This document shows positions 1-64,000 of a stretch of 64,000 nucleotides of DNA, one piece after another (position 1 is the stretch's first letter; every line of letters starts with the position of its first letter). The translations under genes were made by a program, and so were the position numbers. Under the pieces are notes generated by a model. The model did not search any database. It saw only the letters and a list, made by a program, of their open reading frames with translations, and was not told where the DNA came from. Source of the stretch: a virus; the IMG/VR virus record IMGVR_UViG_3300032607_000303, positions 16,846 to 80,845 of that record, one strand, 5' to 3'.

Positions 1-902
1 TCAGGGTCTAGGCAGTTAAAGTGGATTGTAGCTGCTCCGCCTCTGCCACCTTGTAGGTTAGCGTGTACCGAGGCTTCTGTAGCACGATAGTAGGGAAGCT
101 TTCCAGCATGTTTGATAGTGTTATTACGAACCCCATCGCCTTTGCTGCGCGTTTGTATAAAGCCACCAATCCCTGCACTAGCACATGTCATTGTATAAGC
201 AATGTGATCGCCTGCTGCCAAACTCTTAGCATTGTCATTGCTCTTAAACACAGCACAAGATGCGTAATTCATTTTGGGAGTTCCAAGATTTACAATGTTC
301 GGCGTAGGAGCATTGATACGTCCTTCACTAAAATCTTTGTAGTAGCTCTCAACCTCTTTCATACGACTATTTCTAGGCTCATTAACGCATACACCTAAAG
401 CCATGCGCAGCCATACAAATTGTGGGGATTCCAATACAATATTCTTTTCAACATCACGAATAGAATATTTAGACGTAATCTGATGAACAACAGAATGAAT
501 GCTATTTAAGTCCTTTGTGTGATTAATAATTGTTTCAGCTACAGCTAGGTCTTCTGTTGAGTAGCCCATGTTAGACCACAGACCTTTACTGACCATGCTA
601 CTGTACATTGCAACAACTGTAGGGATTTTCTCATGCCCACCAAATGCTTGTTTGTAGATATCACCGATAAGCAAACGACCAGCCATCTTGAGGTGTGCTG
701 TGTCTTCTTTCTCTGAGCAAGCCTGAATCATAGAGTTCTGCAAGTCTTGCGTTGTGCATTCGTCAGGGCATCTCTTGTATGCATCTCCTGCAATAGCAAA
801 CCAGTCTGCTCCTACAACTCCTGCCCACTCAGCCCAACGTGTCAATTTATTAGCATCGAAATTAACAACATCTCCGTTACGCTTCTTAATATTAGAAATC
901 AT
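1..902 (-). CDS. nrdA: Ribonucleotide reductase large subunit (class I alpha), N-terminal part, cut by window edge
   Basis: This chain reduces ribonucleotides to deoxyribonucleotides together with a NrdB-like partner that is not in the window. The reading frame runs open from ATG at 902 through the left edge, giving about 300 residues. An ATP-cone-like start (IKKRNGDVVNFDANKL) is followed by the family core: TPNIVNLGTPKMNYASC, with the substrate-site cysteine near residue 216, then GIGGFIQTRSKGD and NLQGGRGGAATIHF. That region is highly characteristic of class I alpha chains. The gene starts 3 bases after the stop of the 906-1445 gene. It would supply dNTPs to the replication genes on the same strand. 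The C-terminal active-site cysteines cannot be checked here. Confidence 0.93.
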   Translation of the reverse strand, partial: MISNIKKRNGDVVNFDANKLTRWAEWAGVVGADWFAIAGDAYKRCPDECTTQDLQNSMIQACSEKEDTAHLKMAGRLLIGDIYKQAFGGHEKIPTVVAMYSSMVSKGLWSNMGYSTEDLAVAETIINHTKDLNSIHSVVHQITSKYSIRDVEKNIVLESPQFVWLRMALGVCVNEPRNSRMKEVESYYKDFSEGRINAPTPNIVNLGTPKMNYASCAVFKSNDNAKSLAAGDHIAYTMTCASAGIGGFIQTRSKGDGVRNNTIKHAGKLPYYRATEASVHANLQGGRGGAATIHFNCLDP

Positions 903-905
903 CTA

Positions 906-1445
906 CTACCCTTTGCTTTGCTTAAACCACAATTTGTAATCTTCTTTGCACTTTAAAGACCCACCATCTGTAAAGTATGGGCCACGAATACTCTCACACA
1001 TCGCTGCCATACACCACAAATTCTGTTCTTTAGAATGCCACTCAGGTTCTAGTTGATTGTCTGGCATACCTTCCTTAATATTTTCATCGCTGTCAAGACC
1101 ACCGTAGGCTCTAGACAATCCTGTAAGCATTCCTAATTCTTCTGTCAAGCTAATATCCGTATAAGCTGTCATTACAAGACGGTCAGCCAGACTTGCATAA
1201 GGCCCGTTACGGAAATTAGCATCACAACGTACATCACCGCACACACGAAAACTTGTGACAACTTTATTTTGCATGTTGCGATGTGTGCTAGGGACGTAAG
1301 CATAGCCATAATATTCATCTAAACCAAACATACGAAGATATTTTAACATAATATCCTCATTGCTTGGGCACAGCATATCACGCTCAGACATGTGAGACAA
1401 ACAATCAATTAGCTTTAAGTCTGTCAAAGAGATACTAAAACTCAT
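906..1445 (-). CDS. Hypothetical protein, 179 aa
   Basis: I do not recognise this protein. It is acidic, mixed alpha/beta in appearance, with scattered cysteines and no signal peptide or membrane segment. It overlaps the end of the upstream 63-residue gene by about 11 bases and lies just before nrdA. It is therefore co-transcribed with nucleotide-metabolism genes, but no function can be inferred from that. Confidence 0.75.
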   Translation of the reverse strand: MSFSISLTDLKLIDCLSHMSERDMLCPSNEDIMLKYLRMFGLDEYYGYAYVPSTHRNMQNKVVTSFRVCGDVRCDANFRNGPYASLADRLVMTAYTDISLTEELGMLTGLSRAYGGLDSDENIKEGMPDNQLEPEWHSKEQNLWCMAAMCESIRGPYFTDGGSLKCKEDYKLWFKQSKG

Positions 1446-1626
1446 ACGTATCTCCCGACATACCTTTGTATGGGCTTGTTGTATCTTTGCTCATTGCATC
1501 AATGACGCCCCGCAGCTTGCACAAGTGGGAAGCCATCGGAGGCTCTTTGTAGTCGTGGATCAAGCGCTTGTGAAGCCATGTCAGGAACTGTACATCTGTT
1601 AGTGTTGCGTTGTTTGTTGCGTTCAT
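1435..1626 (-). CDS. Hypothetical protein, 63 aa
   Basis: This small protein has a predicted helical middle (VQFLTWLHKRLIHDY). I do not recognise the family. It overlaps both neighbours: its ATG shares a base with the stop of the MazG-like gene, and its end overlaps the next start. This indicates translational coupling within the operon. Confidence 0.65.
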   Translation of the reverse strand: MNATNNATLTDVQFLTWLHKRLIHDYKEPPMASHLCKLRGVIDAMSKDTTSPYKGMSGDTYEF

Positions 1627-2090
1627 TACATACCTCCCTTAAAGAAGTGGTCAGGGATAAGATTGCTAATATCAACACTTTTAAAATTTGATGGTTTACG
1701 TATCTTACCATTAGAGTCTGTGATTACAAATACTTTATGTTCTTCGTTAAATGTTGCTGTAAACTCAGAATCATATGGTACAGGTTTTCCAATAGGTATG
1801 TATTTACTATTATTATTGTCGCATACTTTTTTCAATGCTTCTTCTACATTAAATCCAGCAGCCTCAAGTTTCTGCATTAGGCCAGCCACTGTAACAAATA
1901 GGTCGCAGGCTGCGTCCAACAACTCTACAGAGTCTTTCTGCTCAAAGGCGTCTACACATTCTGCAAATTCTTCCCATATAAACGATATTTGATTGTCTAC
2001 GCTAAATTCGTCAACGTCGAGTAGGTTGCCAGCCACAGAGTTAAATACTCTTGTGCTTTCGTACGCTGCTGCAATGCTTTCATTATTCAT
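1626..2090 (-). CDS. MazG-like nucleotide pyrophosphohydrolase
   Basis: This is probably an all-alpha NTP pyrophosphohydrolase of the MazG/phosphoribosyl-ATP pyrophosphatase superfamily. Such enzymes hydrolyse nucleoside triphosphates, and phages use them to clean nucleotide pools or alter alarmone levels. The metal-binding pattern is visible around residues 40-65: EEFAECVDAFEQKD, then ELLDAACDLFVTVAGL, with the ExxE and ExxxD spacing typical of the fold. A VEEALKKVCDNNNSKY segment follows, common in phage members. The C-terminal third (GKPVPYDSEF onward) looks like a small beta domain of unknown role. Substrate specificity cannot be read from sequence. Its position two genes before nrdA fits dNTP metabolism. 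Confidence 0.82.
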   Translation of the reverse strand: MNNESIAAAYESTRVFNSVAGNLLDVDEFSVDNQISFIWEEFAECVDAFEQKDSVELLDAACDLFVTVAGLMQKLEAAGFNVEEALKKVCDNNNSKYIPIGKPVPYDSEFTATFNEEHKVFVITDSNGKIRKPSNFKSVDISNLIPDHFFKGGM

Positions 2091-2102
2091 ACTATCCTTG
2101 TG

Positions 2103-2348
2103 TTATATATTCTGGCTCACCAGCCATTGTTTCAGATTAGGCTCGTGAGATATTTGGTAGTAATTATTATACACTACCTGCTCACTATAAAGCAACATAT
2201 CTTCTACACTTATAATACAATCCCCTTCCGGAGTTTGGTCAATGATTGTTGCGAAGGATACAAGTGGCTGTATAGAAATGCAGCCATTAGAATAGCATGT
2301 TAGGGCTAATGGTAGAGAGCCTATTTGGATTGGGTTAGTTGCTTGCAT
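2103..2348 (-). CDS. Hypothetical protein, 81 aa
   Basis: This is an unrecognised 81-residue protein with hydrophobic beta-like N-terminal strands and an acidic middle. It ends 12 bases before the MazG-like start and begins one base from the stop of the HNH endonuclease upstream. The HNH gene may have inserted between it and the phosphoesterase gene. Confidence 0.6.
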   Translation of the reverse strand: MQATNPIQIGSLPLALTCYSNGCISIQPLVSFATIIDQTPEGDCIISVEDMLLYSEQVVYNNYYQISHEPNLKQWLVSQNI

Positions 2349-2909
2349 CTACAACCTTTTCCCGTGGTCTTCAGTGTATCCAGCACCTGCACTGTTTAGC
2401 AATTCTACCATTTTTGACCGATACTTGATAGCCATTTCCAATGCGTCTTCGCCAAACACCTTTATAGAGAAGGATTTGGTGCTTTGTCTGCCCTCTAGTG
2501 TTTGCCAAGACGCTCGCCAGTACATGTTTCCAAGTTTTTCACTGAGGGATACTCCGACAACACCTGAAGTATTATCAACCCTCTTTTTATGGTTTCGTGA
2601 GTTAAAGATAGGTTCTACTGCACGCAGATTACCTATGTTGTTATTCGACCTTACACCATCTATGTGGTCAATTTGAAACCCCTCTGGGATATTCCCATTA
2701 AATATTTCCCATACGATCCTGTGTACACCAGTCAACCTTCCCTTAAATCGGACAATAAAGTATTCGTGTACCTTATTGAACCCTCCTGCCTCGTCGCCAA
2801 CTGAAACATTTATGTGTGAGCCAGAAGCCCCGCTACAAATCTCTCTATTCCAACGAAGGCAACTCTTACTACTCTCATCATAAAGAAACCAATCTTTGTA
2901 TTTCCCCAT
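2349..2909 (-). CDS. HNH homing endonuclease with AP2 DNA-binding domain (paralogue 1)
   Basis: This is a free-standing homing endonuclease expected to cut phage DNA lacking the gene so that repair copies it in. Three parts can be seen. An N-terminal module (WFLYDESSKSCLRW, about residues 7-50) is shared with the paralogues at 7217 and 15138. An HNH core carries DHIDGVRSNNNIGNLRAV followed by NSRNHKK. An AP2-like DNA-binding part runs from NTSGVVGVSL to the WRASW strand. The C-terminal AGAGYTEDHG motif is also shared. The start codon overlaps the stop of the phosphoesterase gene (TAATG), so it is translated as part of the operon. Confidence 0.88.
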   Translation of the reverse strand: MGKYKDWFLYDESSKSCLRWNREICSGASGSHINVSVGDEAGGFNKVHEYFIVRFKGRLTGVHRIVWEIFNGNIPEGFQIDHIDGVRSNNNIGNLRAVEPIFNSRNHKKRVDNTSGVVGVSLSEKLGNMYWRASWQTLEGRQSTKSFSIKVFGEDALEMAIKYRSKMVELLNSAGAGYTEDHGKRL

Positions 2910-3742
2910 TACAGCACCATAGGGAATAATACTGGGTGGGAGTCGATGATGGCCCCTACACCTATGATGGGCCGCTTAAGTTGCAACTTGTTGTAAGCCA
3001 TCGCCAAAGACTTCCCATCAACTAAGCACCCTACTTGCATACTCCAGAATAGGTCGTTTGGGTTACTCCAATACCCGATATTGAACTCGGAGTGATGATG
3101 CTCTTGCACGCAATTCATAGCGTAGCTTTGTGACAACTTAACACCATTTGCACTTTTTCCATGTGTGAAGTAACAACTCTGCCCATTCGGAAGAACAATC
3201 GTCATATCGTCATGCCAGCGCCAACCTTTGTCCACACCAAGAATATCTCCGTAGTCTTTTATATATGCCCGAGGGATGCCCGCTGTCATGGATTTCCGTA
3301 GGTGCAAACTTCCATGATTACTTTCAAGAATGTCCATTTGTGGAAATAGCTTGAACAACTTGGCTATAACTTTCTTAGCCGCATGTAATTCATCTCCGGC
3401 AGAAGGCATGTCTGGGTTGTGCTCATGATAGGATTGCGCTGCGGCATCAACCTCGTCACCAACAGAGATAATTCTTGTAAACTTGTGCTTGTTATGGAGT
3501 TCTTCCAAAAAATTAATTGCATTAGGGTGGCACCAAGGAGCGTGTAGGTCACTTATCACCAAGATTCTGGAGTTATCATGTACAACAGTCTCTACAGGTT
3601 CCTTAAACGCCTCATACTTACGCAAAAAGTCCGACACAGAACTCTTTGGAACCTTCAATACTTTGCTAATACCTCTCCAAGAAATTGCACCTGTGTTATT
3701 CAGACTAATGGCAGACTCTTCCCAGCTTTTAACAATACTCAT
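2909..3742 (-). CDS. Calcineurin-like metallophosphoesterase with N-terminal helix-turn-helix
   Basis: This is probably a two-metal phosphoesterase. Residues about 15-45 (ISWRGISKVLKVPKSSVSDF) look like a helix-turn-helix, suggesting DNA binding. The catalytic domain then shows the family motifs in order: ISDLHAP (DxH), VGDEVDA (GDxxD), LESNHG (the GNH[E/D] box with S for G), FTHGK and a late HHH-rich stretch. Phages often carry such enzymes beside replication genes; the substrate (nucleic acid end, nucleotide or protein) is unknown. A helix-turn-helix fused to a phosphoesterase points towards a nucleic-acid substrate, which is inference. Confidence 0.85.
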   Translation of the reverse strand: MSIVKSWEESAISLNNTGAISWRGISKVLKVPKSSVSDFLRKYEAFKEPVETVVHDNSRILVISDLHAPWCHPNAINFLEELHNKHKFTRIISVGDEVDAAAQSYHEHNPDMPSAGDELHAAKKVIAKLFKLFPQMDILESNHGSLHLRKSMTAGIPRAYIKDYGDILGVDKGWRWHDDMTIVLPNGQSCYFTHGKSANGVKLSQSYAMNCVQEHHHSEFNIGYWSNPNDLFWSMQVGCLVDGKSLAMAYNKLQLKRPIIGVGAIIDSHPVLFPMVL

Positions 3743-3759
3743 ATCTCTCCTAAATTACT

Positions 3760-3785
3760 ATAAATTGAAAGCCCGAAGGCTTCCT
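3760..3785 (-). terminator. Small UUCG hairpin terminator
   Basis: On the minus strand AAGCC-TTCG-GGCTT forms a five-pair stem with a UUCG tetraloop, followed by TCAATTT. It lies between the 148-residue gene and the phosphoesterase gene. The U tract is short, so it is probably leaky. A short direct repeat (CCTATGATT twice) lies just before it. Confidence 0.55.
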
Positions 3786-3830
3786 ATGATTCCTATGATT
3801 GCTAAGCTACTCTAATGTATCTAATAGCTA

Positions 3831-4277
3831 TTACATAGGCTCATTCCGAAGCATCTCATTTAACTCGTTACTAACTTCCAAGTAAAGGTCAGACATTTCT
3901 TTCAGCTTATCTCTCACACACTCTACTTCAACACGTTTAGCTTCAATGATAGCCTTACGAGTATTCTGTTCCAACAATTTCTCAGCAACTACAAGCTCCC
4001 ATACCGCTGTTGTAATATATTGCTGCGCTGTGAGTTTATCTCGTTCAGCTTCGTAGAGGGATTGTAGGGAAGGCTTTTTACAGGACTCTACAAGTTTGAA
4101 CCTCTCGGCGTTCCATTGCGGCAATTCTGCTGATACTCCAACCATATCCTCTACTGTACCATCCCAACTATTACCGTAGTATAGAATTGTGTATTCTTTA
4201 CCTTTTTTAAGATTAGAACCCCATGAATTTTCATCATAAGTACATATAACACGGTCACCTACATTAAATTTAGCCAT
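3831..4277 (-). CDS. Hypothetical protein with N-terminal SH3-like part and coiled coil, 148 aa
   Basis: The family is not recognised. Residues 1-60 (KFNVGDRVICTYDENSW, then KKGKEYTILYYG) resemble a small SH3-like beta barrel. Residues 70-148 are strongly helical and charged, consistent with a coiled coil. I chose ATG at 4277 rather than 4301 because AAGGAGAAA lies 6-10 bases before it. The upstream gene stops within that ribosome site, so the pair is probably coupled. Confidence 0.72.
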   Translation of the reverse strand: MAKFNVGDRVICTYDENSWGSNLKKGKEYTILYYGNSWDGTVEDMVGVSAELPQWNAERFKLVESCKKPSLQSLYEAERDKLTAQQYITTAVWELVVAEKLLEQNTRKAIIEAKRVEVECVRDKLKEMSDLYLEVSNELNEMLRNEPM

Positions 4278-4287
4278 TTGTTTCTCC

Positions 4288-4515
4288 TTATTTAGATTCA
4301 TTGTAGACTGCTTGCAATACTTTAATCAGTTTAGCGATGTCTGTTGAATAGATTGGGATAGTGTCTACCAATCCTAAGCGAGAACTTACCAGTGTAATAG
4401 CAGATATCCCTACTTTGTCTGGAAATGTTACTTTGTAAAGGCCACCATCATCATTAATAAATTGATATCCTTCATATTCAATTTCATTTACTTGCTCAAT
4501 ATTCTTAAATGCCAT
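4288..4515 (-). CDS. Hypothetical protein, 75 aa
   Basis: This is an unrecognised small alpha/beta protein. Start at 4515 is chosen because AAGGAGAACAGC immediately precedes the ATG; the longer frame would run back into the upstream gene. It overlaps the end of the HNH-like gene by 11 bases. Confidence 0.7.
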   Translation of the reverse strand: MAFKNIEQVNEIEYEGYQFINDDGGLYKVTFPDKVGISAITLVSSRLGLVDTIPIYSTDIAKLIKVLQAVYNESK

Positions 4516-5062
4516 GCTGTTCTCCTTTAAGTATTTCATAAACGGCTGCTTCACGTTTCTTTGCATTACTCACTGCAACACCATCATACTTGTGTTTCTT
4601 TAAGTACGCAAGTAGTTGCGCAGAAGATTTATCTTTAATTACTGCCAATACTCTCTTACGTAGGAAAGCTTCTTCCATTGTGATGTTTAGACGCTCCGCT
4701 AAAGTATGGCAGTCATGGCAATTCTTGTCCAAAACTCTGAGGTTGTCAGTTTCACAATAAAGATTGTTGGCAAACGCCCCGATATCCTCCCACTTCAAGA
4801 TGCTACCTGCTGCGACAGGGTGATGGTCAACAATTACGTTCTTCCCAAGGTGCCACTCTCCGCACATTGCACACTGGTACTCCCATTTCTGGAGCCTATT
4901 TGGGCCTTTGTAAGCCCGCCTAGCAAGCTTCAAAGCTTCTGCACGAGGAGGCCATCGTAAGGATTTAGAGCGTAGTGCTGAACGAATCCAAGCAAGATAT
5001 GCACTCTCAGTCATTGTTCCGCCACACCGTACAAGGGGTTCTTTAGGCTTCTTAGTTGCCAT
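4505..5062 (-). CDS. HNH-fold nuclease-like protein, 185 aa
   Basis: The centre carries an HNH/zinc-binding arrangement: YQCAMCGEW, then VIVDHHPVAAG, then NLRVLDKNCHDCHTLAER. The two CxxC-type pairs and the DHH histidines are placed as in HNH endonucleases. It differs from the HNH-AP2 homing enzymes: there is no AP2 domain, and the basic N-terminus (KSLRWPPRAEALKLARRAYKG cut short here) resembles conserved phage HNH proteins that stay in place. It may act in recombination, repair or host DNA breakdown rather than homing. ATG at 5062 is preferred over TTG at 5065. Confidence 0.75.
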   Translation of the reverse strand: MATKKPKEPLVRCGGTMTESAYLAWIRSALRSKSLRWPPRAEALKLARRAYKGPNRLQKWEYQCAMCGEWHLGKNVIVDHHPVAAGSILKWEDIGAFANNLYCETDNLRVLDKNCHDCHTLAERLNITMEEAFLRKRVLAVIKDKSSAQLLAYLKKHKYDGVAVSNAKKREAAVYEILKGEQHGI

Positions 5063-5074
5063 CAATTATCTTTC

Positions 5075-5299
5075 TTAGGCGTCATCAAGACTTCTACTGT
5101 CTGAAAGAATCATGCTTGCTACACCATCTGCAAGCTCAAACTGTAACTTGAGGCTACCTATATCTGCTGTAGGGAGTGTTTCGCTATTAACTGTCAATAT
5201 AAATCTATCCATACATAGCATAAACTGGTTACGTGCTTCCAAAATAAAGTTTCGTTCATTATATTGGGTCTTTGACAAATTGCTAAATGGTACGTACAT
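5075..5299 (-). CDS. Hypothetical protein, 74 aa
   Basis: This is an unrecognised, mainly helical protein with an acidic tail. Its ATG overlaps the TAA of the 55-residue gene upstream by one base, so translation is coupled. Confidence 0.65.
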   Translation of the reverse strand: MYVPFSNLSKTQYNERNFILEARNQFMLCMDRFILTVNSETLPTADIGSLKLQFELADGVASMILSDSRSLDDA

Positions 5300-5466
5300 T
5301 ATTTCTCCGTTGTAAAGTTAGTTGTGTCGGTAAACACGATAGTATTCCCTTCATCATTTATCACTAAGAAGTTTCCATTACTCATACCTATCAAAGTAAA
5401 TATCTTATTTTGATATTCTAGTTCTTCTGGCGTCAATCTAAACGGCTTATAAAATTTAATCTTCAT
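5299..5466 (-). CDS. Hypothetical protein, 55 aa
   Basis: This is a small protein (MKIKFYKPFRLTPEEL at the N-terminus), mostly beta-strand in its second half. It is supported by exact start/stop overlaps on both sides: ATGA with the cysteine-rich gene upstream and TAATG with the gene downstream. The function is unknown. Confidence 0.65.
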   Translation of the reverse strand: MKIKFYKPFRLTPEELEYQNKIFTLIGMSNGNFLVINDEGNTIVFTDTTNFTTEK

Positions 5467-6164
5467 CACAGCGCCCCGTCGAGCACATTAATAGATTCCA
5501 TCAAGTTAATCATATCATGATCGTTGTCAGCCTTAAATGGATTGTCAAAGCCTGCCCAGTAAACTTCGTATGCTCCTTCATTAATGGACACAGATGCTCC
5601 TGTAGAGAGTGTGAAGGACTTAATAGCATCCAACAAGTTGTCTGCATCAGCGTCTAGCAAAGTTTCTTGAGGCATATCATAGTCCGTACCACACTTACCA
5701 CAATCGCACTTGCTGATGTTATCATGGCAAATATAACAAGTAAGGTCTTGTTCAGGCACCTCTATAAATTCTTCACATTCACAACCTGCAGTGCTTGAGC
5801 AGAAGAAGCATGGCTCATTGACGCTAGTGAACGCTTCCTTGCAATCAGGACATTCACACCATGCGCATCCTTCTGGTTGTTCTGTAGTGGCCTCTGGAAC
5901 ATTTTTGTTAATTGCTTTGATATAATCTTCTAATTTCTTCATAGCATCCTCTTGTTGTGTGTTCTCATTTGGGAGAGGAATCCAAATACCTTTTTGTACT
6001 AGACCCTCTACAGTTTTTAGAGTATAGGTTACGCTCCCATTGGGCCAACTAACATTACAATTACTGTCTCCAATAGGAGTACAAGTGAAGTGTGTATTTT
6101 CATAATTAAAGTGCGAAACTTGGAAAGGCTTTGTGAAATCAACTTGTTTAGTGTTAGTGGTCAT
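5466..6164 (-). CDS. Cysteine-rich zinc-ribbon protein, 232 aa
   Basis: I do not recognise the family. The middle (about residues 95-160) is packed with metal-ligand pairs: CAWCECPDC, CFFC, CECEEF, CYICHD and CDCGKC. This suggests two or three zinc ribbons. The N-terminal 70 residues look like beta strands and the C-terminal 60 are acidic. Zinc-ribbon proteins in this setting often bind DNA or RNA polymerase, but nothing here decides it. Confidence 0.72.
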   Translation of the reverse strand: MTTNTKQVDFTKPFQVSHFNYENTHFTCTPIGDSNCNVSWPNGSVTYTLKTVEGLVQKGIWIPLPNENTQQEDAMKKLEDYIKAINKNVPEATTEQPEGCAWCECPDCKEAFTSVNEPCFFCSSTAGCECEEFIEVPEQDLTCYICHDNISKCDCGKCGTDYDMPQETLLDADADNLLDAIKSFTLSTGASVSINEGAYEVYWAGFDNPFKADNDHDMINLMESINVLDGAL

Positions 6165-6194
6165 AGGTGCTTTCTAGGTTTGTTGGAGGTAATG

Positions 6195-7220
6195 TTAAAA
6201 TGAAATTTGTAGTTTTGTTAGGAGTGCTTTTACGTTTGTTGGTTGTTCGTCTTTCTTCCGCAACATCTTAGCAAGATCAAAGCATTCTTGCAAGACATAT
6301 AACCAATCAATTTTAATCTTATCGCCTCTCCAACCTACTACTACTTTAGGCTCAGGGTAGAGTTTCTTATACCCTTTTACAAGTGCTTCAAAGGCTTGCT
6401 TGTCATTAGTACATTCAGATAGTAGATTGAATGCTGCAATATCACCATGTTTCACATCAGAGAAGCAAGCCGCAGAAAAATTGTCGCTCGCATCTTGTCC
6501 CATAACCTGCCAGTAAAGGTGCAACCTACCCCACCCTCTAACCTTACCCTTATCATCACGAGCAATCTTACCGAATCCAACTCGTAACTCTGGCTTGCTA
6601 CATTGCCCCACATGATACTGCCACGAGTCTACTTGGCACAAGTCTTTGTCAGCGAAAGTGATAATTCCCTTATCAGATTCCCTACCTGTTGCCTTCCATT
6701 TTGTGTAAGCATTTAGGCCAGCTTCAGAAACCGCATCGTCACTCTCAGCCCCCTCAATAAATATACAGTTGTGTTCATCAACCATATATTGCTTTAAGGC
6801 TGACAAGTGAATAGGGCGCATACCTACTAACTCCCGTTGCCCTTTGTATTTCCATAGAGTGGACATTTGTACACGATCTAGCTCACCACGACCTACAAAG
6901 CCTACGTAGCTGCTTGCGCCAGTTTCTTCAAGAAGTCCTTGTAAGCGTGTGTCTACGGACTTCTTAGCTCTCTCTAGTGGCAAGGCTTCTTGGTGTTCTG
7001 TAAAGGTGAACTCGTCAGGCTTCAGGGATGCAAAGTTTAGTTCGTTGTATTCTTGAACAAACCCACCCTCTCTCTTTGGAGCCTTCCCCCAAAGTTCGGT
7101 CTTATTCTTCAACTTTATAGGTTCAGGAATGCCAGGGTGAGTTGCTAGAATGTATGTCTCCTGAAAAACACAAGCCACTGTGTAGCAGATAAAGTCGGCA
7201 TCAAGAATTAGGTAGCTCAT
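6195..7220 (-). CDS. 5'-3' exonuclease of the FEN/PIN family
   Basis: This is a nuclease expected to remove RNA primers and flaps or degrade DNA 5'-3' during replication, like T7 gp6 or T5 D15. The acidic metal ligands are visible in order: LILDADFICY at the N-terminus, EGAESDDAVSEAG, ITFADKDLCQV and GQDASDNF (the GDxxDN-type helix-hairpin region). At 341 residues it has the usual phage length. I chose ATG at 7220 because it overlaps the upstream stop as ATGA; the longer frame reads into the HNH gene and its extra 26 residues look artificial. Confidence 0.88.
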   Translation of the reverse strand: MSYLILDADFICYTVACVFQETYILATHPGIPEPIKLKNKTELWGKAPKREGGFVQEYNELNFASLKPDEFTFTEHQEALPLERAKKSVDTRLQGLLEETGASSYVGFVGRGELDRVQMSTLWKYKGQRELVGMRPIHLSALKQYMVDEHNCIFIEGAESDDAVSEAGLNAYTKWKATGRESDKGIITFADKDLCQVDSWQYHVGQCSKPELRVGFGKIARDDKGKVRGWGRLHLYWQVMGQDASDNFSAACFSDVKHGDIAAFNLLSECTNDKQAFEALVKGYKKLYPEPKVVVGWRGDKIKIDWLYVLQECFDLAKMLRKKDEQPTNVKALLTKLQISF

Positions 7221-7816
7221 AGCGCAGCACCATGCCCTTCCGAATAACCAGCACCCTCTGTATTTCTCTGCTCTAGCATATTTACACGGCACTGACAAGC
7301 CATCTTGAAAGCAACTTCATTACCTAATCTGTCTATGGAAAAGTATTTATTAACCCTCTTACCTTCGGAGTTGGCAAAGTATGCACCCCAATACTCCCGA
7401 ACAAGTCCGCTCTTATCGGTATTTACTTTCTTAGATACACCTACAACACCTGATGAGTTTGCTACTGACATAGACCTATTACGATTATTAACCGAGTTAG
7501 TTGTAACTCTAAGGTTTGATATTAGGTTATTAGTTCTATCCCTGTCTACATGATCTATTGGTTTTATACCCAAACCACCGTTGTGAAGTTCGTAGATTAT
7601 CCTGTGGCACAGGTAGGATACAAAGTTAAGGCTTACAACATAATACCCAATACCCTTATGAAAACCTCCAGCTTCGTCGCCGGCAAGCGCCTTGATAATC
7701 TTACCATTACTACCACTTCGCCAATCTTTAACTCGCCTCAAACCTGTCTTAGAAGTTGAATCGTAGTAAAAGTGCTCTGACCAATCTATACCTGAACTAT
7801 CTTTTGCTGTCGTCAT
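7217..7816 (-). CDS. HNH homing endonuclease with AP2 domain (paralogue 2)
   Basis: This has the same architecture as paralogue 1. An N-terminal module (HFYYDSTSKTGLRRV) leads to an HNH core with DHVDRDRTNNLISNLRV and NSVNNRNRS, then an AP2-like part from NSSGVVGVSK to YWGAYFAN. The C-terminal motif is EGAGYSEGHG. It sits between the SSB gene and the exonuclease gene, and its stop overlaps the exonuclease start. It lies directly downstream of a hairpin terminator (7827-7861), which should limit its transcription. Confidence 0.88.
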   Translation of the reverse strand: MTTAKDSSGIDWSEHFYYDSTSKTGLRRVKDWRSGSNGKIIKALAGDEAGGFHKGIGYYVVSLNFVSYLCHRIIYELHNGGLGIKPIDHVDRDRTNNLISNLRVTTNSVNNRNRSMSVANSSGVVGVSKKVNTDKSGLVREYWGAYFANSEGKRVNKYFSIDRLGNEVAFKMACQCRVNMLEQRNTEGAGYSEGHGAAL

Positions 7817-7826
7817 CCGTACCTCT

Positions 7827-7861
7827 CAAAAATAAAGCCCACACCTTTTAGAGTGCAGGCT
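7827..7861 (-). terminator. Rho-independent terminator after the SSB gene
   Basis: On the minus strand AGCCTGCAC pairs with GTGTGGGCT (one or two G-T pairs) around a TCTAAAAG loop, followed by TTTATTTTT. It separates the highly expressed SSB gene from the HNH gene, and no clear promoter follows, so downstream genes rely on readthrough. Confidence 0.75.
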
Positions 7862-7880
7862 ATTTAACTAATCAGTTATA

Positions 7881-8522
7881 TTAAAAAGGACTTTGATCGC
7901 CGTCATCTTCCATCTCTACAACCTTAGCCTTGACAGGCTTCACAGGACGACTATTCAATACTTCCTCTCGTGCCGCTTCAGTCTTAATCGGCTTACTGCC
8001 GAACTCATTACCCGATTTGCCGCCACCCGAAGATTCGTACTCAATAAACTTGTCTTCATCCATGAGCACGTTCTGGAGCCGCGAAAAAGTGCCGTAGTCA
8101 TTTGAGGAAATGTAATAACTAACCTTACCGAAACTGCCATTTGCAATCAAACGACTTTGACCAATTTCTGTACGGTTACCATCAGCATCGTCAATGTAAA
8201 TCTTAGGCCGGAAGTTATCATCTACTGGAACACCGTCGTTAGTAGCTTGACGCTTTAGTTTGATGCCGTAGACATTCTTTTCACCTTTAAGATGTGCTGG
8301 AATAGGGATACGGTACTTGGCTTCAAAGTCTACCGCTTTGATTTTCTTGGAAGGCTGCTTCTTAAAAGTTTCATCCCATTTCTCGGCAGTGTCTTCGTCA
8401 ACAATAACCTCAACAGACCATTCTTTCTCTGTCGATTGATATTTGGTGTCGGGCATACCTACTTTTGCATATACCAGAGTGCCTTCGATGATGCCGAATG
8501 TGTTTTTAGCTTTAGTTGCCAT
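7881..8522 (-). CDS. Single-stranded DNA-binding protein, T7 gp2.5-like
   Basis: This is an OB-fold protein that coats single-stranded DNA at the fork and stimulates polymerase and primase-helicase. It is 213 residues, close to gp2.5. Supporting features are the strand pattern GIIEGTLVYAKVGMPDTKY, the KVYGIKLKRQATNDG region (residue order NVYGIKLKRQA), and a flexible glycine-rich linker. The acidic tail ends EMEDDGDQSPF, with a terminal phenylalanine as required in the T7 protein for partner contacts. It is transcribed from the strong promoter at 8697-8726 behind a tRNA. Confidence 0.88.
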   Translation of the reverse strand: MATKAKNTFGIIEGTLVYAKVGMPDTKYQSTEKEWSVEVIVDEDTAEKWDETFKKQPSKKIKAVDFEAKYRIPIPAHLKGEKNVYGIKLKRQATNDGVPVDDNFRPKIYIDDADGNRTEIGQSRLIANGSFGKVSYYISSNDYGTFSRLQNVLMDEDKFIEYESSGGGKSGNEFGSKPIKTEAAREEVLNSRPVKPVKAKVVEMEDDGDQSPF

Positions 8523-8550
8523 TGTTTTAGTTCCTGTTTAGATTACTATT

Positions 8551-8591
8551 AAGTGCTACGGTGCACTTGCTCTCAGCCTCCGTGCAGGCTG
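8551..8591 (-). other. Two leader hairpins between the tRNA and the SSB gene
   Basis: The minus-strand transcript contains CAGCCT-gcacgg-AGGCTG followed by AAGTGC-accgta-GCACTT. Neither has a U tract. They probably protect the 5' end of SSB mRNA after the tRNA is cut out; this role is inferred. Confidence 0.5.
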
Positions 8592-8600
8592 TTTTAAACT

Positions 8601-8677
8601 TGGTGTCCCGAGTCAGACTTGAACTGACGACCAATCCCTTATGAGGGGAGTGCTCTGACCAACTGAGCTATCGGGAC
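8601..8677 (-). tRNA. tRNA with CAU anticodon (Met or Ile2)
   Basis: A 77-base cloverleaf: acceptor GTCCCGA/TCGGGAC, D-arm GCTCAGTTGGTCAGAGC, anticodon loop CTCATAA, T-arm GTCAG-TTCAAGT-CTGAC, and an encoded 3' ACCA. Anticodon CAU fits elongator Met or, if C34 is converted to lysidine, Ile reading AUA. The variable-loop wording (TTGGTCG) and TTCAAGTC T-loop resemble host tRNA-Ile2, so Ile2 is a real alternative. Confidence 0.9.
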
Positions 8678-8696
8678 ATAACGACTTGAAGACGCT

Positions 8697-8726
8697 ATTA
8701 TAATTCACCTAATAATAACCTGTCAA
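8697..8726 (-). promoter_or_regulatory. Sigma-70-like promoter for tRNA and SSB
   Basis: On the minus strand TTGACA (8721-8726) and TATAAT (8697-8702) are both perfect, with an 18-base spacer. Transcription would begin just before the tRNA. This is one of the best promoter matches in the window. Confidence 0.85.
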
Positions 8727-8735
8727 GCAACTATT

Positions 8736-8876
8736 TCAATAATTCTTGACAATCTCTGCCACAATGTTCATCAAATTAACACCTAAACAGAATCCATAAG
8801 TTGCCCTGTGTGGCGTCCCTGCTATCAAACAATACGCAGAGAATGCTACTAGGAATAGGAGGAATGCTAAAAACAT
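8736..8876 (-). CDS. Small membrane protein, 46 aa
   Basis: A hydrophobic N-terminal segment (MFLAFLLFLVAFSAYCLIAG) should span the membrane once. The ATG overlaps the stop of the upstream membrane protein gene as ATGA, which supports it as a real gene. The pair could act together, for example in membrane perturbation or lysis, but this is not shown. Confidence 0.6.
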   Translation of the reverse strand: MFLAFLLFLVAFSAYCLIAGTPHRATYGFCLGVNLMNIVAEIVKNY

Positions 8877-9166
8877 CAAATAAACCCCTTCACAATCCAC
8901 CCTGCACCCAATGCTACAAATGGCTTCAGAAAGCTAACTTTCAAATCATGCCAGATATCCTCATCACTGTCCTTCTTAGGAACATGCTGCTTAGTGGCAT
9001 ACCCTACAACGCATACCAATCCAATAGCTGCTGGAATCGTGATAGGAATCATACCAAATGTCGTCACAATAAACCAGCCCCACAAGATGCTGAAAGCCCA
9101 TCCGTTTAAGACAATAGAGACTGCTGCCAAACTAAGTTGACCAAGTACAGTAGCAAATTTATTCAT
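8876..9166 (-). CDS. Membrane protein with two predicted helices, 96 aa
   Basis: Two hydrophobic segments are seen (about residues 10-33 and 38-57), then a charged cytoplasmic-type stretch (KKDSDEDIWHDLK) and a third weak hydrophobic end. Such small phage membrane proteins are common and uncharacterised. It is coupled by overlaps to its neighbours on both sides. Confidence 0.68.
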   Translation of the reverse strand: MNKFATVLGQLSLAAVSIVLNGWAFSILWGWFIVTTFGMIPITIPAAIGLVCVVGYATKQHVPKKDSDEDIWHDLKVSFLKPFVALGAGWIVKGFI

Positions 9167-9243
9167 CGCTTCCCTCCAAAATGTTCCTTCATATATTCCT
9201 TATACATTTCCCAAGCAATTAACATTTGTGTGTAGTAGCTCAT
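9163..9243 (-). CDS. Very small protein, 26 aa
   Basis: This microprotein begins MSYYTQMLIAWEMYKEY. Its ATG overlaps the upstream stop as ATGA, and its own stop overlaps the next ATG. GGAGGGAAG near its end is the ribosome site for the following membrane protein, so it may be a coupling leader rather than a functional protein. Confidence 0.45.
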   Translation of the reverse strand: MSYYTQMLIAWEMYKEYMKEHFGGKR

Positions 9244-9419
9244 TCGTCGTAAGCTCCTGCAAGTGTAATTGAAATTATTTCATAACTATAATTATCATTT
9301 TCTTCACTCTCAAGTGTATTTACATGAATAGCAGCGTCACCATAACTCTTGAATGCTTTGATAATTCGTGTCGAACAGTAGTCTGACAAGTCTGTTTCTT
9401 CAATCAAAAAGATTTCCAT
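9240..9419 (-). CDS. Hypothetical acidic protein, 59 aa
   Basis: Begins MEIFLIEETDLSDYCSTR. Exact overlaps on both ends place it within a coupled chain of small genes. It has a ferredoxin-like strand-helix-strand look. The function is unknown. Confidence 0.6.
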   Translation of the reverse strand: MEIFLIEETDLSDYCSTRIIKAFKSYGDAAIHVNTLESEENDNYSYEIISITLAGAYDE

Positions 9420-9763
9420 TATGTTTTATCTTTATAAAAATATTTTCTACTATCAACGTAGTAATATTGCTTGTCATAGCGATCATACTCAAACTTACCA
9501 ATCGCTGTGTATTCCTTTCCGTTTACAATGAAGTCTTGCACATACTCATCGCAACCACAATTACCAGAACCTTCGCAATCCTGAAAAGCTTCCTGCTCAA
9601 ACCTATCCATTAGGTAACATTCAGCTTTTTCTAAGCTATCATATACGTGGTTTTGAATGTTCATACGCAGATTGTACAAATTATTTTTAGCCTCTGTAAG
9701 ACTAATCTCCATGTCTCGTACAATCAATTCTGCTACTGCAATCTTGCCTTTAATATTATCCAT
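9419..9763 (-). CDS. Hypothetical protein, 114 aa
   Basis: The N-terminal 55 residues are a probable coiled coil (IAVAELIVRDMEISLTEAKN). A short CEGSGNCGCDEY cluster could bind metal, and the C-terminal part is tyrosine-rich. The family is not recognised. Confidence 0.65.
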   Translation of the reverse strand: MDNIKGKIAVAELIVRDMEISLTEAKNNLYNLRMNIQNHVYDSLEKAECYLMDRFEQEAFQDCEGSGNCGCDEYVQDFIVNGKEYTAIGKFEYDRYDKQYYYVDSRKYFYKDKT

Positions 9764-9975
9764 TATTTCTCCAATACATATCGACTATAAATAGTTTCAA
9801 AGTCCGTCCCATTTTCCTCTACGCTCACAACTGTAGAAGTGATTGTCCAAATGCCTGACAAGTGGTTTCGATAATGCTTGATAGGAATTACATCGTGTTG
9901 CTCTCCTACGATTGGTGAGCCAGCCCCTTTAAACTCTCTGTAGAATACAATTGGTTTGTCTTCGTATTTCTTCAT
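9763..9975 (-). CDS. Hypothetical protein, 70 aa
   Basis: The start at 9975 (MKKYEDKPIVFYREF) has AAGGAGAAAGC directly before it. It is mostly beta-strand, perhaps a small barrel. It overlaps the upstream gene by 4 bases. Confidence 0.62.
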   Translation of the reverse strand: MKKYEDKPIVFYREFKGAGSPIVGEQHDVIPIKHYRNHLSGIWTITSTVVSVEENGTDFETIYSRYVLEK

Positions 9976-10454
9976 GCTTTCTCCTTGTTCCAATGTTTAA
10001 ATTCATTAGCAAAATATACCACTTTGTTGCAGTCATATTCCATACTAGCTCCGAATTTTCCTCGTCCCTGTGAAGCCTCTGACAGTCTTCGCGTTGCCTT
10101 AACAATGTTAGACAAGTCGAAGTCATTTGCCACCATAGCTCGACAGACATCCCCTACTTCCACTGTGATAGTCTGTCCATCTTTATTAGTAATATCAAAT
10201 GTATAGTAGCTAGAGCTAGAGCCGTCTGAGATAATTGGCTTGTCCACAATTTGTAGTGGTTTATCGGTCAATTCTTCTACAGCCTTATTAGTAGACAAGC
10301 GCCAAGATACAATGTCTGCATAATGCTCGCTAACTGTCCATCGTAAATCTCTACCAACTGCAATATGTCTATCACCATCACGAAACTTAACATCTACGAC
10401 TACATAGCCTTTAACCGGGCACTCACCACCGTGCCAATCAATCCATTCACTCAT
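9972..10454 (-). CDS. Hypothetical protein, 160 aa
   Basis: The N-terminal part has a beta-rich segment (KGYVVVDVKFRDGDRH). The second half (FDLSNIVKATRRLSEASQGRGK) is helical and is the part most likely to be conserved among phages. I do not recognise a function. Confidence 0.65.
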   Translation of the reverse strand: MSEWIDWHGGECPVKGYVVVDVKFRDGDRHIAVGRDLRWTVSEHYADIVSWRLSTNKAVEELTDKPLQIVDKPIISDGSSSSYYTFDITNKDGQTITVEVGDVCRAMVANDFDLSNIVKATRRLSEASQGRGKFGASMEYDCNKVVYFANEFKHWNKEKA

Positions 10455-10732
10455 ACTTTCTCCTTAGCTTCATTTGTAAGAATCTTACTATGTAAATATG
10501 TGGCTGCTACGCTTCCGAAGCCACCTCCGAGTCCTAATGATAATGCAACGTACAGCATATCGTCAAGGCCATTCTTTACAATTGTACTAACAACATACAC
10601 TTCAAACAGCGCTAGTAAAATACTAACAGGCGGAATAAGCCAATATATCTTGTGAGAAACATTGCATTGTTGTAGAGACTTACAAGCAACATACCCTGTT
10701 GAAACTAAGAATGTAATTACGTAGCTATTCAT
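10451..10732 (-). CDS. Membrane protein with three predicted helices, 93 aa
   Basis: Hydrophobic segments lie near residues 3-15, 29-50 and 60-80, the last glycine-rich (LGLGGGFGSVAATYL). The small size and multiple spans resemble holin-like proteins, but there is no adjacent endolysin: the SleB-like gene is 9 kb away. I leave it unnamed. Confidence 0.62.
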   Translation of the reverse strand: MNSYVITFLVSTGYVACKSLQQCNVSHKIYWLIPPVSILLALFEVYVVSTIVKNGLDDMLYVALSLGLGGGFGSVAATYLHSKILTNEAKEKV

Positions 10733-10745
10733 ACTTCCCTAACAG

Positions 10746-10904
10746 TCAAAAGTTATCATCATACTGCGCTTTACTATATCCTCGCTCCCACTCTGCAAAA
10801 TTATTATCCCAAGTATTATACTCTGACCATGTGTAAGGGCAATCACTCAAGTGTTGGTAGTTATTGTAAGCCTTGTAACCTTCTTCATATGCTTCTGTGT
10901 TCAT
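10746..10904 (-). CDS. RMF/CrpP-like microprotein B, 52 aa
   Basis: It shares the signature of the ribosome modulation factor superfamily: GYKAY near the start, DCPY in the middle, and EWERGYSKA at the end, in the spacing of E. coli RMF (GYxA, CPY, WxxGWxxA). RMF binds 70S ribosomes and makes them hibernate; the related CrpP was named from drug resistance. It overlaps the stop of the similar gene upstream by one base, and GGAGGG precedes its ATG. The match is by motif only. Confidence 0.6.
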   Translation of the reverse strand: MNTEAYEEGYKAYNNYQHLSDCPYTWSEYNTWDNNFAEWERGYSKAQYDDNF

Positions 10905-11050
10905 TACTTACCCTCCTCTATGCAGTAAGCTGCGTCATATCCCTCAACCCATTCAGACCATTCAAACCCTTCTGTAAAGATGTTGTAAGGACATTCCATG
11001 TGAGATACCCCTGACACATATGCTTCATAACCTTGCTGCCAAATACTCAT
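10904..11050 (-). CDS. RMF/CrpP-like microprotein A, 48 aa
   Basis: It contains GYEAYVSG, ECPY and EWVEGYDAA, the same three anchors and spacing as ribosome modulation factor, and closer to RMF than its tandem neighbour. It starts inside the end of the upstream gene with GGAGAATGGA as ribosome site. As a small acidic protein it may not bind rRNA as basic RMF does. A host-ribosome or nucleotide-related role is possible but not shown. Confidence 0.62.
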   Translation of the reverse strand: MSIWQQGYEAYVSGVSHMECPYNIFTEGFEWSEWVEGYDAAYCIEEGK

Positions 11051-11549
11051 TCCATTCTCCTAATGTGTAATTCAAAATGCTGTCAATGTCATCATAATAT
11101 ATCTGCAAAAACATCTTGTCAACATCTATTTCAGCGCTATTTTCAAGACGTGTCATGTTATTTATGTGCTTACTTCGTTTTTCGTAGAGCATTGCTGGGG
11201 AATCTGTCGTGTATCTGTGCATGTAACAGAATCGCAAAATGTCTTCAGGATTGTACCTCCGAACAACATAAAATACGCCACGCTCAACAACCTTGCCCAC
11301 AGGGAAGCCTTTTGGGGCAACCCATGAGGAAGTAAAACGTATTTGCACACGGTTCTTCTTAGCTTTATTGTTCTCTCTAGAAGGTTGAGAGAGTATGCTT
11401 GTGATGCACATGTCCACCATCGGCTTCCACATTGCTAGAGTAGCCTTAGAAGGCTTTGGGGCATCTGGTAGTATGGCTGCTACTGTTGTGCTGCGGCGTA
11501 GGTGACGAGGGTTCTTTAGTTGGTCAATGGGAAGCAAAGGTCTTGCCAT
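11025..11549 (-). CDS. Hypothetical protein, 174 aa
   Basis: This protein is basic at the N-terminus (RHLRRSTTVAAILPDAPKPS) with an alpha/beta body and a helical end. Its stop region overlaps microprotein A. Its ATG overlaps the stop of the DNA polymerase gene, so it is translated with it. A replication role is possible, but the family is not recognised. Confidence 0.7.
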   Translation of the reverse strand: MARPLLPIDQLKNPRHLRRSTTVAAILPDAPKPSKATLAMWKPMVDMCITSILSQPSRENNKAKKNRVQIRFTSSWVAPKGFPVGKVVERGVFYVVRRYNPEDILRFCYMHRYTTDSPAMLYEKRSKHINNMTRLENSAEIDVDKMFLQIYYDDIDSILNYTLGEWNEYLAARL

Positions 11550-13660
11550 TATTTATTCCTCTGAATAATAAGTTTATCTGCTTCAGCCACATAATAATCG
11601 TAATCAATATCACCAACATAGTCTTCGATATTGTTGCACGGCTTGACCATCCAAGCACTATCAATTGACAGTCTACGTTCCTCACCTCCTTCAACTAGTG
11701 GAGGCATAATTTTCACAAGTTTCCCACCAGACTTACAAGGGTAATACCTACAAATATTCTGCTGTGGAACATCAATAGGACTACCAAACTCATCTTCCAT
11801 AACAAGTACAAGCCTACTACTCCTAGCAACTTTAGTACGTAGCATGAAATCAAATTTCTCCTTGTGTGCCATAATAAATTCACGAACATCAACTCCACTA
11901 AGCATATTCGCTTCAGCAGCCATAGGGATAATTAACGATGAGTGATTTTTGTGCCATCCTAAATCTTTGTATTCGTATGCTCCTTTACTTTTGAGCTTCC
12001 CATCAGTGTAGATAGCAATATAATTATTTACATCCCGAATAATCATCTTACTATACTCAACAAATTCCAATTGTAGTTTTACTTGAGACTCCCATTGCTT
12101 ACAAGCAGCATCATATTCTTCTTGATAATCTCTATCAAGAGCCACAGTGACACCATCTGTATTTACACCAACCAAAAGTGTATCTTTAACCTCAAGCAAT
12201 TTCTCAACCAACAAACATAATGAGAGTTGCCCATTAATAGTAATCTTCATTGTGTATACAGGATCATAGAACACACTAAACTTGTTGTTAGAATTTCCAT
12301 ATGTAGCATTCAAAGCAAGCTTCAACATTGCATTCTCTGGAGCACTTTTAGGATATGATTTACGTTGTTCATACACATCCTTATAAATCTCGCAGAATTT
12401 TACAGATAAGTGTTCTGGATACACGTTGTTAGAGATTGCAATATTAGGATACATTGAACTAACATCAGCATCAATGATCTTATACTTCTTAGTTTCCTGA
12501 ACGATCTTACTATTCAAGCTACCATGAATTCCACCTGTACCGAAGTCCATACGGAAACCGTTCACAACAACATTCAATGTTTCAGCAATCTTCCAGCAGC
12601 CCCAATATGAATATTGATTCACACCTTTCTTCTTAGCTTTCAACTCCACCTTGTCAATCCATCCACAAGGATAGAATTTCTTGAATCTGTCACACTCAGA
12701 TTGAGTTGGTTCATTAGTGATAGGATCAACAACAAGTTTCTTTTTCTTGATAACCATTTCAGCATACTTAGCAACATCACCCAACAAATGTTCTGGAATA
12801 TCAGAAAACACACCTTTTGTTTCAGTGATTACTTGTTTAGAGAACCACTGTTGAATGGCAATAAATTCAGGACGCTTGAAATCATAATAGTCGAACAGAC
12901 ACTTTCCAATATCAATGCTGGAGCGTTTGCTTTGACGAGTTACACGTTTTCCTTCTGAATCTTTTGTGTACAGTTTTATGTTAGCTTCTTCTAGACGCAT
13001 AACAAAGTAATCCCCACCAATCTTAGCATCAGAATGGTTGATGAAATCTCGGTTGTACAAATGAGTTAGCTTTTCACGAAACTCCACCAATGGAAGGCTG
13101 TGATTGTAAAATGCAAGAGTCATCATAACATCGTGCATATTATATTTCAACAACACATCAATCTCATGATTTTTTAGTTCAGTTCCAACGGGGTATGGGA
13201 GGTCGGCAATATTACTCTCACGCATATTGAACTCAAGCATCTTCAAGCTCGTCATTTTGGCTTGATTATCGAAATGATGTATCTTGAATAAATCTACTTG
13301 GTTCACATACCTTTCATTCAACTTTACTGTGTTTGGAAACTTACCTTTAAAGCTGTCAATCTGTTCTTGTGCAAACTTGTAAGCTCTCTTAGCAATAGTG
13401 GCCCCATTTATAGGAAGCTTACCACTGTCTCGTAGAGCTAACAGTTTGTGCAAGACAGGGTAATCAAATGCCAAATTATTGAATCCTACTAAACTAGCAT
13501 CTTGCTCTTTAATATAATCTAGGCAAGCAAATACTCGGTTCATTTCATTCTTACGACTACTAACTTCAAAACTATTAGGAAACATTCCATCTGTACGAAT
13601 TACACTAAAGGTAAAAGCATTAGGGTATGTTTCAATGTCAAAAATATATTTGTCACTCAC
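11549..13660 (-). CDS. Family B DNA polymerase
   Basis: This is the replicative polymerase, 703 residues. The proofreading exonuclease motifs are present: FDIET (residues 7-11), NNLAFDYP (61-68) and YNMHD (173-177). Polymerase motifs follow: DADVSSMYPN (motif A, near 397), KLALNATYGN (motif B, near 447) and VNTDGV (motif C, near 498). Motif C normally reads DTDS; here the first aspartate is asparagine, while the second, usually the essential metal ligand, is kept. The start is GTG with AAGGAGAAGTT before it. The phage thus pairs a B polymerase with a T7-like primase-helicase and SSB. Confidence 0.9.
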   Translation of the reverse strand: MSDKYIFDIETYPNAFTFSVIRTDGMFPNSFEVSSRKNEMNRVFACLDYIKEQDASLVGFNNLAFDYPVLHKLLALRDSGKLPINGATIAKRAYKFAQEQIDSFKGKFPNTVKLNERYVNQVDLFKIHHFDNQAKMTSLKMLEFNMRESNIADLPYPVGTELKNHEIDVLLKYNMHDVMMTLAFYNHSLPLVEFREKLTHLYNRDFINHSDAKIGGDYFVMRLEEANIKLYTKDSEGKRVTRQSKRSSIDIGKCLFDYYDFKRPEFIAIQQWFSKQVITETKGVFSDIPEHLLGDVAKYAEMVIKKKKLVVDPITNEPTQSECDRFKKFYPCGWIDKVELKAKKKGVNQYSYWGCWKIAETLNVVVNGFRMDFGTGGIHGSLNSKIVQETKKYKIIDADVSSMYPNIAISNNVYPEHLSVKFCEIYKDVYEQRKSYPKSAPENAMLKLALNATYGNSNNKFSVFYDPVYTMKITINGQLSLCLLVEKLLEVKDTLLVGVNTDGVTVALDRDYQEEYDAACKQWESQVKLQLEFVEYSKMIIRDVNNYIAIYTDGKLKSKGAYEYKDLGWHKNHSSLIIPMAAEANMLSGVDVREFIMAHKEKFDFMLRTKVARSSRLVLVMEDEFGSPIDVPQQNICRYYPCKSGGKLVKIMPPLVEGGEERRLSIDSAWMVKPCNNIEDYVGDIDYDYYVAEADKLIIQRNK

Positions 13661-13677
13661 AACTTCTCCTTGTTATC

Positions 13678-13896
13678 CTACAAACCAAACAAAGCAGCCA
13701 TCATAACCCAAAACATAGGCCACCAAAACGCTATCATAACACGCGAAGTCTCCCAATGTATATTAGTAATGCAAAAGCCAGTCAAGAAAACTGACAGGCC
13801 ATCTACAAATCCTATTGCCCATGGGAAGAACATAAATACTGCTAAGGCTGTCCAGCCAATTCCTTCCCAGAATGCTTTGATGAAAGCGTCACTCAT
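13678..13896 (-). CDS. Small membrane protein, 72 aa
   Basis: It is rich in tryptophan and phenylalanine, with two or three hydrophobic stretches (WTALAVFMFFPWAIGFVDG). The start at 13896 follows GGAGGAGTG and overlaps the end of the hydrolase gene by 8 bases. The longer frame back to 14025 is a shadow of that gene. The function is unknown. Confidence 0.65.
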   Translation of the reverse strand: MSDAFIKAFWEGIGWTALAVFMFFPWAIGFVDGLSVFLTGFCITNIHWETSRVMIAFWWPMFWVMMAALFGL

Positions 13897-14524
13897 CACA
13901 CTCCTCCATCTCATTAGTAGTGGCATTATTTTGCGAAAGCAAAATAGCCTGCTCAATAGCTTCCTTAACAATCTCCACTGTTTCCTCATGCAATAGAATT
14001 TCATTGTGCGTAGCATGTACGTCATAATACGTTACATCGCCCTTCAGTGCAAGCATAGACTCCCTCGAAATAACACCATCGTTAATTTTAGTCCATAAAC
14101 TACTCTGTCCAGACGTTGTGACAATTGCTGTCACATGACATTTAATATCAAACTGTTGAACGCCTCGCATCACATCACTGTTAGTACGAATATCTCTGAA
14201 CAGTTGTGACGGTGCCAGCATATTAAGAATCCCAGCAGCCTCGCACCCTGCAAAGGGAGTTGCCATTGTAATCATAGCCAATGTACGCTTACGATAGAAT
14301 GATGCAAGGTAGGCTGCATAGACACCGCCCAATGAATGTGCCAAGAATACAATCTCATCTTCAGGATAGTATGACAGAAAATCTTCCATGTGTTCTAGGT
14401 TATTCCAGAAGCCCATACGAGAGTCGTATGACAAGTCCAAATATTCGTAATCTGGTAGGCATTTCTTAATGAATGAGAACGAGTTGTGAGTTGCAGAATT
14501 TCCGTGGCAAGTGATAATAATCAT
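13889..14524 (-). CDS. Alpha/beta hydrolase (lipase/esterase-like)
   Basis: It opens with a beta strand and an HGNS oxyanion-type turn (IIITCHGNS). It has the nucleophile elbow FLAHSLGG near residue 62, TMATPFAG after it, and a late histidine (HATHNEILLHEE) as candidate catalytic base; the acid may be the aspartate of INDGVIS. No signal peptide is seen, so it acts in the cytoplasm or is released at lysis. A lipase-like enzyme within a replication operon is unusual. The substrate (ester, peptidoglycan amide or lipid) is unknown. Confidence 0.82.
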   Translation of the reverse strand: MIIITCHGNSATHNSFSFIKKCLPDYEYLDLSYDSRMGFWNNLEHMEDFLSYYPEDEIVFLAHSLGGVYAAYLASFYRKRTLAMITMATPFAGCEAAGILNMLAPSQLFRDIRTNSDVMRGVQQFDIKCHVTAIVTTSGQSSLWTKINDGVISRESMLALKGDVTYYDVHATHNEILLHEETVEIVKEAIEQAILLSQNNATTNEMEECDE

Positions 14525-14835
14525 ACAGACTCCTTCAGCACATTGCGCATACTTTTCAGCACAGTTTCAAAACTCTTCTGTTCTACAAAGAAACTACAAC
14601 GATGATTGGCAATACTCTCTGCAAGCTGCTTCTTCAAAGCTTTCTGAAGCTTGACATACTTTGCAATGGACGATGACAATTTACTAATAGCCTTGCTAAG
14701 TTTGTCTGCATAAACCTTGTCATTGTCTTTGTGAGCAGTTTGCCTCCACTGTTTGAATGTGTAAACATGGTCTTGCAGGATGTTGATGAGATTACGATTT
14801 AGTGCAATTTGTGACTGCAATTGTTGTTGGTTCAT
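14521..14835 (-). CDS. Coiled-coil hypothetical protein, 104 aa
   Basis: It is almost entirely helical and rich in Q, K and L (LQSQIALNRNLINILQDHV). The overlaps on both ends show coupling. No family is recognised. Confidence 0.65.
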   Translation of the reverse strand: MNQQQLQSQIALNRNLINILQDHVYTFKQWRQTAHKDNDKVYADKLSKAISKLSSSIAKYVKLQKALKKQLAESIANHRCSFFVEQKSFETVLKSMRNVLKESV

Positions 14836-15023
14836 TTTGACTCTCCTTTACGTACTTCCATCATAGCATCTGCGTAACTATATGCACCTCTTGCAATAAG
14901 CAGGGCATGTGTGGTGTGATAACCTCCAATAAGCATTTTTGGAGGGTGCTTTAATACAAGCATCTGAAAAGCGAATCCTGCAAATTGGTCACGTACTTCT
15001 TGTAACGATTTCTCTTTGCTCAT
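14832..15023 (-). CDS. Conserved-type small phage protein, 63 aa
   Basis: It shows the pattern EVRDQFAGFAFQMLV followed by YSYADAMMEVRK. This RDxFA and YADAM arrangement recurs in many phage small proteins of unknown function. It is probably a helical protein-binding adaptor, which is a guess. Confidence 0.68.
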   Translation of the reverse strand: MSKEKSLQEVRDQFAGFAFQMLVLKHPPKMLIGGYHTTHALLIARGAYSYADAMMEVRKGESK

Positions 15024-15137
15024 TTGATGCTCCTGTTATGTTTTATGATTTGTAATAAGGGTTGTGAGGGAAAGGCTCTTGCAGCACATGAATGATAGGG
15101 CTGCAAGAGGGGGCTGTCAAGGGGTTTTTGGGGTTAT

Positions 15138-15731
15138 TTACAAACCGTGTCTGTCTGTGTAGCCAGCCCCTTGACTGTTTAGTTGAGCAATCATTTTTAA
15201 TCTGTACTCACAAGCTAGACGAAAGGCTTCTTCCTCTCCGTGAACATGGACAGAAAATATTTTATAGCATTTACCTAAGGATACACTATCTGCCCAAGAT
15301 GCCTTGTAGTATCTATATTCAACATTAGCTGGATTTTTGTACTTAATGGATGTAACGCCCACAAATCCAGATGTGTTGTTGTTTTGCTTCTTCTTGTTTC
15401 TTGAGTTATACTTTTCCTCGACTGCCCTTAAGTTACTAACTGAGTTATTTGTGGGGTCTCCATCAATATGATCTATAACATACTTTTCTGGAACATAACC
15501 ATGAAACATCTCCCATATAATTCTGTGCACTCTGTACATACCTTGTTTATAGTGAATCTGAGAATAGCCACCAGTACCGTTTAGCGATCCTGCAACATCA
15601 CCAACACTGATATGTTTTCTTCCGTTACTTCTTCCGCTAAAGCAATCAATCGCCCATCGTAAACAGGTCTGGCTAGACTCGTCATAGATGAAAAGTTTGT
15701 GGTAGTCTTCAATAGTTATTTTAGGTGCCAT
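15138..15731 (-). CDS. HNH homing endonuclease with AP2 domain (paralogue 3)
   Basis: It matches paralogues 1 and 2 along its length: N-terminal module KLFIYDESSQTCLRWA, HNH core DHIDGDPTNNSVSNLRAV and NSRNKKKQ, an AP2-like part from NNTSGFVGVTS to YKASW, and the C-terminal QGAGYTDRHG. It lies downstream of the primase-helicase gene, behind a hairpin (15748-15767). AAGGAAGAA precedes its ATG. Confidence 0.88.
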   Translation of the reverse strand: MAPKITIEDYHKLFIYDESSQTCLRWAIDCFSGRSNGRKHISVGDVAGSLNGTGGYSQIHYKQGMYRVHRIIWEMFHGYVPEKYVIDHIDGDPTNNSVSNLRAVEEKYNSRNKKKQNNNTSGFVGVTSIKYKNPANVEYRYYKASWADSVSLGKCYKIFSVHVHGEEEAFRLACEYRLKMIAQLNSQGAGYTDRHGL

Positions 15732-15747
15732 TTCTTCCTTATAGGTG

Positions 15748-15767
15748 AAACCCGCATCTTGTGCGGG
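15748..15767 (-). terminator. Hairpin after the primase-helicase gene
   Basis: On the minus strand CCCGCA-CAAGA-TGCGGG forms a six-pair GC stem followed by TTTC. The short U tract suggests a weak terminator or an mRNA-end stabiliser. Confidence 0.6.
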
Positions 15768-15774
15768 CTGTTAG

Positions 15775-17568
15775 TTAAAACTCTGACGGATGCTGCTCTT
15801 GATAAACTTCCTTGTCCCACAACATAGCTGTCTCATTGTCGTAGAAAAGTTCAAGAGCTTTTCCGGTTACACCTGTTGCCCTCGACTTCAATAAATGAAC
15901 TTCTGTAGTATTTCGCATCATCAAATCTTCGTGGGACTTGTCCCGCTGCAAGGCGATATTGATACCAGCACTACGAAACTGCGTCCCTGAACCAATAAGC
16001 ATCTCTTCACTAATAGTCCCACCCTGGGAAGCTGCCTTACTACCGCCAGATGGCTTTTTTGTGTGCGCCACCTGAACTAGAATACAGTTCGTAGCCTTGA
16101 CCAAGTTCTTCTCCCACTTCATCCATTTATCGACTTCTTCCAAGGACGCACCAGAAAACACATCTGAGATAACATCAATTACACAGATGTCTACATCGTG
16201 CATAGTGATACATTCCTCAATCTTTTCTTGCAGCTTACTGAAGTCTCCACGGTCATCCAGCAAATATAAGCGTGGCTGTCCGTCTGGGAACAAGAACAGA
16301 TTCTTTGCGGCCTCCTTTGCAAGATCACTACTTACATATGCAATCTTCTCGTCCCTGTCCTCAATCATTGCAATCTTGCGACCCATATAGGAACTCAAAA
16401 GATTCTCGCCAAATTCAGATGCCTCGGCTTCAAGAGAACATACTAAAACCTTCTTGTTACACTCTGTCATCCAGTATGTGACACAAGAATTTACTACCGA
16501 TGTCTTGCCACAGCCCGATCCAGCTAAGATATTCACGATATAGCCGTAGTTGATGCCTCCCGCAAGCATCTTGTTCAATTTTGACAAGTAATTCGGAAAT
16601 GGAAGTTTGTCAACCTTACTACGAGCAACAATTTCATCGTAAATAGTATCAGCAGCAACCACGCCAGCGGGCGTATAGGGCTGACTATTCCAATAGTCAT
16701 TAATCAAGTCACGTTCGCGGTTTACTGGCTTACCTGTTGTGTTATCCCAAACGTAAGAATTCGGGTCTTTCATGCGTAGTTTGGCAATAAAAACTTTTCC
16801 TTTTGGCAAAACTTTAGCAAGTTTCTCTGCTGCTTCCTCCCCTGCTTTATCCGAATCCAACATAACTACAATCTTTTTTTGCCGTGACAGCCATTCATAC
16901 TGCGCTTTTGCTGTGGTTGCTGTGCCTGACTCTCCGAGCGTAGAACAAACCACCGCGCACATGTCGTAATCTGCCTTACCCCGCTTTATTTGGTCGTCTT
17001 TCAGAACCTGAAACAGAGTCAATTGGTCGATTTCACCGCCAACTATGCAGACCGTACCTGCATGGCTTTTAAAGCGAAACTGGCCTATGAAGTCAACCTC
17101 CTTGCCGACCCTCCCGATAGGATTTTCAAATGACTTGGGTAAAACTCTAGTCCGATAGCCAGCAAGCTCCCCATCAATTGTAGTAGGTACATACTGTTTT
17201 ACTGGAAGACCCGTTTCTTGGCTGTACTCATAGCGCACACCAAAAAAGGTGTTAGTGTCCGTTCGGATGCCTCGGAAACCTTTGCCATCATTACCAGTGA
17301 TTTTCTTGATACGTTCGTTTTCCTCTGGTGTAATATTTTCGCGTGTAGTCACTTCTTCATCCTCATCGTATTCTTTAATGTCCCAACCCATTAACTCTCT
17401 ATGCTCATCACTTGCCAAAGTCCACCCACAAGAGAAACAGTGCGCAGACTCCGTAGCAGCATAAACCCGTAAATTATTCTTTGACCTATCTCTGCCATTT
17501 CTGGCACAACGAGGGCATTGACACATACCGTCATTGTCGAGGTCAATTCCCCATTTATTCTCTGCCAA
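15775..17568 (-). CDS. Primase-helicase, T7 gp4-like
   Basis: This bifunctional protein unwinds the fork and lays down primers. The N-terminal zinc finger uses cysteines 18, 21, 44 and 47 (CPRC, CFSC). A TOPRIM catalytic domain follows, with VGGEIDQLTL and MLDSDKAG. The RecA-like hexameric helicase has Walker A GSGCGKTS near residue 352 and Walker B ICVIDVISD near 440. The length of 597 fits the family. The start is TTG with AAGGAGAG before it. A strong terminator hairpin ends only about 10 bases before this gene, so its transcription depends on readthrough. Confidence 0.9.
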   Translation of the reverse strand: MAENKWGIDLDNDGMCQCPRCARNGRDRSKNNLRVYAATESAHCFSCGWTLASDEHRELMGWDIKEYDEDEEVTTRENITPEENERIKKITGNDGKGFRGIRTDTNTFFGVRYEYSQETGLPVKQYVPTTIDGELAGYRTRVLPKSFENPIGRVGKEVDFIGQFRFKSHAGTVCIVGGEIDQLTLFQVLKDDQIKRGKADYDMCAVVCSTLGESGTATTAKAQYEWLSRQKKIVVMLDSDKAGEEAAEKLAKVLPKGKVFIAKLRMKDPNSYVWDNTTGKPVNRERDLINDYWNSQPYTPAGVVAADTIYDEIVARSKVDKLPFPNYLSKLNKMLAGGINYGYIVNILAGSGCGKTSVVNSCVTYWMTECNKKVLVCSLEAEASEFGENLLSSYMGRKIAMIEDRDEKIAYVSSDLAKEAAKNLFLFPDGQPRLYLLDDRGDFSKLQEKIEECITMHDVDICVIDVISDVFSGASLEEVDKWMKWEKNLVKATNCILVQVAHTKKPSGGSKAASQGGTISEEMLIGSGTQFRSAGINIALQRDKSHEDLMMRNTTEVHLLKSRATGVTGKALELFYDNETAMLWDKEVYQEQHPSEF

Positions 17569-17577
17569 ATTCTCTCC

Positions 17578-17611
17578 TTAAAAAGCCCCTCACTCTTACA
17601 AATGAGGGGCT
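17578..17611 (-). terminator. Strong rho-independent terminator just before the primase-helicase
   Basis: On the minus strand AGCCCCTCA pairs perfectly with TGAGGGGCT (nine pairs) around a 10-base loop, followed by TTTTT. The U tract runs into the ribosome site of the primase-helicase gene. It may act as an attenuator. Confidence 0.8.
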
Positions 17612-17615
17612 GCTA

Positions 17616-17825
17616 TTATCCTACCAAATGATCCTCAACATTAAATAACATACGCCATTCATTGCAAATATGGCACGGATTGTCTTGCTGATGCTCTAAT
17701 TCTATCACGTTCTCACAGTAGCTACAAATCTTATCAGTGTGCAGCTTTCCATAAAAATACCTAGCTTGTTCAGCTTCCTCTACATAGTCTTCGTAGAGGA
17801 TTTTCTTAGCGCCACCTTTAGCCAA
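17616..17825 (-). CDS. Small zinc-ribbon protein, 69 aa
   Basis: Two cysteine pairs, CSYCENV and CHICNEW, are spaced as a zinc ribbon behind a helical, acidic N-terminal half. It overlaps the ThyX gene by 8 bases. Its function is unknown; such proteins often contact nucleic acid. Confidence 0.7.
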   Translation of the reverse strand: MAKGGAKKILYEDYVEEAEQARYFYGKLHTDKICSYCENVIELEHQQDNPCHICNEWRMLFNVEDHLVG

Positions 17826-18837
17826 TGTAATTTTCTCCGGGTATAGTCTTGCGGTGCATTACCCATCCACAATACTGTGCGCTCCATAGCTTGCCATCAC
17901 GAGATGCATGACTTACACCAGGTTCCCAAGTATTTACATTACTAGGGTTGTTAAGTCCATAAGTTACTCCCCAATCTTTCCACTCAGACATTGAATTCAT
18001 AGGTGTAGCCGCATGTTGCATGGCACTAGCATGTTTGCGCTCATCACCAATCAACCTGTCATAAACTTCCAAGCACTTTACAAGGCCATAATCTTCGTTA
18101 CGGAAGCTCACAGCTGCTGTACGTGCGCAGGACACTTTTATGGCTTGCTCAAGTGTGATTTCAATAATAGTGCCATCTTCAGCATACTCGTCAGCAGAAT
18201 ACCACCACTCCACTGCTCGTTCAGTGTCGGCATAAAGATAACAATCCACATATGGTAGGTGCCATTGTCCCGGTTTAGTTACGACAGGGACACTCTGCTC
18301 ACGACCCTCAAACATACAACGTGCCAACTCAGCAATTGTTGGATCGGCTGCATCATCATTTCGTAACCAAAAGAAATTAGAAAACTCTGTTCCACTAATT
18401 ACAGTCTTCATCACTTGAAAAGGTTCTGTCAAACGGTTAAAAGTTTGTTTATGATAACCTGCTTGATAAAACGCTTTAGACCACTTGAGTGCTTCGTCCT
18501 TTGCTAAATCCCAAGCATCTTTATTTTTCCATTTTTTAACCCAACCATCTTCCTCACTTACTTTAACAATAGCCTCAAAGTCTTCACCTTTGTCTTGCAT
18601 ACCCGGATTAGCCTCACCAAAACGAACAGGCTTCCCTGTAAGCTGCTCTGCCATTTTCTTGAACGGAATAGCACGACTACTTGCAGAATTTGAACACAAC
18701 ATTTTGTGTGTTAGCAATTCAGAATGGATGATGCGAGGGTATGTCAATTCGTAAGTTGTCAAGCGATTACCAGCTTCGCTAACAGAGTCTGCCAAAACTT
18801 TTGCAACAATACCACTCTTACCTTTAATTTCAATCAT
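17818..18837 (-). CDS. thyX: ThyX-like flavin-dependent thymidylate synthase
   Basis: It would make dTMP from dUMP using FAD and methylene-tetrahydrofolate. The ThyX signature appears as THKMLCSNSASSR at residues 43-55, the phage variant of RHRxxSxNExSxR, followed by AIPFKKM. Other supporting blocks are FFWLRNDDAADPTIAELAR, GQWHLPYVD and CARTAAVSFRNED. At 339 residues it is longer than bacterial ThyX but in line with phage members. It belongs with nrdA and the MazG-like gene in dNTP supply. Confidence 0.87.
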   Translation of the reverse strand: MIEIKGKSGIVAKVLADSVSEAGNRLTTYELTYPRIIHSELLTHKMLCSNSASSRAIPFKKMAEQLTGKPVRFGEANPGMQDKGEDFEAIVKVSEEDGWVKKWKNKDAWDLAKDEALKWSKAFYQAGYHKQTFNRLTEPFQVMKTVISGTEFSNFFWLRNDDAADPTIAELARCMFEGREQSVPVVTKPGQWHLPYVDCYLYADTERAVEWWYSADEYAEDGTIIEITLEQAIKVSCARTAAVSFRNEDYGLVKCLEVYDRLIGDERKHASAMQHAATPMNSMSEWKDWGVTYGLNNPSNVNTWEPGVSHASRDGKLWSAQYCGWVMHRKTIPGENYIG

Positions 18838-19019
18838 TCCTCATCCTCTTCTTCAATTTCTTCAATTTCTTCAATATCACAAATAAAAATATCTTCCAAA
18901 CAGTCCATAAGAGCAGTGTTAAGTAATATTGCCCTATCTGCTTCGTAAGAAAAACCTCTAGCAGCTTTTATGTCCTCTGCTTTGATAATAAGTCTCATAG
19001 TTATTTCAAACTGTTTCAT
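18834..19019 (-). CDS. Hypothetical protein with acidic tail, 61 aa
   Basis: It begins MKQFEITMRLIIKAED and ends in a run of I and E residues coded by a simple-sequence stretch (repeated ttcttcaat on the plus strand, about 18845-18880). Such a repeat may vary in length between relatives. The function is unknown. Confidence 0.6.
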   Translation of the reverse strand: MKQFEITMRLIIKAEDIKAARGFSYEADRAILLNTALMDCLEDIFICDIEEIEEIEEEDEE

Positions 19020-19324
19020 CCGATAATCTCCGTTTGAATATCCTCATCCACACATTTGAAATTAATATCATGTCGCTCCCCAACTTTGCAATAAAGGGAT
19101 GGTACAGCCTCCCCGATCCCTTCAACAAGTGCCATGTCCCCGTCAAATATCATCCGAGCTACATAACAAAACAACTCGTTTTGCTTATGACCTAACAAAC
19201 ACCCGTACTCGTCAAGTGTAAACAGATGAGTCTCAAATTCTTCTATAGATTCCTCACCAATACACTGATCTTTGATGTCAATCTCAAATTCTTTAGTGAT
19301 TGTAACGCGTATAGTTTTCTTCAT
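19016..19324 (-). CDS. Hypothetical protein, 102 aa
   Basis: It starts MKKTIRVTITKEFEIDIKD, resembling the first residues of the next gene, which hints at an old duplication. It is acidic and alpha/beta. No family is recognised. Its ATG overlaps the endolysin stop. Confidence 0.65.
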   Translation of the reverse strand: MKKTIRVTITKEFEIDIKDQCIGEESIEEFETHLFTLDEYGCLLGHKQNELFCYVARMIFDGDMALVEGIGEAVPSLYCKVGERHDINFKCVDEDIQTEIIG

Positions 19325-19788
19325 TACGAATTCTCCTTTTGTATAGTGCGATAAAATTTGTGGTTATCAACAATCATGACCAACTCCATCTTTTTAGCCC
19401 ACTTAGGAGTCTTAATAGAAGTATTGTGAAAGTATTCTACCCTATTCCCCAAGACTTTCCTACTACTTTCAACTCTATGTAGCCACTCTTTCATCTTCCC
19501 TGTCATTTCCTTGACAGGCTTCTTACCATACCAACTCCACTGTCCCTTCTCCGCAACCACTTCACAGGCTGTCATATCTCTTATCCGCATCCTATTTTGC
19601 AGAACAGTGAGTACAGCCCGTTGTCCTGCCAGACTGCTCCCACGCGCTTCATAGTAAACTGCTGCATATTTACAGCCAGCCTCAGATGGCCTTTCAGAAG
19701 CTGCGGGAGGGCTTGCTAAAGCTATAACAAGTGCTACTGTTACAAAGGCCCACAAGAGCCTTACACGGGCCTTAATACAAGTCCTCAC
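19324..19788 (-). CDS. SleB-like cell wall hydrolase (probable endolysin) with signal peptide
   Basis: It would cut peptidoglycan at lysis. The N-terminus (basic RTCIKARVR, then a hydrophobic LLWAFVTVALVIALASPPA) is a Sec signal or signal-anchor segment, so export may not need a holin. The mature part matches the hydrolase_2/SleB fold: AAVYYEARGSSLAGQRAVL with the catalytic glutamate in YEARG, NRMR, ACEVVAEKGQWSW, and a C-terminal LVMIVDNHKFYR. At 154 residues it is compact. It lies inside the replication operon rather than beside tail or holin genes. Confidence 0.82.
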   Translation of the reverse strand: MRTCIKARVRLLWAFVTVALVIALASPPAASERPSEAGCKYAAVYYEARGSSLAGQRAVLTVLQNRMRIRDMTACEVVAEKGQWSWYGKKPVKEMTGKMKEWLHRVESSRKVLGNRVEYFHNTSIKTPKWAKKMELVMIVDNHKFYRTIQKENS

Positions 19789-20071
19789 TGAACAATATGT
19801 TTGTAGGATTTCCTTTAGGTCTTCGAGTGTTAATCTGCCCTGCTGCTTTAGCTACAGAGAGTGCTTCTGTGCGATCCATAAATATTCCCCATTGGTCAAT
19901 GAAGCCTTGCTCCTCAGTATCTCTATTAAATTTTCCGCCAGAAACCTCGTACTCTTCAAGAGCTTCGCACATGAGCGCATCAAAATGCCTTGCACCAAGT
20001 AGCACAGCAGAACCATTATAGCGATTCGCAGCACACACGACAACTCGAATAGGTTTGTTCGGGGTGGTCAT
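19772..20071 (-). CDS. Conserved-type phage protein, 99 aa
   Basis: It carries RVVVCAANRYNG, VLLGARHFDALM and EEQGFIDQWGIFMDRTEA. This ANRY, GARHxD and QGFxD pattern is familiar from many phage early proteins, but no function is known to me. It overlaps the endolysin start by 17 bases. Confidence 0.72.
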   Translation of the reverse strand: MTTPNKPIRVVVCAANRYNGSAVLLGARHFDALMCEALEEYEVSGGKFNRDTEEQGFIDQWGIFMDRTEALSVAKAAGQINTRRPKGNPTNILFSEDLY

Positions 20072-20334
20072 TTGGCAATCTCCAATATTGTATCAGCAAT
20101 TTTAAGGCAATACTCTGAAAGTTGTTCTTCTGTGGTATTTACTAAGCACCAACCATTTTGGTTATTAGTAGCAAACACAGCAGGATTTGCGCAGAACCCT
20201 TGTAAAACCTTCCCTGCAAAATACTCTCGTTTTGTTATTCCAGAAGAAGAAATCTGCGGGCCTGCTAAGAATCCATCCGTCCTCTCAACAATATCATCGC
20301 AAGGGAATGCCGGTCTAGAATTATCTTCAATCAT
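20068..20334 (-). CDS. Conserved-type phage protein, 88 aa
   Basis: It has RPAFPCDD, then GITKREYFAGKVLQGFCANP. The GxTKREYFA block recurs in small phage proteins of unknown role. The C-terminal half is helical. Confidence 0.7.
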   Translation of the reverse strand: MIEDNSRPAFPCDDIVERTDGFLAGPQISSSGITKREYFAGKVLQGFCANPAVFATNNQNGWCLVNTTEEQLSEYCLKIADTILEIAK

Positions 20335-20639
20335 TATAATCCACCCAACCGTTCCTCAGCCTGTTGCTCACGCAATTCCTGCATAGCCCTACTCTTACCT
20401 ATCATGCTACGATTTTCCTTATATTGTTCGCTACGTTGCAGGATACGATTATGACGATCAATACGTTGGCTGTCTGTCATTCCTAGCGCCATCATAGATT
20501 GATATGCAATGTGCTGCACCCTACGGCTATAGTCACTACTCTCTGAGCAAATCTTCAGGATGTTCTCAAGTGCTTCACGATGGCTCATAGGAATTGATAC
20601 ACTGTAACGCTTCATGCTTGCTACGTTCTGTTCATTCAT
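20334..20639 (-). CDS. Hypothetical protein, 101 aa
   Basis: It starts at 20639 (MNEQNVASMKRYSV), where ATGA overlaps the upstream stop; the longer frame is rejected. It is charged and helical, with a KRYSVSIPMSHREALENIL segment that could be a ribbon-helix-helix-like DNA-binding part. Confidence 0.65.
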   Translation of the reverse strand: MNEQNVASMKRYSVSIPMSHREALENILKICSESSDYSRRVQHIAYQSMMALGMTDSQRIDRHNRILQRSEQYKENRSMIGKSRAMQELREQQAEERLGGL

Positions 20640-20815
20640 ACAAATTCCTTCAATGTAAATTTTGTAATAAAGCAATTGACACAAACTCCGTAAGTTTCAT
20701 TCATAATTTCTTTTACAACACTCTCAGCAATCTCCTGTGTCGCACACACTTCCTTTACAACTGTGTACTCTGCTGCTCCTGTGAAATATGCCTTGACAAC
20801 TACGAATACGTCCAT
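20636..20815 (-). CDS. Hypothetical protein, 59 aa
   Basis: It begins MDVFVVVKAYFTGAAEY and looks like a strand-helix-strand mini-domain (VVVKAY, then EIAESVVKEIM). Its stop overlaps the next ATG. The function is unknown. Confidence 0.62.
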   Translation of the reverse strand: MDVFVVVKAYFTGAAEYTVVKEVCATQEIAESVVKEIMNETYGVCVNCFITKFTLKEFV

Positions 20816-21025
20816 TCAATATTCCTTAGCAATAACATTGACAATCTCATAATCTGATCCTTCTCCGAATGTCTTACAAGCCATCGAGTCATAACCCCAA
20901 CTATTGCGCCAGCTAGACTTGAGTGCTGATATACTCATCCAGCAACCTTTACCATTTGCTCGTATGTATTGTCCATTAGGCTTATAGCGAATAGCGTAAA
21001 TTGCACTTACAACTTCATTTTTCAT
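20816..21025 (-). CDS. Hypothetical protein, 69 aa
   Basis: It is an unrecognised small protein with a WMSISALKSSWRNSWG middle. It directly abuts the next gene (stop and ATG adjacent). Confidence 0.62.
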   Translation of the reverse strand: MKNEVVSAIYAIRYKPNGQYIRANGKGCWMSISALKSSWRNSWGYDSMACKTFGEGSDYEIVNVIAKEY

Positions 21026-21034
21026 AATCTCTCA

Positions 21035-21211
21035 TCAGTAAACTTTATGATAGGTGATATAGTATGTGGTTCGATCTGTCATACATTCAATCTCAGCAGT
21101 ATCTCTAAGATCGTTAGCTATAGCTTCTGATGAACATACCCTGTAGATAGACTCCGAATTATCACAGAAATCGTAATAACTCTCCGTAATAATCCACACA
21201 CCTTCTAGCAT
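21035..21211 (-). CDS. Hypothetical protein, 58 aa
   Basis: It begins MLEGVWIITESYYDFCD. GGAGGAATT precedes its ATG, which lies inside the end of the upstream gene. It is a mixed alpha/beta microprotein of unknown role. Confidence 0.6.
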   Translation of the reverse strand: MLEGVWIITESYYDFCDNSESIYRVCSSEAIANDLRDTAEIECMTDRTTYYITYHKVY

Positions 21212-21564
21212 AATTCCTCCAAAGCTTCTTGACGAAGCGCCTGTTCAACAACCTCTGTCAACTTATCCCCTTGTTCCTCACTCATGTATTGTAGCACATC
21301 TACAGATTGCTCTAAGAACATTTCAGAAAACTCAAAGTCTGTACAGTCTCCGACAAACATCATACGCTCATGTAGCACAACTTCTGTCAAACTAAATGCC
21401 CCAAAATGTCCCGGATCAATGTAGCTGGCAGGTTCTTCTTCTTCCCAATAGTAGTGGACAGTGGCTTCTGTTGACCCACGTTGTTTTAGAGGTACACTGC
21501 CAAGCATAATTTCAATGTCTTTGAGTGTAATTAATGTGCTACCTGTTCCTTCATATTGCTTCAT
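21205..21564 (-). CDS. Hypothetical acidic protein, 119 aa
   Basis: This is a strongly acidic protein (WEEEEPASYIDPG, EMFLEQSVDVLQYMSEE). It could mimic nucleic acid, as some anti-host phage proteins do, but acidity alone is weak evidence. The family is not recognised. Confidence 0.65.
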   Translation of the reverse strand: MKQYEGTGSTLITLKDIEIMLGSVPLKQRGSTEATVHYYWEEEEPASYIDPGHFGAFSLTEVVLHERMMFVGDCTDFEFSEMFLEQSVDVLQYMSEEQGDKLTEVVEQALRQEALEELC

Positions 21565-21566
21565 AG

Positions 21567-21734
21567 CTATTCCTCCCGTATTTCATAGACATACCCTAAC
21601 ACTGTTCCAGCATGGTATGACTGCTCTTTATGAGCCTTCCAAATCTCTGCTGCATACACACTATCGTAAAGCCCTACAAGCTGTGGCTGCATGTAAGGGA
21701 AGTGGGACATGTAGATTGTATATGTTTTGTTCAT
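21567..21734 (-). CDS. Hypothetical protein, 55 aa
   Basis: It begins MNKTYTIYMSHFPYMQPQ, with strand-helix-strand character (YAAEIWKAHKE helix). It lies between the ligase gene and the acidic protein. The function is unknown. Confidence 0.58.
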   Translation of the reverse strand: MNKTYTIYMSHFPYMQPQLVGLYDSVYAAEIWKAHKEQSYHAGTVLGYVYEIREE

Positions 21735-21751
21735 GTTCTAATTTTAAGAGT

Positions 21752-22669
21752 CTACTCTGAAACATCTGAAGTAGATCGTTTGCAAATGTAGCGCGCAAAA
21801 CGGGGCTTGTCTTTTACTCCTGCATCCATGCTTCTATACTTAACCATCTGCCCCACCATCTCATCAGGGTTTTCCCAATAGTGTGCACGCTCCTCGTGAG
21901 TCATCTTACCAGCGCCAACATCAATCTCCTTACCTGTCTTGCAGTCAGTACATACTAGCATCCCAACCATACCTTTGCCAACTTTATTTTCTTGATGGCT
22001 ACTACGCTCTGTTCGACCCAATGCATTAACTTTAGCTTCGTTCAAGTTTTCCATAGCCTCTACTAAACAAACAACAATAGCTTCCTTGTCTGATTGAGGC
22101 TTCATACGCAAATAATTACCTTCTTTAGCTGTTGCACGACCACTCTTGTGAAGTCCATATTTTGAGCGAATGACAACACCCTCGTACCCATCGTCAAGAC
22201 ATTTATCATAGTATGCGACAATCACTGCCCGGCCTTTTAGTAGCTTGTAAGGGATAACTCGGATGTTCTCAAGGTCAAACCAAAATTGATGAATGCTTTG
22301 GAAAGATAATAGTTCATTGTAGCGGTCAATATAGGGCTTATCTAGCAAGTCCTCTCGCAAGTAGTCAAACAGATTCCAAAATACTTTAGGCTCGCCTTGT
22401 ATTGTACCCATCACAGAAGTTGTATCTCGGCATAAGGAATCTCCACGAATGTCTCCAAATGTAAACTCGCCATCAAAGCCTGTGCAGCGCACTTGGCTGT
22501 ACTTTTCTGTTACGTACATATTACTGTGAGGCTTTAGGCTGCGACCAGTCATGCTTCCAGTGATATGCAAGCCTCGAACACCATCTAGTTTAGGAAACAC
22601 CATAACTTCCTCAGTTTCTGAAATCTTGTCCAAATCTAGGTCACAGCAAAGGTGTGGTTTGGTTGTCAT
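21752..22669 (-). CDS. ATP-dependent DNA ligase, T7-like
   Basis: It seals nicks between Okazaki fragments. The nucleotidyltransferase motifs are visible: PKLDGVRG with the adenylated lysine at residue 27, FDGEFTFG (motif III), GYEGVVIRS (motif IV) and LRMKPQSDKEAIV (motif V). A C-terminal OB-like part (GKGMVGMLVCTD, VKYRSM) follows. At 305 residues it is a minimal phage ligase. It is the second gene after the operon promoter at 22934-22962. Confidence 0.88.
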   Translation of the reverse strand: MTTKPHLCCDLDLDKISETEEVMVFPKLDGVRGLHITGSMTGRSLKPHSNMYVTEKYSQVRCTGFDGEFTFGDIRGDSLCRDTTSVMGTIQGEPKVFWNLFDYLREDLLDKPYIDRYNELLSFQSIHQFWFDLENIRVIPYKLLKGRAVIVAYYDKCLDDGYEGVVIRSKYGLHKSGRATAKEGNYLRMKPQSDKEAIVVCLVEAMENLNEAKVNALGRTERSSHQENKVGKGMVGMLVCTDCKTGKEIDVGAGKMTHEERAHYWENPDEMVGQMVKYRSMDAGVKDKPRFARYICKRSTSDVSE

Positions 22670-22902
22670 TTCATCCCCTTAAACAAACTTTCCAATATAT
22701 CAATAGCCGCATACAATTTTGTATTACATTGAGTTGTATTGTACACATCAACAATTTCCTCTGCTGCCTCGTTAACATCTTCCATCTGCTTGATATACTT
22801 TAGCAATGTCTTCACAGCGCCGATAGGATTTATGCTGCATTCCAGCAGAGAGTAGTCTTCCAAGTTATCTAGTGCCTCTGTTGCTTGCTCTTTGGTAATC
22901 AT
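22666..22902 (-). CDS. Hypothetical protein, first gene of the left-arm operon, 78 aa
   Basis: It begins MITKEQATEALDNLED and is wholly helical. The start at 22902 is chosen because ACAGGAAACAAA precedes it and because the promoter at 22934-22962 places transcription start downstream of any longer frame. It overlaps the ligase start by 4 bases. Confidence 0.7.
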   Translation of the reverse strand: MITKEQATEALDNLEDYSLLECSINPIGAVKTLLKYIKQMEDVNEAAEEIVDVYNTTQCNTKLYAAIDILESLFKGMK

Positions 22903-22933
22903 TTTGTTTCCTGTGTGATGTGAAAGAAGCCCA

Positions 22934-22962
22934 AGAATAGCAACCCTACCCACCCATGTCAA
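22934..22962 (-). promoter_or_regulatory. Sigma-70-like promoter for the left-arm operon
   Basis: On the minus strand TTGACA (22957-22962), 17 bases, then TATTCT (22934-22939). It is about 32 bases before the first gene and is the natural start of the leftward replication operon. Confidence 0.82.
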
Positions 22963-23006
22963 CAACTTTCTGACGCCATCTAGCCAAATAAAATTGCAAA
23001 ATATCT

Positions 23007-23036
23007 TGCACAAGCGTCCCACATAGGCTAATATTT
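23007..23036 (+). promoter_or_regulatory. Weak candidate promoter for the rightward early genes
   Basis: TTGCAC and TAATAT about 17 bases apart lie before the first rightward gene (23090). Each box matches the consensus only partly, so this is tentative; the divergent position makes some promoter here necessary. Confidence 0.35.
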
Positions 23037-23089
23037 GTTAATTGCAGCACACAACGTAGCACAGCCGAAAGGCTTCACAGGAGAAATAA

Positions 23090-23263
23090 ATGAAACAACG
23101 CCTCTCAAATGACACATGCCGCTGTAAAGGTGTTGCTTGCCGAGAGTCTGAGAAATGCCTTCGTCACACTGATAGACCAGAGGGACGCTATAGCTTTACG
23201 AACACTTTGAGAGAAAGTAATACAGAGCCTTGTAAATTCTTCTTAACTAACAGGAACGACTAA
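23090..23263 (+). CDS. Small cysteine-containing protein, 57 aa
   Basis: It begins MKQRLSNDTCRCKGVACRES and has four or five cysteines (CRC, C, C, C) that could bind zinc. CAGGAGAAATAA precedes the ATG. It is the first rightward gene. The function is unknown; the content suggests a small zinc finger. Confidence 0.65.
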   Translation: MKQRLSNDTCRCKGVACRESEKCLRHTDRPEGRYSFTNTLRESNTEPCKFFLTNRND

Positions 23264-23264
23264 A

Positions 23265-23519
23265 ATGATTGAACGTGATATTGTAGAGTGGAACAAAATG
23301 GTAGTACAGTCTCAGAAGAATATGGAGGGAGATGCTCCAGCACATGAGGATATTCTCGTAATTCGTGTAGATGTTTGGATATCTTCACTACTCTCTGAGA
23401 TTCGTATGCTTAAATATGCAGAGGATATTCGATTGTCTCGCACAATGACTGTACAAGAGGCTGAGAAATTGGCTATTGAGCAAATTGCTAAAGAAGAATT
23501 GACAAAAGGAAATGTATGA
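23265..23519 (+). CDS. Hypothetical protein, 84 aa
   Basis: It is helical and acidic (IVEWNKMVVQSQKNMEG). Its ATG lies one base after the previous stop and its end overlaps the antirepressor start. Not recognised. Confidence 0.65.
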   Translation: MIERDIVEWNKMVVQSQKNMEGDAPAHEDILVIRVDVWISSLLSEIRMLKYAEDIRLSRTMTVQEAEKLAIEQIAKEELTKGNV

Positions 23520-24295
23520 ACGCTATTATCAATGTAACGAAGAATGTTGTTGGAAATAAAACTATTGAAACTGTTAATGCTCGTGCATTGCATGAGTTTC
23601 TTGGAGTAGGTAGGGATTTCTCAGAGTGGATTAAGTCTCGTATAGAGAAGTATGACTTCACAGAGGGTTCTGACTACGTAACTGCTGAAATTTTGAGCAC
23701 ACCAGATTTGGGGAGCGCAAAAGCAAGGCCACAAGTGAAGAAAGAGTACCATATTAGTATCTCCATGGCTAAAGAAATGTCCATGGTAGAAAACAATGTC
23801 CAAGGGAAAGAGGCGCGTAAGTATTTTATTGCATGTGAGACTCGGCTCAACGATACACCTAAAGGTATTGTTCTAGACAACCCTATGCAACTCCGTGCTG
23901 CTCTGCTGGCATACACAGAAACTGTAATTGCTCTTGAGGCAAGCGTACTGTCACTAACCAATGATGTTGTTAAGAAAGACGAAGTGATTGAAAAGCAGCT
24001 TCCAGCAGTGGAATTTGTACGTATGTTCGTAGAGCGAGGACTAAATACTTGCTTGAGTGATGCTTTCAAAGGGCTTGGGCTGAAGCCTACTATCTTCATC
24101 AAGCACCTAACACAAGACGGTGTGCTGTTTAAGCGTCAAGGTGGCACTGTAAATCACGCTAAGCAGGCACACATCAACGCTGGACACTTTGTAGAGCGGT
24201 TCAGTGAATATTCTACACAGACACTAATTACACCGAAAGGTGTTCTGTGGCTCACTAAGAACTACAAAGCGTACATGGAGGAACACTCTAAATAA
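23516..24295 (+). CDS. AntA/KilAC antirepressor-like protein
   Basis: Such proteins inactivate phage repressors or bind DNA to switch gene expression. The N-terminal AntA/AntB-type part is visible as VNARALHEFLGVGRDFSEW, KYDFTEGSDY and the YHISISMAKEMSMVENN block. A coiled region (residues about 130-160) leads to the KilAC domain, with AVEFVRMFVERGLN, FIKHLTQDGVLF and a late LITPKGVLWLTK. The C-terminal half is paralogous to that of the 31471 gene. A terminator follows directly. I found no integrase or CI-like repressor in the window, so its target is unclear. Confidence 0.85.
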   Translation: MNAIINVTKNVVGNKTIETVNARALHEFLGVGRDFSEWIKSRIEKYDFTEGSDYVTAEILSTPDLGSAKARPQVKKEYHISISMAKEMSMVENNVQGKEARKYFIACETRLNDTPKGIVLDNPMQLRAALLAYTETVIALEASVLSLTNDVVKKDEVIEKQLPAVEFVRMFVERGLNTCLSDAFKGLGLKPTIFIKHLTQDGVLFKRQGGTVNHAKQAHINAGHFVERFSEYSTQTLITPKGVLWLTKNYKAYMEEHSK

Positions 24296-24301
24296 TACAC
24301 T

Positions 24302-24340
24302 AAGCCTTCCCTGCCAAAAAGCTCGGAGGGCTTTTGTTTG
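24302..24340 (+). terminator. Terminator after the AntA/KilAC gene
   Basis: AAGCCTTCC pairs with GGAGGGCTT (nine pairs, one G-T) around a 14-base loop, followed by TTGTTTG. It ends the first rightward operon. Confidence 0.72.
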
Positions 24341-24370
24341 TCTGATTAATAAATTATTTACAAATAGTTG

Positions 24371-24399
24371 TTGACGAAATTGTTGTGAGGTGGGATACT
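24371..24399 (+). promoter_or_regulatory. Candidate sigma-70 promoter
   Basis: TTGACG (24371-24376), 17 bases, then GATACT (24394-24399), just after a terminator and before the 24508 gene. The leader of about 100 bases holds no obvious structure. Confidence 0.55.
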
Positions 24400-24507
24400 T
24401 AATTCCTCAGCACAAACAATGTTCGGTGAAAGCTGGGAAGTAAAACCTACAGGAAGTTTGGGCTTTACAGCACAATGGGTATCTATTGAACATCTTAAGG
24501 AAGTAAA

Positions 24508-24750
24508 ATGAAACTCTTTTTCATCTGGCAAGAAGAAAATAACGGATACGATACATACGACTCAGCAGTTGTCTGTGCAAAAGATGAATCTGATGCTAAG
24601 AAAATGCACCCTGAAAATGGTGAGAACATCGTAAATAATGAGTTTGGTTGCTGGGTAAGGGATACAGAATTTGTATTTGTGAAGTATATTGGAACTGCTG
24701 CAAAGGGAACTAAGCGTGATGTCATTTGTGCATCATTTAATGCAGGTTAA
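24508..24750 (+). CDS. Conserved-type phage protein, 80 aa
   Basis: It has LFFIWQEENNGYDTYDSAVVCA and ends ICASFNAG. This NGYDTYDSAVVCA/SFNAG pattern is widespread in early regions of unrelated phages. The function is unknown to me. Confidence 0.75.
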   Translation: MKLFFIWQEENNGYDTYDSAVVCAKDESDAKKMHPENGENIVNNEFGCWVRDTEFVFVKYIGTAAKGTKRDVICASFNAG

Positions 24751-24778
24751 TTCTTACAAATAATTTAAAGAAAATCAA

Positions 24779-24955
24779 ATGGACAAAGTTAAGAAAGCAT
24801 TACGCCTCTTTGCATCACGCACAGCAACACGTAGCCAGCGTCATCACAATGTACGACAATACTTAAAGGCTCTGGAGTACATGGGAGACTCTTGGATACT
24901 TGCCAAGCCTGTAGAGTTGAAGAAGATTGTTAAGGCTGCTGCCAAACATCATTAA
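24779..24955 (+). CDS. Small basic protein, 58 aa
   Basis: Begins MDKVKKALRLFASRTATRS; rich in K, R and H and helical, so it may bind nucleic acid. AAAG precedes the ATG. Confidence 0.58.
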   Translation: MDKVKKALRLFASRTATRSQRHHNVRQYLKALEYMGDSWILAKPVELKKIVKAAAKHH

Positions 24956-25064
24956 CGTATTGTAGCCAGATAGCAAATAGACGCGTAACAGTGTAATTGA
25001 TACAATCATAGCCAATAGCTGTTATAATTGATTTTAGCAGCTTAATTACAATAGAAAGCACAAT

Positions 25065-25280
25065 ATGCCTCGCACATTCACACTCCCTTGCAGCGTCATT
25101 AAGACAGCCATCAAACATATCCCTCACAAGCCGCTCAAAGGCTGTCCTGATAATGACTACTACGACATAACTAAAGACAGAGAGACATTTTGCATTGTAC
25201 TAAAGAGCAACGGAAAAGTTATGTTCACAACAGTTAATAAGACAATTGCTGTAGCTACGCTGGAAGGAATGTTAGCATGA
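25065..25280 (+). CDS. Hypothetical protein, 71 aa
   Basis: It is an unrecognised protein with a beta-rich C-terminal half (TFCIVLKSNGKVMFTTVNK). It overlaps the next gene by 4 bases. AGAAAGCACAAT before the ATG is a poor ribosome site. Confidence 0.58.
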   Translation: MPRTFTLPCSVIKTAIKHIPHKPLKGCPDNDYYDITKDRETFCIVLKSNGKVMFTTVNKTIAVATLEGMLA

Positions 25281-25474
25281 ATGACATTACAGTAGTTTTT
25301 GATAAACAAAATGGTAAAGATGCTATGTCTATCATGTACTGTAAAGATGTAGTATCAATAGGTATGTCAGATGATTGGTATATCCATCATGTACAAATTA
25401 ACTTGTCTATTAAAGAGTTTAGAAAAATATATAAGAATGTTGAAGAGGCTCACGCTAAATCTAACGTAGCGTAA
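25277..25474 (+). CDS. Hypothetical protein, 65 aa
   Basis: ATGA overlap with the previous gene; alpha/beta (DITVVFDKQNGKDAMSIMY). Not recognised. Confidence 0.58.
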   Translation: MNDITVVFDKQNGKDAMSIMYCKDVVSIGMSDDWYIHHVQINLSIKEFRKIYKNVEEAHAKSNVA

Positions 25475-25491
25475 TAACAACACACAAAATA

Positions 25492-25520
25492 TTGACACAA
25501 TCATTGTAATAATTTATTCT
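25492..25520 (+). promoter_or_regulatory. Sigma-70-like promoter
   Basis: TTGACA (25492-25497), 17 bases, TATTCT (25515-25520), upstream of the 25569 gene. Confidence 0.65.
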
Positions 25521-25568
25521 TAACACATGGCCTAAGCAATTATGCAAGGGCAATTCTAAGGAAATGAA

Positions 25569-25766
25569 ATGATTCTAGTCCTAGTAACAAACGGTAAGAA
25601 CGATAGCGTAGACTATGTTAAAGTTGTAACTTTTCAAGAACGCTTTCTAGCTGAAAAATATATTACTCATATCAGCACAGACCTTTATTGCAAGCATTGG
25701 ATAAAGGCCAAGATTGTGAAAGAGGGTGAACAAGTTGAATTATACCCAACTTACGAGCAAATGTGA
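25569..25766 (+). CDS. Hypothetical protein, 65 aa
   Basis: It looks like a small ferredoxin-like fold: strand ILVLVTNGK, helix FQERFLAEKYITHI, strand AKIVKEGE. The ATG follows AAGGAAATGAA. The function is unknown. Confidence 0.6.
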   Translation: MILVLVTNGKNDSVDYVKVVTFQERFLAEKYITHISTDLYCKHWIKAKIVKEGEQVELYPTYEQM

Positions 25767-25957
25767 TGACAACAGATAATGAGTTCTACGCTTACAAAGC
25801 CCTTGTGAAAGCTGCCATGCAAGACATTCACAAACGTATGGCTGAATCCTACTATTCAGAGCCGGGACGTAGGCTCACATACATGGACATGGATGCTTTC
25901 TATGAGCATCTTGGAAAGATTGGAATGGGAGGCTGTCTTGACCAGTTGGAGAAATAA
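25766..25957 (+). CDS. Hypothetical protein, 63 aa
   Basis: ATG at 25766 overlaps the previous TGA (TGATG); GTG at 25763 is the alternative. It is helical, with MQDIHKRMAESYYSEPG. Not recognised. Confidence 0.58.
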   Translation: MTTDNEFYAYKALVKAAMQDIHKRMAESYYSEPGRRLTYMDMDAFYEHLGKIGMGGCLDQLEK

Positions 25958-26072
25958 GATAACTCTACACAAAACAGCTTGTAAAACCTCTGAATAGTAG
26001 TAGAATGTACAAACAGTAGCAGAAGCCCTATATGCAGCTAAAAGGATCCTGCTGACAATAGATTGGAGGCTT

Positions 26073-26096
26073 TCAAGAGCCTTCTCGTTAATAAAA
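26073..26096 (+). terminator. Possible weak terminator
   Basis: GAGGCT-ttcaag-AGCCTT is followed by CTCGTTAAT. The stem is short and the U tract is poor, so it is tentative. Confidence 0.35.
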
Positions 26097-26112
26097 CAAA
26101 TAGGTGAATCAA

Positions 26113-26364
26113 ATGAACAGGAAATACAGAGTTATTAGTAACACAAAGTACACACACTTTTACCCTATAGGTACTGTAGTAAAGATACTTTCAGTAGGCT
26201 ATGAAGACAACTGCGTAGATGTTGTAGATATCTATGATGAAATATTTCAAACACTTGTTGTAGATGATCTTGAGGAGATTTTTGTTGTGGATGACAAAAA
26301 GAAAGACTCCTCTGAGCGGATTGCTGATCTCAATTCTTTTAAGTCTGTAGGAAAAGCTTCTTAG
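26113..26364 (+). CDS. Hypothetical protein, 83 aa
   Basis: It has an SH3-like N-terminal half (YRVISNTKYTHFYPIGTVVK) and an acidic tail. ATG at 26113 follows AGGTGA; a GTG at 26104 would consume that site. It is similar in style to the 3831-4277 protein's N-terminus, but no homology is claimed. Confidence 0.6.
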   Translation: MNRKYRVISNTKYTHFYPIGTVVKILSVGYEDNCVDVVDIYDEIFQTLVVDDLEEIFVVDDKKKDSSERIADLNSFKSVGKAS

Positions 26365-26452
26365 GTGCCCGGAGCATTAGGATTTACAATGGTTTGTTTC
26401 TGTAATAAGGATGTTCCTGTAGGTTGTGATGTGTATATTAAAGGTAATTAAA

Positions 26453-26560
26453 ATGCTAGATATAATTGACGTTGTTCTGTGTATATGCTTGTTGTCCTCT
26501 TTAGGGCTATTGGCAATGATCTTGGTAAATTGCAAGAATAATGTGAGGGAGGTTGAGTGA
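26453..26560 (+). CDS. Single-span membrane microprotein, 35 aa
   Basis: It begins MLDIIDVVLCICLLSSLGLL. One hydrophobic helix is followed by a short charged tail. It overlaps the next microprotein start (GTG inside its end), suggesting a coupled pair. Confidence 0.45.
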   Translation: MLDIIDVVLCICLLSSLGLLAMILVNCKNNVREVE

Positions 26561-26667
26561 AAGCAATTATGTGGTATTTGCTAGGGTCTTGTACAGCTTC
26601 TGTTTTGGTAGCTGTTTGGATGACTGTTAGGAGTAGGAAGCGTAGTGTTTTTGGTAAGATTGTTTAG
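26557..26667 (+). CDS. Single-span membrane microprotein, 36 aa
   Basis: GTG start behind GAGGGAGGT; a hydrophobic helix (YLLGSCTASVLVAVW) followed by a basic tail (RSRKRS), so the C-terminus should face the cytoplasm. A two-component membrane pair with 26453-26560 is plausible; the role is unknown. Confidence 0.45.
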   Translation: MKAIMWYLLGSCTASVLVAVWMTVRSRKRSVFGKIV

Positions 26668-27183
26668 TGATTGACACACAATCTTGTGAGGATTTGCACA
26701 AATAATTATGCTACGCATAGGAAATGTGCAAGTTCTCACAAATATTGTACAAAGATAAAAGATTGTCCACAAATATTGTAAGAACAAGATGAACGTAGTG
26801 AATCTTGCAAGGGACAGCAATAGCTGGCACGCAGCCTGAAGGAATGACGTTAGTCAGTCCTAAGGTTCTTATGCTTTAGTCTATCCACCATACAAGTCTG
26901 CCATTATAAAGTCTTGTGCGGTCGTTGTGCGTAGCACAGGTTCTGCACAGTACCTTACAGTGCATAGTTTGTTGATGTATAATGCTTATGTGCAAAGACT
27001 TTCTTTTAATTCTTCTTTTATTCTTCTATTCCTATTCTTTTAGTACAGTGCCAGCGGGGGATAGTTATACCCGTGTCAGGGGGATAGATGCCCCACAGAG
27101 GGGTATAAGAGTAACCTTGTGGCGGGGATTGACCCAAACATCTAAGTAGCGTATAATACGCAGGTAACAACGGAAGGAAATAT
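26668..27183 (+). other. 516-base noncoding stretch before the RHH and winged-helix genes
   Basis: I see no convincing gene. The first part repeats near-identical words (CACAAATATTGTA appears twice near 26736 and 26768; TTGCACAAATAATTAT nearby). A TATAAT at about 26980 lacks a good -35. Near 27050-27110 a G-rich zone has CCCCacagaGGGG. The promoter at 27129-27157 closes it. It could hold regulatory or origin function for the two following genes. Confidence 0.5.
27129..27157 (+). promoter_or_regulatory. Sigma-70-like promoter for the RHH gene
   Basis: TTGACC (27129-27134), 17 bases, perfect TATAAT (27152-27157), followed by ACGC as in two late promoters. It lies 26 bases before the ribbon-helix-helix gene. 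Confidence 0.78.
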
Positions 27184-27366
27184 ATGCAATTCACCCTAAA
27201 CACTGACTTAGCTGTATGGCTTGACTCAGTTCGTGGGCAACATTCACGACAAGCATTCATAACAAGAGTCTTACGGCAACAAATGGTAGTACAGCAGTAC
27301 ACTTCTCACACTAAGGAAACGCATGAAGAAAATATCACCTATGGGGTTGCTCAACCTCTTTCATAA
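27184..27366 (+). CDS. Small ribbon-helix-helix-like DNA-binding protein, 60 aa
   Basis: The strand MQFTLNTDLAVWLD, then helix and turn (SRQAFITRVLRQQM) fit the ribbon-helix-helix fold used by CopG/Arc-type repressors. GGAAGG precedes the ATG. The next gene begins inside it in another frame, so they are translationally linked. It may control its own promoter and the adjoining replication-type gene. Confidence 0.65.
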   Translation: MQFTLNTDLAVWLDSVRGQHSRQAFITRVLRQQMVVQQYTSHTKETHEENITYGVAQPLS

Positions 27367-27952
27367 GTCGGCAGCAGCCGATGTCAATCTGACAGTACAT
27401 GAACATCGCCTCATGTCTGTCATCATAACGTACATCAATGGGGAAGACCTCTCCAAAGGTTACAAAGCTTGGCCTAGTACGGATACTCTTATCCGCTTCA
27501 CAGGGCTTGGCACAACTACAATCGAAAATGGCAGGAAGAAACTTGTAAAGGATGGTTGGCTAACAATCATTTCTGGCAAGGGTAAGGGAAGTAGTAACCA
27601 GTATTTTGTGAATGGTGCAAAGATTGTTGAGGCAGCAGCTAAATCTGGTGTATCATACAACGATCAGGAGGCAGTTAAAGACGCTTCCATACCTGCACAG
27701 AAGGAGCCTCATAAGCGTAACATGGAGCCAGCAAGGGCTGCTATAGGTAAGCCTACTGTCAAGGTTGTTGAGCCAACAGTAGCATGGTTTGAAGATGATC
27801 CTGTGAAGACTTTTGAGAAGCCTACTAAAGTGTCTATCAATCCTGATGGCTCAAATCCATTCCACAAGAACGGCTTGCGTTGTCACTCCTACGAAGACCA
27901 TGCAAATGCTACAAGAAATAAAGTAGAAACATCTTGTGATGATCCGTTTTGA
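27323..27952 (+). CDS. Winged-helix protein resembling phage/plasmid replication initiators, 209 aa
   Basis: The N-terminal 100 residues contain a winged-helix pattern: KAWPSTDTLIRFTGLGTTTI (recognition region), then LVKDGWLTIISGKGKGSSNQY as the wing. This layout is common in phage replisome-organiser or replication-initiator N-termini. The C-terminal half is low-complexity and charged, ending SCDDPF. It overlaps the RHH gene by 44 bases. It could equally be a regulator, as I see no initiator-specific C-terminal domain. Confidence 0.65.
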   Translation: MKKISPMGLLNLFHKSAAADVNLTVHEHRLMSVIITYINGEDLSKGYKAWPSTDTLIRFTGLGTTTIENGRKKLVKDGWLTIISGKGKGSSNQYFVNGAKIVEAAAKSGVSYNDQEAVKDASIPAQKEPHKRNMEPARAAIGKPTVKVVEPTVAWFEDDPVKTFEKPTKVSINPDGSNPFHKNGLRCHSYEDHANATRNKVETSCDDPF

Positions 27953-27976
27953 TGTATAATTAATACAGAGGGTAAA

Positions 27977-28102
27977 TTGAACTACGAACAAAATCTTCAA
28001 GTAATCCTTGACTACCTAAACGGTAAACTGAGTAGATATGCAATAGACAGTATGACCTACCCAGAATTACAACTAGCCTACGACAAACTTACAACACTTT
28101 GA
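27977..28102 (+). CDS. Hypothetical protein, 41 aa
   Basis: TTG start behind AGAGGGTAAA. It is helical (NYEQNLQVILDYLNGKLSR). Its position between two real genes with a proper ribosome site supports it, but it is short. Confidence 0.45.
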   Translation: MNYEQNLQVILDYLNGKLSRYAIDSMTYPELQLAYDKLTTL

Positions 28103-28112
28103 AAGGAACACT

Positions 28113-29588
28113 ATGTCCAACAATCCAACTGAACAACAACTCTATTGTGTAAAACTATGCACAACTGAAAATAAAGTTAAAATATCCGCAGCAGCCGGGT
28201 CAGGAAAAACGTCTACACTAATCCTAATTGCTGACAGCTTAAAGGTTCCTTCAGTTTACCTAGCATTCAATAAGTCGATTGCAACTGAAGCATCTTCAAA
28301 GTTCCCTAAGCATGTTACATGCCGAACTACACATAGCCTTGCTTATGGAGCCTTTGGTGTTCCATTACAAAGCAAGCTGACACGCCCTAGAGGTCATTAT
28401 GTCAACGTAGCTGGTACAGGAAGTGAGATTGCTAAATATTACCATCTTGACCCTGTTGTAGATGCTTCTGGAGAGTATGCAGCAACAGCTAACGCAATGG
28501 GTTTGTTCATTCGTACAACTGTTGAGCGATTTGAACAGAGTGCAGATATGCAGATTGGTAAGTGGCATGTCCCTAAACGCGATATGGAGAAAGTGTTGGC
28601 TGCTGACAAGAGTGCTGAAGGTTATGTACTCAAGATGGCTAAGAAATTGTGGCAGGATCGTATCAATGTAAATTCTAATGTGTTGGCTACACATGATACA
28701 TACTTGAAGCTATATCAGATGAGTAAGCCTGTGCTTCCTTTTGATATTGTGTATGTTGACGAATTTCAAGATACTACGCCTTGTGTAATGGATATTGTAA
28801 ATAATCAAAAGGATACAGCTAAGATTGTAGCTGTTGGTGATTCGTTTCAGGCCATCTACTCGTTTCGAGGAGCTATCAATGCAATGGCCTTGATGACTTG
28901 CCAAGAAGCTCATCTCAGCATGTCCTTCCGTTTCGGACAAGGTATTGCTGATGTAGCTACAGCAGTACTTGGTAACAAGATGGTTATTCAAGGTCGTCCT
29001 GACTTAAAGAGTGTGATTGGTTATGATGTTGTGGACAAGGCTAAGCCTTACATGTATCTGTTCCGTACCAATGCTATGTTGCTTACAGAGGCTGTAGCAG
29101 CCATTGACCGTGGTGAGCAAGTGAAGGTTGCTATTGATGTCAAAGACTTTGTAAAGCTGTTGCAGAGTGCTGTAGCCTTGCACGCTAACGACCATAAGAA
29201 GGTAAAGCATGAACGTATTCTTCCTTACCCTAGCTGGTCTGTGCTGGCTGTAGAGGGAAAAGCTACAGGAGGGGAGTTGAAACGTGTGTTGGAGATTGTT
29301 GAAGGGCGACGAGCAAAGATTGCTGACGAGAAGAATTGGTGCCAAGTTGCATCTGCTAGAAACTTTATGGGTGCGTCTGTGTCTCCGTATAGTATCACAG
29401 CTTGCTCATGGTGCAGCGTTGGTGCTATAGAGTGCGTAGAAAAATCTGTATTTGACACATCAGCACATGTCCAGCTAGAAGCCTTTATGGGCAATGATAT
29501 TGGTGAGTTCAATGATACGCACAGCCATTCCGAAGTTATGGCAGCATGGGATAAGGCTATTGCTGAGTGTGCTAAGGAGGCTGTATGA
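28113..29588 (+). CDS. UvrD/Rep-like helicase N-terminal half fused to a DUF6197-like tail, 491 aa
   Basis: Superfamily 1 motifs are present: Walker A AAAGSGKTST (residues 26-35), VDEFQDTTP (motif II, near 215), AVGDSFQAIYSFRGA (motif III, near 243), a MSFRFGQGIADVA motif-IV-like segment, and LFRTNAML. Usual motifs V (TxHxxKGLE) and VI are absent. In their place the last 110 residues read ADEKNWCQVA, ACSWCSVGAIECVEK, FNDTHSHSEVMAAWDKAIAE, a pattern I associate with DUF6197. It probably binds ATP and DNA, but may not unwind DNA as a full helicase does. AAAGGAAC precedes the ATG. Confidence 0.82.
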   Translation: MSNNPTEQQLYCVKLCTTENKVKISAAAGSGKTSTLILIADSLKVPSVYLAFNKSIATEASSKFPKHVTCRTTHSLAYGAFGVPLQSKLTRPRGHYVNVAGTGSEIAKYYHLDPVVDASGEYAATANAMGLFIRTTVERFEQSADMQIGKWHVPKRDMEKVLAADKSAEGYVLKMAKKLWQDRINVNSNVLATHDTYLKLYQMSKPVLPFDIVYVDEFQDTTPCVMDIVNNQKDTAKIVAVGDSFQAIYSFRGAINAMALMTCQEAHLSMSFRFGQGIADVATAVLGNKMVIQGRPDLKSVIGYDVVDKAKPYMYLFRTNAMLLTEAVAAIDRGEQVKVAIDVKDFVKLLQSAVALHANDHKKVKHERILPYPSWSVLAVEGKATGGELKRVLEIVEGRRAKIADEKNWCQVASARNFMGASVSPYSITACSWCSVGAIECVEKSVFDTSAHVQLEAFMGNDIGEFNDTHSHSEVMAAWDKAIAECAKEAV

Positions 29589-29860
29589 CAGACGATAAGG
29601 TATTACGAGATTATTCCCAAGAAGTGTACGGCGAAAGTTGTTACCAAATGTCTGTGCAGTCTCTTGTAGACTCACACAGATTGCTTAGATCTCACCGTAT
29701 AGAGTTTGAGGGGAGTATTCGTGAAGCACGCAAAGAAGCTTATGCTAAGTCTTTTAAGTTTCATACAGAGTCCTTCAAAGGTAAGGATATGATTGACATT
29801 GACGAGTTGCGGCAAATGACTCTTGATGAGATTATAGAGAGGATCACTAATGGAAATTAA
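29585..29860 (+). CDS. Hypothetical protein, 91 aa
   Basis: It is helical and charged (SVQSLVDSHRLLRSHRIEFEG). ATGA overlap with the helicase gene. Not recognised. Confidence 0.62.
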   Translation: MTDDKVLRDYSQEVYGESCYQMSVQSLVDSHRLLRSHRIEFEGSIREARKEAYAKSFKFHTESFKGKDMIDIDELRQMTLDEIIERITNGN

Positions 29861-30065
29861 AACAACAAACAATCCTGTATGGATTAACGCTCATACGGCC
29901 TCATTGCTTCCTTACGGCTCTGCTGTCCTAGCATTGACAAGAGGAGGCAAGCTGATAGAGACTATTTGGACTCTTACCAGCATTGATACATGTGACGCTT
30001 ATATGCTGTATCCTAAGATTCCTGCTGATATTAAGGCTTTGCAACAAGGGAGGAATTGTGAATAA
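29850..30065 (+). CDS. Hypothetical protein, 71 aa
   Basis: It is beta-rich in the middle (LLPYGSAVLALTRGGKLIE). It overlaps both neighbours. The function is unknown. Confidence 0.6.
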   Translation: MEIKTTNNPVWINAHTASLLPYGSAVLALTRGGKLIETIWTLTSIDTCDAYMLYPKIPADIKALQQGRNCE

Positions 30066-30354
30066 CATCTCTCCTACACCTTGGATTGTACGTTGTATGT
30101 CAGACTATATTGAAGTAACTGATGCAACAGGAAATTCAGTAACAAATAATGAGAGTTACTACCCAACAGCTTTGAAGGTAGGTAATGCTTCAATAATATC
30201 TGCTGCCCCTGACCTTCTGGAAGCACTTGAATTTGCCCGCAACGGTTTGCTTTGGTATCAAGAAAAGTACCCTTTTGAAGTAAGTGAGTGTGATTTTGAA
30301 TTTATGAAGCAGATTGATGCAGTCATCAACAAAGCCACCAAGGAAATTAAATGA
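30058..30354 (+). CDS. Ead/Ea22-like early phage protein, 98 aa
   Basis: It has the common layout TPWIVRC, EVTDATGNSVTNN, NASIISAAPDLLEALE and a C-terminal INKATKEIK. This 'APDLLEAL' family is widespread in phage early regions; its role is unknown. GTG at 30058 follows GGGAGGAATT; the longer frame back to 29983 is rejected. Confidence 0.72.
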   Translation: MNNISPTPWIVRCMSDYIEVTDATGNSVTNNESYYPTALKVGNASIISAAPDLLEALEFARNGLLWYQEKYPFEVSECDFEFMKQIDAVINKATKEIK

Positions 30355-30725
30355 ACGCCCTAGCACAATACAGAGCCTCACAAACACCTGAGCAAATTGC
30401 ACAACGCCTTGTAGAAGCTAGACAAGCTGCACATGACAATCGTGCATTTAGAGAGGCTAACAAGCACCTCTACAAGACAGAATATCTTGACAGCAACAAT
30501 TGGCAATCTCTTGCAACAAAACATTCTGTACGTATGCCCAATCAAGATGAGCCTGTCACAACAAAGAGTCTTCGCAAGTATCTGAAGCGTTGCAATGTCT
30601 CTGTAGAAACATTCAATGAGCATTACACAAGCATGGCTTATTTTATTAAAAATAATAGCACATGGACAGCGTTTGCAGGGGCTGGATTGATATTGGAGAT
30701 TAAGGATAGTATGACAATCAATTGA
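30351..30725 (+). CDS. Hypothetical protein, 124 aa
   Basis: The N-terminal 45 residues are a charged helix (PEQIAQRLVEARQAAHDNR); the middle (VTTKSLRKYLKRCNVSVETF) may be a helix-turn-helix. Not recognised. Confidence 0.62.
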   Translation: MNALAQYRASQTPEQIAQRLVEARQAAHDNRAFREANKHLYKTEYLDSNNWQSLATKHSVRMPNQDEPVTTKSLRKYLKRCNVSVETFNEHYTSMAYFIKNNSTWTAFAGAGLILEIKDSMTIN

Positions 30726-30842
30726 AATAACATCGTTGTATTGGTTTCAGAGAGATTCTAGCATCCCTAGCACATTCCCCTTATGATTCTACATCCGTAT
30801 TCAATTAAATTGATTTCAGGGTAAGAACACATAAGGAAGTGT

Positions 30843-30871
30843 TTGACAGGCATTCTAATAAGTTATAAGAT
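30843..30871 (+). promoter_or_regulatory. Candidate promoter
   Basis: TTGACA (30843-30848) with TATAAG at 15 or TAAGAT at 17 bases. It lies shortly before the 30897 gene. Confidence 0.5.
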
Positions 30872-30896
30872 GTGTTCATTGACAACAGGAGATAGT

Positions 30897-31079
30897 ATGA
30901 ACAGTAACAAAGAGGTCTATGAAGACGATGTGTACGATGACTCTAACATACATTCAGACATCGACACAGAAGCTATAGCATGGGCTTACCAAAAGCTCCT
31001 AGCCTATGGTGTAGGAAATACAACAATGGACAATGCAATGATGCTGGACAGGCTCAACCTTATGTTATTGGAGAATTGA
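30897..31079 (+). CDS. Hypothetical acidic protein, 60 aa
   Basis: ATG at 30897 follows ACAGGAGATAGT; the same ribosome-site wording occurs before the 42190 gene. It is very acidic at the N-terminus (VYEDDVYDDSNIHSDIDTE). Not recognised. Confidence 0.58.
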   Translation: MNSNKEVYEDDVYDDSNIHSDIDTEAIAWAYQKLLAYGVGNTTMDNAMMLDRLNLMLLEN

Positions 31080-31080
31080 T

Positions 31081-31257
31081 ATGCGTGTTATTGAGTATAA
31101 CAATAATCAAGAGATTGCTATTGTGTTGCAAGACACTGGTGAGATTGCCAAGATGTTGATGGCTATTATGGTGTACAATGGTTCGCCGGAGAGGAAACTT
31201 TCTAAGATACCTGTGAGAGTTGTGGAGTTGCTTGAAGAAGCATTGCAGAAAGAATAA
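31081..31257 (+). CDS. Hypothetical protein, 58 aa
   Basis: Begins one base after the previous stop. It is helical (EIAKMLMAIMVYNG and VRVVELLEEALQ). A terminator follows at once. Confidence 0.55.
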   Translation: MRVIEYNNNQEIAIVLQDTGEIAKMLMAIMVYNGSPERKLSKIPVRVVELLEEALQKE

Positions 31258-31260
31258 TTT

Positions 31261-31288
31261 AAAGCCTCCTAGTGAGGCTATTATTTTT
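31261..31288 (+). terminator. Terminator upstream of the Rha/KilAC gene
   Basis: AGCCTC-ctagt-GAGGCT followed by ATTATTTTT. Nearly the same sequence recurs at 32224-32252, on the other side of the Rha/KilAC gene. Confidence 0.75.
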
Positions 31289-31323
31289 GATTTTGTAAAA
31301 ACATTTTTCAGGTTTCTGAAATT

Positions 31324-31375
31324 AAATTTTATGGGTTTTGGTAAATAATTTTATGGGTTTTGGAAATAAAATTCT
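31324..31375 (+). repeat. Tandem repeat of about 22 bases, two copies
   Basis: AATTTTATGGGTTTTGG occurs twice with similar A/T-rich joints, about 22 bases apart, just before the promoter at 31411-31439. It may be a binding site pair for a regulator. Confidence 0.6.
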
Positions 31376-31410
31376 AGGAATTTTGTAATTCTTGATAATT
31401 TATTTTGTCG

Positions 31411-31439
31411 TTGACAGCGTTGGTACATGTTTAGATAGT
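31411..31439 (+). promoter_or_regulatory. Sigma-70-like promoter for the Rha/KilAC gene
   Basis: TTGACA (31411-31416), 17 bases, GATAGT (31434-31439), 31 bases before the ATG, which has AAAGGAGAAA as ribosome site. Confidence 0.65.
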
Positions 31440-31470
31440 TTATTGTAAACAATTAAAGGAGAAATTAGTA

Positions 31471-32220
31471 ATGACACCATCAATTAAAACATTTGTTCTG
31501 TCCACTGTTGACGTAGTTAAGACGATGACAAGTATGGAAATTGTCTCGTACATCAATGAGTGCCGTGAAGATGGAAAGCCACTAATCTCCCACCCAGATT
31601 TTCTGAAGAAAGTAGATAAGGTGCTTAAAAAAGATGCAGGAAATTTTTCCGACATCTATTTAGATGCTTATGGTCGAGAGCAGAGGTGCTTTAATTTCCC
31701 TAAGCGTGAGGCAAACCTAATGGTTATGAGCGAATCTTACGAAGTTCAAGCTAGAGTATATGACCGAATGGCAGAGCTTGAAAATAATGTACAGAAGCCT
31801 GTTTCAGTTATCCCTGACTTCGACAACCCTATTGCTGCTGCTAGAGCTTGGATTGTAGAGCGTGAAGCTGTGCTAGAGTTGGCAGCTTCTGTAGCAGAAC
31901 AAGCCCTACGTATTGCCCATGATGCCCCAAAGGTTGAGTATGTGGATAAATTTATAGAGGTTGGCTTTGATATGAACCTCCGTGATGCTTGGAAAAGTTT
32001 ACATGTAAAACCTAACATCTTTAGCAAGCACTTAGTGGACGAGGGCGTACTGTACGAAAAGAATTCAACAAAACACGCTTACTCGTCACATATTAATGCA
32101 GGCTATTTTGTAGAGCGTCAGACAAACTTCGGGACACAAGTGTATGTAACACCTAAAGGTAAAACTTACATTGCTAAGAGGTTTTCTGATTGGCTTAAAA
32201 ATAATACCACAAAGAAATAG
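31471..32220 (+). CDS. Rha-like/KilAC antirepressor-type regulator, 249 aa
   Basis: The N-terminal 95 residues resemble the Rha (phage regulatory) domain: SMEIVSYINECREDGKPLIS, then FPKREANLMVMSESYEVQA followed by VYDRMAELE. A short linker leads to a KilAC domain: KVEYVDKFIEVGFDMNLRD, NIFSKHLVDEGVLYE and YVTPKGKTYIAKRF. The C-terminal half matches that of the 23516 protein, while the N-terminal domains differ, as in shuffled antirepressors. It has its own promoter and is flanked by two near-identical terminators, like a movable 'moron' unit. Confidence 0.83.
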   Translation: MTPSIKTFVLSTVDVVKTMTSMEIVSYINECREDGKPLISHPDFLKKVDKVLKKDAGNFSDIYLDAYGREQRCFNFPKREANLMVMSESYEVQARVYDRMAELENNVQKPVSVIPDFDNPIAAARAWIVEREAVLELAASVAEQALRIAHDAPKVEYVDKFIEVGFDMNLRDAWKSLHVKPNIFSKHLVDEGVLYEKNSTKHAYSSHINAGYFVERQTNFGTQVYVTPKGKTYIAKRFSDWLKNNTTKK

Positions 32221-32223
32221 CAA

Positions 32224-32252
32224 AAAAGCCTCCTAGTGGGGCTTTTATTTTT
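32224..32252 (+). terminator. Terminator downstream of the Rha/KilAC gene
   Basis: AAGCCTC-ctagt-GGGGCTT followed by TTATTTTT. It matches the upstream terminator in stem, loop and tail apart from single-base changes. Confidence 0.75.
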
Positions 32253-32288
32253 AATGTAAATTTTATAATTGTATTTGTAATAAATTTT

Positions 32289-32462
32289 TTAGTATGTAAA
32301 ATTTTTATAATATACTTTTACTACCTTACAGTTTAAAATACGATTTACTCCTGAAAACCAACTTGTAAAACCGTGGAGCTGGCCCCGAAGAATTTTCAGT
32401 CTTCTTAGCGTTAATTTTACAATATCTCCCTCGCAAGTTTCAATCGTACACCCTTTCGCCAT
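32289..32462 (-). CDS. Doubtful small ORF on the opposite strand, 57 aa
   Basis: Begins MAKGCTIETCEGDIVKLTL with GAGG eight bases upstream. It is convergent with the Rha/KilAC gene, and no clear promoter is seen. A longer TTG-started version to 32543 lacks a ribosome site. Given the AT-rich noncoding surroundings this may be chance. Confidence 0.25.
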   Translation of the reverse strand: MAKGCTIETCEGDIVKLTLRRLKILRGQLHGFTSWFSGVNRILNCKVVKVYYKNFTY

Positions 32463-32543
32463 CTGACACACCTCAAAATTGTATTGAAATTTCCCTGAAT
32501 GCGAATAATTCCTATTTACAGCATATTGATAATGCGAAATCAA

Positions 32544-32861
32544 TAGGCGTAAGCTATACCTGCCAGAAAGCCCTACAATCGTTTTAAATTGGTTCCCCTT
32601 ATGTTTCTATAGGTGGATGGGTAAAATGCCATGGCGGGCCTGTATAGCGCCTTGCTAGTCATTTCATGCTGCATATTGCCTGGACATGCCGTGATAATTT
32701 GGCGCTCTTATATGGTGGCCGCGCCTGCTATATAGCTACATTACATACCTTGCAAGGCAATAGCAATAGCCAATCGTAAGTTATTTTTGCATAGTGTAAA
32801 ACTACTGTACTGGCGATGTAGGGATTATTTAAAATATTTGTACTATTTGTGTAGAAAATAG
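32544..32861 (+). other. Noncoding stretch at the left border of the accessory module
   Basis: No gene is seen. Its wording (CATGGCGGGCCTG, GGTGGCCGCGCCTGC, TGCTATATAGCTA, CCTTGCAAGGC) is richer in GC patches and short palindromes than neighbours and resembles the noncoding DNA at 36.2-36.9 kb. It may mark a module border. Confidence 0.45.
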
Positions 32862-32890
32862 TTGACTGTGGTTTTTAGGCACGCTATTAT
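32862..32890 (+). promoter_or_regulatory. Sigma-70-like promoter for the accessory module
   Basis: TTGACT (32862-32867), 17 bases, TATTAT (32885-32890). It would drive the run of unknown genes starting at 32939. Confidence 0.72.
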
Positions 32891-32938
32891 TCTGTATGCA
32901 CTGAAAAGCAAGTGCCAACTAACATATAGATAACAAGA

Positions 32939-33052
32939 ATGTACACTTCAAAAACTGGCAAGATATTCGAGGCGATTGTATTTATCGCAATGTTTGTTGC
33001 AATCTGTGGATTTTCTTTATACCATATTGCACGATTAATCGACGGCATGTAA
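32939..33052 (+). CDS. Single-span membrane microprotein, 37 aa
   Basis: Begins MYTSKTGKIFEAIVFIAMFV: one hydrophobic helix with a short tail. It is the first gene after the module promoter. The ribosome site is weak (AACAAGA). Confidence 0.45.
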   Translation: MYTSKTGKIFEAIVFIAMFVAICGFSLYHIARLIDGM

Positions 33053-33068
33053 TTTAAAGGAAATTAAA

Positions 33069-33467
33069 ATGGAAATCAATATCACGAAGTTTTACAATGT
33101 ATCTTACCCGAAAGACTATAGCTCGAGCGTTATGGAAATTGGAAATAACGCTGGCAAAGCAACATGGCAGGCGGCGAACGATGATAGTTATGAATATATG
33201 ATGTTAGACAATATTGATAAGCTTGATGCCATGCGTTATTATATCGAAGACTTAGGGGGTTGGCACCGTTCGGAAATTTCAGCTATGTCTGATATAGAAC
33301 TTAATTCATTTCTTATACAAATGATATCAGGTGATATCCGAGAATCCTGTTTAAATGAAGACAGAAATGACTGGCAGGGTTATCAGAAAGAGTCTGAGGC
33401 TGGGCAAATTTCCGGCAGAATTCTTGTCGGTGACTTGGGCGAAGTTTATTACTACATTGGCGATTAA
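33069..33467 (+). CDS. Hypothetical protein, 132 aa
   Basis: It is acidic, with YYIEDLGGWHRSEISAMSDI and IQMISGDIRESCLNED in the middle and a C-terminal beta part (GRILVGDLGEVYYYIGD). I have a sense of similar proteins in plasmid/phage accessory regions but no function. AAAGGAAATTAAA precedes the ATG. Confidence 0.68.
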   Translation: MEINITKFYNVSYPKDYSSSVMEIGNNAGKATWQAANDDSYEYMMLDNIDKLDAMRYYIEDLGGWHRSEISAMSDIELNSFLIQMISGDIRESCLNEDRNDWQGYQKESEAGQISGRILVGDLGEVYYYIGD

Positions 33468-33494
33468 TTTAAATAACTTTAAAGGAAATATAAA

Positions 33495-33788
33495 ATGAAT
33501 AACATTAAAAACACAAAAGAAATTTTTTTCGTCGAAGTTACGGATACATACGGCGGCGAAGCAAACTACAGCTGGGTTCATAAATATCTGGTAAAAGCTA
33601 CTACAATGCGCGGTGCTATAAGCGTAGTTTCAAAGTATGAAGGATTCGCAGGACGTTTAAAGGTTGATGGAAATTATGGCGATATGACACGCCATAACGT
33701 ATCAGGCGCAGCTATTTGCATTTTTACACAATATGCCGATGAGTATAATTCCGGAGGCGTTAGAGCGCTTAATTTTGAGCCTAATTAA
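33495..33788 (+). CDS. Hypothetical protein, 97 aa
   Basis: FVEVTDTYGGEANYSWVHKY followed by a helix (MRGAISVVSKYEG) and a histidine-containing strand. The DTYGGEANY(S)W motif is recurrent in phage and plasmid accessory proteins of unknown role. Confidence 0.7.
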   Translation: MNNIKNTKEIFFVEVTDTYGGEANYSWVHKYLVKATTMRGAISVVSKYEGFAGRLKVDGNYGDMTRHNVSGAAICIFTQYADEYNSGGVRALNFEPN

Positions 33789-33845
33789 AACAATAAACAA
33801 TAGGCTTTAAAGAACAATATTAGAGCCTATTAATTTATTGTTTTA
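33787..33845 (+). terminator. Long imperfect inverted repeat, possible two-way terminator
   Basis: AAAACAATAAA and AATAGGCT on the left pair with AGCCTATT and TTTATTGTTTT on the right around a 17-base loop, with small internal mismatches. It ends in TTTT. It sits between two genes of the same module. Confidence 0.6.
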
Positions 33846-33871
33846 ATGTAGTTCTAACCAGAAAGAAAATC

Positions 33872-34465
33872 ATGCGTACAATAGAAACTAATATTTATAA
33901 ATACAATCAACTTTCAAACAAGGCTAAACAAAAAGCACGCGATTGGTATTTGTCCGGCGACCGTGATAACGGTTCAGAATTCGTTATTGATGATGCAAAA
34001 GAGATTGCCAGCATTATAGGTATAGAAATTGATAATATTTACTATACAGGGTTTTCTAATCAAGGCGATGGCGCTAGTTTTACAGGTTATTATAAGTATG
34101 TAAAAGGTGGATTGAAAGCACTGAAAAAACATGCCGCAATTGATAAAGAACTGCACAGAATTGGACAGGAATTGCAAGATATTCAAAAGAGTAATTTTTA
34201 TGGCCTGTCATGTAAAATTGAGCACCGAGGAAATTACTACCACGAAAACACAATGCGTATTGATAGTATTGATAGTAATATTCCATTATCTGACGAAGCA
34301 TACAATGAAGCAGAAAATAATATTTCCAAAGCTTTAAAAGATTTTGCACGGTGGATATATAGTAATTTGGAAAAGGAAAACGATTATAATAATCTTGAAA
34401 GCACAATAGAAGAAAACATTATTTATAACGATTATGAATTCACACCAGAAGGAAAAATTGTATAA
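33872..34465 (+). CDS. Hypothetical protein, 197 aa
   Basis: The N-terminal part reads YNQLSNKAKQKARDWYLSGD, then IDDAKEIASIIGIEI and GFSNQGDGASFTGYY. The KAKxKARxWY and SQGDGASF blocks recur in phage proteins of unknown role. The C-terminal half is helical and acidic. Its stop overlaps the next ATG. Confidence 0.7.
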   Translation: MRTIETNIYKYNQLSNKAKQKARDWYLSGDRDNGSEFVIDDAKEIASIIGIEIDNIYYTGFSNQGDGASFTGYYKYVKGGLKALKKHAAIDKELHRIGQELQDIQKSNFYGLSCKIEHRGNYYHENTMRIDSIDSNIPLSDEAYNEAENNISKALKDFARWIYSNLEKENDYNNLESTIEENIIYNDYEFTPEGKIV

Positions 34466-34740
34466 TGCCAACCATCGGAAATTATCGCGTTAGCTCTAAT
34501 AACCCCCGCGTAGAATCTGGACATCATAAGGAATGCATGGGAACATGCCGGGTAAAATTACATGGCGTCATTCTTGCTAGCGTAGAACTGCCGCATAGTG
34601 ATCCGCTTACATGGATGCGCAGACGCCCGCAGGATGAAAGCAGAAAAGAGTTAGAGAGACAATTGATTGAGAATAATGTAAGTGTTGCAGATGTTACAAT
34701 GATAATGACGTTGCCGGACAGTAAAAAGAATTTTAAATAG
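34465..34740 (+). CDS. Hypothetical protein, 91 aa
   Basis: GHHKECMGTCRVKLHGV near residue 20 could bind a metal through two histidines and two cysteines. The second half is charged and helical. TAATG overlap with the previous gene. Confidence 0.62.
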   Translation: MPTIGNYRVSSNNPRVESGHHKECMGTCRVKLHGVILASVELPHSDPLTWMRRRPQDESRKELERQLIENNVSVADVTMIMTLPDSKKNFK

Positions 34741-34743
34741 TGC

Positions 34744-34771
34744 TTGCAAGGCTGTAGAAATAGTGTAGAAT
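34744..34771 (+). promoter_or_regulatory. Candidate promoter
   Basis: TTGCAA (34744-34749), 16 bases, TAGAAT (34766-34771), 41 bases before the 34812 gene. Confidence 0.5.
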
Positions 34772-34811
34772 AGCTGTATTGGAAGTCAATTGTAACGCAC
34801 AGGAGAATAAA

Positions 34812-35288
34812 ATGAATACAATTCAAACAATCAAGACAATCGTATTAGCTTACAACAATCAATTCAATGCTGAAGAATTGCCTGTAAATCGCCTTGTTGT
34901 GTCTGACGACGTTGTATCAATCATGGCAACAATCATTGACAGCCAATCGCATACCTGTGACATTGACAATCTTGACGACATAATCGAAGCTTTAGAAAGC
35001 TTGCGCGACTGTTACGGAGAAAGCGAATTTACGTTAGACTTTGACGGAAATGAATACAGGTTGATTGGCGAAGATGCAATATGGGATATCTATGTGGACT
35101 CTATTAAGGAAATTGTTGAAGACTGTTATGATTTAAAACTCAATGATATGCCAGACTTTGTTGCATTATCAATTGATTGGGAACAAACAGCTAAGAACGC
35201 ATATGTTGATGGATATGGTCACACGTTCAGCGGCTACGATGGCAGCGAGGAAGAAGCAGGAAAATACTATATCTTTCGTACTAATTAA
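34812..35288 (+). CDS. Hypothetical acidic protein, 158 aa
   Basis: ATG at 34812 follows AGGAGAAT. The protein is acidic throughout and ends DWEQTAKNAYVDGYGHTFSG followed by YDGSEEE and FRTN. The DGYGHxF and YDGSE pattern recurs in phages without known function. Strong acidity would suit an inhibitor of a DNA-binding host protein, but that is a guess. Confidence 0.7.
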   Translation: MNTIQTIKTIVLAYNNQFNAEELPVNRLVVSDDVVSIMATIIDSQSHTCDIDNLDDIIEALESLRDCYGESEFTLDFDGNEYRLIGEDAIWDIYVDSIKEIVEDCYDLKLNDMPDFVALSIDWEQTAKNAYVDGYGHTFSGYDGSEEEAGKYYIFRTN

Positions 35289-35300
35289 ATAGCATCAATT

Positions 35301-35340
35301 AATAAAGCATGTTAGAATATGTCAATACATGCTTTATTTG
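35301..35340 (+). terminator. Strong terminator
   Basis: AATAAAGCATGT pairs perfectly with ACATGCTTTATT (12 pairs) around a 14-base loop. It follows the 34812 gene. Confidence 0.7.
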
Positions 35341-35386
35341 TGGAAATTATTAATTGTTTATAACGTAACATTTTGGAGAATATAAT

Positions 35387-35794
35387 ATGCTTTCATTACA
35401 GCAAATTGAAACACGTATTAACGAAGTTTTCACAATGGCGAAATTATGCAAGCATACAACTGTGCAGCTTAATGATAGTATTGCCAAGTCAATGGAAGTT
35501 ATATACAGCCGTACGCCATCAGGACGCTTGCGTTATTCTATATGGGAACAAGGCTATTCTCGTGGATTGATAGCGGCTAACAATTCTGCAATATGGCAAG
35601 ATGTAGAATTCTGCTACCGTGATAAGGATGGAATAATATACAGCACGGCAAGAAACAGTATGCATCGCAGTATTGATATCCTATACGGTAACGGGAAATC
35701 GAGTCTTATCAACAATATGGAATGCGCGCATTTGTGGATAGGATCGTATAAAGAGTATACGCCATGGAAATGTTCGGCTGGCGTTACACAATAA
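35387..35794 (+). CDS. Hypothetical protein, 135 aa
   Basis: Begins MLSLQQIETRINEVFTMAKL; alpha/beta with aromatic residues (IWEQGYSRGLIAANNSAIWQ). TTGGAG precedes the ATG at a distance. Not recognised. Confidence 0.62.
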   Translation: MLSLQQIETRINEVFTMAKLCKHTTVQLNDSIAKSMEVIYSRTPSGRLRYSIWEQGYSRGLIAANNSAIWQDVEFCYRDKDGIIYSTARNSMHRSIDILYGNGKSSLINNMECAHLWIGSYKEYTPWKCSAGVTQ

Positions 35795-35806
35795 AGGAAT
35801 AACATA

Positions 35807-35881
35807 ATGTACATTGAGAATATTATTTATTGGATTATGCTGGCAACAATTGTAATTAATTCTAATCGTATTGTTTTTTAA
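35807..35881 (+). CDS. Membrane microprotein, 24 aa
   Basis: Begins MYIENIIYWIMLATIVINSN; a single hydrophobic helix. AAAGGAATAAC precedes it. Too short to be sure. Confidence 0.35.
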   Translation: MYIENIIYWIMLATIVINSNRIVF

Positions 35882-35893
35882 TTGGATGTTATT

Positions 35894-36034
35894 ATGATCT
35901 TTACAATAATGGGTTATAAAGTAGAAAATGTAGAGCAAGCTAGATCGATTCTATTTGTAGCAGTATTAAAAGGTGATAAGACTATTTCAGAACAGTGTAG
36001 GTCAGTTATTACTCAATATGAAAAATCTTATTAA
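35894..36034 (+). CDS. Hypothetical protein, 46 aa
   Basis: Begins MIFTIMGYKVENVEQARSIL; helical. It overlaps the next microprotein. There is no strong ribosome site, so it is tentative. Confidence 0.4.
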   Translation: MIFTIMGYKVENVEQARSILFVAVLKGDKTISEQCRSVITQYEKSY

Positions 36035-36119
36035 TCACACAATTAAATTAGTAATAGTTGCCATATGGCCCTATATATTATTTATCATAGTGTATTACTT
36101 AAATAAATGGTTAGGTTGA
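36018..36119 (+). CDS. Membrane microprotein, 33 aa
   Basis: Begins MKNLINHTIKLVIVAIWPYI; one long hydrophobic helix. Last gene of the accessory run, before a terminator. Confidence 0.4.
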   Translation: MKNLINHTIKLVIVAIWPYILFIIVYYLNKWLG

Positions 36120-36189
36120 TAATCGTAATGCAGTAGATAAGTATTAGTAAGTGGTATTGAATAATATAATTAGAGAATAGTAAGCATAT

Positions 36190-36213
36190 AAGCCCCTATA
36201 CGGGGCTTTTCCT
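36190..36213 (+). terminator. Terminator ending the accessory module
   Basis: AGCCCC-tatac-GGGGCT followed by TTTCC; a six-pair GC stem. Confidence 0.7.
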
Positions 36214-36244
36214 ATTGGCAAGCGCATTGTATAAGGTTGGCGTA

Positions 36245-36304
36245 TAGGACGCTGGCATGACGCTATACAGGACGCTATGCAAGCGCTATGCAGGAGCCTA
36301 TGAG
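36245..36304 (+). repeat. Five degenerate iteron-like repeats
   Basis: Units related to GGACGCTATGCA follow each other: TAGGACGCTGGCA, TGACGCTATACA, GGACGCTATGCA, AGCGCTATGCA, GGAGCCTATGAG. Spacing of 11-13 bases is close to one helical turn, as in iteron origins or operator arrays. Confidence 0.5.
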
Positions 36305-36316
36305 TGTAGCTGGCAA

Positions 36317-36398
36317 GTGGGAAATAGGGCGCGTATTAGTTGCTTATAGTATAGCTAAGTGGGAAATTAATAGCGTTATTGATAGCATGGTGGGAAAT
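36317..36398 (+). repeat. Three TGGGAAAT direct repeats
   Basis: GTGGGAAAT occurs three times within about 80 bases, each followed by different AT-rich sequence. They lie next to the iteron-like run. Confidence 0.5.
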
Positions 36399-37129
36399 TG
36401 TATAGTGTAGGGTAGGATATGGCAGAGTATATATATAAGTTATATAGGAGTTTAACGGGATATCGCACCGAATACAGTAGCCCCTTCTTTCCCTTCTCTT
36501 CATAAGATTATTATCGCGCATATTAATCGTACAATACTTATCACAATAGCAACATAATATAACGTCATTTAAGCTCATTGAGCGCCCTAATAGTTGCTCA
36601 GCAGTAACATTATTAATATACTAATGATGCGCGAATAGGCTATTGATAGCAGCACGGTATGATGTGCGCGGTACCCTTGCAAGGGTATGGTATAGGCTGT
36701 AGTTATTAAGAGCCTTAATAGGCTCCTATTCCGATACCATAGGGCACTTGCGGGGCGTAGTAGGTTATCCAAGTAGGATTATGGCAGGCTCAATCATGCA
36801 CTGGCAGGTGGCATGATAGTGCGATGCTATCGGCTAGGGACGTATCAGGATCGAACGTCTGTGATATTTTAGAGGATCAAATTCTAATCGGAGCCATGGG
36901 TTATCCCTTGTTAAATCACCAATATGCCTCTGTCCATTTTTGAGAATTTCCCAGCCTCCTGACAAGCTTTAAAAAATTCTAATAAGCGCTCCAAAATGTG
37001 AAATAATTAGAATATTTCTTGACATTTAACCTAATATATGCCTGATATTTATGCTATAAGATGTGCCTTTACCTATCGTTTAAGCCTGTATTCTGAAAAA
37101 ATTTTATAAAAATTTCATAGAAATGTTGC

Positions 37130-37158
37130 TTGACGTATGTGATATTTAGCCTCATAAT
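37130..37158 (+). promoter_or_regulatory. Sigma-70-like promoter for the serine recombinase
   Basis: TTGACG (37130-37135), 17 bases, CATAAT (37153-37158). The gene starts 35 bases on, behind TAGGAGAAATAAT. Confidence 0.72.
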
Positions 37159-37193
37159 ATCCCTACTTTACAGAGCTTCTAGGAGAAATAATA

Positions 37194-37841
37194 ATGGCAA
37201 CAATATTTGGGTATGGTCGAGTGAGCCGCACAGGTCAATCTTCAGAGAATCAGCGTCAAGCTATTGAGAAACACCTCGGTAAACCTGTCGATGTCTGGTA
37301 TGAAGACCATGCTGTAAGCGGCACTGTAAAGACCAGTGTGAGGCCATTATTCTCTAGGATGGTGAAAGAGGCTGTAGCTGGTGATACGCTTGTCTTCAAT
37401 CGTGTTGATCGTATATCACGTAGAGCGTCAGATACATTGACAACTGTAGAGGGACTGTTGGAGAGAGGCGTAGAAGTTTATATAATACAGATTGGCAAAG
37501 ACCCTCTTAGTTCTGCTAAGGGTAAGATGATGTTAGGAATATTTGCCATCTTTGCTGAGGACGAGAGAATGGCATTGGTGGAGCGTACAAAGGATGGGCT
37601 TGCCAGAGTTAAAAAGAATGGCGCAATACTTGGCCCTAAGCTGTCTATCAATCCTGAGACATTAAGAGCTTTGTGTATTGGCAGAGCAGATAAGATTACA
37701 TTAGATGTTCTTAGTAACATGTATGGCATAGACAGAAATACAATACTAAGGAATGTAAAGAAGTGGGGAGGTAGCTTAGAAGAATACGAAGCAGAATGGA
37801 ATAAGCGGGATAAGCAATACAAGGCTAAGGAACAAGCGTAA
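37194..37841 (+). CDS. Serine recombinase (resolvase/invertase family)
   Basis: It would cut and rejoin DNA at short specific sites, to resolve dimers or invert segments. The catalytic domain begins IFGYGRVSRTGQSSENQ, with the nucleophile serine in RVS, and continues LVFNRVDRISRRASD, KGKMMLGIFAIFAEDER and ERTKDGLARVKKNG. The C-terminal 50 residues form a helix-turn-helix (TLDVLSNMYGIDRNTILRNV). At 215 residues it is of the small resolvase/invertase size, not a large integrase. No matching inverted sites were found by eye; the upstream noncoding region is the likely place. Confidence 0.87.
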   Translation: MATIFGYGRVSRTGQSSENQRQAIEKHLGKPVDVWYEDHAVSGTVKTSVRPLFSRMVKEAVAGDTLVFNRVDRISRRASDTLTTVEGLLERGVEVYIIQIGKDPLSSAKGKMMLGIFAIFAEDERMALVERTKDGLARVKKNGAILGPKLSINPETLRALCIGRADKITLDVLSNMYGIDRNTILRNVKKWGGSLEEYEAEWNKRDKQYKAKEQA

Positions 37842-37847
37842 TAAAAT

Positions 37848-37876
37848 AGGCCACTAAGAAGTTATCCTAGTGGCCT
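37848..37876. terminator. Bidirectional terminator between convergent genes
   Basis: AGGCCACTA pairs perfectly with TAGTGGCCT around an 11-base loop. It lies between the rightward recombinase and the leftward methyltransferase. Confidence 0.75.
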
Positions 37877-37881
37877 TCATA

Positions 37882-38553
37882 CTACTTAGTATTGTTAATA
37901 CGATCAGAGGCTATATCAAAATACTTCTGATCCACTTCAATTCCTATAAAGTTTCTATTTGTATTAACACAAGCTACACCTGTTGTTCCGCTGCCCATGA
38001 ATATGTCTAGTACAGTTTCATTTACTTTGGAGGAATTTGTTATTAGTTTCTCAATTACATCTAAAGGCTTTTGCGTAATATGCACCTTACCGTTTGAAAG
38101 TTTAGGCATGACAGCTTTGAAGTTATCTCTGCTGGTATAATCATTAATAGGTTTTGCAGCGCCCTTACGAAAGAACAATACAAGCTCAGTCTGCTTGTAG
38201 TACCAACGATTAGGCATACCAGTATCTTTAATCATAGATAGTATATTGTGTAGTTTGAAGCCTACTTTAGTGGCTGCATTCAAATACTCTTGCAAAGAAA
38301 CAGTATTGGTGAAAACGTAAAAGTGTGTCCGTTCCTTCAGTTTATCGAAGCACAAAGTCATCCACTCTTCAGTGTTTGGGATATCTCCCTCAAATACATT
38401 GTTACCCATACTGTTTGGCATCCAGTTAGGGCGACAAGACTTTCCACGCTTAGTCATACGGTAAGGCGGGTCAATTAGAATCAAGTCCACACTTCCACTA
38501 TCTACCTCCTTCATCCGTTCCAAACAATCCCCAAGCATCAACAAACTAGACAT
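37882..38553 (-). CDS. DNA methyltransferase, beta-class N6-adenine (or N4-cytosine) type
   Basis: The catalytic motif IDPPY lies at residues 28-31 and the AdoMet-binding DIFMGSGTTG near residue 188, in the order IV...I of beta-class enzymes. HITQKPLDVIEKLI precedes motif I, as usual. DPPY favours adenine-N6. It would modify phage DNA to escape restriction or mark its own genome; the target sequence is unknown and no partner endonuclease is nearby. Confidence 0.88.
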   Translation of the reverse strand: MSSLLMLGDCLERMKEVDSGSVDLILIDPPYRMTKRGKSCRPNWMPNSMGNNVFEGDIPNTEEWMTLCFDKLKERTHFYVFTNTVSLQEYLNAATKVGFKLHNILSMIKDTGMPNRWYYKQTELVLFFRKGAAKPINDYTSRDNFKAVMPKLSNGKVHITQKPLDVIEKLITNSSKVNETVLDIFMGSGTTGVACVNTNRNFIGIEVDQKYFDIASDRINNTK

Positions 38554-38675
38554 ACTCTCTCCTAATCAGGCTCTACCTATTGCAAGTAGAGCCTACAATC
38601 AATTTAAAATGAATGGCTGGCACATTCATATTGCTATATGGTGTAAGCAGCTAAACAGCCCCTAAAGCTAATAGA

Positions 38676-38978
38676 TTAGCTGTTCCATTCCTCAAGAACA
38701 AATGTCAGCGTAACAAACGTAACAACTCCATCCTCACGCCATACACGGTAGTTAAAGCCTCCACTACCTAGTTGATAATCATTAGCACCATAGCTCCCCT
38801 GAATAGCTCTACGTAGTCCCTTTCGGGCATCCTCACGTAACGTACTCTCAACAGGTATTCCACCTTCATCTTTACAATTAGCCCAAGACCACTCTAGCAC
38901 TTGCATAACCTTAGCTACCTTGCTGAATGAAAACCAATCCATAATCTCGTCAATTAGTTTTTGTTCGTTTTGTGTCAT
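38676..38978 (-). CDS. Conserved-type phage protein, 100 aa
   Basis: KVAKVMQVLEWSWANCKDEG then LREDARKGLRRAI, with a beta-rich end. This layout (helix with EWxW, then LRxxAxxL) is common in small phage proteins of unknown role. Confidence 0.7.
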   Translation of the reverse strand: MTQNEQKLIDEIMDWFSFSKVAKVMQVLEWSWANCKDEGGIPVESTLREDARKGLRRAIQGSYGANDYQLGSGGFNYRVWREDGVVTFVTLTFVLEEWNS

Positions 38979-39111
38979 TGTATGCTCCTATTAGTAGTTT
39001 CATAATATTCTGTACATCCTTTAATGTTAGGTGCTTAGGCATCTTAGCACTAGAGCCTATTAAATGTCTCACCTCCCTGTACAATATCTCTGTCTCTGTT
39101 AGTATTGGCAT
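38950..39111 (-). CDS. Hypothetical protein, 53 aa
   Basis: Begins MPILTETEILYREVRHLIGS; helical. It overlaps the start of the next gene by 29 bases. A weak AAGG lies upstream. Tentative. Confidence 0.48.
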   Translation of the reverse strand: MPILTETEILYREVRHLIGSSAKMPKHLTLKDVQNIMKLLIGAYNDTKRTKTN

Positions 39112-39128
39112 AAGACCTTAAAAGTATA

Positions 39129-39164
39129 AAGCCTTGCAAGCCTATTATCAGCTATGCAAGGCTT
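39129..39164 (-). terminator. Terminator after the ClpP-like gene
   Basis: AAGCCTTGCA pairs perfectly with TGCAAGGCTT (10 pairs) around a 16-base loop; on the minus strand it is followed by TATACTTTT. Confidence 0.7.
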
Positions 39165-39170
39165 ATTAGT

Positions 39171-39860
39171 TTATTGGCGTGTAGGAGCTAGATTCAGTGG
39201 CTTACGTACACGTTTAGGTTTTTCCTCAGCAATATCTTTAAGAGCCTCTTGCTCAGCTTCCCATTCTGCTTTCTGACATTCCATACGATGAATGGCACGC
39301 TCACACCACATTTCAGCATCAAGCCAAATATCCCGACCAAGAAGCATTTGTGTAATCTCTTCTTCACTCAAGAAATACTTGTATGTCTCACGAAACTTCT
39401 TGTTACGGAATTGTAGGTCGAATGCACTCTTAGCATTATACTCCGCTACCGTACCCCCTGATCCATCATAGCCTGCATGAATGAGCGAGTTGAATCCATC
39501 AGACAATTCAAACGAGTCGCATTCGAGGAGAATTTGAGAGGCCATACTATGCGCCCCACCTCCAGCTTTGATGTGAATTGGTGCCTCACATTTACGCATG
39601 CTATGAATGAAGCAATCTCCAGCATCGACTGAACCTCCTGGGCAACAAGACAAGTGTATTTCAATCTCATCATCTTCATGGGCATTATCCAACACTTGAA
39701 TAGCTGTACAGAACTGCGAGACAGACTCAATAGCAGAGTCAATTGTAATCACATACTTACCACGTTTATTAGGGAAATATGAAACATTATACTCCATAGA
39801 GTCGTTATAGTTGTGTGAGGAACGGGCATTGATTGTTTGTTTCATTACTTTGTTTTGCAT
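39171..39860 (-). CDS. ClpP-like serine protease, 229 aa
   Basis: It matches the ClpP/S14 fold: HLSCCPGGSVDAGDCF (oxyanion PGG), GGGAHSMASQILLECD with the nucleophile serine in HSM, and FNSLIHAGYDG with the catalytic histidine. The acidic third residue is not certain. ATG at 39860 follows AAGGAACAT; the ORF could extend 14 residues further. It is separate from the S49-type prohead protease at 50095, so it may process host or phage regulatory proteins. It is translated after PhoH. Confidence 0.82.
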   Translation of the reverse strand: MQNKVMKQTINARSSHNYNDSMEYNVSYFPNKRGKYVITIDSAIESVSQFCTAIQVLDNAHEDDEIEIHLSCCPGGSVDAGDCFIHSMRKCEAPIHIKAGGGAHSMASQILLECDSFELSDGFNSLIHAGYDGSGGTVAEYNAKSAFDLQFRNKKFRETYKYFLSEEEITQMLLGRDIWLDAEMWCERAIHRMECQKAEWEAEQEALKDIAEEKPKRVRKPLNLAPTRQ

Positions 39861-39867
39861 ATGTTCC

Positions 39868-40665
39868 TTAGTTGTTATTGTAGTACATTTTAACAAGAGC
39901 ACGAGTTAGACCGCTTCTAATTACATCATCAGGGGTGAATCTAACAACACCAATATTACTGTTAATCTCTTCCAAGTCTTCATCAAGCAAATATCGTGGT
40001 TGCTCTTGTTTCATACGGTCAAGCAAGTCGAGAGTTTCCTCAATACCGCTAAGGCCACGCAAGTCGTGCTGTTTCTGATCCCCTGTGAAAATAATCTGAG
40101 CACCTTGACCCATACGTGTCAGCACCATTTCAAATTCATCCTTAGTGAAGTTTTGTGATTCCTCACTAATGCAGATGCAGCCCTCTAGTGACATGCCACG
40201 CATATATTCAGCAGGAAGCATGACAACAATCTCTTTCTCCAAACAATACTTTAGATAACCACTACCCATAAACTTAGCAAGATGCGCGAGAGTTTGTGCA
40301 AAGAAAGGAGTCATCTTTTCAGAGATTGTTCCGGGAAGCAGACCAATGCTTTTACCAACACTGACAGCAGGACGGACAAGATATACTTTCTCAATCTTCT
40401 TAGCCTTCAGTTGTGTAGCAGCATGATAGGCAGCAATCATACTCTTACCAACACCTGCACTTCCTGCTAGAAAGATTACACTGCGACCCTCTTTAAGCAT
40501 AGACAGGGCAAGTTTCTGATTATTATTCTTAGCCTCAAATCTTGGAGTTGTTGCTTGCTGTACCTCTACCTCATGTGCCACCTCTAAAAATTTGGCTTTA
40601 GTCTGAGGACGATCTTCACCGTCTTTACCATTGCGGCGAGTTACATGTGCTTTCTGACGAGTCAT
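39868..40665 (-). CDS. phoH: PhoH-like ATPase
   Basis: P-loop ATPase of the PhoH family, common in phages of aquatic and other bacteria. Walker A GSAGVGKS is at residues 68-75, AYLVRPAVSVGKSIGLLPG-type substrate block follows (KVYLVRPAVSVGKSIG), then the Walker B-like CICISEESQN and TGDQKQHDL sensor region. Family members are linked to RNA metabolism and stress, but their phage role is unclear. The N-terminal 35 residues are basic and probably disordered. Confidence 0.88.
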   Translation of the reverse strand: MTRQKAHVTRRNGKDGEDRPQTKAKFLEVAHEVEVQQATTPRFEAKNNNQKLALSMLKEGRSVIFLAGSAGVGKSMIAAYHAATQLKAKKIEKVYLVRPAVSVGKSIGLLPGTISEKMTPFFAQTLAHLAKFMGSGYLKYCLEKEIVVMLPAEYMRGMSLEGCICISEESQNFTKDEFEMVLTRMGQGAQIIFTGDQKQHDLRGLSGIEETLDLLDRMKQEQPRYLLDEDLEEINSNIGVVRFTPDDVIRSGLTRALVKMYYNNN

Positions 40666-40696
40666 ACTATTCCTCTTTAATTTGCTAATAGTTATA

Positions 40697-40918
40697 TTAA
40701 TTTACAGATTTAGGTCGTCCAGCAAGTTTCTTAACAGGTTGCATAAATACGGAGTCATGAGCCTCGCCACTTTCAGCTTTACACATACCAATCGAGAACA
40801 ATGTGTAGAAAATAGAAAACTCCTCATTCTCGTCAATAACGTATCCGTCCTGTGCAGCCTTTACAACTTCGTGCATGAATTGCATTGGGTTGTTTGATGC
40901 TATTTGTTTCTTATGCAT
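40697..40918 (-). CDS. Hypothetical protein, 73 aa
   Basis: HEVVKAAQDGYVIDENEEFS followed by IFYTLFSIGMCKAES; helical with a basic C-terminal PVKKLAGRPKS. Not recognised. GGAGAGTAAC precedes the ATG. Confidence 0.65.
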   Translation of the reverse strand: MHKKQIASNNPMQFMHEVVKAAQDGYVIDENEEFSIFYTLFSIGMCKAESGEAHDSVFMQPVKKLAGRPKSVN

Positions 40919-40919
40919 G

Positions 40920-41015
40920 TTACTCTCCTTTATAAGTTGATATTAAAGATTCGTGCTCGTCATTAAGTTGTTCTTCCATTTCATAATCCAGTAGCCATTC
41001 TTCTAGGTATTCCAT
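40920..41015 (-). CDS. Acidic microprotein, 31 aa
   Basis: Begins MEYLEEWLLDYEMEEQLNDE. ATGA overlap with the upstream gene and GGAGGG ahead of it support translation. The function is unknown. Confidence 0.5.
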   Translation of the reverse strand: MEYLEEWLLDYEMEEQLNDEHESLISTYKGE

Positions 41016-41239
41016 CAGACTTTCCCTCCTGTAAGCAAAACTAACAACGGATTTAGATATCGTTCTTGCGTCATATGAAGGTCTTCCATAACAGCATTGT
41101 GAGCAACATCAATATTCAATGCATCAACATACACACAACGTAGAATAGGCTTAGGCTTCTTAGCGTCCTTAGAAGGTACACGGTAGTAGACATGACAACC
41201 TGTTGGTTGCTTAGCTTCTGTTGTATATGTAACACCCAT
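41015..41239 (-). CDS. Hypothetical protein, 74 aa
   Basis: The N-terminal half has basic strands (CHVYYRVPSKDAKKPKPILR). TAATG overlap with the small membrane gene upstream. Not recognised. Confidence 0.62.
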   Translation of the reverse strand: MGVTYTTEAKQPTGCHVYYRVPSKDAKKPKPILRCVYVDALNIDVAHNAVMEDLHMTQERYLNPLLVLLTGGKV

Positions 41240-41361
41240 TACCTAATTCTCCTAACACTATACCCTATAACTATGTAAATTGCATCAAACGCATAAACTA
41301 TATTTCTGCCCGTAACTGTGTGGATCATAATTATAGTAAACCATTTAATCCTGTTAATCAT
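41239..41361 (-). CDS. Small membrane protein, 40 aa
   Basis: Begins MINRIKWFTIIMIHTVTGRN, with a second hydrophobic run (IYIVIGYSV) and basic ends. Its TAA overlaps the next ATG by one base, which supports it as real. Confidence 0.5.
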   Translation of the reverse strand: MINRIKWFTIIMIHTVTGRNIVYAFDAIYIVIGYSVRRIR

Positions 41362-41362
41362 G

Positions 41363-41554
41363 TCATGGCCATCCATCTGAGTAGAATGATATCACACGCT
41401 TAAAAGCTTTCAAATCCTTTGCGTGAATTTTAATATCGTGTTGTGTAATATCTGAAAACTGGTATTTATGAAGTGTCTCTAATTCCTGTGTAAGAACGTC
41501 TAGTGTGATGTTCAAACATGTTTCGTTGCAGAGGCTAATTGTACGTGTATTCAT
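41363..41554 (-). CDS. Hypothetical protein, 63 aa
   Basis: Begins MNTRTISLCNETCLNITLDV; alpha/beta. AAGGAGAGATAT precedes the ATG. Not recognised. Confidence 0.62.
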   Translation of the reverse strand: MNTRTISLCNETCLNITLDVLTQELETLHKYQFSDITQHDIKIHAKDLKAFKRVISFYSDGWP

Positions 41555-41580
41555 ATCTCTCCTTGTTGTATATGTTTATA

Positions 41581-41853
41581 TTACTTAATACGTTTCTTGC
41601 TGTCAAGTTTGTTTTGCTTATCTTTCATGGCTGCTAGGAAAGATTGCTGAGGGTTTTGTTGAGCGATTGCTTTCAAATCTACACAAACCAATTCGTCTAA
41701 ACACCACTCAGCATACCATTTTGAACATGATGCACTTACAACACCATTGTCATACACTACTTCAATAATTCCAGCATTGTGAAGATATAATAGTTTTTCC
41801 GTTAGAAACTTCCTTGGGTGACTATTTCCAACTACTAATATTTGTGGCTTCAT
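41581..41853 (-). CDS. Hypothetical protein, 90 aa
   Basis: Strand-first alpha/beta protein (QILVVGNSHPRKFLTEKLLY) with a very basic C-terminus (KDKQNKLDSKKRIK). It is the first gene of the leftward PhoH operon. GGGAGATGGT precedes the ATG. Confidence 0.65.
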   Translation of the reverse strand: MKPQILVVGNSHPRKFLTEKLLYLHNAGIIEVVYDNGVVSASCSKWYAEWCLDELVCVDLKAIAQQNPQQSFLAAMKDKQNKLDSKKRIK

Positions 41854-41877
41854 ACCATCTCCCTTTAACTTGTTTCT

Positions 41878-41905
41878 AGTATGACAGTATAATTCTGTGT
41901 GTCAA
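41878..41905 (-). promoter_or_regulatory. Sigma-70-like promoter for the PhoH operon
   Basis: On the minus strand TTGACA (41900-41905), 16 bases, CATACT (41878-41883), 25 bases before the first gene. Confidence 0.68.
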
Positions 41906-41937
41906 CAATTAATTTTAAATACTTCCAGTCTATATGA

Positions 41938-41996
41938 AAGAAGCCTAACAACACTCTCAAGGCTTTGTAGGCTCATGGAATATTGTTAGGCTTCTT
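41938..41996. repeat. 14-pair inverted repeat in a divergent intergenic region
   Basis: AAGAAGCCTAACAA pairs perfectly with TTGTTAGGCTTCTT around a 31-base loop. The flanking genes are divergent, so it does not terminate either one. It could be a regulator site or insulate the two promoters. Confidence 0.6.
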
Positions 41997-42113
41997 AGTG
42001 TCTATTGTTCAAGACCTGCGTAGTGTAGCACATTTGATGTGGTTGTCAAGGGCTTGCATAATCTGGAAGTATGTGTTACAGTGTCAAACAAGTTACCTAG
42101 TAGGGAACCCTTC

Positions 42114-42173
42114 TATAGACGATTAAGTTTCTCATTTTAGCCAAAAGTGGCATTTTGGGACAAACTTTGTCCC
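42114..42173 (+). promoter_or_regulatory. Regulatory repeat copy A: TATAGA element plus 17-base palindrome
   Basis: TATAGAcGATTaAGTTT (42114 on) is followed, 43 bases after its first base, by the palindrome GGGACAAACTTTGTCCC (42157-42173). The palindrome ends 16 bases before the ATG of the 42190 gene. Copy B has the same order and spacing. Confidence 0.7.
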
Positions 42174-42189
42174 ATTCACAGGAGATAGT

Positions 42190-42309
42190 ATGGTTTTAGA
42201 GTATGAAGACGTAGTAGTATCTAAGTGGTTAGAGTCTCTTGACAAGGAAATTCTACAAGGTTGGGAGGACTACTATATAGATGACAACGCTGAGTGGTAT
42301 TACGATTAG
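42190..42309 (+). CDS. Acidic microprotein, 39 aa
   Basis: Begins MVLEYEDVVVSKWLESLDKE and ends in WYYD. CACAGGAGATAGT gives a proper ribosome site, and the operator palindrome stands right before it. The strong control signals argue that it is a real, regulated product; its function is unknown. Confidence 0.58.
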   Translation: MVLEYEDVVVSKWLESLDKEILQGWEDYYIDDNAEWYYD

Positions 42310-42330
42310 TCACTTAGGAGTAGACCCGTT

Positions 42331-42390
42331 TATAGAGGATTGAGTTTTTAAATATTGCCAGTATGCCCTAAACGGGACAAACTTTGTCCC
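42331..42390 (+). promoter_or_regulatory. Regulatory repeat copy B: TATAGA element plus identical palindrome
   Basis: TATAGAgGATTgAGTTT (42331 on) precedes the same palindrome GGGACAAACTTTGTCCC (42374-42390), again offset by 43 bases. The palindrome ends 15 bases before the ATG of the 42406 gene. Confidence 0.7.
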
Positions 42391-42405
42391 AAACACAAGG
42401 AATAC

Positions 42406-43467
42406 ATGATTACAATAACACAAATCATCAAACAAATGGAAGACTCTGAAGTAGACATATCAGACCTTACACCTATGCAGCTACAATCTTATAGGAACCA
42501 ACTCAAGCGTTTAGAAGGTATGTGCGGAGCTAAGATGGCTGAGACTTCTACGAAAGATCACTCTTACAATGATGAAGATGTATGTAAGTACATTGATACT
42601 ATCTTGGATAGAGGTTTTAACCTTGAGACAACAGCACTAGGCGACTTCCCCAACTTCATAGATGCACAGAGGCTCCGTAGATGGACAACAATGATTGCCG
42701 AAAGAGTTGCAGCCTCTGAGTTTAGTGCAAAGAAGTTCAGGGTTCACAGCCTCCGATTGTTGCGAAGTAATATAGCAGCATCCAAGAATCTGCACGACTT
42801 ACGGCAGGCTGTAAACTTGATGATTAGCCCTCTGGAGTTATGGAGAGATCACCTTACTACCTGTGACAAGTATAGTGAGAAGAACCAGAAGGCTGAGACA
42901 ACAGAGCAAACTAAGTATGTAGATGCAATACTGAAACGACTTGAGAAATCCGAGAGTTTGTGCAAAGAAAGTAAGCGGGTACTAGACGAGATTATGGGGT
43001 ACTACGATGAGGGTATGGGCGACATATCCCTTCTGCGCAATTGTGAGAACGCTAAGAAATCACAAGGGTTGAGTGATGAACAGGCAGCTAGTTTATTTGG
43101 CATCAATCGTAAAGCACTCCAACGACTACGTAAAAACATCGTGCTGGCACCTGTCGAGGATGTCTCTTACAAAGAACCTAGCAAGGCATATTGGGATGAC
43201 ATGGCAGCAGTGCAGAAAAAGACTAAGGAGGCTTTCTACAAGAAGAAAGGGATGGCTACTACATTTGCAGTAGGTCAAGTTTGGTTGTTGCAAGGACACA
43301 ACGTAGGGACACTTATGGAAGTAAATGAGTTGGATAACCCTTCGACAGTTGTGTACAAGGATTCCTTCGGAGTGCTCGTAAAGTGTAACGAAACTGGTGA
43401 AAGTTTGGACGGTATTTCTCCTTCATTGTTGGCTATCTTTCCAAAGAACCTTAACACAAAGTACTGA
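42406..43467 (+). CDS. Hypothetical protein with possible helix-turn-helix, 353 aa
   Basis: ATG at 42406 follows ACAAGGAATAC; the frame is open further back but would run through the operator. Mostly helical. SDEQAASLFGINRKALQRLR (about residue 240) looks like a helix-turn-helix, and the last 80 residues look like a beta-rich domain (FAVGQVWLLQGHNVGTLMEV). Placed between early and late genes and behind a twin operator, it may regulate late transcription or its own operon. The family is not recognised. Confidence 0.7.
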   Translation: MITITQIIKQMEDSEVDISDLTPMQLQSYRNQLKRLEGMCGAKMAETSTKDHSYNDEDVCKYIDTILDRGFNLETTALGDFPNFIDAQRLRRWTTMIAERVAASEFSAKKFRVHSLRLLRSNIAASKNLHDLRQAVNLMISPLELWRDHLTTCDKYSEKNQKAETTEQTKYVDAILKRLEKSESLCKESKRVLDEIMGYYDEGMGDISLLRNCENAKKSQGLSDEQAASLFGINRKALQRLRKNIVLAPVEDVSYKEPSKAYWDDMAAVQKKTKEAFYKKKGMATTFAVGQVWLLQGHNVGTLMEVNELDNPSTVVYKDSFGVLVKCNETGESLDGISPSLLAIFPKNLNTKY

Positions 43468-43493
43468 AATAATCAGATGTATTTTGCTAACGC

Positions 43494-43522
43494 TTGACAA
43501 AAGTGTTAGTTCAGTGTATTAT
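43494..43522 (+). promoter_or_regulatory. Sigma-70-like promoter for terminase and tRNA genes
   Basis: TTGACA (43494-43499), 17 bases, TATTAT (43517-43522), 32 bases before the putative small terminase gene. Confidence 0.78.
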
Positions 43523-43554
43523 GCTCTCAATTAAAGAACAGGTAGGAGAACACT

Positions 43555-43881
43555 TTGGGGGCGCAGCTACTAATTCCAACAGAAATAAGTTTTAATCGTA
43601 GACAAGCACATCCGTTACAAAAGACTAGCAAGGCTCTCAGTAAGGAAGTTGAAGCCATCATTGAGAAGTTACTGAAGCTTTGTAACAGCCAAGATGAAAA
43701 GACATCTGAGCGTGCATGTAGTAAGTTGCTAGACTATCACATTGAGATGATTTCAGCAATTGAGAAAGACGAGATCACAAGAAAGCTACTCAGCATCAAG
43801 CATGGTAATGGTAGCAGAGATTTGGAAGAGTCTGACAGTATGCCTATGATTGATTTCAATAGCATACAGAATATCGAGTAA
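43555..43881 (+). CDS. Putative terminase small subunit, 108 aa
   Basis: TTG start behind GGTAGGAGAACAC. The helical centre (LSKEVEAIIEKLLKLCNSQD, then ERACSKLLDYHIEMISAIEK) resembles the helical N-terminal region of phage small terminases, which recognise the packaging site. It is the first gene of the packaging cluster; tRNAs and two homing genes separate it from the large subunit. The assignment leans on position. Confidence 0.55.
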   Translation: MGAQLLIPTEISFNRRQAHPLQKTSKALSKEVEAIIEKLLKLCNSQDEKTSERACSKLLDYHIEMISAIEKDEITRKLLSIKHGNGSRDLEESDSMPMIDFNSIQNIE

Positions 43882-43994
43882 GAATGTTGTAGTAAAGTCT
43901 CCGAAGGTCGCTACCTGAAGGTTGATAATCGTACCTTACAAATGCGGTGAGGGAAATGTACATATGAGGGTAAAAGTCCTAGCATATTAACAAA

Positions 43995-44071
43995 GCGCCC
44001 TTGGTGAAATTGGTAAACACAGCGGTCTTAGAAGCCGTAAGCTGAAAGTTCGAGTCTTTCAGGGCGCACCA
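43995..44071 (+). tRNA. tRNA-Leu (anticodon UAG)
   Basis: 77 bases. Acceptor GCGCCCT/AGGGCGC, Leu-type D-arm (GGTGAAATTGGTAAACAC), anticodon loop CTTAGAA, T-arm GAAAG-TTCGAGT-CTTTC, encoded ACCA. The variable region is only about five bases (AAGCT), although Leu tRNAs normally have a long arm. It reads CUA. Confidence 0.88.
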
Positions 44072-44097
44072 AACAAGCTGGATAGACAGCTAACACC

Positions 44098-44172
44098 GCC
44101 TTTATAGTTCAGTGATAGAATACGCCCTTTGTACGGGTGAGACGACAGTTTGATTCTAGTCTAGAGGCACCA
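44098..44172 (+). tRNA. tRNA-Thr (anticodon UGU), with a bulged T-stem
   Basis: Acceptor GCCTTTA/TAGAGGC (one G-T), D-stem GTTC/GAAT, anticodon stem CGCCC/GGGTG with loop TTTGTAC, encoded ACCA. The T-stem GACAG pairs with CTAGTC only if the A is bulged. It could be a working but odd tRNA or one starting to decay. Confidence 0.78.
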
Positions 44173-44255
44173 CCAATGTAAGCGAATCGGGTTGCAACCC
44201 TTGGGACACTGTGTTGTCTCTAGCTTACACCTATATTAATCCGCACAGGGATAAA

Positions 44256-45011
44256 ATGAAAATAGCAACAAAAGAAAGCGTAATCGCATCTATACTTAGG
44301 TTTGTAACAGAAAATAGTAGGTACCCAACTAAGACAGATTGTAGGGATACTGACTGGTTATACAGTGCGCAAACAAATCGGCGTGTAGTAGGTTCTGTGC
44401 AAGAGATGAATATACTCTCTGATTTTCTTCTTAGCAACCCACTACCAGATAACCCTAAAAGATTTTGCAAGCAATGTGGCAAGGAAATAGACAATAAAGC
44501 AAGGGTATTTTGTAGTAGGTCGTGCTCTGCGAAGTTCAATAATAATACAGAGAAAAAGATAAAGTCAACTCAGAAGATTGAAGTAATTGATAAAGTCCGT
44601 GTTGTAAAAGAAGTTGTTGACCTCGGAAACTGCGTACATTGCAGTAATAAATTGACAGCTAGGAATACGGTATTTTGTTCTACTGCTTGTGCGTCAGATC
44701 ACAGATTAGCACATAGTATTCAAAATTGGTTAAGCAGTGGTAAAGTCCATAATGGAAACCAAGCTATCCGCAGCTATTTAAAACTCTTAGTGGGGGATAG
44801 CTGCTCTGTTTGTGGTATCTTAGAACATAACGGTAAACCTATAACCTTTGAAGTTGACCACATCAGTGGCGACAGTACGGACGATAGATATGAAAATGTC
44901 TGTCTTATTTGTCCAAATTGCCACTCTCAAACAGACACCTACAAAGGTAGAAACAGAGGTAACGGAAGGCACTCAAGGGCGCAGCGTTATCGTGAAGGAA
45001 AGAGTTATTAA
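44256..45011 (+). CDS. HNH homing endonuclease with two zinc-finger modules, 251 aa
   Basis: Two similar zinc modules come first: FCKQCGKEI...FCSRSCSAKFNN and CVHCSNKL...FCSTACASDHR. An HNH core follows: SCSVCGILEHNG, FEVDHISGDSTDDRYENV and CPNCHSQTDTYKGRNRG. The basic end (NGRHSRAQRYREGKSY) suits DNA binding. ATG at 44256 follows CAGGGATAAA. It sits among tRNAs between the terminase genes, a usual homing niche. Its N-terminus (SVIASILRFVTENSRYPT) may bind DNA. Confidence 0.85.
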   Translation: MKIATKESVIASILRFVTENSRYPTKTDCRDTDWLYSAQTNRRVVGSVQEMNILSDFLLSNPLPDNPKRFCKQCGKEIDNKARVFCSRSCSAKFNNNTEKKIKSTQKIEVIDKVRVVKEVVDLGNCVHCSNKLTARNTVFCSTACASDHRLAHSIQNWLSSGKVHNGNQAIRSYLKLLVGDSCSVCGILEHNGKPITFEVDHISGDSTDDRYENVCLICPNCHSQTDTYKGRNRGNGRHSRAQRYREGKSY

Positions 45012-45310
45012 ATAGAAGTAAAGACCTCTCCCGACTCATTTCCACATGAATATCGGTGAAGTCTCTTTAGAGCCTTTACAGAACCTGCTCCCTAGTGTGA
45101 GTCAGCCTCTCCTCTGCGTCTAAGTTGTAGCAGGTTCTGTAAGTGTTTTAAAGAATTTACATAACTTTGTATGGACTACACGTAAGTGTGTATGTCTGCA
45201 ACGAAGGCTATGTATCTCTATTGTATGAATGTTATACAGTAGCCAAGAGGTGAGGCTCACGACATGGTGAGTAAGTTATCCAGCATGGAAGTGTGGCGTG
45301 GATACAGCTT
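45012..45310 (+). other. Noncoding stretch between HNH gene and tRNA-Ser, with a 13-pair inverted repeat
   Basis: TACAGAACCTGCT (45077-45089) pairs perfectly with AGCAGGTTCTGTA (45129-45141) around 39 bases. I see no coding potential and no tRNA in the rest. It may be a structured RNA, a tRNA-processing element or the scar of an insertion. Confidence 0.5.
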
Positions 45311-45401
45311 GGAAAATTGGCTGAGTGGCTGAAGGCGTCGGTCTTGAAAACCGAAGAACGTTCATAGCGTTTCGTGAGTTCGACTCTCACATTTTCCTCC
45401 A
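45311..45401 (+). tRNA. tRNA-Ser (anticodon UGA)
   Basis: 91 bases with the long Ser variable arm. Acceptor GGAAAAT/ATTTTCC, D-arm GGCTGAGTGGCTGAAGGC, anticodon stem CGGT with loop CTTGAAA, T-arm GTGAG-TTCGACT-CTCAC, 3' TCCA encoded. It reads UCA. Confidence 0.92.
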
Positions 45402-45417
45402 AGATTATTTTGTAATA

Positions 45418-45450
45418 GGCTCGACCATCCGAGAGGATGTGTCGGGCTGT
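45418..45450 (+). terminator. Hairpin after tRNA-Ser
   Basis: AG(G)CTCGAC and ATCC pair with GGAT and GTCGGGCT around a GAGA tetraloop, then GTAGTTTCTTTAG. A possible terminator or 3' processing barrier. Confidence 0.5.
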
Positions 45451-45492
45451 AGTTTCTTTAGTAAGTATTCTTAATAGAGTGCATTGGTTGTG

Positions 45493-45551
45493 TCCCTCCA
45501 AGGCTTCCTGTGCATTCTGTTAAGAAGATTTATTAACTTCCCTTGGAGGGA
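45493..45551 (+). promoter_or_regulatory. Ribosome-site-sequestering hairpin before the endonuclease gene
   Basis: TCCCTCCAAGG (45493-45503) pairs perfectly with CCTTGGAGGGA (45541-45551). The right arm contains the GGAGGG ribosome site of the 45557 gene, six bases before its ATG. A smaller GTTAA/TTAAC stem nests in the loop. Translation from long transcripts should be blocked. Confidence 0.72.
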
Positions 45552-45556
45552 ATTGT

Positions 45557-46255
45557 ATGACAGAAGTAAAGGTAGGAATGAAATTCACCAAGTTAACCGT
45601 AGTTGCTCCAGCAGGTAAGAGTAAATGGTTATGTTCATGTGACTGCGGAAACGAGAAAGTACTCTGTTCATCAATGCTGACATCTAACCATAATAAAAGT
45701 TGTGGTTGCTCTGTAGATAGACATGGTATGCGTTACCATCGCGCTTACAAGAGTTGGCTCCACATGAAACAGCGTTGCACTAATCCAGAAAACCTAGATT
45801 ACCCTAATTACGGTGGTCGTGGTATTACAGTACATGAAGATTTTGCTAAATCGTTTCCAGTATGGCTTGCAGCAATTGGTGAGCGACCAGAAGGCCGTTA
45901 CAGCATCGGACGTATTGACAATAATCTTGGTTATACTTACGGAAATATTCGATGGGAAGATGATGAACAACAATCTCGTAACCATTGCAAATCCGTAACA
46001 AATAAGACTGGGATTGTTGGAGTTGTCTATCGAGAGCGAAACATAAATGGAGGAATTTACTGCATTTGGGTAGCTCAATGGGCCAACGAAACTAATAAAA
46101 AGAAATCAAAAGACTTTAGTTGTAATAAGTATGGTTACGATGTAGCCAAGCAACTTGCTATTGATTATCGAAATAAAATGATGGTAGAGCTAAACATCCG
46201 AGGATTTGATTACGCAGAATCTCACGGTAGTGTAAAGGAGATTTTGAATGGCTAA
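45557..46255 (+). CDS. HNH-like homing endonuclease with AP2 domain next to terL, 232 aa
   Basis: The N-terminal 55 residues hold a zinc-like cluster (WLCSCDCGNEK, KSCGCSVDRHG). The core then matches a common phage endonuclease: SWLHMKQRCTNPENLDYPNY, GGRGITVHEDF, GRYSIGRIDNNLGYTYGNIR. An AP2-like part (KTGIVGVVYRE, CIWVAQW) ends near FDYAESHGS, which resembles the tails of the three HNH-AP2 paralogues. Its end overlaps the terL start by 8 bases, so it travels directly beside the packaging motor gene. Confidence 0.83.
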   Translation: MTEVKVGMKFTKLTVVAPAGKSKWLCSCDCGNEKVLCSSMLTSNHNKSCGCSVDRHGMRYHRAYKSWLHMKQRCTNPENLDYPNYGGRGITVHEDFAKSFPVWLAAIGERPEGRYSIGRIDNNLGYTYGNIRWEDDEQQSRNHCKSVTNKTGIVGVVYRERNINGGIYCIWVAQWANETNKKKSKDFSCNKYGYDVAKQLAIDYRNKMMVELNIRGFDYAESHGSVKEILNG

Positions 46256-47696
46256 AGATATACGCTTGTCCTTTGGGCCAGCAAGTTTAAAACAGCAAAT
46301 GGTCTTACAAGATATGGAGACTGATTTGCTGGTCGTTGGCGGAGGCAATGGCGGGGGCAAGAGCCACATGGCGTTAGTAAAGGCTCTGAAGTATGTACAA
46401 GACCCTAATGCTGTTGTGCTGATCGTTCGCCTCAGTTACCCGCTTCTCAAAAGTGCGGGTGGCTTAGTAAGTGAATCAAAGCATATTTACAGCCACTTCA
46501 AAGCCACTTGGAAAGAACAGAAACTTGAGTGGCATTTCCCTAACGGTGCCCTCATTAAATTTTATGCAATGCCACAGGATTTGACACAACTTCAAGGCCA
46601 ACAATACAGTAACATCATTGTGGATGAGGCAGCAGAGTTTACCCTTGCAGATATTCTTGCCCTACGTGCCCGCCTTCGGGCGGTTCGCTATAAGGGTAAG
46701 TTGAACATGATGGCGACCTGTAATCCGTCTAGGAGTAGCTGGTTATTTGACTTTGTTTCCTATTCACTTGATGAAGACGGTGTTCCACTAGCAGGTACAG
46801 AGGATATAACTAGGTGGTTTGTTATTTTGGCAGGAAAAATATTCTGGGGTAATTCTAGGGAAGATTTGTTTGAGCGTCATGGACAAGGGTATGTTCTTGG
46901 TGGTGACTTTAGGCCACTAAGTTTTCGTTTTATTCCTATGGATATCTACTCTAACCCAATCCTTCTAAAGAATAATCCTGCCTACCTTGCAGACCTTCTA
47001 GCGCAGAGCCGAGTAAATCAGTTACGCTTTCTAAAAGGTAGCTGGACGGCAGTGACTGAAGGTAATTCGTATATTCGTAGGGAGTGGTTCAATTTTGTAT
47101 CTTTCCCACCCTCAGAGGTAACAAACAGAGGTCGTGGATGGGATACTGCTGCGTCAGTTGTATCTGAATCAAATCCACACTGTGATGCGACAGCAGGTGT
47201 CTTAATGTCTCGTGATAAAATGGGACATTACTATATAGAAGATTGTAACACATTTAGGAAACTAACGGATGGAGTTCTGCGGGAGATCACCAATACAGCA
47301 CACAATGACGGATTAGACGTCCCTATACTACTTGAGCGGGATACAGGTGCGGGTGGCAAAATTGCTAACGTGTATTTTACTAAGTATCTATCCGAGCAAG
47401 GATGTATTGTACGGTCAACTCAGATGAGTGGTCACAGTAGTAAGATTAATCGAATATTACCTTTTGCACAAATGGTAGAAGCAAGGGCAGTTAGTATTGT
47501 TCGCTATGGTGACTCTAGGGACGAATGGATTGAACCTTACCTAACAGAGCTTGAGAGTTTTGATGGGGGTAGGAGAGGTCATGATGATATGGTTGATGCC
47601 ACAGGTTGTGTATTCAATTACCTTTGCAGGTCTGTACAGATACCCACATTTTTTATCCCAAGCCTAACCCAAGCATCACCCATACCAGTAATATAA
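46248..47696 (+). CDS. terL: Terminase large subunit
   Basis: Motor ATPase and nuclease that fills the capsid. Walker A GGGNGGGKS (residues 31-39), Walker B NIIVDEAAEF (121-130) and the coupling motif TCNPS near 160 form the ATPase. The RNase-H-like nuclease shows RGWDTAAS near 297 and GHDDMVDATG near 452 as acidic ligands. At 482 residues it is full length. ATG lies within the end of the endonuclease gene, with GGAG about ten bases before it. Confidence 0.93.
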   Translation: MAKDIRLSFGPASLKQQMVLQDMETDLLVVGGGNGGGKSHMALVKALKYVQDPNAVVLIVRLSYPLLKSAGGLVSESKHIYSHFKATWKEQKLEWHFPNGALIKFYAMPQDLTQLQGQQYSNIIVDEAAEFTLADILALRARLRAVRYKGKLNMMATCNPSRSSWLFDFVSYSLDEDGVPLAGTEDITRWFVILAGKIFWGNSREDLFERHGQGYVLGGDFRPLSFRFIPMDIYSNPILLKNNPAYLADLLAQSRVNQLRFLKGSWTAVTEGNSYIRREWFNFVSFPPSEVTNRGRGWDTAASVVSESNPHCDATAGVLMSRDKMGHYYIEDCNTFRKLTDGVLREITNTAHNDGLDVPILLERDTGAGGKIANVYFTKYLSEQGCIVRSTQMSGHSSKINRILPFAQMVEARAVSIVRYGDSRDEWIEPYLTELESFDGGRRGHDDMVDATGCVFNYLCRSVQIPTFFIPSLTQASPIPVI

Positions 47697-47715
47697 CCTT
47701 AGCAAATAGTAACGC

Positions 47716-47744
47716 TTGACATCAAGCAACATTTGTGATACAAT
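47716..47744 (+). promoter_or_regulatory. Sigma-70-like promoter before the GIY-YIG gene
   Basis: TTGACA (47716-47721), 17 bases, TACAAT (47739-47744), followed by ACGCGCTAATTA. The same downstream wording occurs after the promoter at 54945. Confidence 0.78.
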
Positions 47745-47766
47745 ACGCGCTAATTAAAGGAGAGAT

Positions 47767-48570
47767 ATGTCTGTAGTGTATTGGATTCATTTGCCAGAGC
47801 ATGTAGATATGTTCACTCAAGGGTATGTAGGTGTTTGTTGTAAGAGTGCACAACACAGATTTCAACAACATTGCAACGCAGCTAGAGCTAATTCACAGAA
47901 CATTGTTCACAGAGCTATTAGAAAATATGGAGATTCTATATTAATTGATACTTTGATAGAGTCTTCTAATGAGTATTGCTATAAAGTAGAAAATAAACTT
48001 CGACCTAACATAAATGTCGGATGGAATATGGCAATTGGTGGAAAGGTTCCCCATGGGTATCCTCACACAGATGAAAATAAGGAAGCACAGAGACAAAGAA
48101 GGATTGGGAAACAGGCTTCTGAAGATACTAGAAAACTACTTTCAGAACAGAGCACCGGGGAGAAAAACAACTTCTTCGGTAAAGAGCACTCCCAAGAAAC
48201 TAAAGAAAAAATCTCAAATGCACGAAAGAGTTTTCCCCAAGAGACTAAGGATCGTTTAGCTTTGGCAAATGGTATGAGGGGTAAAAAGCACACTCCAGAA
48301 GCTCGTGATAAAGTAATAAAAACACTAAATAGAGATGGCTGTAAAGGTTGGCTTCCTTGGAAACACCCAAGAGCTAACAAGGAAATGTGGAAGATGGCTG
48401 ACCAAGTGTACGATTTCCTATCTAGTTTTCCATGCAGTACACACTATAAAATTGCAAAAGCTTTACCAATAACAAATAAAACCGCACTAACAATCAAAGA
48501 TAAAATTGAGGCTGGCTGGAATCCTATAGAAGATTCTGAGTGGCTTGATTTCCAAATGACTAAGGGATAA
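47767..48570 (+). CDS. GIY-YIG-type homing endonuclease with NUMOD3 repeats
   Basis: The N-terminus VVYWIHLPEH...QGYVGVCCKSAQHRFQQH is a GIY-YIG variant with spaced VYWI and GYVGV strands and the following RFxxH. Two NUMOD3-like DNA-binding repeats follow: NNFFGKEHSQETKEKIS and RGKKHTPEARDKVIK. The C-terminus is basic and helical. It sits between terL and the portal gene with its own promoter and AAAGGAGAG ribosome site. Confidence 0.82.
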   Translation: MSVVYWIHLPEHVDMFTQGYVGVCCKSAQHRFQQHCNAARANSQNIVHRAIRKYGDSILIDTLIESSNEYCYKVENKLRPNINVGWNMAIGGKVPHGYPHTDENKEAQRQRRIGKQASEDTRKLLSEQSTGEKNNFFGKEHSQETKEKISNARKSFPQETKDRLALANGMRGKKHTPEARDKVIKTLNRDGCKGWLPWKHPRANKEMWKMADQVYDFLSSFPCSTHYKIAKALPITNKTALTIKDKIEAGWNPIEDSEWLDFQMTKG

Positions 48571-48572
48571 TC

Positions 48573-50087
48573 ATGGCAAGAAAAAGTCCTGCCGTGAAAT
48601 CCGGCGATTTAGACCAAAAACAATTGCAACCAGATGAAGGAGCATCGTTACCTAGAATTAAGTTAGGTGCTGTGGGCTTCACATCGTTACGCACAACAAA
48701 TGGTTACGTAATTGAAGAGCCTAGTAGAGCATTCCGTTTCCCTGCAATGCTTAAAGTTGTTGATGAAATGCGAAACAACCCTACAGTAGCCACAGCTCTA
48801 TCAGCTTATCGACTTCTTATGAAGCGTGCCTCATGGGATGTTGAAGCCCCTGTAGGAGCGTCAGCAGAACAAATAGAACATGCAAAGTTTATAAAGACTT
48901 GCTTGTACGACATGGAAGACAGCTGGGCAAACACAGTTTCTAGCTGGTTTGACTACCTAGAGTATGGCTCCCATGTTAGCGAAAAAGTATTCCGTAGGCG
49001 CTTGATAAAGAACGGCTCAAAGTTTGATGATGGCCTAGTAGGTTTGAAATGCTTGTCACCTCGTTCACGCTCTAGTATTCAGAGATGGGACTTTAGCGAT
49101 GACGGCAGAGAACTTTTGGGCGTAGAGCAAACACTGCGATACATGGACAAAGCATACCTGTACTCTGAGCAATTAAATGGCAGAGGCTATATTTATATTC
49201 CTCGTGAAAAGTTTCTATTGTTTACAGCAGACGGTACGCTTGGCAATCCAGAAGGTAATAGTATTCTTAAAGCTGTCTACTTGGCTTATAAGCAACTTAC
49301 ACTTTTGCAAGATCAAGAATTGCTTAGTGTTGCAAAGTCTGTACAAGGTATTCTAAAAATTACAGCACCACCTCGCTACTTTGACCCAGCAGCTTCTGAA
49401 GGCGATAAGGCAGTGTTAGCAGGATATCAGGCCATCATAAATAACTACAACGCTGGCACACAACGCGGCTTGCTAGTTCCTGCGATGACTGACCCTGAAA
49501 CAAAGACGCCAATGTTCACATATGAGCTGATGTCGGCTAGTGGTCAGCAGCAAGATTTGGGATCAATTATCAAGAGGCTGCAAGGCGACATTCTGACAGC
49601 ACTTAATTGCGACATCCTGAAAATGGGCATGGACGCAGCAGGTAGTTTCAGCATCCAGGACGGTGACTCTAATATTCTGGCATTGTCTGTAACACATAGA
49701 TTGCAAGAAATTGCAGATGTACTTAACCATGACTTAGTGCCACAATTGTTTAAGTTGAACGGGTGGACTGACTCAGAGCTGCCTAAGATTGTACCACAGA
49801 ATATCTCACCAGTTAGTTTGGAAGAGCATTCTAAGTGGGTGCAACGAGTATTCTCAGTTGGCGGCATCGAGGTTGATCGTGGCGTGCTTAACAAGATTCG
49901 CGTTGTTGGCGGATTTGATGAGCTTCCTGAAGATGAGCCTGTAGACATCAAAAATCTTTCTACTACATTGTCAGGTAAATCTACAAGTGCTGGCAAAGGT
50001 ATGGAAGTGGGTGTCACAGGGGATGGTACAGCTAAGAAGCCCGGTGGGAATGATAAGTCAGCATCTAACGCAGATAATAAAGCATAA
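48573..50087 (+). CDS. Portal protein
   Basis: Dodecameric channel at the capsid vertex through which DNA is packed. It shows the DUF935/Mu gp29-like layout: EMRNNPTVATALSAYRLLMK, SWDVEAPVG, WFDYLEYGSHVSEKVF, PREKFLLFTADG and GNPEGNSILKAVYLAYK, then a long helical stretch and a disordered tail rich in S, K and G. At 504 residues and directly after terL, the assignment is safe. AAGGGATAATC precedes the ATG. Confidence 0.88.
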   Translation: MARKSPAVKSGDLDQKQLQPDEGASLPRIKLGAVGFTSLRTTNGYVIEEPSRAFRFPAMLKVVDEMRNNPTVATALSAYRLLMKRASWDVEAPVGASAEQIEHAKFIKTCLYDMEDSWANTVSSWFDYLEYGSHVSEKVFRRRLIKNGSKFDDGLVGLKCLSPRSRSSIQRWDFSDDGRELLGVEQTLRYMDKAYLYSEQLNGRGYIYIPREKFLLFTADGTLGNPEGNSILKAVYLAYKQLTLLQDQELLSVAKSVQGILKITAPPRYFDPAASEGDKAVLAGYQAIINNYNAGTQRGLLVPAMTDPETKTPMFTYELMSASGQQQDLGSIIKRLQGDILTALNCDILKMGMDAAGSFSIQDGDSNILALSVTHRLQEIADVLNHDLVPQLFKLNGWTDSELPKIVPQNISPVSLEEHSKWVQRVFSVGGIEVDRGVLNKIRVVGGFDELPEDEPVDIKNLSTTLSGKSTSAGKGMEVGVTGDGTAKKPGGNDKSASNADNKA

Positions 50088-50094
50088 GGAACAC

Positions 50095-50949
50095 ATGAAG
50101 GCACATAAACTATTCAGGTTAACTCAGCAACTTTACGGTGTACCTCACCTATTGTCAAGACAAAGTTTTAGTAGCATCACAAGCTACCTAAACTCTCGTA
50201 ATGCTTCATCGATGATGCTCCCGACAAATGAGAGTTACGAAGCAGAAGAGCCAGACGACCTTGACGATATTAACGGTGTTGGCATCATTGAGATTAATGG
50301 CCCTCTCACTAATAAAGAAACTGGTTGGGAATCTATGTGTGGTGGATGTTCTTACGAGAGCATCTTGGAACAAGCAGAAGAACTAATTGAGAACGGCGCA
50401 AAATGTCTAGTGTTGTCTCTTGACTCTGGCGGAGGAGAAGCCTACGGAGTATTCTTGATGGCTAAACAACTACGCAAGATGTGTGATGATGCAGGCATTC
50501 ACCTTATTGGCTACGTAGATGGAACTTGTGCAAGTGCTTGCTACGCTATTGCTTGTGTATGTGACGAAGTAGTGGCAAACCCTTATGCTGAAGTCGGATC
50601 AATTGGCGTATTAATTTGTCTAACTGACCAGTCAAAGCATCTTGAGCAAGAGGGATATAAGCCAATCTTCATCTCAGCAGGATCAGAAAAAATTCCATAC
50701 GCAGAAGACGGAAGCTTCCGACCAGAATTCCTAGAAGACTTGCAAGCTAAAGTTGACAGTCTCTACGAAGCATTCTGCGAACATGTTTCAGAGTACACAG
50801 GGTTGTCTGTTGAGGATATAAAGGCTACTGAAGCTAAAGTGTATATGGCAGAAGATGCTATGTCAAGAGGTTTGATTAACAAAATTATGTCCAACGTAGA
50901 CTTTGTAGACTATGTGGCGTCAATTCAACGAGGATTTGCAGATGCGTAA
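50095..50949 (+). CDS. Prohead protease, S49 (SppA) family
   Basis: It would process head proteins during capsid maturation. GIIEINGPLTNKE opens the fold; LSLDSGGGEAYGVF is the oxyanion turn; VDGTCASACYAIACVCDEVV holds the nucleophile serine, and VGSIGVLICLTDQS follows. ATG at 50095 follows AAGGAACAC; the longer frame would overlap the portal gene. The next gene starts inside its end, as is usual for protease and scaffold pairs. Confidence 0.87.
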   Translation: MKAHKLFRLTQQLYGVPHLLSRQSFSSITSYLNSRNASSMMLPTNESYEAEEPDDLDDINGVGIIEINGPLTNKETGWESMCGGCSYESILEQAEELIENGAKCLVLSLDSGGGEAYGVFLMAKQLRKMCDDAGIHLIGYVDGTCASACYAIACVCDEVVANPYAEVGSIGVLICLTDQSKHLEQEGYKPIFISAGSEKIPYAEDGSFRPEFLEDLQAKVDSLYEAFCEHVSEYTGLSVEDIKATEAKVYMAEDAMSRGLINKIMSNVDFVDYVASIQRGFADA

Positions 50950-51481
50950 ACTATTTCAGAAGGTTTTTAACACAGCTTCGGCTGAACAAGTGAAGGAAGA
51001 AGTAACGATGACAACTAAAGAGGGGCAACCAGATATGGCTGCTGAAGATACTAAGACAGCAGAACTAGCAGCCCTTTTGGAATCGGTTACTACGACCCTT
51101 TCGGCTACTCAATCTAAGCTAACAGAAATGTCAGCACTGTATGAAGTTGCACAAGCGGCCCTAGCAGCTTCTGACGCAGCTAAAGAACAACTCGTAGTAG
51201 ATGCCAAGCAAGTTCGCCTAGCAGCCCGTAAAGAAGCCATTGTAGCTTCTATTGGCTCTGCTAAAGCTGACGCTTTGCTTGCAGCCACTGACGCTCTTGA
51301 CGATACAGCATTCAATGCTGTCGTAGGAGCTATGGCAAATTCTTTTGAAACAGAAGCTTCTTCGGCGCTGTTTTCGGAAGTTGGAGTAGCAGCTAAAACT
51401 GACACTTCAGCAGTAGTAACGGAACCAGAAGAGAGCAAAGAATCTAAAATGCTCAAAGCTAAATACAACAAATCTAAATAA
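50942..51481 (+). CDS. Scaffold-like protein, 179 aa
   Basis: Alanine-rich and helical with a long coiled coil (LESVTTTLSATQSKLTEMSA), overlapping the protease end by 8 bases. Position between protease and decoration protein, low complexity and charged C-terminus (SKMLKAKYNKSK) fit a capsid scaffold removed by the protease. ATG at 50942 follows GAGGATTTGCAG. Confidence 0.65.
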   Translation: MRKLFQKVFNTASAEQVKEEVTMTTKEGQPDMAAEDTKTAELAALLESVTTTLSATQSKLTEMSALYEVAQAALAASDAAKEQLVVDAKQVRLAARKEAIVASIGSAKADALLAATDALDDTAFNAVVGAMANSFETEASSALFSEVGVAAKTDTSAVVTEPEESKESKMLKAKYNKSK

Positions 51482-51498
51482 TTAAAAGGAAATAAATT

Positions 51499-51915
51499 AT
51501 GGCAATTATCGCAAATGATAGCACACGATTCTCAGGCGTCATCGCTCGTGAATTCGACCCAGCCTCGGCATATTGCCGTGACACAGTGGTTTACAACGGT
51601 ACAGCTATCACTCTGCCAGTCGGCGCTGTGTTGGGTAAAGTTACAGCAACGGGTAAGTATAAGTTGGTTGAAGCTACAGCCAATGATGGTTCGCAAGTAG
51701 CTGCTGCTGTCGTCATCGCAGATATTCTTGGCCTGTCGCGCCCACAAGTTATGGTTCTGAATACAGACACTCAAATGCTGGCAATGACACGCGGCCCAGT
51801 TATCCTTAAAAAAGCTGGCCTAGTGTTTGGCGCAAGTGTTACTGCCGGTGCTTTGACAAACGCTGCTTATGCACAACTGACCGCTGCTGGCATGATCCCA
51901 GAAACGTCGATCTAA
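51499..51915 (+). CDS. Head decoration protein, lambda gpD-like
   Basis: Trimers would bind the outside of the mature capsid. The 138-residue sequence has a flexible N-terminus (FSGVIAREFDPASAYCRDTV) and the beta-rich core AVLGKVTATGKYKLVEATAN, ending in a GPVILKKAGLVFG strand. This fits the HDPD family. AAAAGGAAATAA precedes the ATG. Confidence 0.82.
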   Translation: MAIIANDSTRFSGVIAREFDPASAYCRDTVVYNGTAITLPVGAVLGKVTATGKYKLVEATANDGSQVAAAVVIADILGLSRPQVMVLNTDTQMLAMTRGPVILKKAGLVFGASVTAGALTNAAYAQLTAAGMIPETSI

Positions 51916-51947
51916 TAATACTACCAAGAAAAGAATAGGAATAAATT

Positions 51948-52976
51948 ATGGCAATTACTCGTAGCTTTGGCGCAAATGGTCAGTTTGAACTTACCGACTG
52001 GACAGGCGAACTGAACATCATCCCTAACTCATGGGGTACTATTGGTGAGCTGGGCATTTTTCAAGAAGAGTCAGTGGCTGAACATACAGTTACCTTTGAG
52101 AAAATTACTAAAGATGGTTCGTTGATTGTTGACCGTGTTCGCGGTGATCGTTCAAACCAAAATAAAGACTATGCTCGTGAAGTGCATTCGTTTGTTGTGC
52201 CACACTTCCCACTGTCGGACTATATCAGCCCTTCAGACATTCAAGGCAAACGTGCTTATGGCAATCCTAACGAAGCAGATTCGTTGGCTGCTGTTCGTGC
52301 CCGTAAGATGGAGCGTGCTGCTGCTGCTCACAACTGGACTCTGGAAGCCGCCCGTGCTCAAGCCTTGACGCTAGGTACTGTTTACGCTCCTAGTAACACT
52401 GTGAGCCAAGATTGGTACACAGAGTTTGGTAAGTCGCGTACTACCGTCAACTTTGCTTTCTCTGTTGCTACAACAGATGTTATTGGCCAAATTGAAGCAG
52501 CAATCGCCGCAATTCAAGACAATGGTGGTAATATCTCCATGTCAGGTATTGTTGTAATGTGTTCGCCTACTTGGTTTGCTGCTCTGATTGCTCACCCGAC
52601 TACCAAGACAGCTTATCAGTTCTATACAAGTACGCAAGACCCATTGCGCTCGCGTCTGGCAGCTAATGGTTCGGCTACAGCTATGCACCGTGAGTTCTTC
52701 TACGGCGGCTTGCGTTTTATCGAAATGCGCGATGCCTATAATTCAGTACAGCTAATCCCTAATAATACTGCAACAGCAGTTCCAACGGGCAGCGAATACT
52801 TTAAGACGTATTTCTCGCCAGCTAACCGTTTCTTCACGGTTAATACTTTGGGTGAGCGTCAGTACATGTTCGAGACACCATCACTAGATGGTACGGAAAT
52901 CCGCATTGACACAGAATCGAATTTTGTCAACGCACTTCTGCGCCCTGAACTTGTGATTACTCTCACAAAAAGCTGA
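51948..52976 (+). CDS. Major capsid protein, lambda gpE-like
   Basis: HK97-fold shell protein. The E-family layout is clear: FELTDWTGELNIIPNSWGTI, VTFEKITKDGSLIVDRVRGD, FVVPHFPLSDYISPSDIQGK and GTEIRIDTESNFVNALLRPE near the end. It has 342 residues, as is usual. Codon choice is more uniform and GC-richer than in neighbours, as expected for the most abundant protein. Confidence 0.9.
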   Translation: MAITRSFGANGQFELTDWTGELNIIPNSWGTIGELGIFQEESVAEHTVTFEKITKDGSLIVDRVRGDRSNQNKDYAREVHSFVVPHFPLSDYISPSDIQGKRAYGNPNEADSLAAVRARKMERAAAAHNWTLEAARAQALTLGTVYAPSNTVSQDWYTEFGKSRTTVNFAFSVATTDVIGQIEAAIAAIQDNGGNISMSGIVVMCSPTWFAALIAHPTTKTAYQFYTSTQDPLRSRLAANGSATAMHREFFYGGLRFIEMRDAYNSVQLIPNNTATAVPTGSEYFKTYFSPANRFFTVNTLGERQYMFETPSLDGTEIRIDTESNFVNALLRPELVITLTKS

Positions 52977-53020
52977 CAGTAAATAAGTAATAATTTGTGG
53001 GATAACTACCCATTAGTCTC

Positions 53021-53062
53021 TTGACACAAGCAATCTCTTAAAAGTATAATAAGAGATTGCTT
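53021..53062 (+). promoter_or_regulatory. Promoter embedded in a 12-pair inverted repeat
   Basis: TTGACA (53021-53026), 18 bases, TATAAT (53045-53050). AAGCAATCTCTT (53028-53039) pairs perfectly with AAGAGATTGCTT (53051-53062), and the -10 box lies in the 11-base loop. It could terminate capsid transcripts weakly, or be an operator over the promoter of the next endonuclease gene. Confidence 0.72.
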
Positions 53063-53077
53063 CAATAAAGGGATTGT

Positions 53078-53962
53078 ATGAAAGTTTGTTATGCGTGTAA
53101 AAATATCTTACCCGAGGAAGATTTTCTAAAGGGTAGTAAAACAGCAATATGCCTTACATGTAGCAGAAAAAAGTTAAAGAAAATAAAAGACGAAAAGATA
53201 AGCGGATCATATGTAAACCCTAAAAGTGTGCAAGCAAGATCAGAAAAGTTTAAATTGGACTGCACAAACATTCACTCTAGTGTATATACCTATGAAAAAG
53301 TCGATTACAAAGGTCACAACACTAAAGTTGAAATATTTTGCACTAAGCATCAAGGATATTTCTGGCAATCTCCTTGCAGCCACAAGAGTGGTAATGGGTG
53401 CTTGGTCTGCTACAACTCTAACCTAAAAGTTAATGGACTTAAAAGAAGAGTTACTACAGAGGAACTAAAGATTAGGGCTACAGTTGTACACAAGGATAAA
53501 TTCACATTTGACAATGTTGAATGCAACGGGATGCTTAAGCATGTTCAAGTAACTTGTAAAATACACGGAGACTTTCCTACAGCACCGCATAACTTACTAG
53601 CTGGGTGGGGATGCCCTAAGTGTAAAGTTAGTGGTTACTCTACTGAAAAACCCGGGTCTTTATATCTATTAAATAATGGCAGCATTACAAAAATAGGTAT
53701 TACTAATAGGGAAGTTCATACAAGGGTTTCAGAAATAAACAAGACAGTTTCTAAAAGTTTTGGTATTCTCTATGAATATAGAAACAAAGATGGCGCTGTA
53801 GCTAAATCAATTGAAAGTGTGTTAAAGGTATTTCTGTCTAGCACATATAAGTCACCCTCAGATAAATTTGATGGTTATACAGAGTGTTTTTATGATGTTG
53901 ATACCCAAGCCATACTAAAAATAATAAAAAATTTAGTAACAATTACAGAGGAAATTCAGTGA
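53078..53962 (+). CDS. Zinc-finger homing endonuclease with C-terminal GIY-YIG-like domain, 294 aa
   Basis: A CYACKNIL...AICLTCSRK zinc ribbon begins the protein. Two tandem DUF723-like modules follow: FCTKHQGYFWQSPCSHKSGN with CLVCYN, and VTCKIHGDFPTAPHNLLAG with CPKCK. The C-terminal domain GSLYLLNNGSITKIGITNRE, then RVSEINKT and AKSIESVL resembles the T5orf172/MUG113 branch of GIY-YIG nucleases. It separates the capsid gene from the head-tail connectors and has its own promoter. Confidence 0.8.
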   Translation: MKVCYACKNILPEEDFLKGSKTAICLTCSRKKLKKIKDEKISGSYVNPKSVQARSEKFKLDCTNIHSSVYTYEKVDYKGHNTKVEIFCTKHQGYFWQSPCSHKSGNGCLVCYNSNLKVNGLKRRVTTEELKIRATVVHKDKFTFDNVECNGMLKHVQVTCKIHGDFPTAPHNLLAGWGCPKCKVSGYSTEKPGSLYLLNNGSITKIGITNREVHTRVSEINKTVSKSFGILYEYRNKDGAVAKSIESVLKVFLSSTYKSPSDKFDGYTECFYDVDTQAILKIIKNLVTITEEIQ

Positions 53963-54405
53963 CTATAGACCCATCAACAGACATTGGTAAGCTCCGACTA
54001 CGTTGCGCAGATTTTGGAGATATTCCCTATCTGCCCGATAGTGTTTACACTCAGACGCTGGCAGATAATAATAATAGCCTACCAACATCTGCAAAAATTT
54101 GTGCGACATACATACTAGGTCAGTTAGCTTTTAAAACTCACCGTAAAATTGGCCTTCAGCTAGAGGTGTGGGGAGCCGAGGCATTTACTAACTACAGAGA
54201 TTTTCTAATTCTCACTGTTACAAACCCGAACTTTTTTGATATCTCACCGATTCCATACAATGTAAATGGAACTACTCTACACCCTCTGATTAAGTTTCAA
54301 GAAGATTGGAATAGCAATTACGCTCAGATAACTCAGTCACAACAATTGGCAATGGATGCAATTGGATCACCGTCAAGCTCTGCTCTTTGGTATTGGCCTC
54401 AATAA
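53959..54405 (+). CDS. Head-tail connector (adaptor) protein, 148 aa
   Basis: GTG start overlapping the previous gene. It is helical with GKLRLRCADFGDIPYLPDSV at the N-terminus, typical of the HK97 gp6-like adaptor that docks under the portal. Position directly after the capsid block supports this. Its stop overlaps the next ATG. Confidence 0.68.
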   Translation: MTIDPSTDIGKLRLRCADFGDIPYLPDSVYTQTLADNNNSLPTSAKICATYILGQLAFKTHRKIGLQLEVWGAEAFTNYRDFLILTVTNPNFFDISPIPYNVNGTTLHPLIKFQEDWNSNYAQITQSQQLAMDAIGSPSSSALWYWPQ

Positions 54406-54794
54406 TGAGCGCACAAGACGACTTCACAAGAATGATTAATGACTTCTTTGACGATGATCCTCAGACAGCAACCTATCATCAATACTCACAAGGTTCTTAC
54501 AACCCTGCTACTAGCGAATACTCTACAACACAAGTTGATACTCCAGTAAGAGTTATTACTTTAGATTTAACGCGTAACTCTAACGGACTTTCTAGTAAGT
54601 ACGGCACAGATATCCTAAAAGGAGATAAAGATGTCTACATGAAAACTTTCTATCTGGGGGAAATAGTAGTAGACGTTAATACTACTTCTGACAAGATAAC
54701 AATAAGTGGTGTTCTTTACAAGGTTTGTAATTCAAAAGTGTTAGACCCAACAGGGGCTTCTCCTATGCTATTTAATTTTTTAGTTAGGCGATAA
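54405..54794 (+). CDS. Head closure/head-tail joining protein, 129 aa
   Basis: ATG at 54405 forms TAATG with the previous stop. Beta-rich (TPVRVITLDLTRN, GEIVVDVNTTSDKITISGVL) and ending FNFLVRR, like small neck proteins that plug the head. Assigned mostly by order and size. Confidence 0.6.
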   Translation: MSAQDDFTRMINDFFDDDPQTATYHQYSQGSYNPATSEYSTTQVDTPVRVITLDLTRNSNGLSSKYGTDILKGDKDVYMKTFYLGEIVVDVNTTSDKITISGVLYKVCNSKVLDPTGASPMLFNFLVRR

Positions 54795-54805
54795 CATATT
54801 ACGCT

Positions 54806-54934
54806 ATGAGTAAATCTGCTAATGTAGAAGAACGTATAGAAATTAATATAGAAATAAATACAAATATTATTTTAACCTACACTTCTGGTGTTACAGGACA
54901 AATTTTGTTAGACTGGAAAGCTGTATCAGTGTAA
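54806..54934 (+). CDS. Hypothetical protein, 42 aa
   Basis: Begins MSKSANVEERIEINIEINTN; beta-like. The ribosome site is weak. It could be a remnant of a larger gene or a real small virion component. Confidence 0.4.
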   Translation: MSKSANVEERIEINIEINTNIILTYTSGVTGQILLDWKAVSV

Positions 54935-54944
54935 TTACAAGTTG

Positions 54945-54973
54945 TTGACAAGAACATTCAGTTGTGCTATAAT
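54945..54973 (+). promoter_or_regulatory. Sigma-70-like promoter for tail genes
   Basis: TTGACA (54945-54950), 17 bases, perfect TATAAT (54968-54973), then ACGCGCTAATTA, the same wording that follows the 47716 promoter. Confidence 0.82.
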
Positions 54974-54997
54974 ACGCGCTAATTAGGAAATACATAC

Positions 54998-55450
54998 ATG
55001 TCATTTTTGTCAGATATTGAAGCCTTCAGAGAAAAAGCTTTACAGCAAGCATCTAAAAATTCTAGCGATGTGTTTGAATATGTTTCTAAGCAAGCTGTAC
55101 TGTTGTCTCCAACACCTCCGGGTAAAAGTGGAATATACGCTACAGGGCATTTAAAAGACCAATGGTATGCATCTATAAATTCTCCAGATAAGTCCACAGG
55201 TTCAAGCGCATCAATAGACGGGGCTTCTAGTATAGGGCGTATTGATAGCCTACTGTCCACACAGCCTTTCTACGGAAAGGATGCTACATTATACATTACA
55301 AACAGCGTCCATTACGCATACCTTGTTGATAAACTAGGATGGAAAGCCGGACTGGATATAGCATCAGGCTGGATATGGACAGGCAATGCTAAGCCATATG
55401 CTATCACAGAAACTGCCATAGCTAAGACACTATTAAGATATAAAGTATAA
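54998..55450 (+). CDS. HK97 gp10-like tail completion protein, 150 aa
   Basis: Helical N-terminus (DIEAFREKALQQASKNSSDV), then SPTPPGKSGIYATGHLKDQW, ITNSVHYAYLVDKLGWKAG and a C-terminal helix. SP(T/V)xTGxLxxSW and NxxxYAxxxExG spacing is that of gp10-type neck proteins that join head and tail. Confidence 0.75.
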   Translation: MSFLSDIEAFREKALQQASKNSSDVFEYVSKQAVLLSPTPPGKSGIYATGHLKDQWYASINSPDKSTGSSASIDGASSIGRIDSLLSTQPFYGKDATLYITNSVHYAYLVDKLGWKAGLDIASGWIWTGNAKPYAITETAIAKTLLRYKV

Positions 55451-55457
55451 GGAAGCT

Positions 55458-55862
55458 ATGGCAACAAACAGACAAGAATTAGAAAGCCGAATAGCTGCCT
55501 TTGCAGCCTCGCAATCTCCACCACTCACAGTAGCTTACGAAAATGTACCCTTCACTAAGCCCACAAATTCTTCTTACTTAGAGTGCTTCTTAGTGTCTGC
55601 TGGGACGGTAGCACTTACAGTAGATGCTTCCCGCAATCGTGAAAGGGGTACTTTACAAGTTAATGTATGCTCACCAAGCGGTCAAGGTAGCAATAAAGTA
55701 GAGACTATTGGCGCTGCACTTGTTCAAGCTTTTCCAGTTGTTCCCAAGCAAGGTAATGTCTCGATTGAACAACCCGGAAACACAGAAAGACTTATAGTAG
55801 AAATAAGCGGCTGGATAATCTTGCCCGTAACTTTTCCATACAGGGTAGAAACGGAAGCCTAA
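55458..55862 (+). CDS. Tail terminator protein (DUF4128-like), 134 aa
   Basis: RQELESRIAAFAASQSPPLT helix, then VAYENVPFTKPTNSSYLECF and a beta-rich C-terminal half ending VTFPYRVETEA. This is the usual form of the ring that stops tail-tube growth. It follows the gp10-like gene, as expected. Confidence 0.78.
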   Translation: MATNRQELESRIAAFAASQSPPLTVAYENVPFTKPTNSSYLECFLVSAGTVALTVDASRNRERGTLQVNVCSPSGQGSNKVETIGAALVQAFPVVPKQGNVSIEQPGNTERLIVEISGWIILPVTFPYRVETEA

Positions 55863-55907
55863 TTGTGTTGCAGAACACATCCATTGTAGCACAAATTAAG
55901 GAACATA

Positions 55908-56252
55908 ATGAGTACAATTATTAATACAACAAAAGGTTTGGGAGTTTTTGCAGCCCCTAAAGTTTCTCTGACTGGTGCAGACACACTGAATTTTGCAGGT
56001 ACGCAAGATCAAGAATTGATTCTTTATAACATCACAGCATCGCCTGTGGTAGTTACTATTGACGGCGCTGGCGGCACTACCGTTGTTATCCCCGGTACAG
56101 GTGGTGTAACAGCATCAGTAGCTTCTGGTTTGGCTGTGACTGTTCCAGCAAATGATTTCCAAATTGTCCGGTTGCAGAATGTTTCTGCGTACTTGCAAGG
56201 TGCAGTAGCAGTAACAGGTGGTGTCGGCGTTGTAGCTGCCATCATTCAATAA
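55908..56252 (+). CDS. Hypothetical beta-rich virion-region protein, 114 aa
   Basis: Gly, Ala, Val and Thr-rich with repeated strand-turn units (TIDGAGGTTVVIPGTGGV). It looks like a small beta barrel that may decorate head or tail. Codon use resembles the abundant capsid and tail tube genes. The family is not recognised. Confidence 0.65.
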   Translation: MSTIINTTKGLGVFAAPKVSLTGADTLNFAGTQDQELILYNITASPVVVTIDGAGGTTVVIPGTGGVTASVASGLAVTVPANDFQIVRLQNVSAYLQGAVAVTGGVGVVAAIIQ

Positions 56253-56275
56253 TTCCAAAATAGAAAGAAATACAA

Positions 56276-56719
56276 ATGACAACTCTCGCATTTTCGAGCG
56301 CAGGCTCAAAAGTTTCTCTGTCGGCTGGTGTTCCAGCTACAGTTGACGCTGCTGGCTTCGGCGCACTGACATACACAGAAATTAAAGAACTGACAGACAT
56401 CGGTATGATTGGCCCAGAATCGGCTGTCATTACCCATAACCCTGTTGGCGACAATACGACGTACAAACTCAAAGGTTCTCGTAACAACGGTTCAGTTGAC
56501 CTGAAAGGTGCTCGTGCTCCTACAGATGCTGGTCAATCTTTGCTGATCGTTGCTGAAGCTTCTAATTCAACTTTTGCAATGAAGATTACTTTGCAAAATG
56601 GCGTAATTCTTTACGCACAAGTGTTGGTTATGTCGTACAAAACTTCAATCGGTACAGTGTCACAAATCACCTCGTTTGAATCAAAGTGCGAAGTGTCTGG
56701 CCCAGTTGTAACAGCGTAA
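56276..56719 (+). CDS. Major tail tube protein
   Basis: 147 residues with the beta-barrel layout of siphovirus tail tubes: VSLSAGVPATVDAAGFGALT, YTEIKELTDIG, THNPVGDNTTYKLKGSRNNG and a final ITSFESKCEVSGPVV. The position just before the frameshifted chaperone is diagnostic. Confidence 0.83.
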   Translation: MTTLAFSSAGSKVSLSAGVPATVDAAGFGALTYTEIKELTDIGMIGPESAVITHNPVGDNTTYKLKGSRNNGSVDLKGARAPTDAGQSLLIVAEASNSTFAMKITLQNGVILYAQVLVMSYKTSIGTVSQITSFESKCEVSGPVVTA

Positions 56720-56732
56720 TAATTTTAGCAAG

Positions 56733-56763
56733 ACGGACGTATAGGGTAATACCTAGCGTCCGT
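56733..56763 (+). terminator. Attenuator-like hairpin after the tail tube gene
   Basis: ACGGACG pairs with CGTCCGT, with GGT/ACC inside, then GTATTACTAT. It probably lowers transcription of the chaperone and tape-measure genes relative to the tube. Confidence 0.5.
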
Positions 56764-56831
56764 GTATTACTATAGAGGCTACGAATAGCCCAAAGAATTA
56801 TAATTTAAATCTACCTCAAGGAACAAATATT

Positions 56832-57236
56832 ATGGCAAATTTTAACATTGCATCAAAGAAAATTTCTGAACAAGCTACTCTAACGTTGGTTGACCCTTCG
56901 ACGGGTATCACCATGTATGCAGACGACGCTGAAACATTGCCACTACAAATTGTAGTGTTCGGTAAGGCATCAAAGCAATATCGCAATGCACTGTCAGTTT
57001 TGGCACGTAAGAGCGCAGCACGTAAGGGCAAGTCGGCTTCGTTTGAAGATAACATTTCGGACAACGAAAACTTGCTTGCTGCTGTATCGTACAAAGCTGT
57101 CAATTTTGACATGGATGGTGAACCTATTGATTCTACAGAAGCCTTTAAAAAACTGTACAGCACCCCTGAACTGTATTGGGTGCGTGATGCTGTTTCAGAG
57201 TTCTTGGAGAGCGCAGATAGTTTTTTGGTGAAGTAA
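56832..57236 (+). CDS. Tail assembly chaperone, short form (lambda gpG-like)
   Basis: 134 residues. The helical, charged protein would bind the tape measure during tail assembly. It ends at TAA 57234-57236, eight bases after the slippery heptamer TTTTTTG (57221-57227). CAAGGAACAAATATT precedes the ATG. A minority of ribosomes should shift to make the longer form. Confidence 0.83.
   Translation: MANFNIASKKISEQATLTLVDPSTGITMYADDAETLPLQIVVFGKASKQYRNALSVLARKSAARKGKSASFEDNISDNENLLAAVSYKAVNFDMDGEPIDSTEAFKKLYSTPELYWVRDAVSEFLESADSFLVK
57221..57227 (+). other. Slippery heptamer for -1 frameshift
   Basis: T TTT TTG is in the exact X XXY YYZ phase of the chaperone frame. After a -1 slip the next codon (GGT at 57227-57229) stays open without a stop to 57733. 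Downstream GC-rich wording that could stall ribosomes is modest. Confidence 0.82.
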
Positions 57237-57733
57237 GACGTAACTGTTCTACGTATGTAAGGCACATAGCTTGGCTATCAGTAACTCCAGAAAAAGCTGC
57301 TAAGTGCCGTAGAGAATCTTACCATGAAGACTCTCCTTACGTAGAACTTATTTCTCTATCAGACTACGAAGCACATCTAATTAGTTTGTGGCAAGAGGCT
57401 GGTAGTGTAGGTCAGGGAGCAGGTGGACTAACACCTTTGGCATGGTCAGAGGTTGTCTCATGGTCTGAAAAGTTTTACTCAGAAGAATCTATAGAGTGGG
57501 TGCAAAGCCCAACTAAAAGATGGATGCCTGTTATACTAAAGACATCTTCTTTGCTAGACTACGAGTTAAAAATAGTAAGAGATTTAAGCCAAGAATATTG
57601 CTCAGAGTATGCTGACACAGACCCTCATAAAGAGTGTCCTAGACACATAGAAGCTGAGGAAGTAGATAGCTTGATGGAATCAACAGCACTTGGCGATGCG
57701 CTTATGAGTTTGTTTGGAAGTGATAATCAGTAG
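57227..57733 (+). CDS. C-terminal part of tail chaperone frameshift product (gpGT-like)
   Basis: Read by -1 frameshift as join(56832..57227,57227..57733), giving about 300 residues. The extension starts GEVRRNCSTYVRHIAWLSV and includes WQEAGSVGQGAGGLTPLAWS and WMPVILKTSSLLDYELKI. There is no good independent start: the TTG at 57386 has no ribosome site. Such gpT-like tails recruit the tail tube protein. A negative-charge-rich end (EAEEVDSLMEST) fits this. Confidence 0.8.
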   Translation, partial: GEVRRNCSTYVRHIAWLSVTPEKAAKCRRESYHEDSPYVELISLSDYEAHLISLWQEAGSVGQGAGGLTPLAWSEVVSWSEKFYSEESIEWVQSPTKRWMPVILKTSSLLDYELKIVRDLSQEYCSEYADTDPHKECPRHIEAEEVDSLMESTALGDALMSLFGSDNQ

Positions 57734-57753
57734 GATAATTAAAGGATTTAAAA

Positions 57754-60700
57754 TTGGCTGCTGACATCACATCACTTATTATAAGTACAAAATCAGAGGG
57801 AATTCAAGCTTCTACAAAGGACTTGAATGAACTCGTAAAAGCAGCAGACAGTGCTGCTAAGTCTACTGACAAACTTAAAAATTCTGGGAAGCAACAAGCA
57901 GACTCGCAGAAGTCTACTACATCAGCACTAGAGAATGCCCTACTTGCCATGAAAAAGCAAGTAGATTTGCTTGGCGCATCTGTAGCAAAAATAAACTCGT
58001 ACAATGCTAGTTTAAAGGGTGCCGATGCCGCACAGTTGGCAATGGCTTCTTCACTAGGCAGACAAGTAGATAATTACAGAGCTTTGAGTGTAGCCCAAAC
58101 AGCAGCCATCCGTGACAATAATGCTTTAGATGCCAGTAATAAGAAACTAGCAGCTTCACAGCGATTGGCACAAACTGTTGGTAATAACCTTAATGAGTTG
58201 GGTCAACGTACACAAGCTTACCAAAGACTCTCAGCCGCTCAAGCGGAAGCTCTCCGCATAAACGCTGCATTGAATAGATCGCAGAATTCAGGAAGCAACC
58301 TTAACTTGTCTGGTCAGCGTGCAGAAGATTTTAGGAAACTTGCTTCTGCACAGCAAGAAGCTATTCGCATGAATAATGCTTTTAATGCTTCTATTGAGCG
58401 TCAGAAGTTGATTATGCAAAGTCGTGATATTGACAGACATAGATTGTCCGTACAACAATACACGCAATCACATGCCGAAGCAATTCGCATGAATAACATA
58501 CATGATGCTGCTGCTAGGCGGCTTGCAGATGGTGTACGCGTCAACACAAATAATATCCGTAACAACAATGATGTAATGAAGGAAGCCCAAGCTCTTGCAA
58601 GAGGCTTGTCAGGTTCTCTAGGTGCATTGTGGCTTACCTACGGTAATTTTATAGGTATGGCGGCTGGCTTGGCTATCGGCTTCAGCTTAAAAGGTATTGT
58701 AACTGTAGGTGCAGATGTTGAGAATACACTAGAAGGTATTCGCGTTCGCGGCACAGAGACTATTGCTTCAGTTGCAGAAGTCAGGGAAGCTGTCCTTAGA
58801 ATTGGTGATGGAGTGTATGGCCCACAGGAAGTTGCTAAAGCTTTTGAAGCACTGACACTTGCTGGTTTAAAAGTTGCTGAGTCTACATTGGCAATTGGTT
58901 CTGCCCTAAACCTAGCATTGGTTGGCGGTACAAGTATTGAGAAAGCAGCAGAGTCCTTGGTGTCAATTGGAACTGCTGTAGGAGCAACAGCTAAGAGTTT
59001 TGACTATTTGGCTGACGGTATTGTAGCAGCCGCTAACACATCTCTTGCATCTGTGGACAGTATTTCTGCATCTGTAAAGCGTGCCTCTATTGTAAATAAA
59101 CTGTATGGTGCTTCTTTTGAAGACATCCTAACACAGACAGCAGCTCTTGCTCAGCTGGGTATTAAGAACACAGCAGCCGGTACAGCCATTACTAACTTCT
59201 ATAATAACGCTGTAGGTAACACTGGCAAATCTCGTAAAGCGCTCGATGACTTGGGTATGTCATTTACAGACGCAACAGGTAAAGCTAAGCCATTGGTAGC
59301 TGCATTTGAAGAATTTACAGTAAAACTTAACAAGTATGATTTGAAGTCACAACAGAATTTTATTAATGATATATTTGGTGAGAGAGCATTGCGTGACGTT
59401 GAAGGTTTGCGTGATGCTGTAAACAGCTCTGCTACTGATACAGAAAAGTATTCAAATAGGTTGCGTGAGATTCAAGGTCAAATTGCAGACTCAGCAGGCG
59501 CATCTTCACTAGAGGCTGTACAGCTTGGGCTGACTACACAGAAGTCTCTGTCGTCTATTGCTAATACACTTAGAGTTAGCTTTACAGAAGTTTTTACAGA
59601 ATTAGCACCTAGCTTGTTAGTCATTTCAGCTAGACTACGTGAAGCCTTTGCATCAGACGAATTTAAGGGTGGCCTGTCTAATATTGCAAATGGTGTAGGT
59701 AATGTTGCACTAGCCATTGTAGATAATATTGGTGTGCTTGGCAATCTAATTGAGTTGTTCATTGTATTTAAAGCAGCAACAATTGGGGCTAGTCTTTTTG
59801 AAGGTATTGCAAAAGGCGTAATGGGTATTGCAACAGCTATGGGTTTTGTTACAGTCGCTACTAATGGTGCTGTTGTTGCTACTGGAGCTTTGCGTATAGC
59901 TATGTTGGCTATACCCCTTATTGGACTTGCTGTAACAGCTTTATCTATTGGTTTAGCACTAGCAGCATTTCACACAAATGAAGTTAAAGATAACTCACAA
60001 GCCCTCGCTGATACTTACAATAAAGACTTTCTAAAAGCTCTTGAAGATGAAGCAAAACGCCTTAAAAAGTCTAATGATTTGATGATTGCAGGAGCCTCTG
60101 CTACAGATGCTGCTACAAGATCACTGAAAGAACTCGCACTTGAAAAGTCTAGGCAAATAAATACAGATAATGTCGCACGCGCTCAAACTACTTTTGACTC
60201 TGCTAAAGCTGCAACTACCTCTACAGCTTATATTATAAAAAGTGTAGATTATACTTTTGATTCTAAAAATAGTAAAGAAACTCGTGCCCTCGCTGATGCA
60301 ACTGTAGCACTTAACATAGCTAAGAAGTCTGCAAATGATTTTGATACAGAGGCTCTAAGGCTAACCGAGGAAATAGTAGCTGGTAGTAAGCTAAAAGGTG
60401 ATCTGTACAAGAAAGAACAAAAAGATAAGGAATTAGCAGCAGAGGCGGCAGCTGGTAAGCTAATCTACAACAGAGAAAAAGAAGATGCTAAACGTATCAA
60501 TGATGAATACCGTGCAGCACAGACAGGTATTGAGGCAAAAATAAAAGCTGCCAAGCAAGGTATGCAAGATTTTGAAGACCTTCAAAATGATCGTTTTAAA
60601 GCTGGCGAGATTGGCAAGCTAACACTTATTCGCAATATTGGCGCTCAGCAAATAGAAGCTTATGACAAGATTGCAAAAGAACTTGCAGCTAAGCGTATTG

Positions 60701-63700
60701 TAGCACAGGGTGGTAAAAATAAAGTTGCAGATGTTACACGTATTGATGGCTTGGCTACAGCTAACCTAGAAGCAATTGCCCAAGCTGAAAAAAGTATTCA
60801 GTCTGGTGTAAATGTAGAGTTAGCTAGGCTTGCTCATGAAAATACTAAATATCAAATTTCAGAACTTGAATCTCTAGGCAAGTTTTCAGATGCAGCAGCA
60901 CTTCGTTTTAGCTCTAGTTTTTCTGCAGCTATACAACAAGTCGAAGCAGATTTTGCTAGTCTTGGCGACAAATCACCCCAAGAAATTGAAGCAGTTACAG
61001 ACAATTTAAAAGCACTAAAAGCTGCAGCAGAAGCCGCAACAAAAACTGCCGGTATTAAAGAAGCCACATTTGAGTTTGAAAAGCAAAACGCTGTTATTGC
61101 CAACTTGTTTAAAGGTGTTCAAACAGCTTCAGAAGGTCAAGGCATGGCAGCTATGTATGAAGCTGCTTCTGCTGCTGCGGAAGAGTACGCGACTAAACTT
61201 CCAAAACTACTAGAGGCTCAGAGGGCTATCGCAGACCCTACAAAATCTGAAGAAGCATTGACCAAAATTAAAGCTAATGCAGAGCATCTTAAAACTATGT
61301 GGGCAGGTGTTGGGCAAAGTATTTCTAACAGTCTTGAGAGCGCTTTTGGAAAAGCTGGAAAAAGTGTTGGTGAGTTGCTTAAAGCTGGTACTAAGTTTTC
61401 TGAACTTACAGATAAGTCTGGAGCCGCAAGTATTAAATCTTATGGCGATATGGCAGGTGCCGCTAAAGGCTTCTTTAAAGAGAATAGCACAGGGTACAAA
61501 GTTATGGAAGGCGCAGAACGTGCTTTCCGATTAATTGAGTTGGCAGGTTTAGCTAAGTCGCTATACGTCAGCCTAACATCTACCGCTTTGAAAACTGGAG
61601 CATCAGTTGCAGGTGAAGCTACTGTAACTGCCGCTACAATTGCTGCTGAAGCTGTTCGTAATATAGCTAAAATTCCCGGTGTTATTATGGCATTTATGTC
61701 TGCTCTTGGACCATTCGGTATGGCTGCTGCCGGTATTGCTATTGCGGCTGTACTTGGTTCTAGTGGGGGTGGAGGTGGAGATAATTTGGCTAAAGATCGG
61801 CAAGCAGCTATAGGTACTGGTACAGTTGTTGGTGATCCCCTTAAAGCTAGTGAGTCTATCAAGAATAGTCTAGCTATTGTAGAAAAAAACTCAGGTCTAG
61901 GCCTAGTATATTCTCAACAAATGGTGAGTAGTCTAAATATTATAGCTAACGGAATTGGTAATCTTTCTAGTTTGATTGCAAGAACAACAGGTATTACTCA
62001 ATCTGGCGCACTAGGAATTTCTGAAAACGCCGGTTTTGGTAAGGCGATGCAGGTTGCAGGTACGACACTAGGTCTTGCAGCAGGTGCTGCATGGGGTGGT
62101 TACCTTGGAGCACAGCTTGGAACTATTGGTGGGCCTTTGGGTGCAGTAATAGGAGCCGCAATAGGCGGGACTATTGGACTTGTTGTAGGCACTATAGGCA
62201 AGTTGTTTGGTGTAGGTAAAGTTTCCATCCAAGACCAAGGTTTAAAAGCTCAACAAAAGACTTTAGGACAAGTCCAACAAGGGGGCTTAGATGTTCAGCA
62301 ATACGTAGATACCAAAACTTCTGGCTTTTTTAGTAACAGTTACGACACTAGAACACAATCTGTGGGTAAGGATATTAACCAACAATTTTCTCTAATTATA
62401 AATGGTCTGGCTAACACTGTTAAATCTGCGGCAGGAGTATTGGGAATCAGTGGCAATGCTTTTACAGAAAGAATGAATCAATTTGTAGTGGACATAGGTA
62501 ACATTAGTTCAAAAGGTCTTACTACAGCAGAGTTTCAAACTAAGCTTGAGCAAGCATTTTCTAAAATTGGCGATCAATTAGCAACAAGGGCTGTGTCAGA
62601 TATTGCTTCCTTTGCTGCTGCTGGTGAGGGTGCTTTAGAAACTCTTGTCAGAGTAACTAATAACTTCTTGCAAGTATCAGATGTTTTTGCGATGCTCGGA
62701 CAAAATGTACAAGGTGCTGGGCTAAATGCCATAAAAACATCGGAAGCACTAGTTGCTTTAGCTGGCGGGATCGACAAACTGACATCAGGTACAAAGTTTG
62801 TAATAGATAACTTCTTTACTGAAGCTGAAAAGAACACTCCCATACTTGAGTCTGTAAGAAAATCTATGGCAAGTATTGGTCAAGGTGCTGTTACAACAGT
62901 TGAGCAATTTGATGCTCTTATCCGCAGCCAAGATTTGAATACAGTTGCTGGGCAAGAAATGTACGTAAAATTGCTTAATATAGCACCTGCATTTAAGACA
63001 GCAGCAGACTACTTAGTTGATTTGGCAGATGGGACTGTTGCTCTTACTAAGGCTCAACAAAAATCTCTTGATCTTGTTAAAGTGGCCCGCACAGCACTTG
63101 AGGAAGCTTACAAGTCTGAGAGTGGTGCCCTAAATGACACAATCACAAAAGTTAAATCTTTTACGGATAGCCTTAAAACTTTCCAAGATAGTATGCTACT
63201 AGGTGCATCTTCTCCTTTGACGGCTATGCAAAAATATGCCGAAGCTAGAAGGCAATATGACTCTACCTTACTAGCTGCTCAAGGTGGTGATACAGTTGCT
63301 CAAGGTAAGTTTACAAGTGTTGCTACGGCTCTACTAGACGCTTCTAAAGTAATTAATGCATCAGGGAACGGCTACACTCTTGACTTTGCTGCTGTAATGG
63401 CCCAAACAGCATCTCTTGCAGATGTGGCTAAGACGCAAGTAAGTACAGCACAAGCTACTCTAGACGCCCTTACGAAGCAAGTTGACGGCCTCATAACTAT
63501 CAATGCAAGTGTGTTGAGCGTAACACAAGCTATTAGTAACTTGCAAGCAGCTATAACAAGTAGTAAGATAGCTGGTGTATCGGGTATTGCTATTGATGGC
63601 TCTCATGCGAATGGTCTTATGAATGTCCCATTTGACGGATACATTGCAGAACTTCACAAGGGTGAGCAAGTGTTGACAGCCCCACAAGCTATCAACTACC

Positions 63701-63915
63701 GTAGCATGGGTACAATGGATATGGCTCCTTTGGTTGCTGAGATTAAGTCTTTACGTGAAGAACTCTGTTCATTGCGTGCTGACCAAGATATACAAACTCG
63801 TGCGTCAATCCAAGCTACATACAATGCAAGTGGCAAGAATGCTTCTAGTGTCGTAAACGGTATTGATAATAGTCTTACAAAGGTTTCAACTAAACCTACC
63901 ATACCATTAAATTAA
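57754..63915 (+). CDS. Tape measure protein, 2053 aa
   Basis: It sets tail length and is ejected with the DNA. TTG start behind AAAGGATTTAAAA. Residues 1-290 are helical with Q/A/N-rich repeats (RxDNYRALSVAQ, AYQRLSAAQAEALRIN, FRKLASAQQEAIRMNN). A hydrophobic stretch near 291-312 precedes the TP901-type tape-measure core (about 320-560). Further membrane-like segments lie near 688-735, 1310-1340 and 1435-1485. The C-terminus has VPFDGYIAELHKGEQVL (near 1955), a common tape-measure ending. By the lambda ratio (about 0.15 nm per residue) the tail would be near 300 nm. Confidence 0.92.
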   Translation: MAADITSLIISTKSEGIQASTKDLNELVKAADSAAKSTDKLKNSGKQQADSQKSTTSALENALLAMKKQVDLLGASVAKINSYNASLKGADAAQLAMASSLGRQVDNYRALSVAQTAAIRDNNALDASNKKLAASQRLAQTVGNNLNELGQRTQAYQRLSAAQAEALRINAALNRSQNSGSNLNLSGQRAEDFRKLASAQQEAIRMNNAFNASIERQKLIMQSRDIDRHRLSVQQYTQSHAEAIRMNNIHDAAARRLADGVRVNTNNIRNNNDVMKEAQALARGLSGSLGALWLTYGNFIGMAAGLAIGFSLKGIVTVGADVENTLEGIRVRGTETIASVAEVREAVLRIGDGVYGPQEVAKAFEALTLAGLKVAESTLAIGSALNLALVGGTSIEKAAESLVSIGTAVGATAKSFDYLADGIVAAANTSLASVDSISASVKRASIVNKLYGASFEDILTQTAALAQLGIKNTAAGTAITNFYNNAVGNTGKSRKALDDLGMSFTDATGKAKPLVAAFEEFTVKLNKYDLKSQQNFINDIFGERALRDVEGLRDAVNSSATDTEKYSNRLREIQGQIADSAGASSLEAVQLGLTTQKSLSSIANTLRVSFTEVFTELAPSLLVISARLREAFASDEFKGGLSNIANGVGNVALAIVDNIGVLGNLIELFIVFKAATIGASLFEGIAKGVMGIATAMGFVTVATNGAVVATGALRIAMLAIPLIGLAVTALSIGLALAAFHTNEVKDNSQALADTYNKDFLKALEDEAKRLKKSNDLMIAGASATDAATRSLKELALEKSRQINTDNVARAQTTFDSAKAATTSTAYIIKSVDYTFDSKNSKETRALADATVALNIAKKSANDFDTEALRLTEEIVAGSKLKGDLYKKEQKDKELAAEAAAGKLIYNREKEDAKRINDEYRAAQTGIEAKIKAAKQGMQDFEDLQNDRFKAGEIGKLTLIRNIGAQQIEAYDKIAKELAAKRIVAQGGKNKVADVTRIDGLATANLEAIAQAEKSIQSGVNVELARLAHENTKYQISELESLGKFSDAAALRFSSSFSAAIQQVEADFASLGDKSPQEIEAVTDNLKALKAAAEAATKTAGIKEATFEFEKQNAVIANLFKGVQTASEGQGMAAMYEAASAAAEEYATKLPKLLEAQRAIADPTKSEEALTKIKANAEHLKTMWAGVGQSISNSLESAFGKAGKSVGELLKAGTKFSELTDKSGAASIKSYGDMAGAAKGFFKENSTGYKVMEGAERAFRLIELAGLAKSLYVSLTSTALKTGASVAGEATVTAATIAAEAVRNIAKIPGVIMAFMSALGPFGMAAAGIAIAAVLGSSGGGGGDNLAKDRQAAIGTGTVVGDPLKASESIKNSLAIVEKNSGLGLVYSQQMVSSLNIIANGIGNLSSLIARTTGITQSGALGISENAGFGKAMQVAGTTLGLAAGAAWGGYLGAQLGTIGGPLGAVIGAAIGGTIGLVVGTIGKLFGVGKVSIQDQGLKAQQKTLGQVQQGGLDVQQYVDTKTSGFFSNSYDTRTQSVGKDINQQFSLIINGLANTVKSAAGVLGISGNAFTERMNQFVVDIGNISSKGLTTAEFQTKLEQAFSKIGDQLATRAVSDIASFAAAGEGALETLVRVTNNFLQVSDVFAMLGQNVQGAGLNAIKTSEALVALAGGIDKLTSGTKFVIDNFFTEAEKNTPILESVRKSMASIGQGAVTTVEQFDALIRSQDLNTVAGQEMYVKLLNIAPAFKTAADYLVDLADGTVALTKAQQKSLDLVKVARTALEEAYKSESGALNDTITKVKSFTDSLKTFQDSMLLGASSPLTAMQKYAEARRQYDSTLLAAQGGDTVAQGKFTSVATALLDASKVINASGNGYTLDFAAVMAQTASLADVAKTQVSTAQATLDALTKQVDGLITINASVLSVTQAISNLQAAITSSKIAGVSGIAIDGSHANGLMNVPFDGYIAELHKGEQVLTAPQAINYRSMGTMDMAPLVAEIKSLREELCSLRADQDIQTRASIQATYNASGKNASSVVNGIDNSLTKVSTKPTIPLN

Positions 63916-63926
63916 TAGGAAATTAA

Positions 63927-64000
63927 ATGACAACAGACGCACAAATGATAGCATGGCTTAAAAATGATTCTGCTATCCGCTGCGTCCTAATGGAAGTAGT
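63927..64000 (+). CDS. Tail protein after tape measure, N-terminus only
   Basis: Open frame from ATG at 63927 behind AATAGGAAATTAA to the window edge; 24 residues beginning MTTDAQMIAWLKNDSAIRCV. By position it should be a distal or minor tail protein, but too little is visible to name it. Confidence 0.6.
   Translation, partial: MTTDAQMIAWLKNDSAIRCVLMEV

Follow-up and report, generated by a model that had tools for sequence, protein, structure and literature searches.

A duplicated, putative promoter-leader cassette with an identical 17-base palindrome, a putative operator, before two accessory genes of a tailed phage

Between the leftward early genes and the late operon of a tailed phage, two accessory genes are each preceded by one copy of a duplicated cassette, whose elements keep a fixed spacing while conservation between the copies is patchy. 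Our best explanation, which we put forward tentatively, is that each copy is a promoter-leader unit and that the two genes are under shared control, the palindrome being a putative DNA operator bound by a dimeric protein. The window analysed is a 64,000-nucleotide stretch of an 80,845-bp record, which is apparently a complete genome, with a 133-bp direct terminal repeat. Limnohabitans phage DC31 and Curvibacter phage P26059A are among its nearest isolates in the collection, and the large terminase has a distant likeness to those of PAK_P1-type phages.

The palindrome, GGGACAAACTTTGTCCC, has 8-bp arms around a central C and was located by sequence search as two exact copies 217 bp apart, at 42157-42173 and 42374-42390 (assigned to no strand), the very positions given in a first-pass annotation of the sequence. 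The search of the rest of the genome which that annotation proposed gave no third copy in the whole 80.8-kb record, and with up to 3 mismatches allowed chance would yield 0.06 matches in the 64,000-nt window; the terminal repeat aside, the genome repeats no other palindrome family. From the first base of TATAGA, at 42114 and at 42331, it is 43 bases to the palindrome in both modules, and 16 and 15 bases separate the palindromes from the start codons at 42190 and 42406, respectively, so the 43-base distance and the 15-16-base gap reported in the first pass both hold. By itself the TATAGA motif (up to 3 mismatches) is no more frequent than expected by chance, degenerate half-sites of the palindrome elsewhere show no pattern at promoters, and Rfam and tRNA scans return nothing at either module.

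Aligned without gaps at an offset of 217, modules 1 and 2 are identical at 66 of 98 positions (67%; binomial P about 3e-17), against an expected identity of 26% and about 30% in the flanks. The similarity begins 24 bp 5′ of TATAGA with an upstream box that the first pass had missed (AGTNACNTAGNAGNNNACCC in module 1, 42090-42113, plus strand; 42307-42330 in module 2, plus strand, conserved against module 1 in the alignment), and it continues through the ribosome site. This box is 62% identical between the modules (15/24, P=2e-4); the TATAGA-GATT-AGTTT element that follows it, a possible -10 (42114-42130 and, by alignment with module 1, 42331-42347; plus strand), reaches 88% (15/17); the spacer (42131-42156 in module 1, plus strand) falls to 38% (10/26), near and not above background (P=0.12); the palindrome is 100% identical (17/17), its centre included; and 42174-42187, towards the ribosome site, shows 64%. 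The ribosome-binding site regions themselves lie on the plus strand at 42174-42189 for gene 1 (AGGAG in sequence) and 42391-42405 for gene 2 (AAGGA). Identity in the palindrome differs from that elsewhere in the module (Fisher P=0.001) and from that in the spacer (P=2e-5), as does the TATAGA element from the spacer (P=0.0016), all with segment boundaries set after inspecting the alignment and from one comparison of two copies. The earlier description of twin cis-regulatory modules, with a spacing conserved across a non-conserved spacer, is borne out by this patchy alignment, which fits a real duplicated regulatory cassette. The palindrome has kept all 17 bases whereas about 40% of the remaining sequence has diverged, which points to sequence-specific recognition.

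The first-pass annotation saw no convincing -35 box, and we agree: over the 150 bp 5′ of each gene (42190 and 42406), nothing matches the sigma-70 consensus at 9/12 or better. In TATAGA the last -10 position is without its usual T, and the hexamer could be a chance part of the duplicated leader. At the expected -35 position lies a conserved box, AGTNACNTAGNAG, compatible with an activator-dependent promoter, and the missing sigma-70 -35 fits a promoter that is regulated. T4 middle promoters consist of a MotA box and a -10; the arrangement here is like theirs in that a conserved, non-canonical box replaces the -35 and is followed by a -10-like hexamer, but the box sequence is another one and no MotA-like protein was identified. 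The earlier alternative of a phage-specific promoter is not supported in the form of one for a single-subunit RNA polymerase: no ORF fits such an enzyme (about 800 aa), those of approximately 700 aa or more encoding the DNA polymerase, the tape measure and a protein of 968 aa that is tail-like. A Pfam search for the single-subunit polymerase family was uninformative, its control being silent. A T7-like promoter in the modules was rejected because there is no polymerase-like ORF.

Accessory gene 1 (42190-42309, plus strand) is a 39-aa acidic ORF with a net charge of about -10 and no family match. Accessory gene 2 (42406-43467, plus strand) encodes a 353-aa protein in which the first pass had noticed a possible helix-turn-helix (HTH); a weak candidate for it lies at about residues 206-244, the Xre-like Pfam hit (E=0.007) falling below the cut-off. 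Mean pLDDT of the AlphaFold model is 40.8 and most of the fold is of low confidence; the sole residues above 70 (71-76) fall inside a predicted three-helix stretch, 206-244. Neither the phage collection nor IMG/VR, 14 related records or the PDB yielded a detectable relative of the protein, and a PDB fold search was set aside, the model being too poor for a meaningful result. Equivalence with the boundary protein of the relative L007 was rejected, as the sequences are unrelated. A 21-bp exact direct repeat links 42951-42971, within the 42406 gene, and 40287-40307, in the PhoH gene region.

The left side of the modules is occupied by small early genes, PhoH and a protease-like gene; on the right side the 39-aa ORF and the 353-aa gene are followed by a gene of 108 aa (at 43555), tRNAs, and then terminase, portal and capsid, in accordance with the early-to-late boundary position first proposed. 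The 108-aa gene (43555-43881, plus strand) is the first conserved late gene, present in relatives, and the conserved late operon has its own sigma-70 promoter at 43494-43522 (plus strand; TTGACA-17-TATTAT, 11/12 consensus matches). In every relative read (five) the 43555 ortholog is closely preceded by a sigma-70-like promoter that agrees with the consensus at 10 to 12 of its 12 positions. This promoter and the accessory nature of the locus had been overlooked. The content of the slot between the late promoter and the leftward early genes differs among relatives: L007 and L146 hold a pair of genes of 64 aa and approximately 180 aa, and L056, L057 and L147 are without genes like that pair. Judged by this gene order, the modules occupy a variable accessory slot between divergent early promoters and a conserved late operon.

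The palindrome was absent from the 14 related records searched, a result that the first-pass annotation had counted among those speaking against its idea; none of the 14 encodes the 42406 protein either, and because of this the absence does not refute the idea. IMG/VR pattern scans combining TATAGA with the palindrome or the upstream box found no module in other phages; nhmmer searches of the phage's own genome and three related genomes (80 kb of each), and of stretches of isolate relatives, gave nothing significant beyond the two copies; and relatives showed no twin palindromes of different sequence. Closer relatives, whose DNA polymerase or capsid is at about 80% identity or more, are represented by short contigs only (L039, L044). 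A role for the palindrome as a widespread bacterial operator was rejected, with 72 scattered matches in 257 billion bases against a chance estimate of about 60, as were four IMG/VR matches in unrelated contexts. Among the sequences searched, the cassette is private to its source phage.

Several other features of this genome were recorded. In the divergent boundary region, a perfect 14-bp inverted repeat with a strong predicted fold (AAGAAGCCTAACAA at 41938-41951, TTGTTAGGCTTCTT at 41983-41996) is possibly a two-way terminator or a processing site. At 44098-44169, between tRNA-Leu and tRNA-Ser, Rfam finds a tRNA that ARAGORN does not. On the plus strand, 23516-24295, 31471-32220, 27323-27952 and 37194-37841 encode two Ant-type antirepressors, a replication-initiator-like protein and a protein that by its sequence is serine-recombinase-like, a set one would not expect, as in other respects the phage looks lytic. 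Adjoining window position 1, L058:15498-16844 is a ribonucleotide-reductase-like ORF with an apparent intein insertion. Many ORFs that are homing-endonuclease-like, again by sequence, lie at 2349-2909, 7217-7816, 15138-15731, 44211-45011, 45557-46255, 47767-48570 and 53078-53962, and occur in related loci also.

In the explanation that we prefer, each copy of the cassette would consist of the upstream box, the -10-like TATAGA and, in the leader, the 17-bp two-fold-symmetric site, and the promoter in each module would be weak or activator-dependent. A dimeric, sequence-specific protein would bind the palindrome as a DNA operator and, sitting some 30-47 bases past the presumed start, could block both transcripts or modulate them. 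The leading candidate for this binder is the 42406 product, and as its own gene is among the two targets an autoregulatory circuit would result; it is possible that the protein autoregulates via the palindrome. Autoregulated phage operators of the lambda type are about 17 bp long and are bound by HTH dimers. The site described here is like them in being 17 bp, two-fold symmetric and repeated near genes, one of them encoding a possible HTH protein, and any such binding is putative; it is unlike them in that the binder is only a candidate with an HTH below cut-off, and in that the site lies 3′ of the presumed start.

Identity that peaks sharply at TATAGA and again at the palindrome, and drops to near background in the spacer between them, argues for a DNA operator; the position of the palindrome, 3′ of the presumed start where it does not overlap the promoter, argues against one, as does the want of a module copy in relatives, which limits comparative support to the two copies. 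Alternatively the palindrome may act in the mRNA, where a hairpin of 7 bp closed around an ACU loop, near the ribosome site, would be a translational operator for a phage protein or a 5′ stabiliser of both transcripts; we rank this reading close behind the DNA operator. Such a hairpin is predicted with high probability in both leaders (about -10 kcal/mol), equally far from the ribosome site in the two copies; copy 1 folds so that the Shine-Dalgarno (SD) sequence is sequestered as well (mean unpaired 0.24). There are precedents for both roles: the T4 gene 43 translational operator is a hairpin whose recognition depends on loop sequence (PMC3014915), and bla mRNA owes stability to a hairpin at its 5′ end (PMC3997798). 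The T4 operator is likewise a hairpin 5′ of the ribosome site, but the element here is a perfect DNA palindrome with a 3-nt loop and precedes two unrelated genes. The SD sequestration is not conserved, however, the homologous pairing having zero probability in copy 2, and a conserved SD-sequestering helix was rejected since it occurs in copy 1 only; the z-scores of the leader folds are modest (-2.0 and -0.8). A generic hairpin would, moreover, tolerate compensatory changes, yet the copies have none and are identical at all 17 bases. The innermost A/T of the arms are symmetric though, with one base between them, they are unable to pair in an RNA hairpin, which mildly favours duplex DNA. Taken together, the identical bases, the lack of compensatory changes and the innermost-pair symmetry give a modest tilt to a dimer-bound DNA operator, and so the DNA site is slightly favoured over the RNA hairpin.

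The modules also resemble the promoter early stem-loop (PeSL) cassettes of T4-type phages and a TATA-box plus inverted-repeat motif of the haloarchaeal virus HGTV-1, as described in papers citing the original accounts (PMC4503421, PMC3950731), in placing a repeated promoter-like element and an inverted repeat before small, variable ORFs. On that model they would be mobile units of promoter and stem-loop between small ORFs, serving as homologous patches for the shuffling of accessory genes, and in keeping with it a tiny ORF is bounded on either side by a cassette, and the slot holds different genes in different relatives. The other testable features that define PeSL cassettes are missing: a host sigma-70-type early promoter does not occur at 9/12 or better within 150 bp 5′ of either gene, neither palindrome has a terminator-like site or a T run after its stem, and neither the 14 related records nor the IMG/VR pattern scans show any sharing with relatives, which thus hold no copies for recombination. 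With two copies only, at a single place, we consider this reading unlikely. We find it very unlikely that the modules are a simple tandem duplication of the leader with little function, in which the pattern reflects chance and post hoc choice of blocks. The statistics do come from a single comparison of two copies, with block boundaries picked once the alignment was seen; but a neutral duplication should diverge evenly, whereas the palindrome is identical at 17/17 positions and the spacer at 10/26 (P=2e-5), and a perfect palindrome with 8-bp arms would be unlikely to stay intact in both copies without selection.

The preferred explanation, a dimer-bound operator in a duplicated promoter-leader, also has a more far-reaching form, which we think improbable, in which the 17-bp site is a new operator, the promoters are activator-dependent with a new upstream box, and the unclassified 353-aa protein with its weak HTH binds the site and so governs both its own gene and that of the 39-aa acidic protein when the phage switches from early to late. 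The cassette is probably a regulatory switch that is ordinary and private to this phage, and of a generally familiar kind; because such devices are familiar the general lesson is modest. If the palindrome is indeed an operator for the product of the neighbouring gene, the locus would be a compact, testable case of joint control of accessory genes at the early/late boundary, in which such control arises by the copying of a promoter-leader unit, and it would give a first function to the 42406 product, a protein without detectable relatives.

Follow-up and report, generated by a model that had tools for sequence, protein, structure and literature searches.

Hairpin, promoter and genes at the locus

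The window, i.e., the whole stretch of DNA analysed (64 kb, drawn from a virus record of 80,845 bases), carries a major capsid protein gene, an endonuclease gene and a gene of phrog_1732, hereafter gene X, in this order on one strand (Table 1); gene X and the endonuclease stop overlap by 4 nt. The endonuclease protein matched PF10544 (T5orf172) with 23.1 bits (cut-off 20) and phrog_681 (endonuclease) with 4e-42; residues Y196, G207-I208, R216 and E246 were invariant across six aligned sequences, that of the window included. We take the T5orf172 domain to be GIY-YIG-like and these residues to be of GIY-YIG type. From the domain, the phrog_681 match and the invariant Y, GI, R and E, the gene product appears to be an endonuclease of a homing family. 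An AlphaFold model of the protein (mean pLDDT 72, built from six sequences) gave no PDB match at E ≤ 0.001; the PDB sequence search returned weak antibody and fibronectin matches only, and the NCBIfam search with four proteins of the window gave no match. Nucleotide relatives of 50912–56719 were not found in the phage collection, nor those of 52900–53962 in the plasmid collection.

Table 1: Features of the capsid–endonuclease junction and its flanks (positions of the window).
Feature	Position	Strand	Basis or remark
Major capsid protein gene (Phage_cap_E, PF03864)	51948–52976	+	Pfam 9e-57; phrog_29 major head protein
Hairpin A, GTGGG ATAACTA CCCAT, motif GGATAANNACC	52997–53013	+	one fold; alignment of 5 loci
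Hairpin B, two-tier stem-loop	53014–53076	+	fold, covariation in 11 loci, covariance model
Hairpin B, outer stem, 9 bp, UAGUCUCUU with AAGGGAUUG	53014–53022 with 53068–53076	+	fold
−35 box TTGACA	53021–53026	+	spans the junction of outer 5' arm and internal loop
Hairpin B, internal loops, 5 nt per side	53023–53027 and 53063–53067	+	fold
Hairpin B, inner stem, 13 bp	53028–53040 with 53050–53062; loop 53041–53049	+	fold
−10 box TATAAT	53045–53050	+	within the hairpin loop; spacer to −35 box 18
Predicted transcription start	53056–53058	+	derived from promoter geometry; falls in the inner right arm
Shine-Dalgarno AAGGGA of the endonuclease gene	53068–53073	+	inside the outer 3' arm
Endonuclease gene; cysteine-rich N-terminus and repeats, C-terminal T5orf172 domain	53078–53962	+	PF10544, phrog_681
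Gene X (phrog_1732)	53959–54405	+	directly 3' of the capsid gene in insert-free relatives

A preliminary description had placed a promoter in this gap, with its −10 box in the loop of a perfect 12-pair inverted repeat, and both features were found as described: the repeat consists of AAGCAATCTCTT (53028–53039) and AAGAGATTGCTT (53051–53062) around AAAAGTATAAT (53040–53050), and the two boxes match the sigma-70 consensus at 12 of 12 positions. The exact repeat pattern occurred once in the window and in 0 of 100 shuffles, and an equally good inverted repeat in the 130 nt 3' of the capsid gene was obtained in 0 of 2000 dinucleotide shuffles, which rules out a chance repeat. The perfect pattern TTGACA-N16-18-TATAAT was present three times in the window (both strands; 0.06 expected); together with the association of TATAAT with endonuclease genes among the relatives (below), this leads us to reject a chance promoter. 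Transcripts started at the promoter had been expected to hold only part of the right arm, in agreement with the start predicted near 53057, inside that arm.

Three other promoters of the window were recorded: a perfect consensus promoter at 8697–8726 (minus strand), just 5' of a tRNA-Met gene (8601–8677, minus strand); a strong sigma-70 promoter (TTGACA-17-TACAAT) at 47716–47766, followed at 47767 by a second endonuclease gene, with a NUMOD3 motif; and a strong sigma-70 promoter (TTGACA-17-TATAAT) at 54945–54997, followed at 54998 by a neck-like gene. The latter two, at 47716 and 54945 in the structural region, have 13 nt, TACGCGCTAATTA, in common, starting at the last base of the −10 box; their leaders were no better folded than shuffles (z −0.10 and 0.71).

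Predicted folds of the two RNAs

The 12-pair hairpin of the preliminary description is real as a repeat and incomplete as an RNA structure: an additional A-U pair gives a 13-bp stem with a 9-nt loop, and an outer stem is added below it (hairpin B). That reading did not extend to the outer stem with the Shine-Dalgarno sequence or to the upstream hairpin motif, and it lacked both the promoter–endonuclease link in relatives and the signs of a mobile cassette. The fold of 52977–53110 had −32.4 kcal/mol (z −3.8; 0 of 200 shuffles equal); a shorter piece gave z −5.1 (0 of 200 shuffles equal). In the minimum-energy folds the outer stem is predicted to extend to 12 bp, CAU 53011–53013 pairing with the AUG start codon 53078–53080. 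Hairpin A competes for these bases in the window, 53011–53013 either closing hairpin A or pairing with the start codon; in a piece ending 12 nt past the start, hairpin A was formed and the outer stem kept 9 pairs, and hairpin A was absent from the minimum-energy folds. The RNA of the promoter transcript folded weakly (−3.4). A U-tract is absent 3' of the inner stem in the window, CAATAAAG coming next. Rfam, at gathering scores, returned three tRNAs only, so that the leader matches no known RNA family.

Masking was expressed as the predicted unpaired probability of the Shine-Dalgarno sequence in read-through RNA and in the promoter transcript. For the window the mean value for AAGG was predicted as 0.02 (read-through) vs 0.51 (promoter transcript). 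The window thus combines, in the predicted folds, two properties of hairpin-regulated endonuclease genes, a paired Shine-Dalgarno sequence and a transcript of the gene's own promoter that cannot form the hairpin.

Hairpins, promoters and predicted masking among relatives

Relatives were obtained by capsid-protein searches of IMG/VR and genome contigs (from the three largest searches, the best 80 of 287, 430 and 162 relatives); two named phages and the window were added, giving 229 stretches in which the 3' end of the capsid gene is complete, with many contigs represented twice. These were collapsed at 97% identity to 111 downstream regions, 107 of them with at least 100 nt past the stop. An endonuclease-like gene was found 3' of the capsid gene in 20 loci (phrog_681, endonuclease VII phrog_1035, HNH phrog_99 and relatives; PHROGs), three of which (L149, L201 and L230) are on contigs that end before gene X; the 87 other loci had no insert or unrelated inserts, or were L004 and L159, where the contig ends before gene X. 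Loci with a capsid at least 65% identical to that of Limnohabitans phage DC31 were taken as the DC31-like clade. At ten loci (L019, L028, L031, L052, L067, L068, L076, L078, L085 and L086) the gap between the capsid gene and gene X holds other inserts, by eye not endonuclease-like, and no exact TATAAT promoter. Pseudomonas phages Boevelstad, vB_PseuGesM_254, UAVern and ventosus have one strong hairpin in the 75 nt 3' of the capsid gene and no annotated endonuclease directly 3' of it.

The best inverted repeat 3' of the capsid gene scored at least 9 in 88 of 108 loci, vs 4–9 of 108 in each of eight shuffles; no repeat of this score was found inside the capsid gene (0 of 108). The 108 loci share ancestry and so are not independent cases. 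The repeat finder scored Watson–Crick pairs only and treated all mismatches alike; the mismatches within the repeats were G-U in 199 cases, A-C in 43 and other in 105, vs about equal numbers of G-U and A-C in shuffles, and G-U exceeded A-C in 76 loci, the reverse being the case in 4. Such an excess is not expected of a DNA palindrome or of an antisense RNA, and the repeats are therefore best regarded as a sense-strand RNA element.

In the alignment of window-type hairpins from 11 loci, 92.2% of the cells were paired and 13 of 22 pairs were changed on both sides; the covariation score was 0.517 vs 0.252 ± 0.023 for shuffles, none of 500 reaching 0.517, and it fell to 0.16 when the partner was slid by one column. 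The 11 loci had been selected and trimmed by their own folds, which biases these values towards structure. In the helix the structure is kept and the sequence turns over, that of the inner arms included. The preliminary proposal of a hairpin in read-through RNA is thus supported as to its form, by the strong repeats of the relatives, the G-U mismatches and the compensatory changes; that the hairpin caps the capsid message is plausible. The covariance model scored the window, one of the sequences from which it was built, with 75.6 bits. In 100 sources (630 kb) all of its 25 matches (E up to 1) were 3' of capsid genes, the 11 loci used for the model being among them and matches on either strand of the same places being counted; a dispersed element is ruled out by this confinement. 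In ten whole records one strong place each was found in seven, all other places having E above 0.04; L094 gave a weak match (E 0.02), L087 and L011 none. Hairpins of the window type were also found at L002, L003, L005, L029 and L030, where no endonuclease gene is present.

An exact promoter was called when TATAAT stood 16–18 nt from a −35 box with at least 3 of 6 matches within the first 110 nt past the capsid stop. It was present in 13 of 20 endonuclease loci vs 5 of 87 others. Outside the DC31-like clade the counts were 8 of 12 vs 0 of 57 (p 6e-8), the clade cut-off and the −35 threshold having been chosen after part of the data had been seen. For the same loci, a promoter score of at least 9 of 12 gave 9 of 12 vs 2 of 57, and any TATAAT 8 of 12 vs 1 of 57; among AT-matched loci any TATAAT gave 8 of 10 vs 1 of 16 (p 2e-4). 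Inside the clade exact TATAAT was found in 5 of 8 endonuclease loci vs 5 of 30 others (p 0.02). On the capsid tree (107 rows), 17 changes of the endonuclease label are required, well-supported branches forcing 13 of them; independent pairs gave on average 7.5 with the endonuclease and 1.1 against for the exact promoter (median p 0.039, range 0.039–0.289), and 7.3 vs 1.0 for the looser promoter score (median p 0.070). In 6 of the 8 endonuclease loci with exact TATAAT outside the clade the −10 box overlaps the apical loop (P 7e-6 for random placement), and in 7 of the 8 the predicted start is within a 3' arm. The exact −10 box is absent from the remaining four (L032, L042, L066 and L072); of these, L066 has a masked Shine-Dalgarno sequence (0.01) without a promoter, and the endonuclease reading frame of L072 is broken.

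Promoter-like sequence was also observed in a long capsid-downstream hairpin of five DC31-like loci without an endonuclease gene (L126, L139, L141, L143 and L148), the hairpin of L141 having up to 27 continuous pairs; the nested sequence may drive gene X there.

Predicted unpaired probabilities of the Shine-Dalgarno sequence in read-through RNA and promoter RNA, respectively, differed as in the window in L201 (0.04 and 0.60), L149 (0.03 and 0.71), L041 (0.24 and 0.65) and L090 (0.37 and 0.95). The sequence was predicted open in both RNAs in L087 (0.75 and 0.71) and L018 (0.92 and 0.92), nearly open in both in L155 and L163, paired in both in L094 (0.06 and 0.07) and equal in both in L145 (0.38 and 0.37); in L042, L095 and L137 the rule identified no Shine-Dalgarno sequence. 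Openness did not differ significantly between endonuclease loci and others (p 0.09), so that masking as a general trait of endonuclease loci is unsupported; according to the predicted folds it is a feature of a subset of them. L145, L151 and L230 have a common leader, CCCCGAAAAGAA...TTTCGGGAGAAAT, that would pair across the Shine-Dalgarno sequence.

The block between the capsid gene and gene X

L011, without an endonuclease gene, shares 90% capsid identity with L041 and 78% with L090. Its capsid–X spacer, containing two hairpins, recurs 3' of the endonuclease gene of L041 as an exact 55-nt block and ACACAGCCGCT, and less exactly 3' of that of L090 (blocks of 19, 18 and 12 nt). In L041 and L090, native hairpins thus precede gene X, and the capsid-downstream hairpins belong to an extra block that is absent from L011. 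Read most simply, these sequences point to one inserted block, composed of hairpin A, of hairpin B with the promoter and of the endonuclease gene, that lies 3' of the capsid stop and 5' of the native hairpins; alternatively, L011 may have undergone a precise loss in place of a gain in L041 and L090. An empty site was identified for L041 and L090, but none for the window. There, as at most of the remaining loci, the endonuclease gene runs directly into gene X, so that insertion as a block is putative for the window. Where the block is present, the hairpins at the end of the capsid message would be those of the block.

The motif of hairpin A with at least 3 further pairs was found at five places among the loci examined, all of the capsid-then-endonuclease order; the hairpin was formed in L032, L041, L072 and L090, with a fixed motif and a covarying stem, and is perhaps a protein-binding or recognition site. 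The five hairpins B without an endonuclease gene may be scars of loss or a source of the cassette leader. By eye, what remains of a decayed endonuclease gene, with its leader still in place, seems to lie at 3600–3830 of L132, a DC31-like phage.

Tentatively, and with considerable doubt on our part, the cassette may carry a look-alike of the capsid 3' hairpin pair (one simple, one two-tier) that keeps the 3' structure of the capsid message upon insertion and doubles as promoter and translational lock; the mobile gene would mimic an RNA element of the host gene, which would make its insertion harmless and then serve it as a switch. On this view the same kind of leader would have been acquired at this site by endonucleases of more than one family, namely phrog_681, the endonuclease VII types and possibly HNH.

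Proposed control of the endonuclease gene

We consider it probable that the repeat belongs to the leader of a mobile endonuclease cassette that is silent in the capsid read-through mRNA and is translated mainly from its own promoter. The leader would be the 5' control region of a freestanding cassette that occupies the gap from the major capsid gene to the head gene that follows. Read-through mRNA would fold into the two-tier stem-loop, closing the capsid part with a stable structure and burying the Shine-Dalgarno sequence of the endonuclease gene and, in the best fold, also its AUG; with the Shine-Dalgarno sequence buried, the abundant capsid mRNA is proposed to yield little endonuclease. The same DNA would act as a consensus sigma-70 promoter, its −10 box placed in the loop; an RNA started from it would have its 5' end in the right arm and none of the left arms, and, being unable to fold, would leave the Shine-Dalgarno sequence more open. 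It is from these unmasked transcripts that the endonuclease is proposed to be made in the main.

An even chance is given to a reading in which the hairpin belongs to the capsid mRNA, as a 3' stabiliser or as an RNase III-type processing site, separating expression of the capsid gene from that further downstream, with promoter and endonuclease gene as secondary passengers. Strong repeats occur at 88 of the 108 loci, mostly without an endonuclease gene; window-type hairpins stand without it at the five loci named above, and structure is kept while the sequence turns over, all of which favours this reading. RNase III sites of phage T7 consist of two helices around an internal loop, and the predicted architecture of hairpin B, of the same build, is compatible with a processing signal of this kind. 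However, the link of the −10 box in the loop with the endonuclease gene is left unexplained, and in L041 and L090 the native hairpins are those before gene X, not those of the block downstream of the capsid gene. The reading is probably true in part, and beside the two-way switch the capsid mRNA may also be cut by RNase III or stabilised at its 3' end.

An intrinsic terminator of the capsid operon, with a promoter arising inside it by chance, would agree with the stable hairpin at the end of the capsid gene and with the finding of at least five T in the 8 nt past a stem in 40 of 107 loci, a count without a shuffle control; yet only 1 or 2 T are present in the 8 nt past the inner stem in the 10 window-type loci with a value (none was obtained for L090), the terminator scan did not report the site, and a promoter by chance is unlikely. 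With the U-tract absent, an intrinsic terminator is unsupported and very improbable. A further reading takes up the dimer-binding operator of the preliminary description and adds that a dimeric repressor on the 12-bp repeat, which may be the endonuclease, would turn off the promoter. This reading draws on the perfect repeat that encloses the −10 box in the window, and on I-TevI, which, in the cited passages, binds an operator over its own late promoter and represses it (PMC2988022), a precedent on account of which an operator is conceivable here too. It found no support of its own in the data: the pairs retained in the relatives hold for RNA and disrupt the palindrome of the DNA, their mismatches being mostly G-U, as in a sense-strand RNA, rather than A-C, and as a conserved function the operator is unsupported. 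Moreover, the inner-arm sequence is not conserved, unlike that expected of a binding site; the half-site matched the window 15 times at up to 2 mismatches, both arms included, vs 10.4 expected, which is no enrichment, and only one other half-site with a single mismatch was found there. The I-TevI operator, too, is described in the cited passages as resembling the homing site, not as a palindrome (PMC2988022). A DNA operator at the repeat is not needed and appears improbable; by analogy with I-TevI, the endonuclease could possibly be an autorepressor as well.

The preferred reading, silence in capsid read-through mRNA and translation from the gene's own promoter, has close precedents. For I-TevI, encoded in the td intron of T4, the cited passages report that the ribosome-binding site is masked in transcripts initiated upstream and that those of an adjacent promoter are too short for the structure (PMC2988022, PMC3014915). 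The predicted layout at the present locus is alike in its structure over the ribosome-binding site in read-through RNA and in a promoter yielding structure-free transcripts. As far as those passages go, it differs in that I-TevI is intron-encoded and has a T4 late promoter, whereas the gene here is freestanding 3' of a capsid gene, has a sigma-70 promoter and belongs to a Phage_cap_E phage. The timing may also be opposite to that of I-TevI, with early or continuous synthesis by a host-type polymerase and silence in the late capsid mRNA. SegB of T4 and MobE of Aeromonas phage Aeh1 are, according to the same sources, stand-alone endonucleases with the ribosome-binding site in a hairpin and a similar layout of promoter and structure (PMC3014915, PMC2988022); the cited descriptions of both, unlike the present case, mention neither a −10 box of a sigma-70 promoter in the apical loop nor a pair of hairpins similar to the one of the host gene upstream, nor different endonuclease families behind one kind of leader at one site. 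For seg43(25) of Aeromonas phage 25 a very stable hairpin directly 5' of an unmasked ribosome-binding site is reported, as in L018 and L087; a promoter in the loop, as found here, is not part of that account as cited (PMC2988022). The leader of T4 gene e follows, in the cited passage, the same on/off logic of start sites, its late transcripts being without the 5' part of the structure (PMC3014915); that gene encodes lysozyme and uses T4 late promoters, and the gene here encodes an endonuclease. The T4 late box is given as TATAAATA for gene e (PMC3014915, passage cited); the promoter of the window, TTGACA-18-TATAAT instead of TATAAATA, is not of this class.

The control principle is therefore mostly explained by known cases (I-TevI, SegB, MobE and gene e), and the setting is new: the phage group, the sigma-70 promoter, the −10 box in the apical loop and the hairpin pair of capsid type. 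In a search, not a thorough one, of open-access titles and abstract openings, no description was found of a capsid-downstream hairpin or of a hairpin-embedded sigma-70 promoter of an endonuclease gene. If the preferred reading is true, the control of selfish endonucleases by a start inside the hairpin, as known from T4, would extend to other phages and to sigma-70 promoters; and the comparative set, with at least 20 endonuclease loci, at least 87 others and one clear empty site, would bear on how a mobile gene enters harmlessly 3' of a capsid gene.
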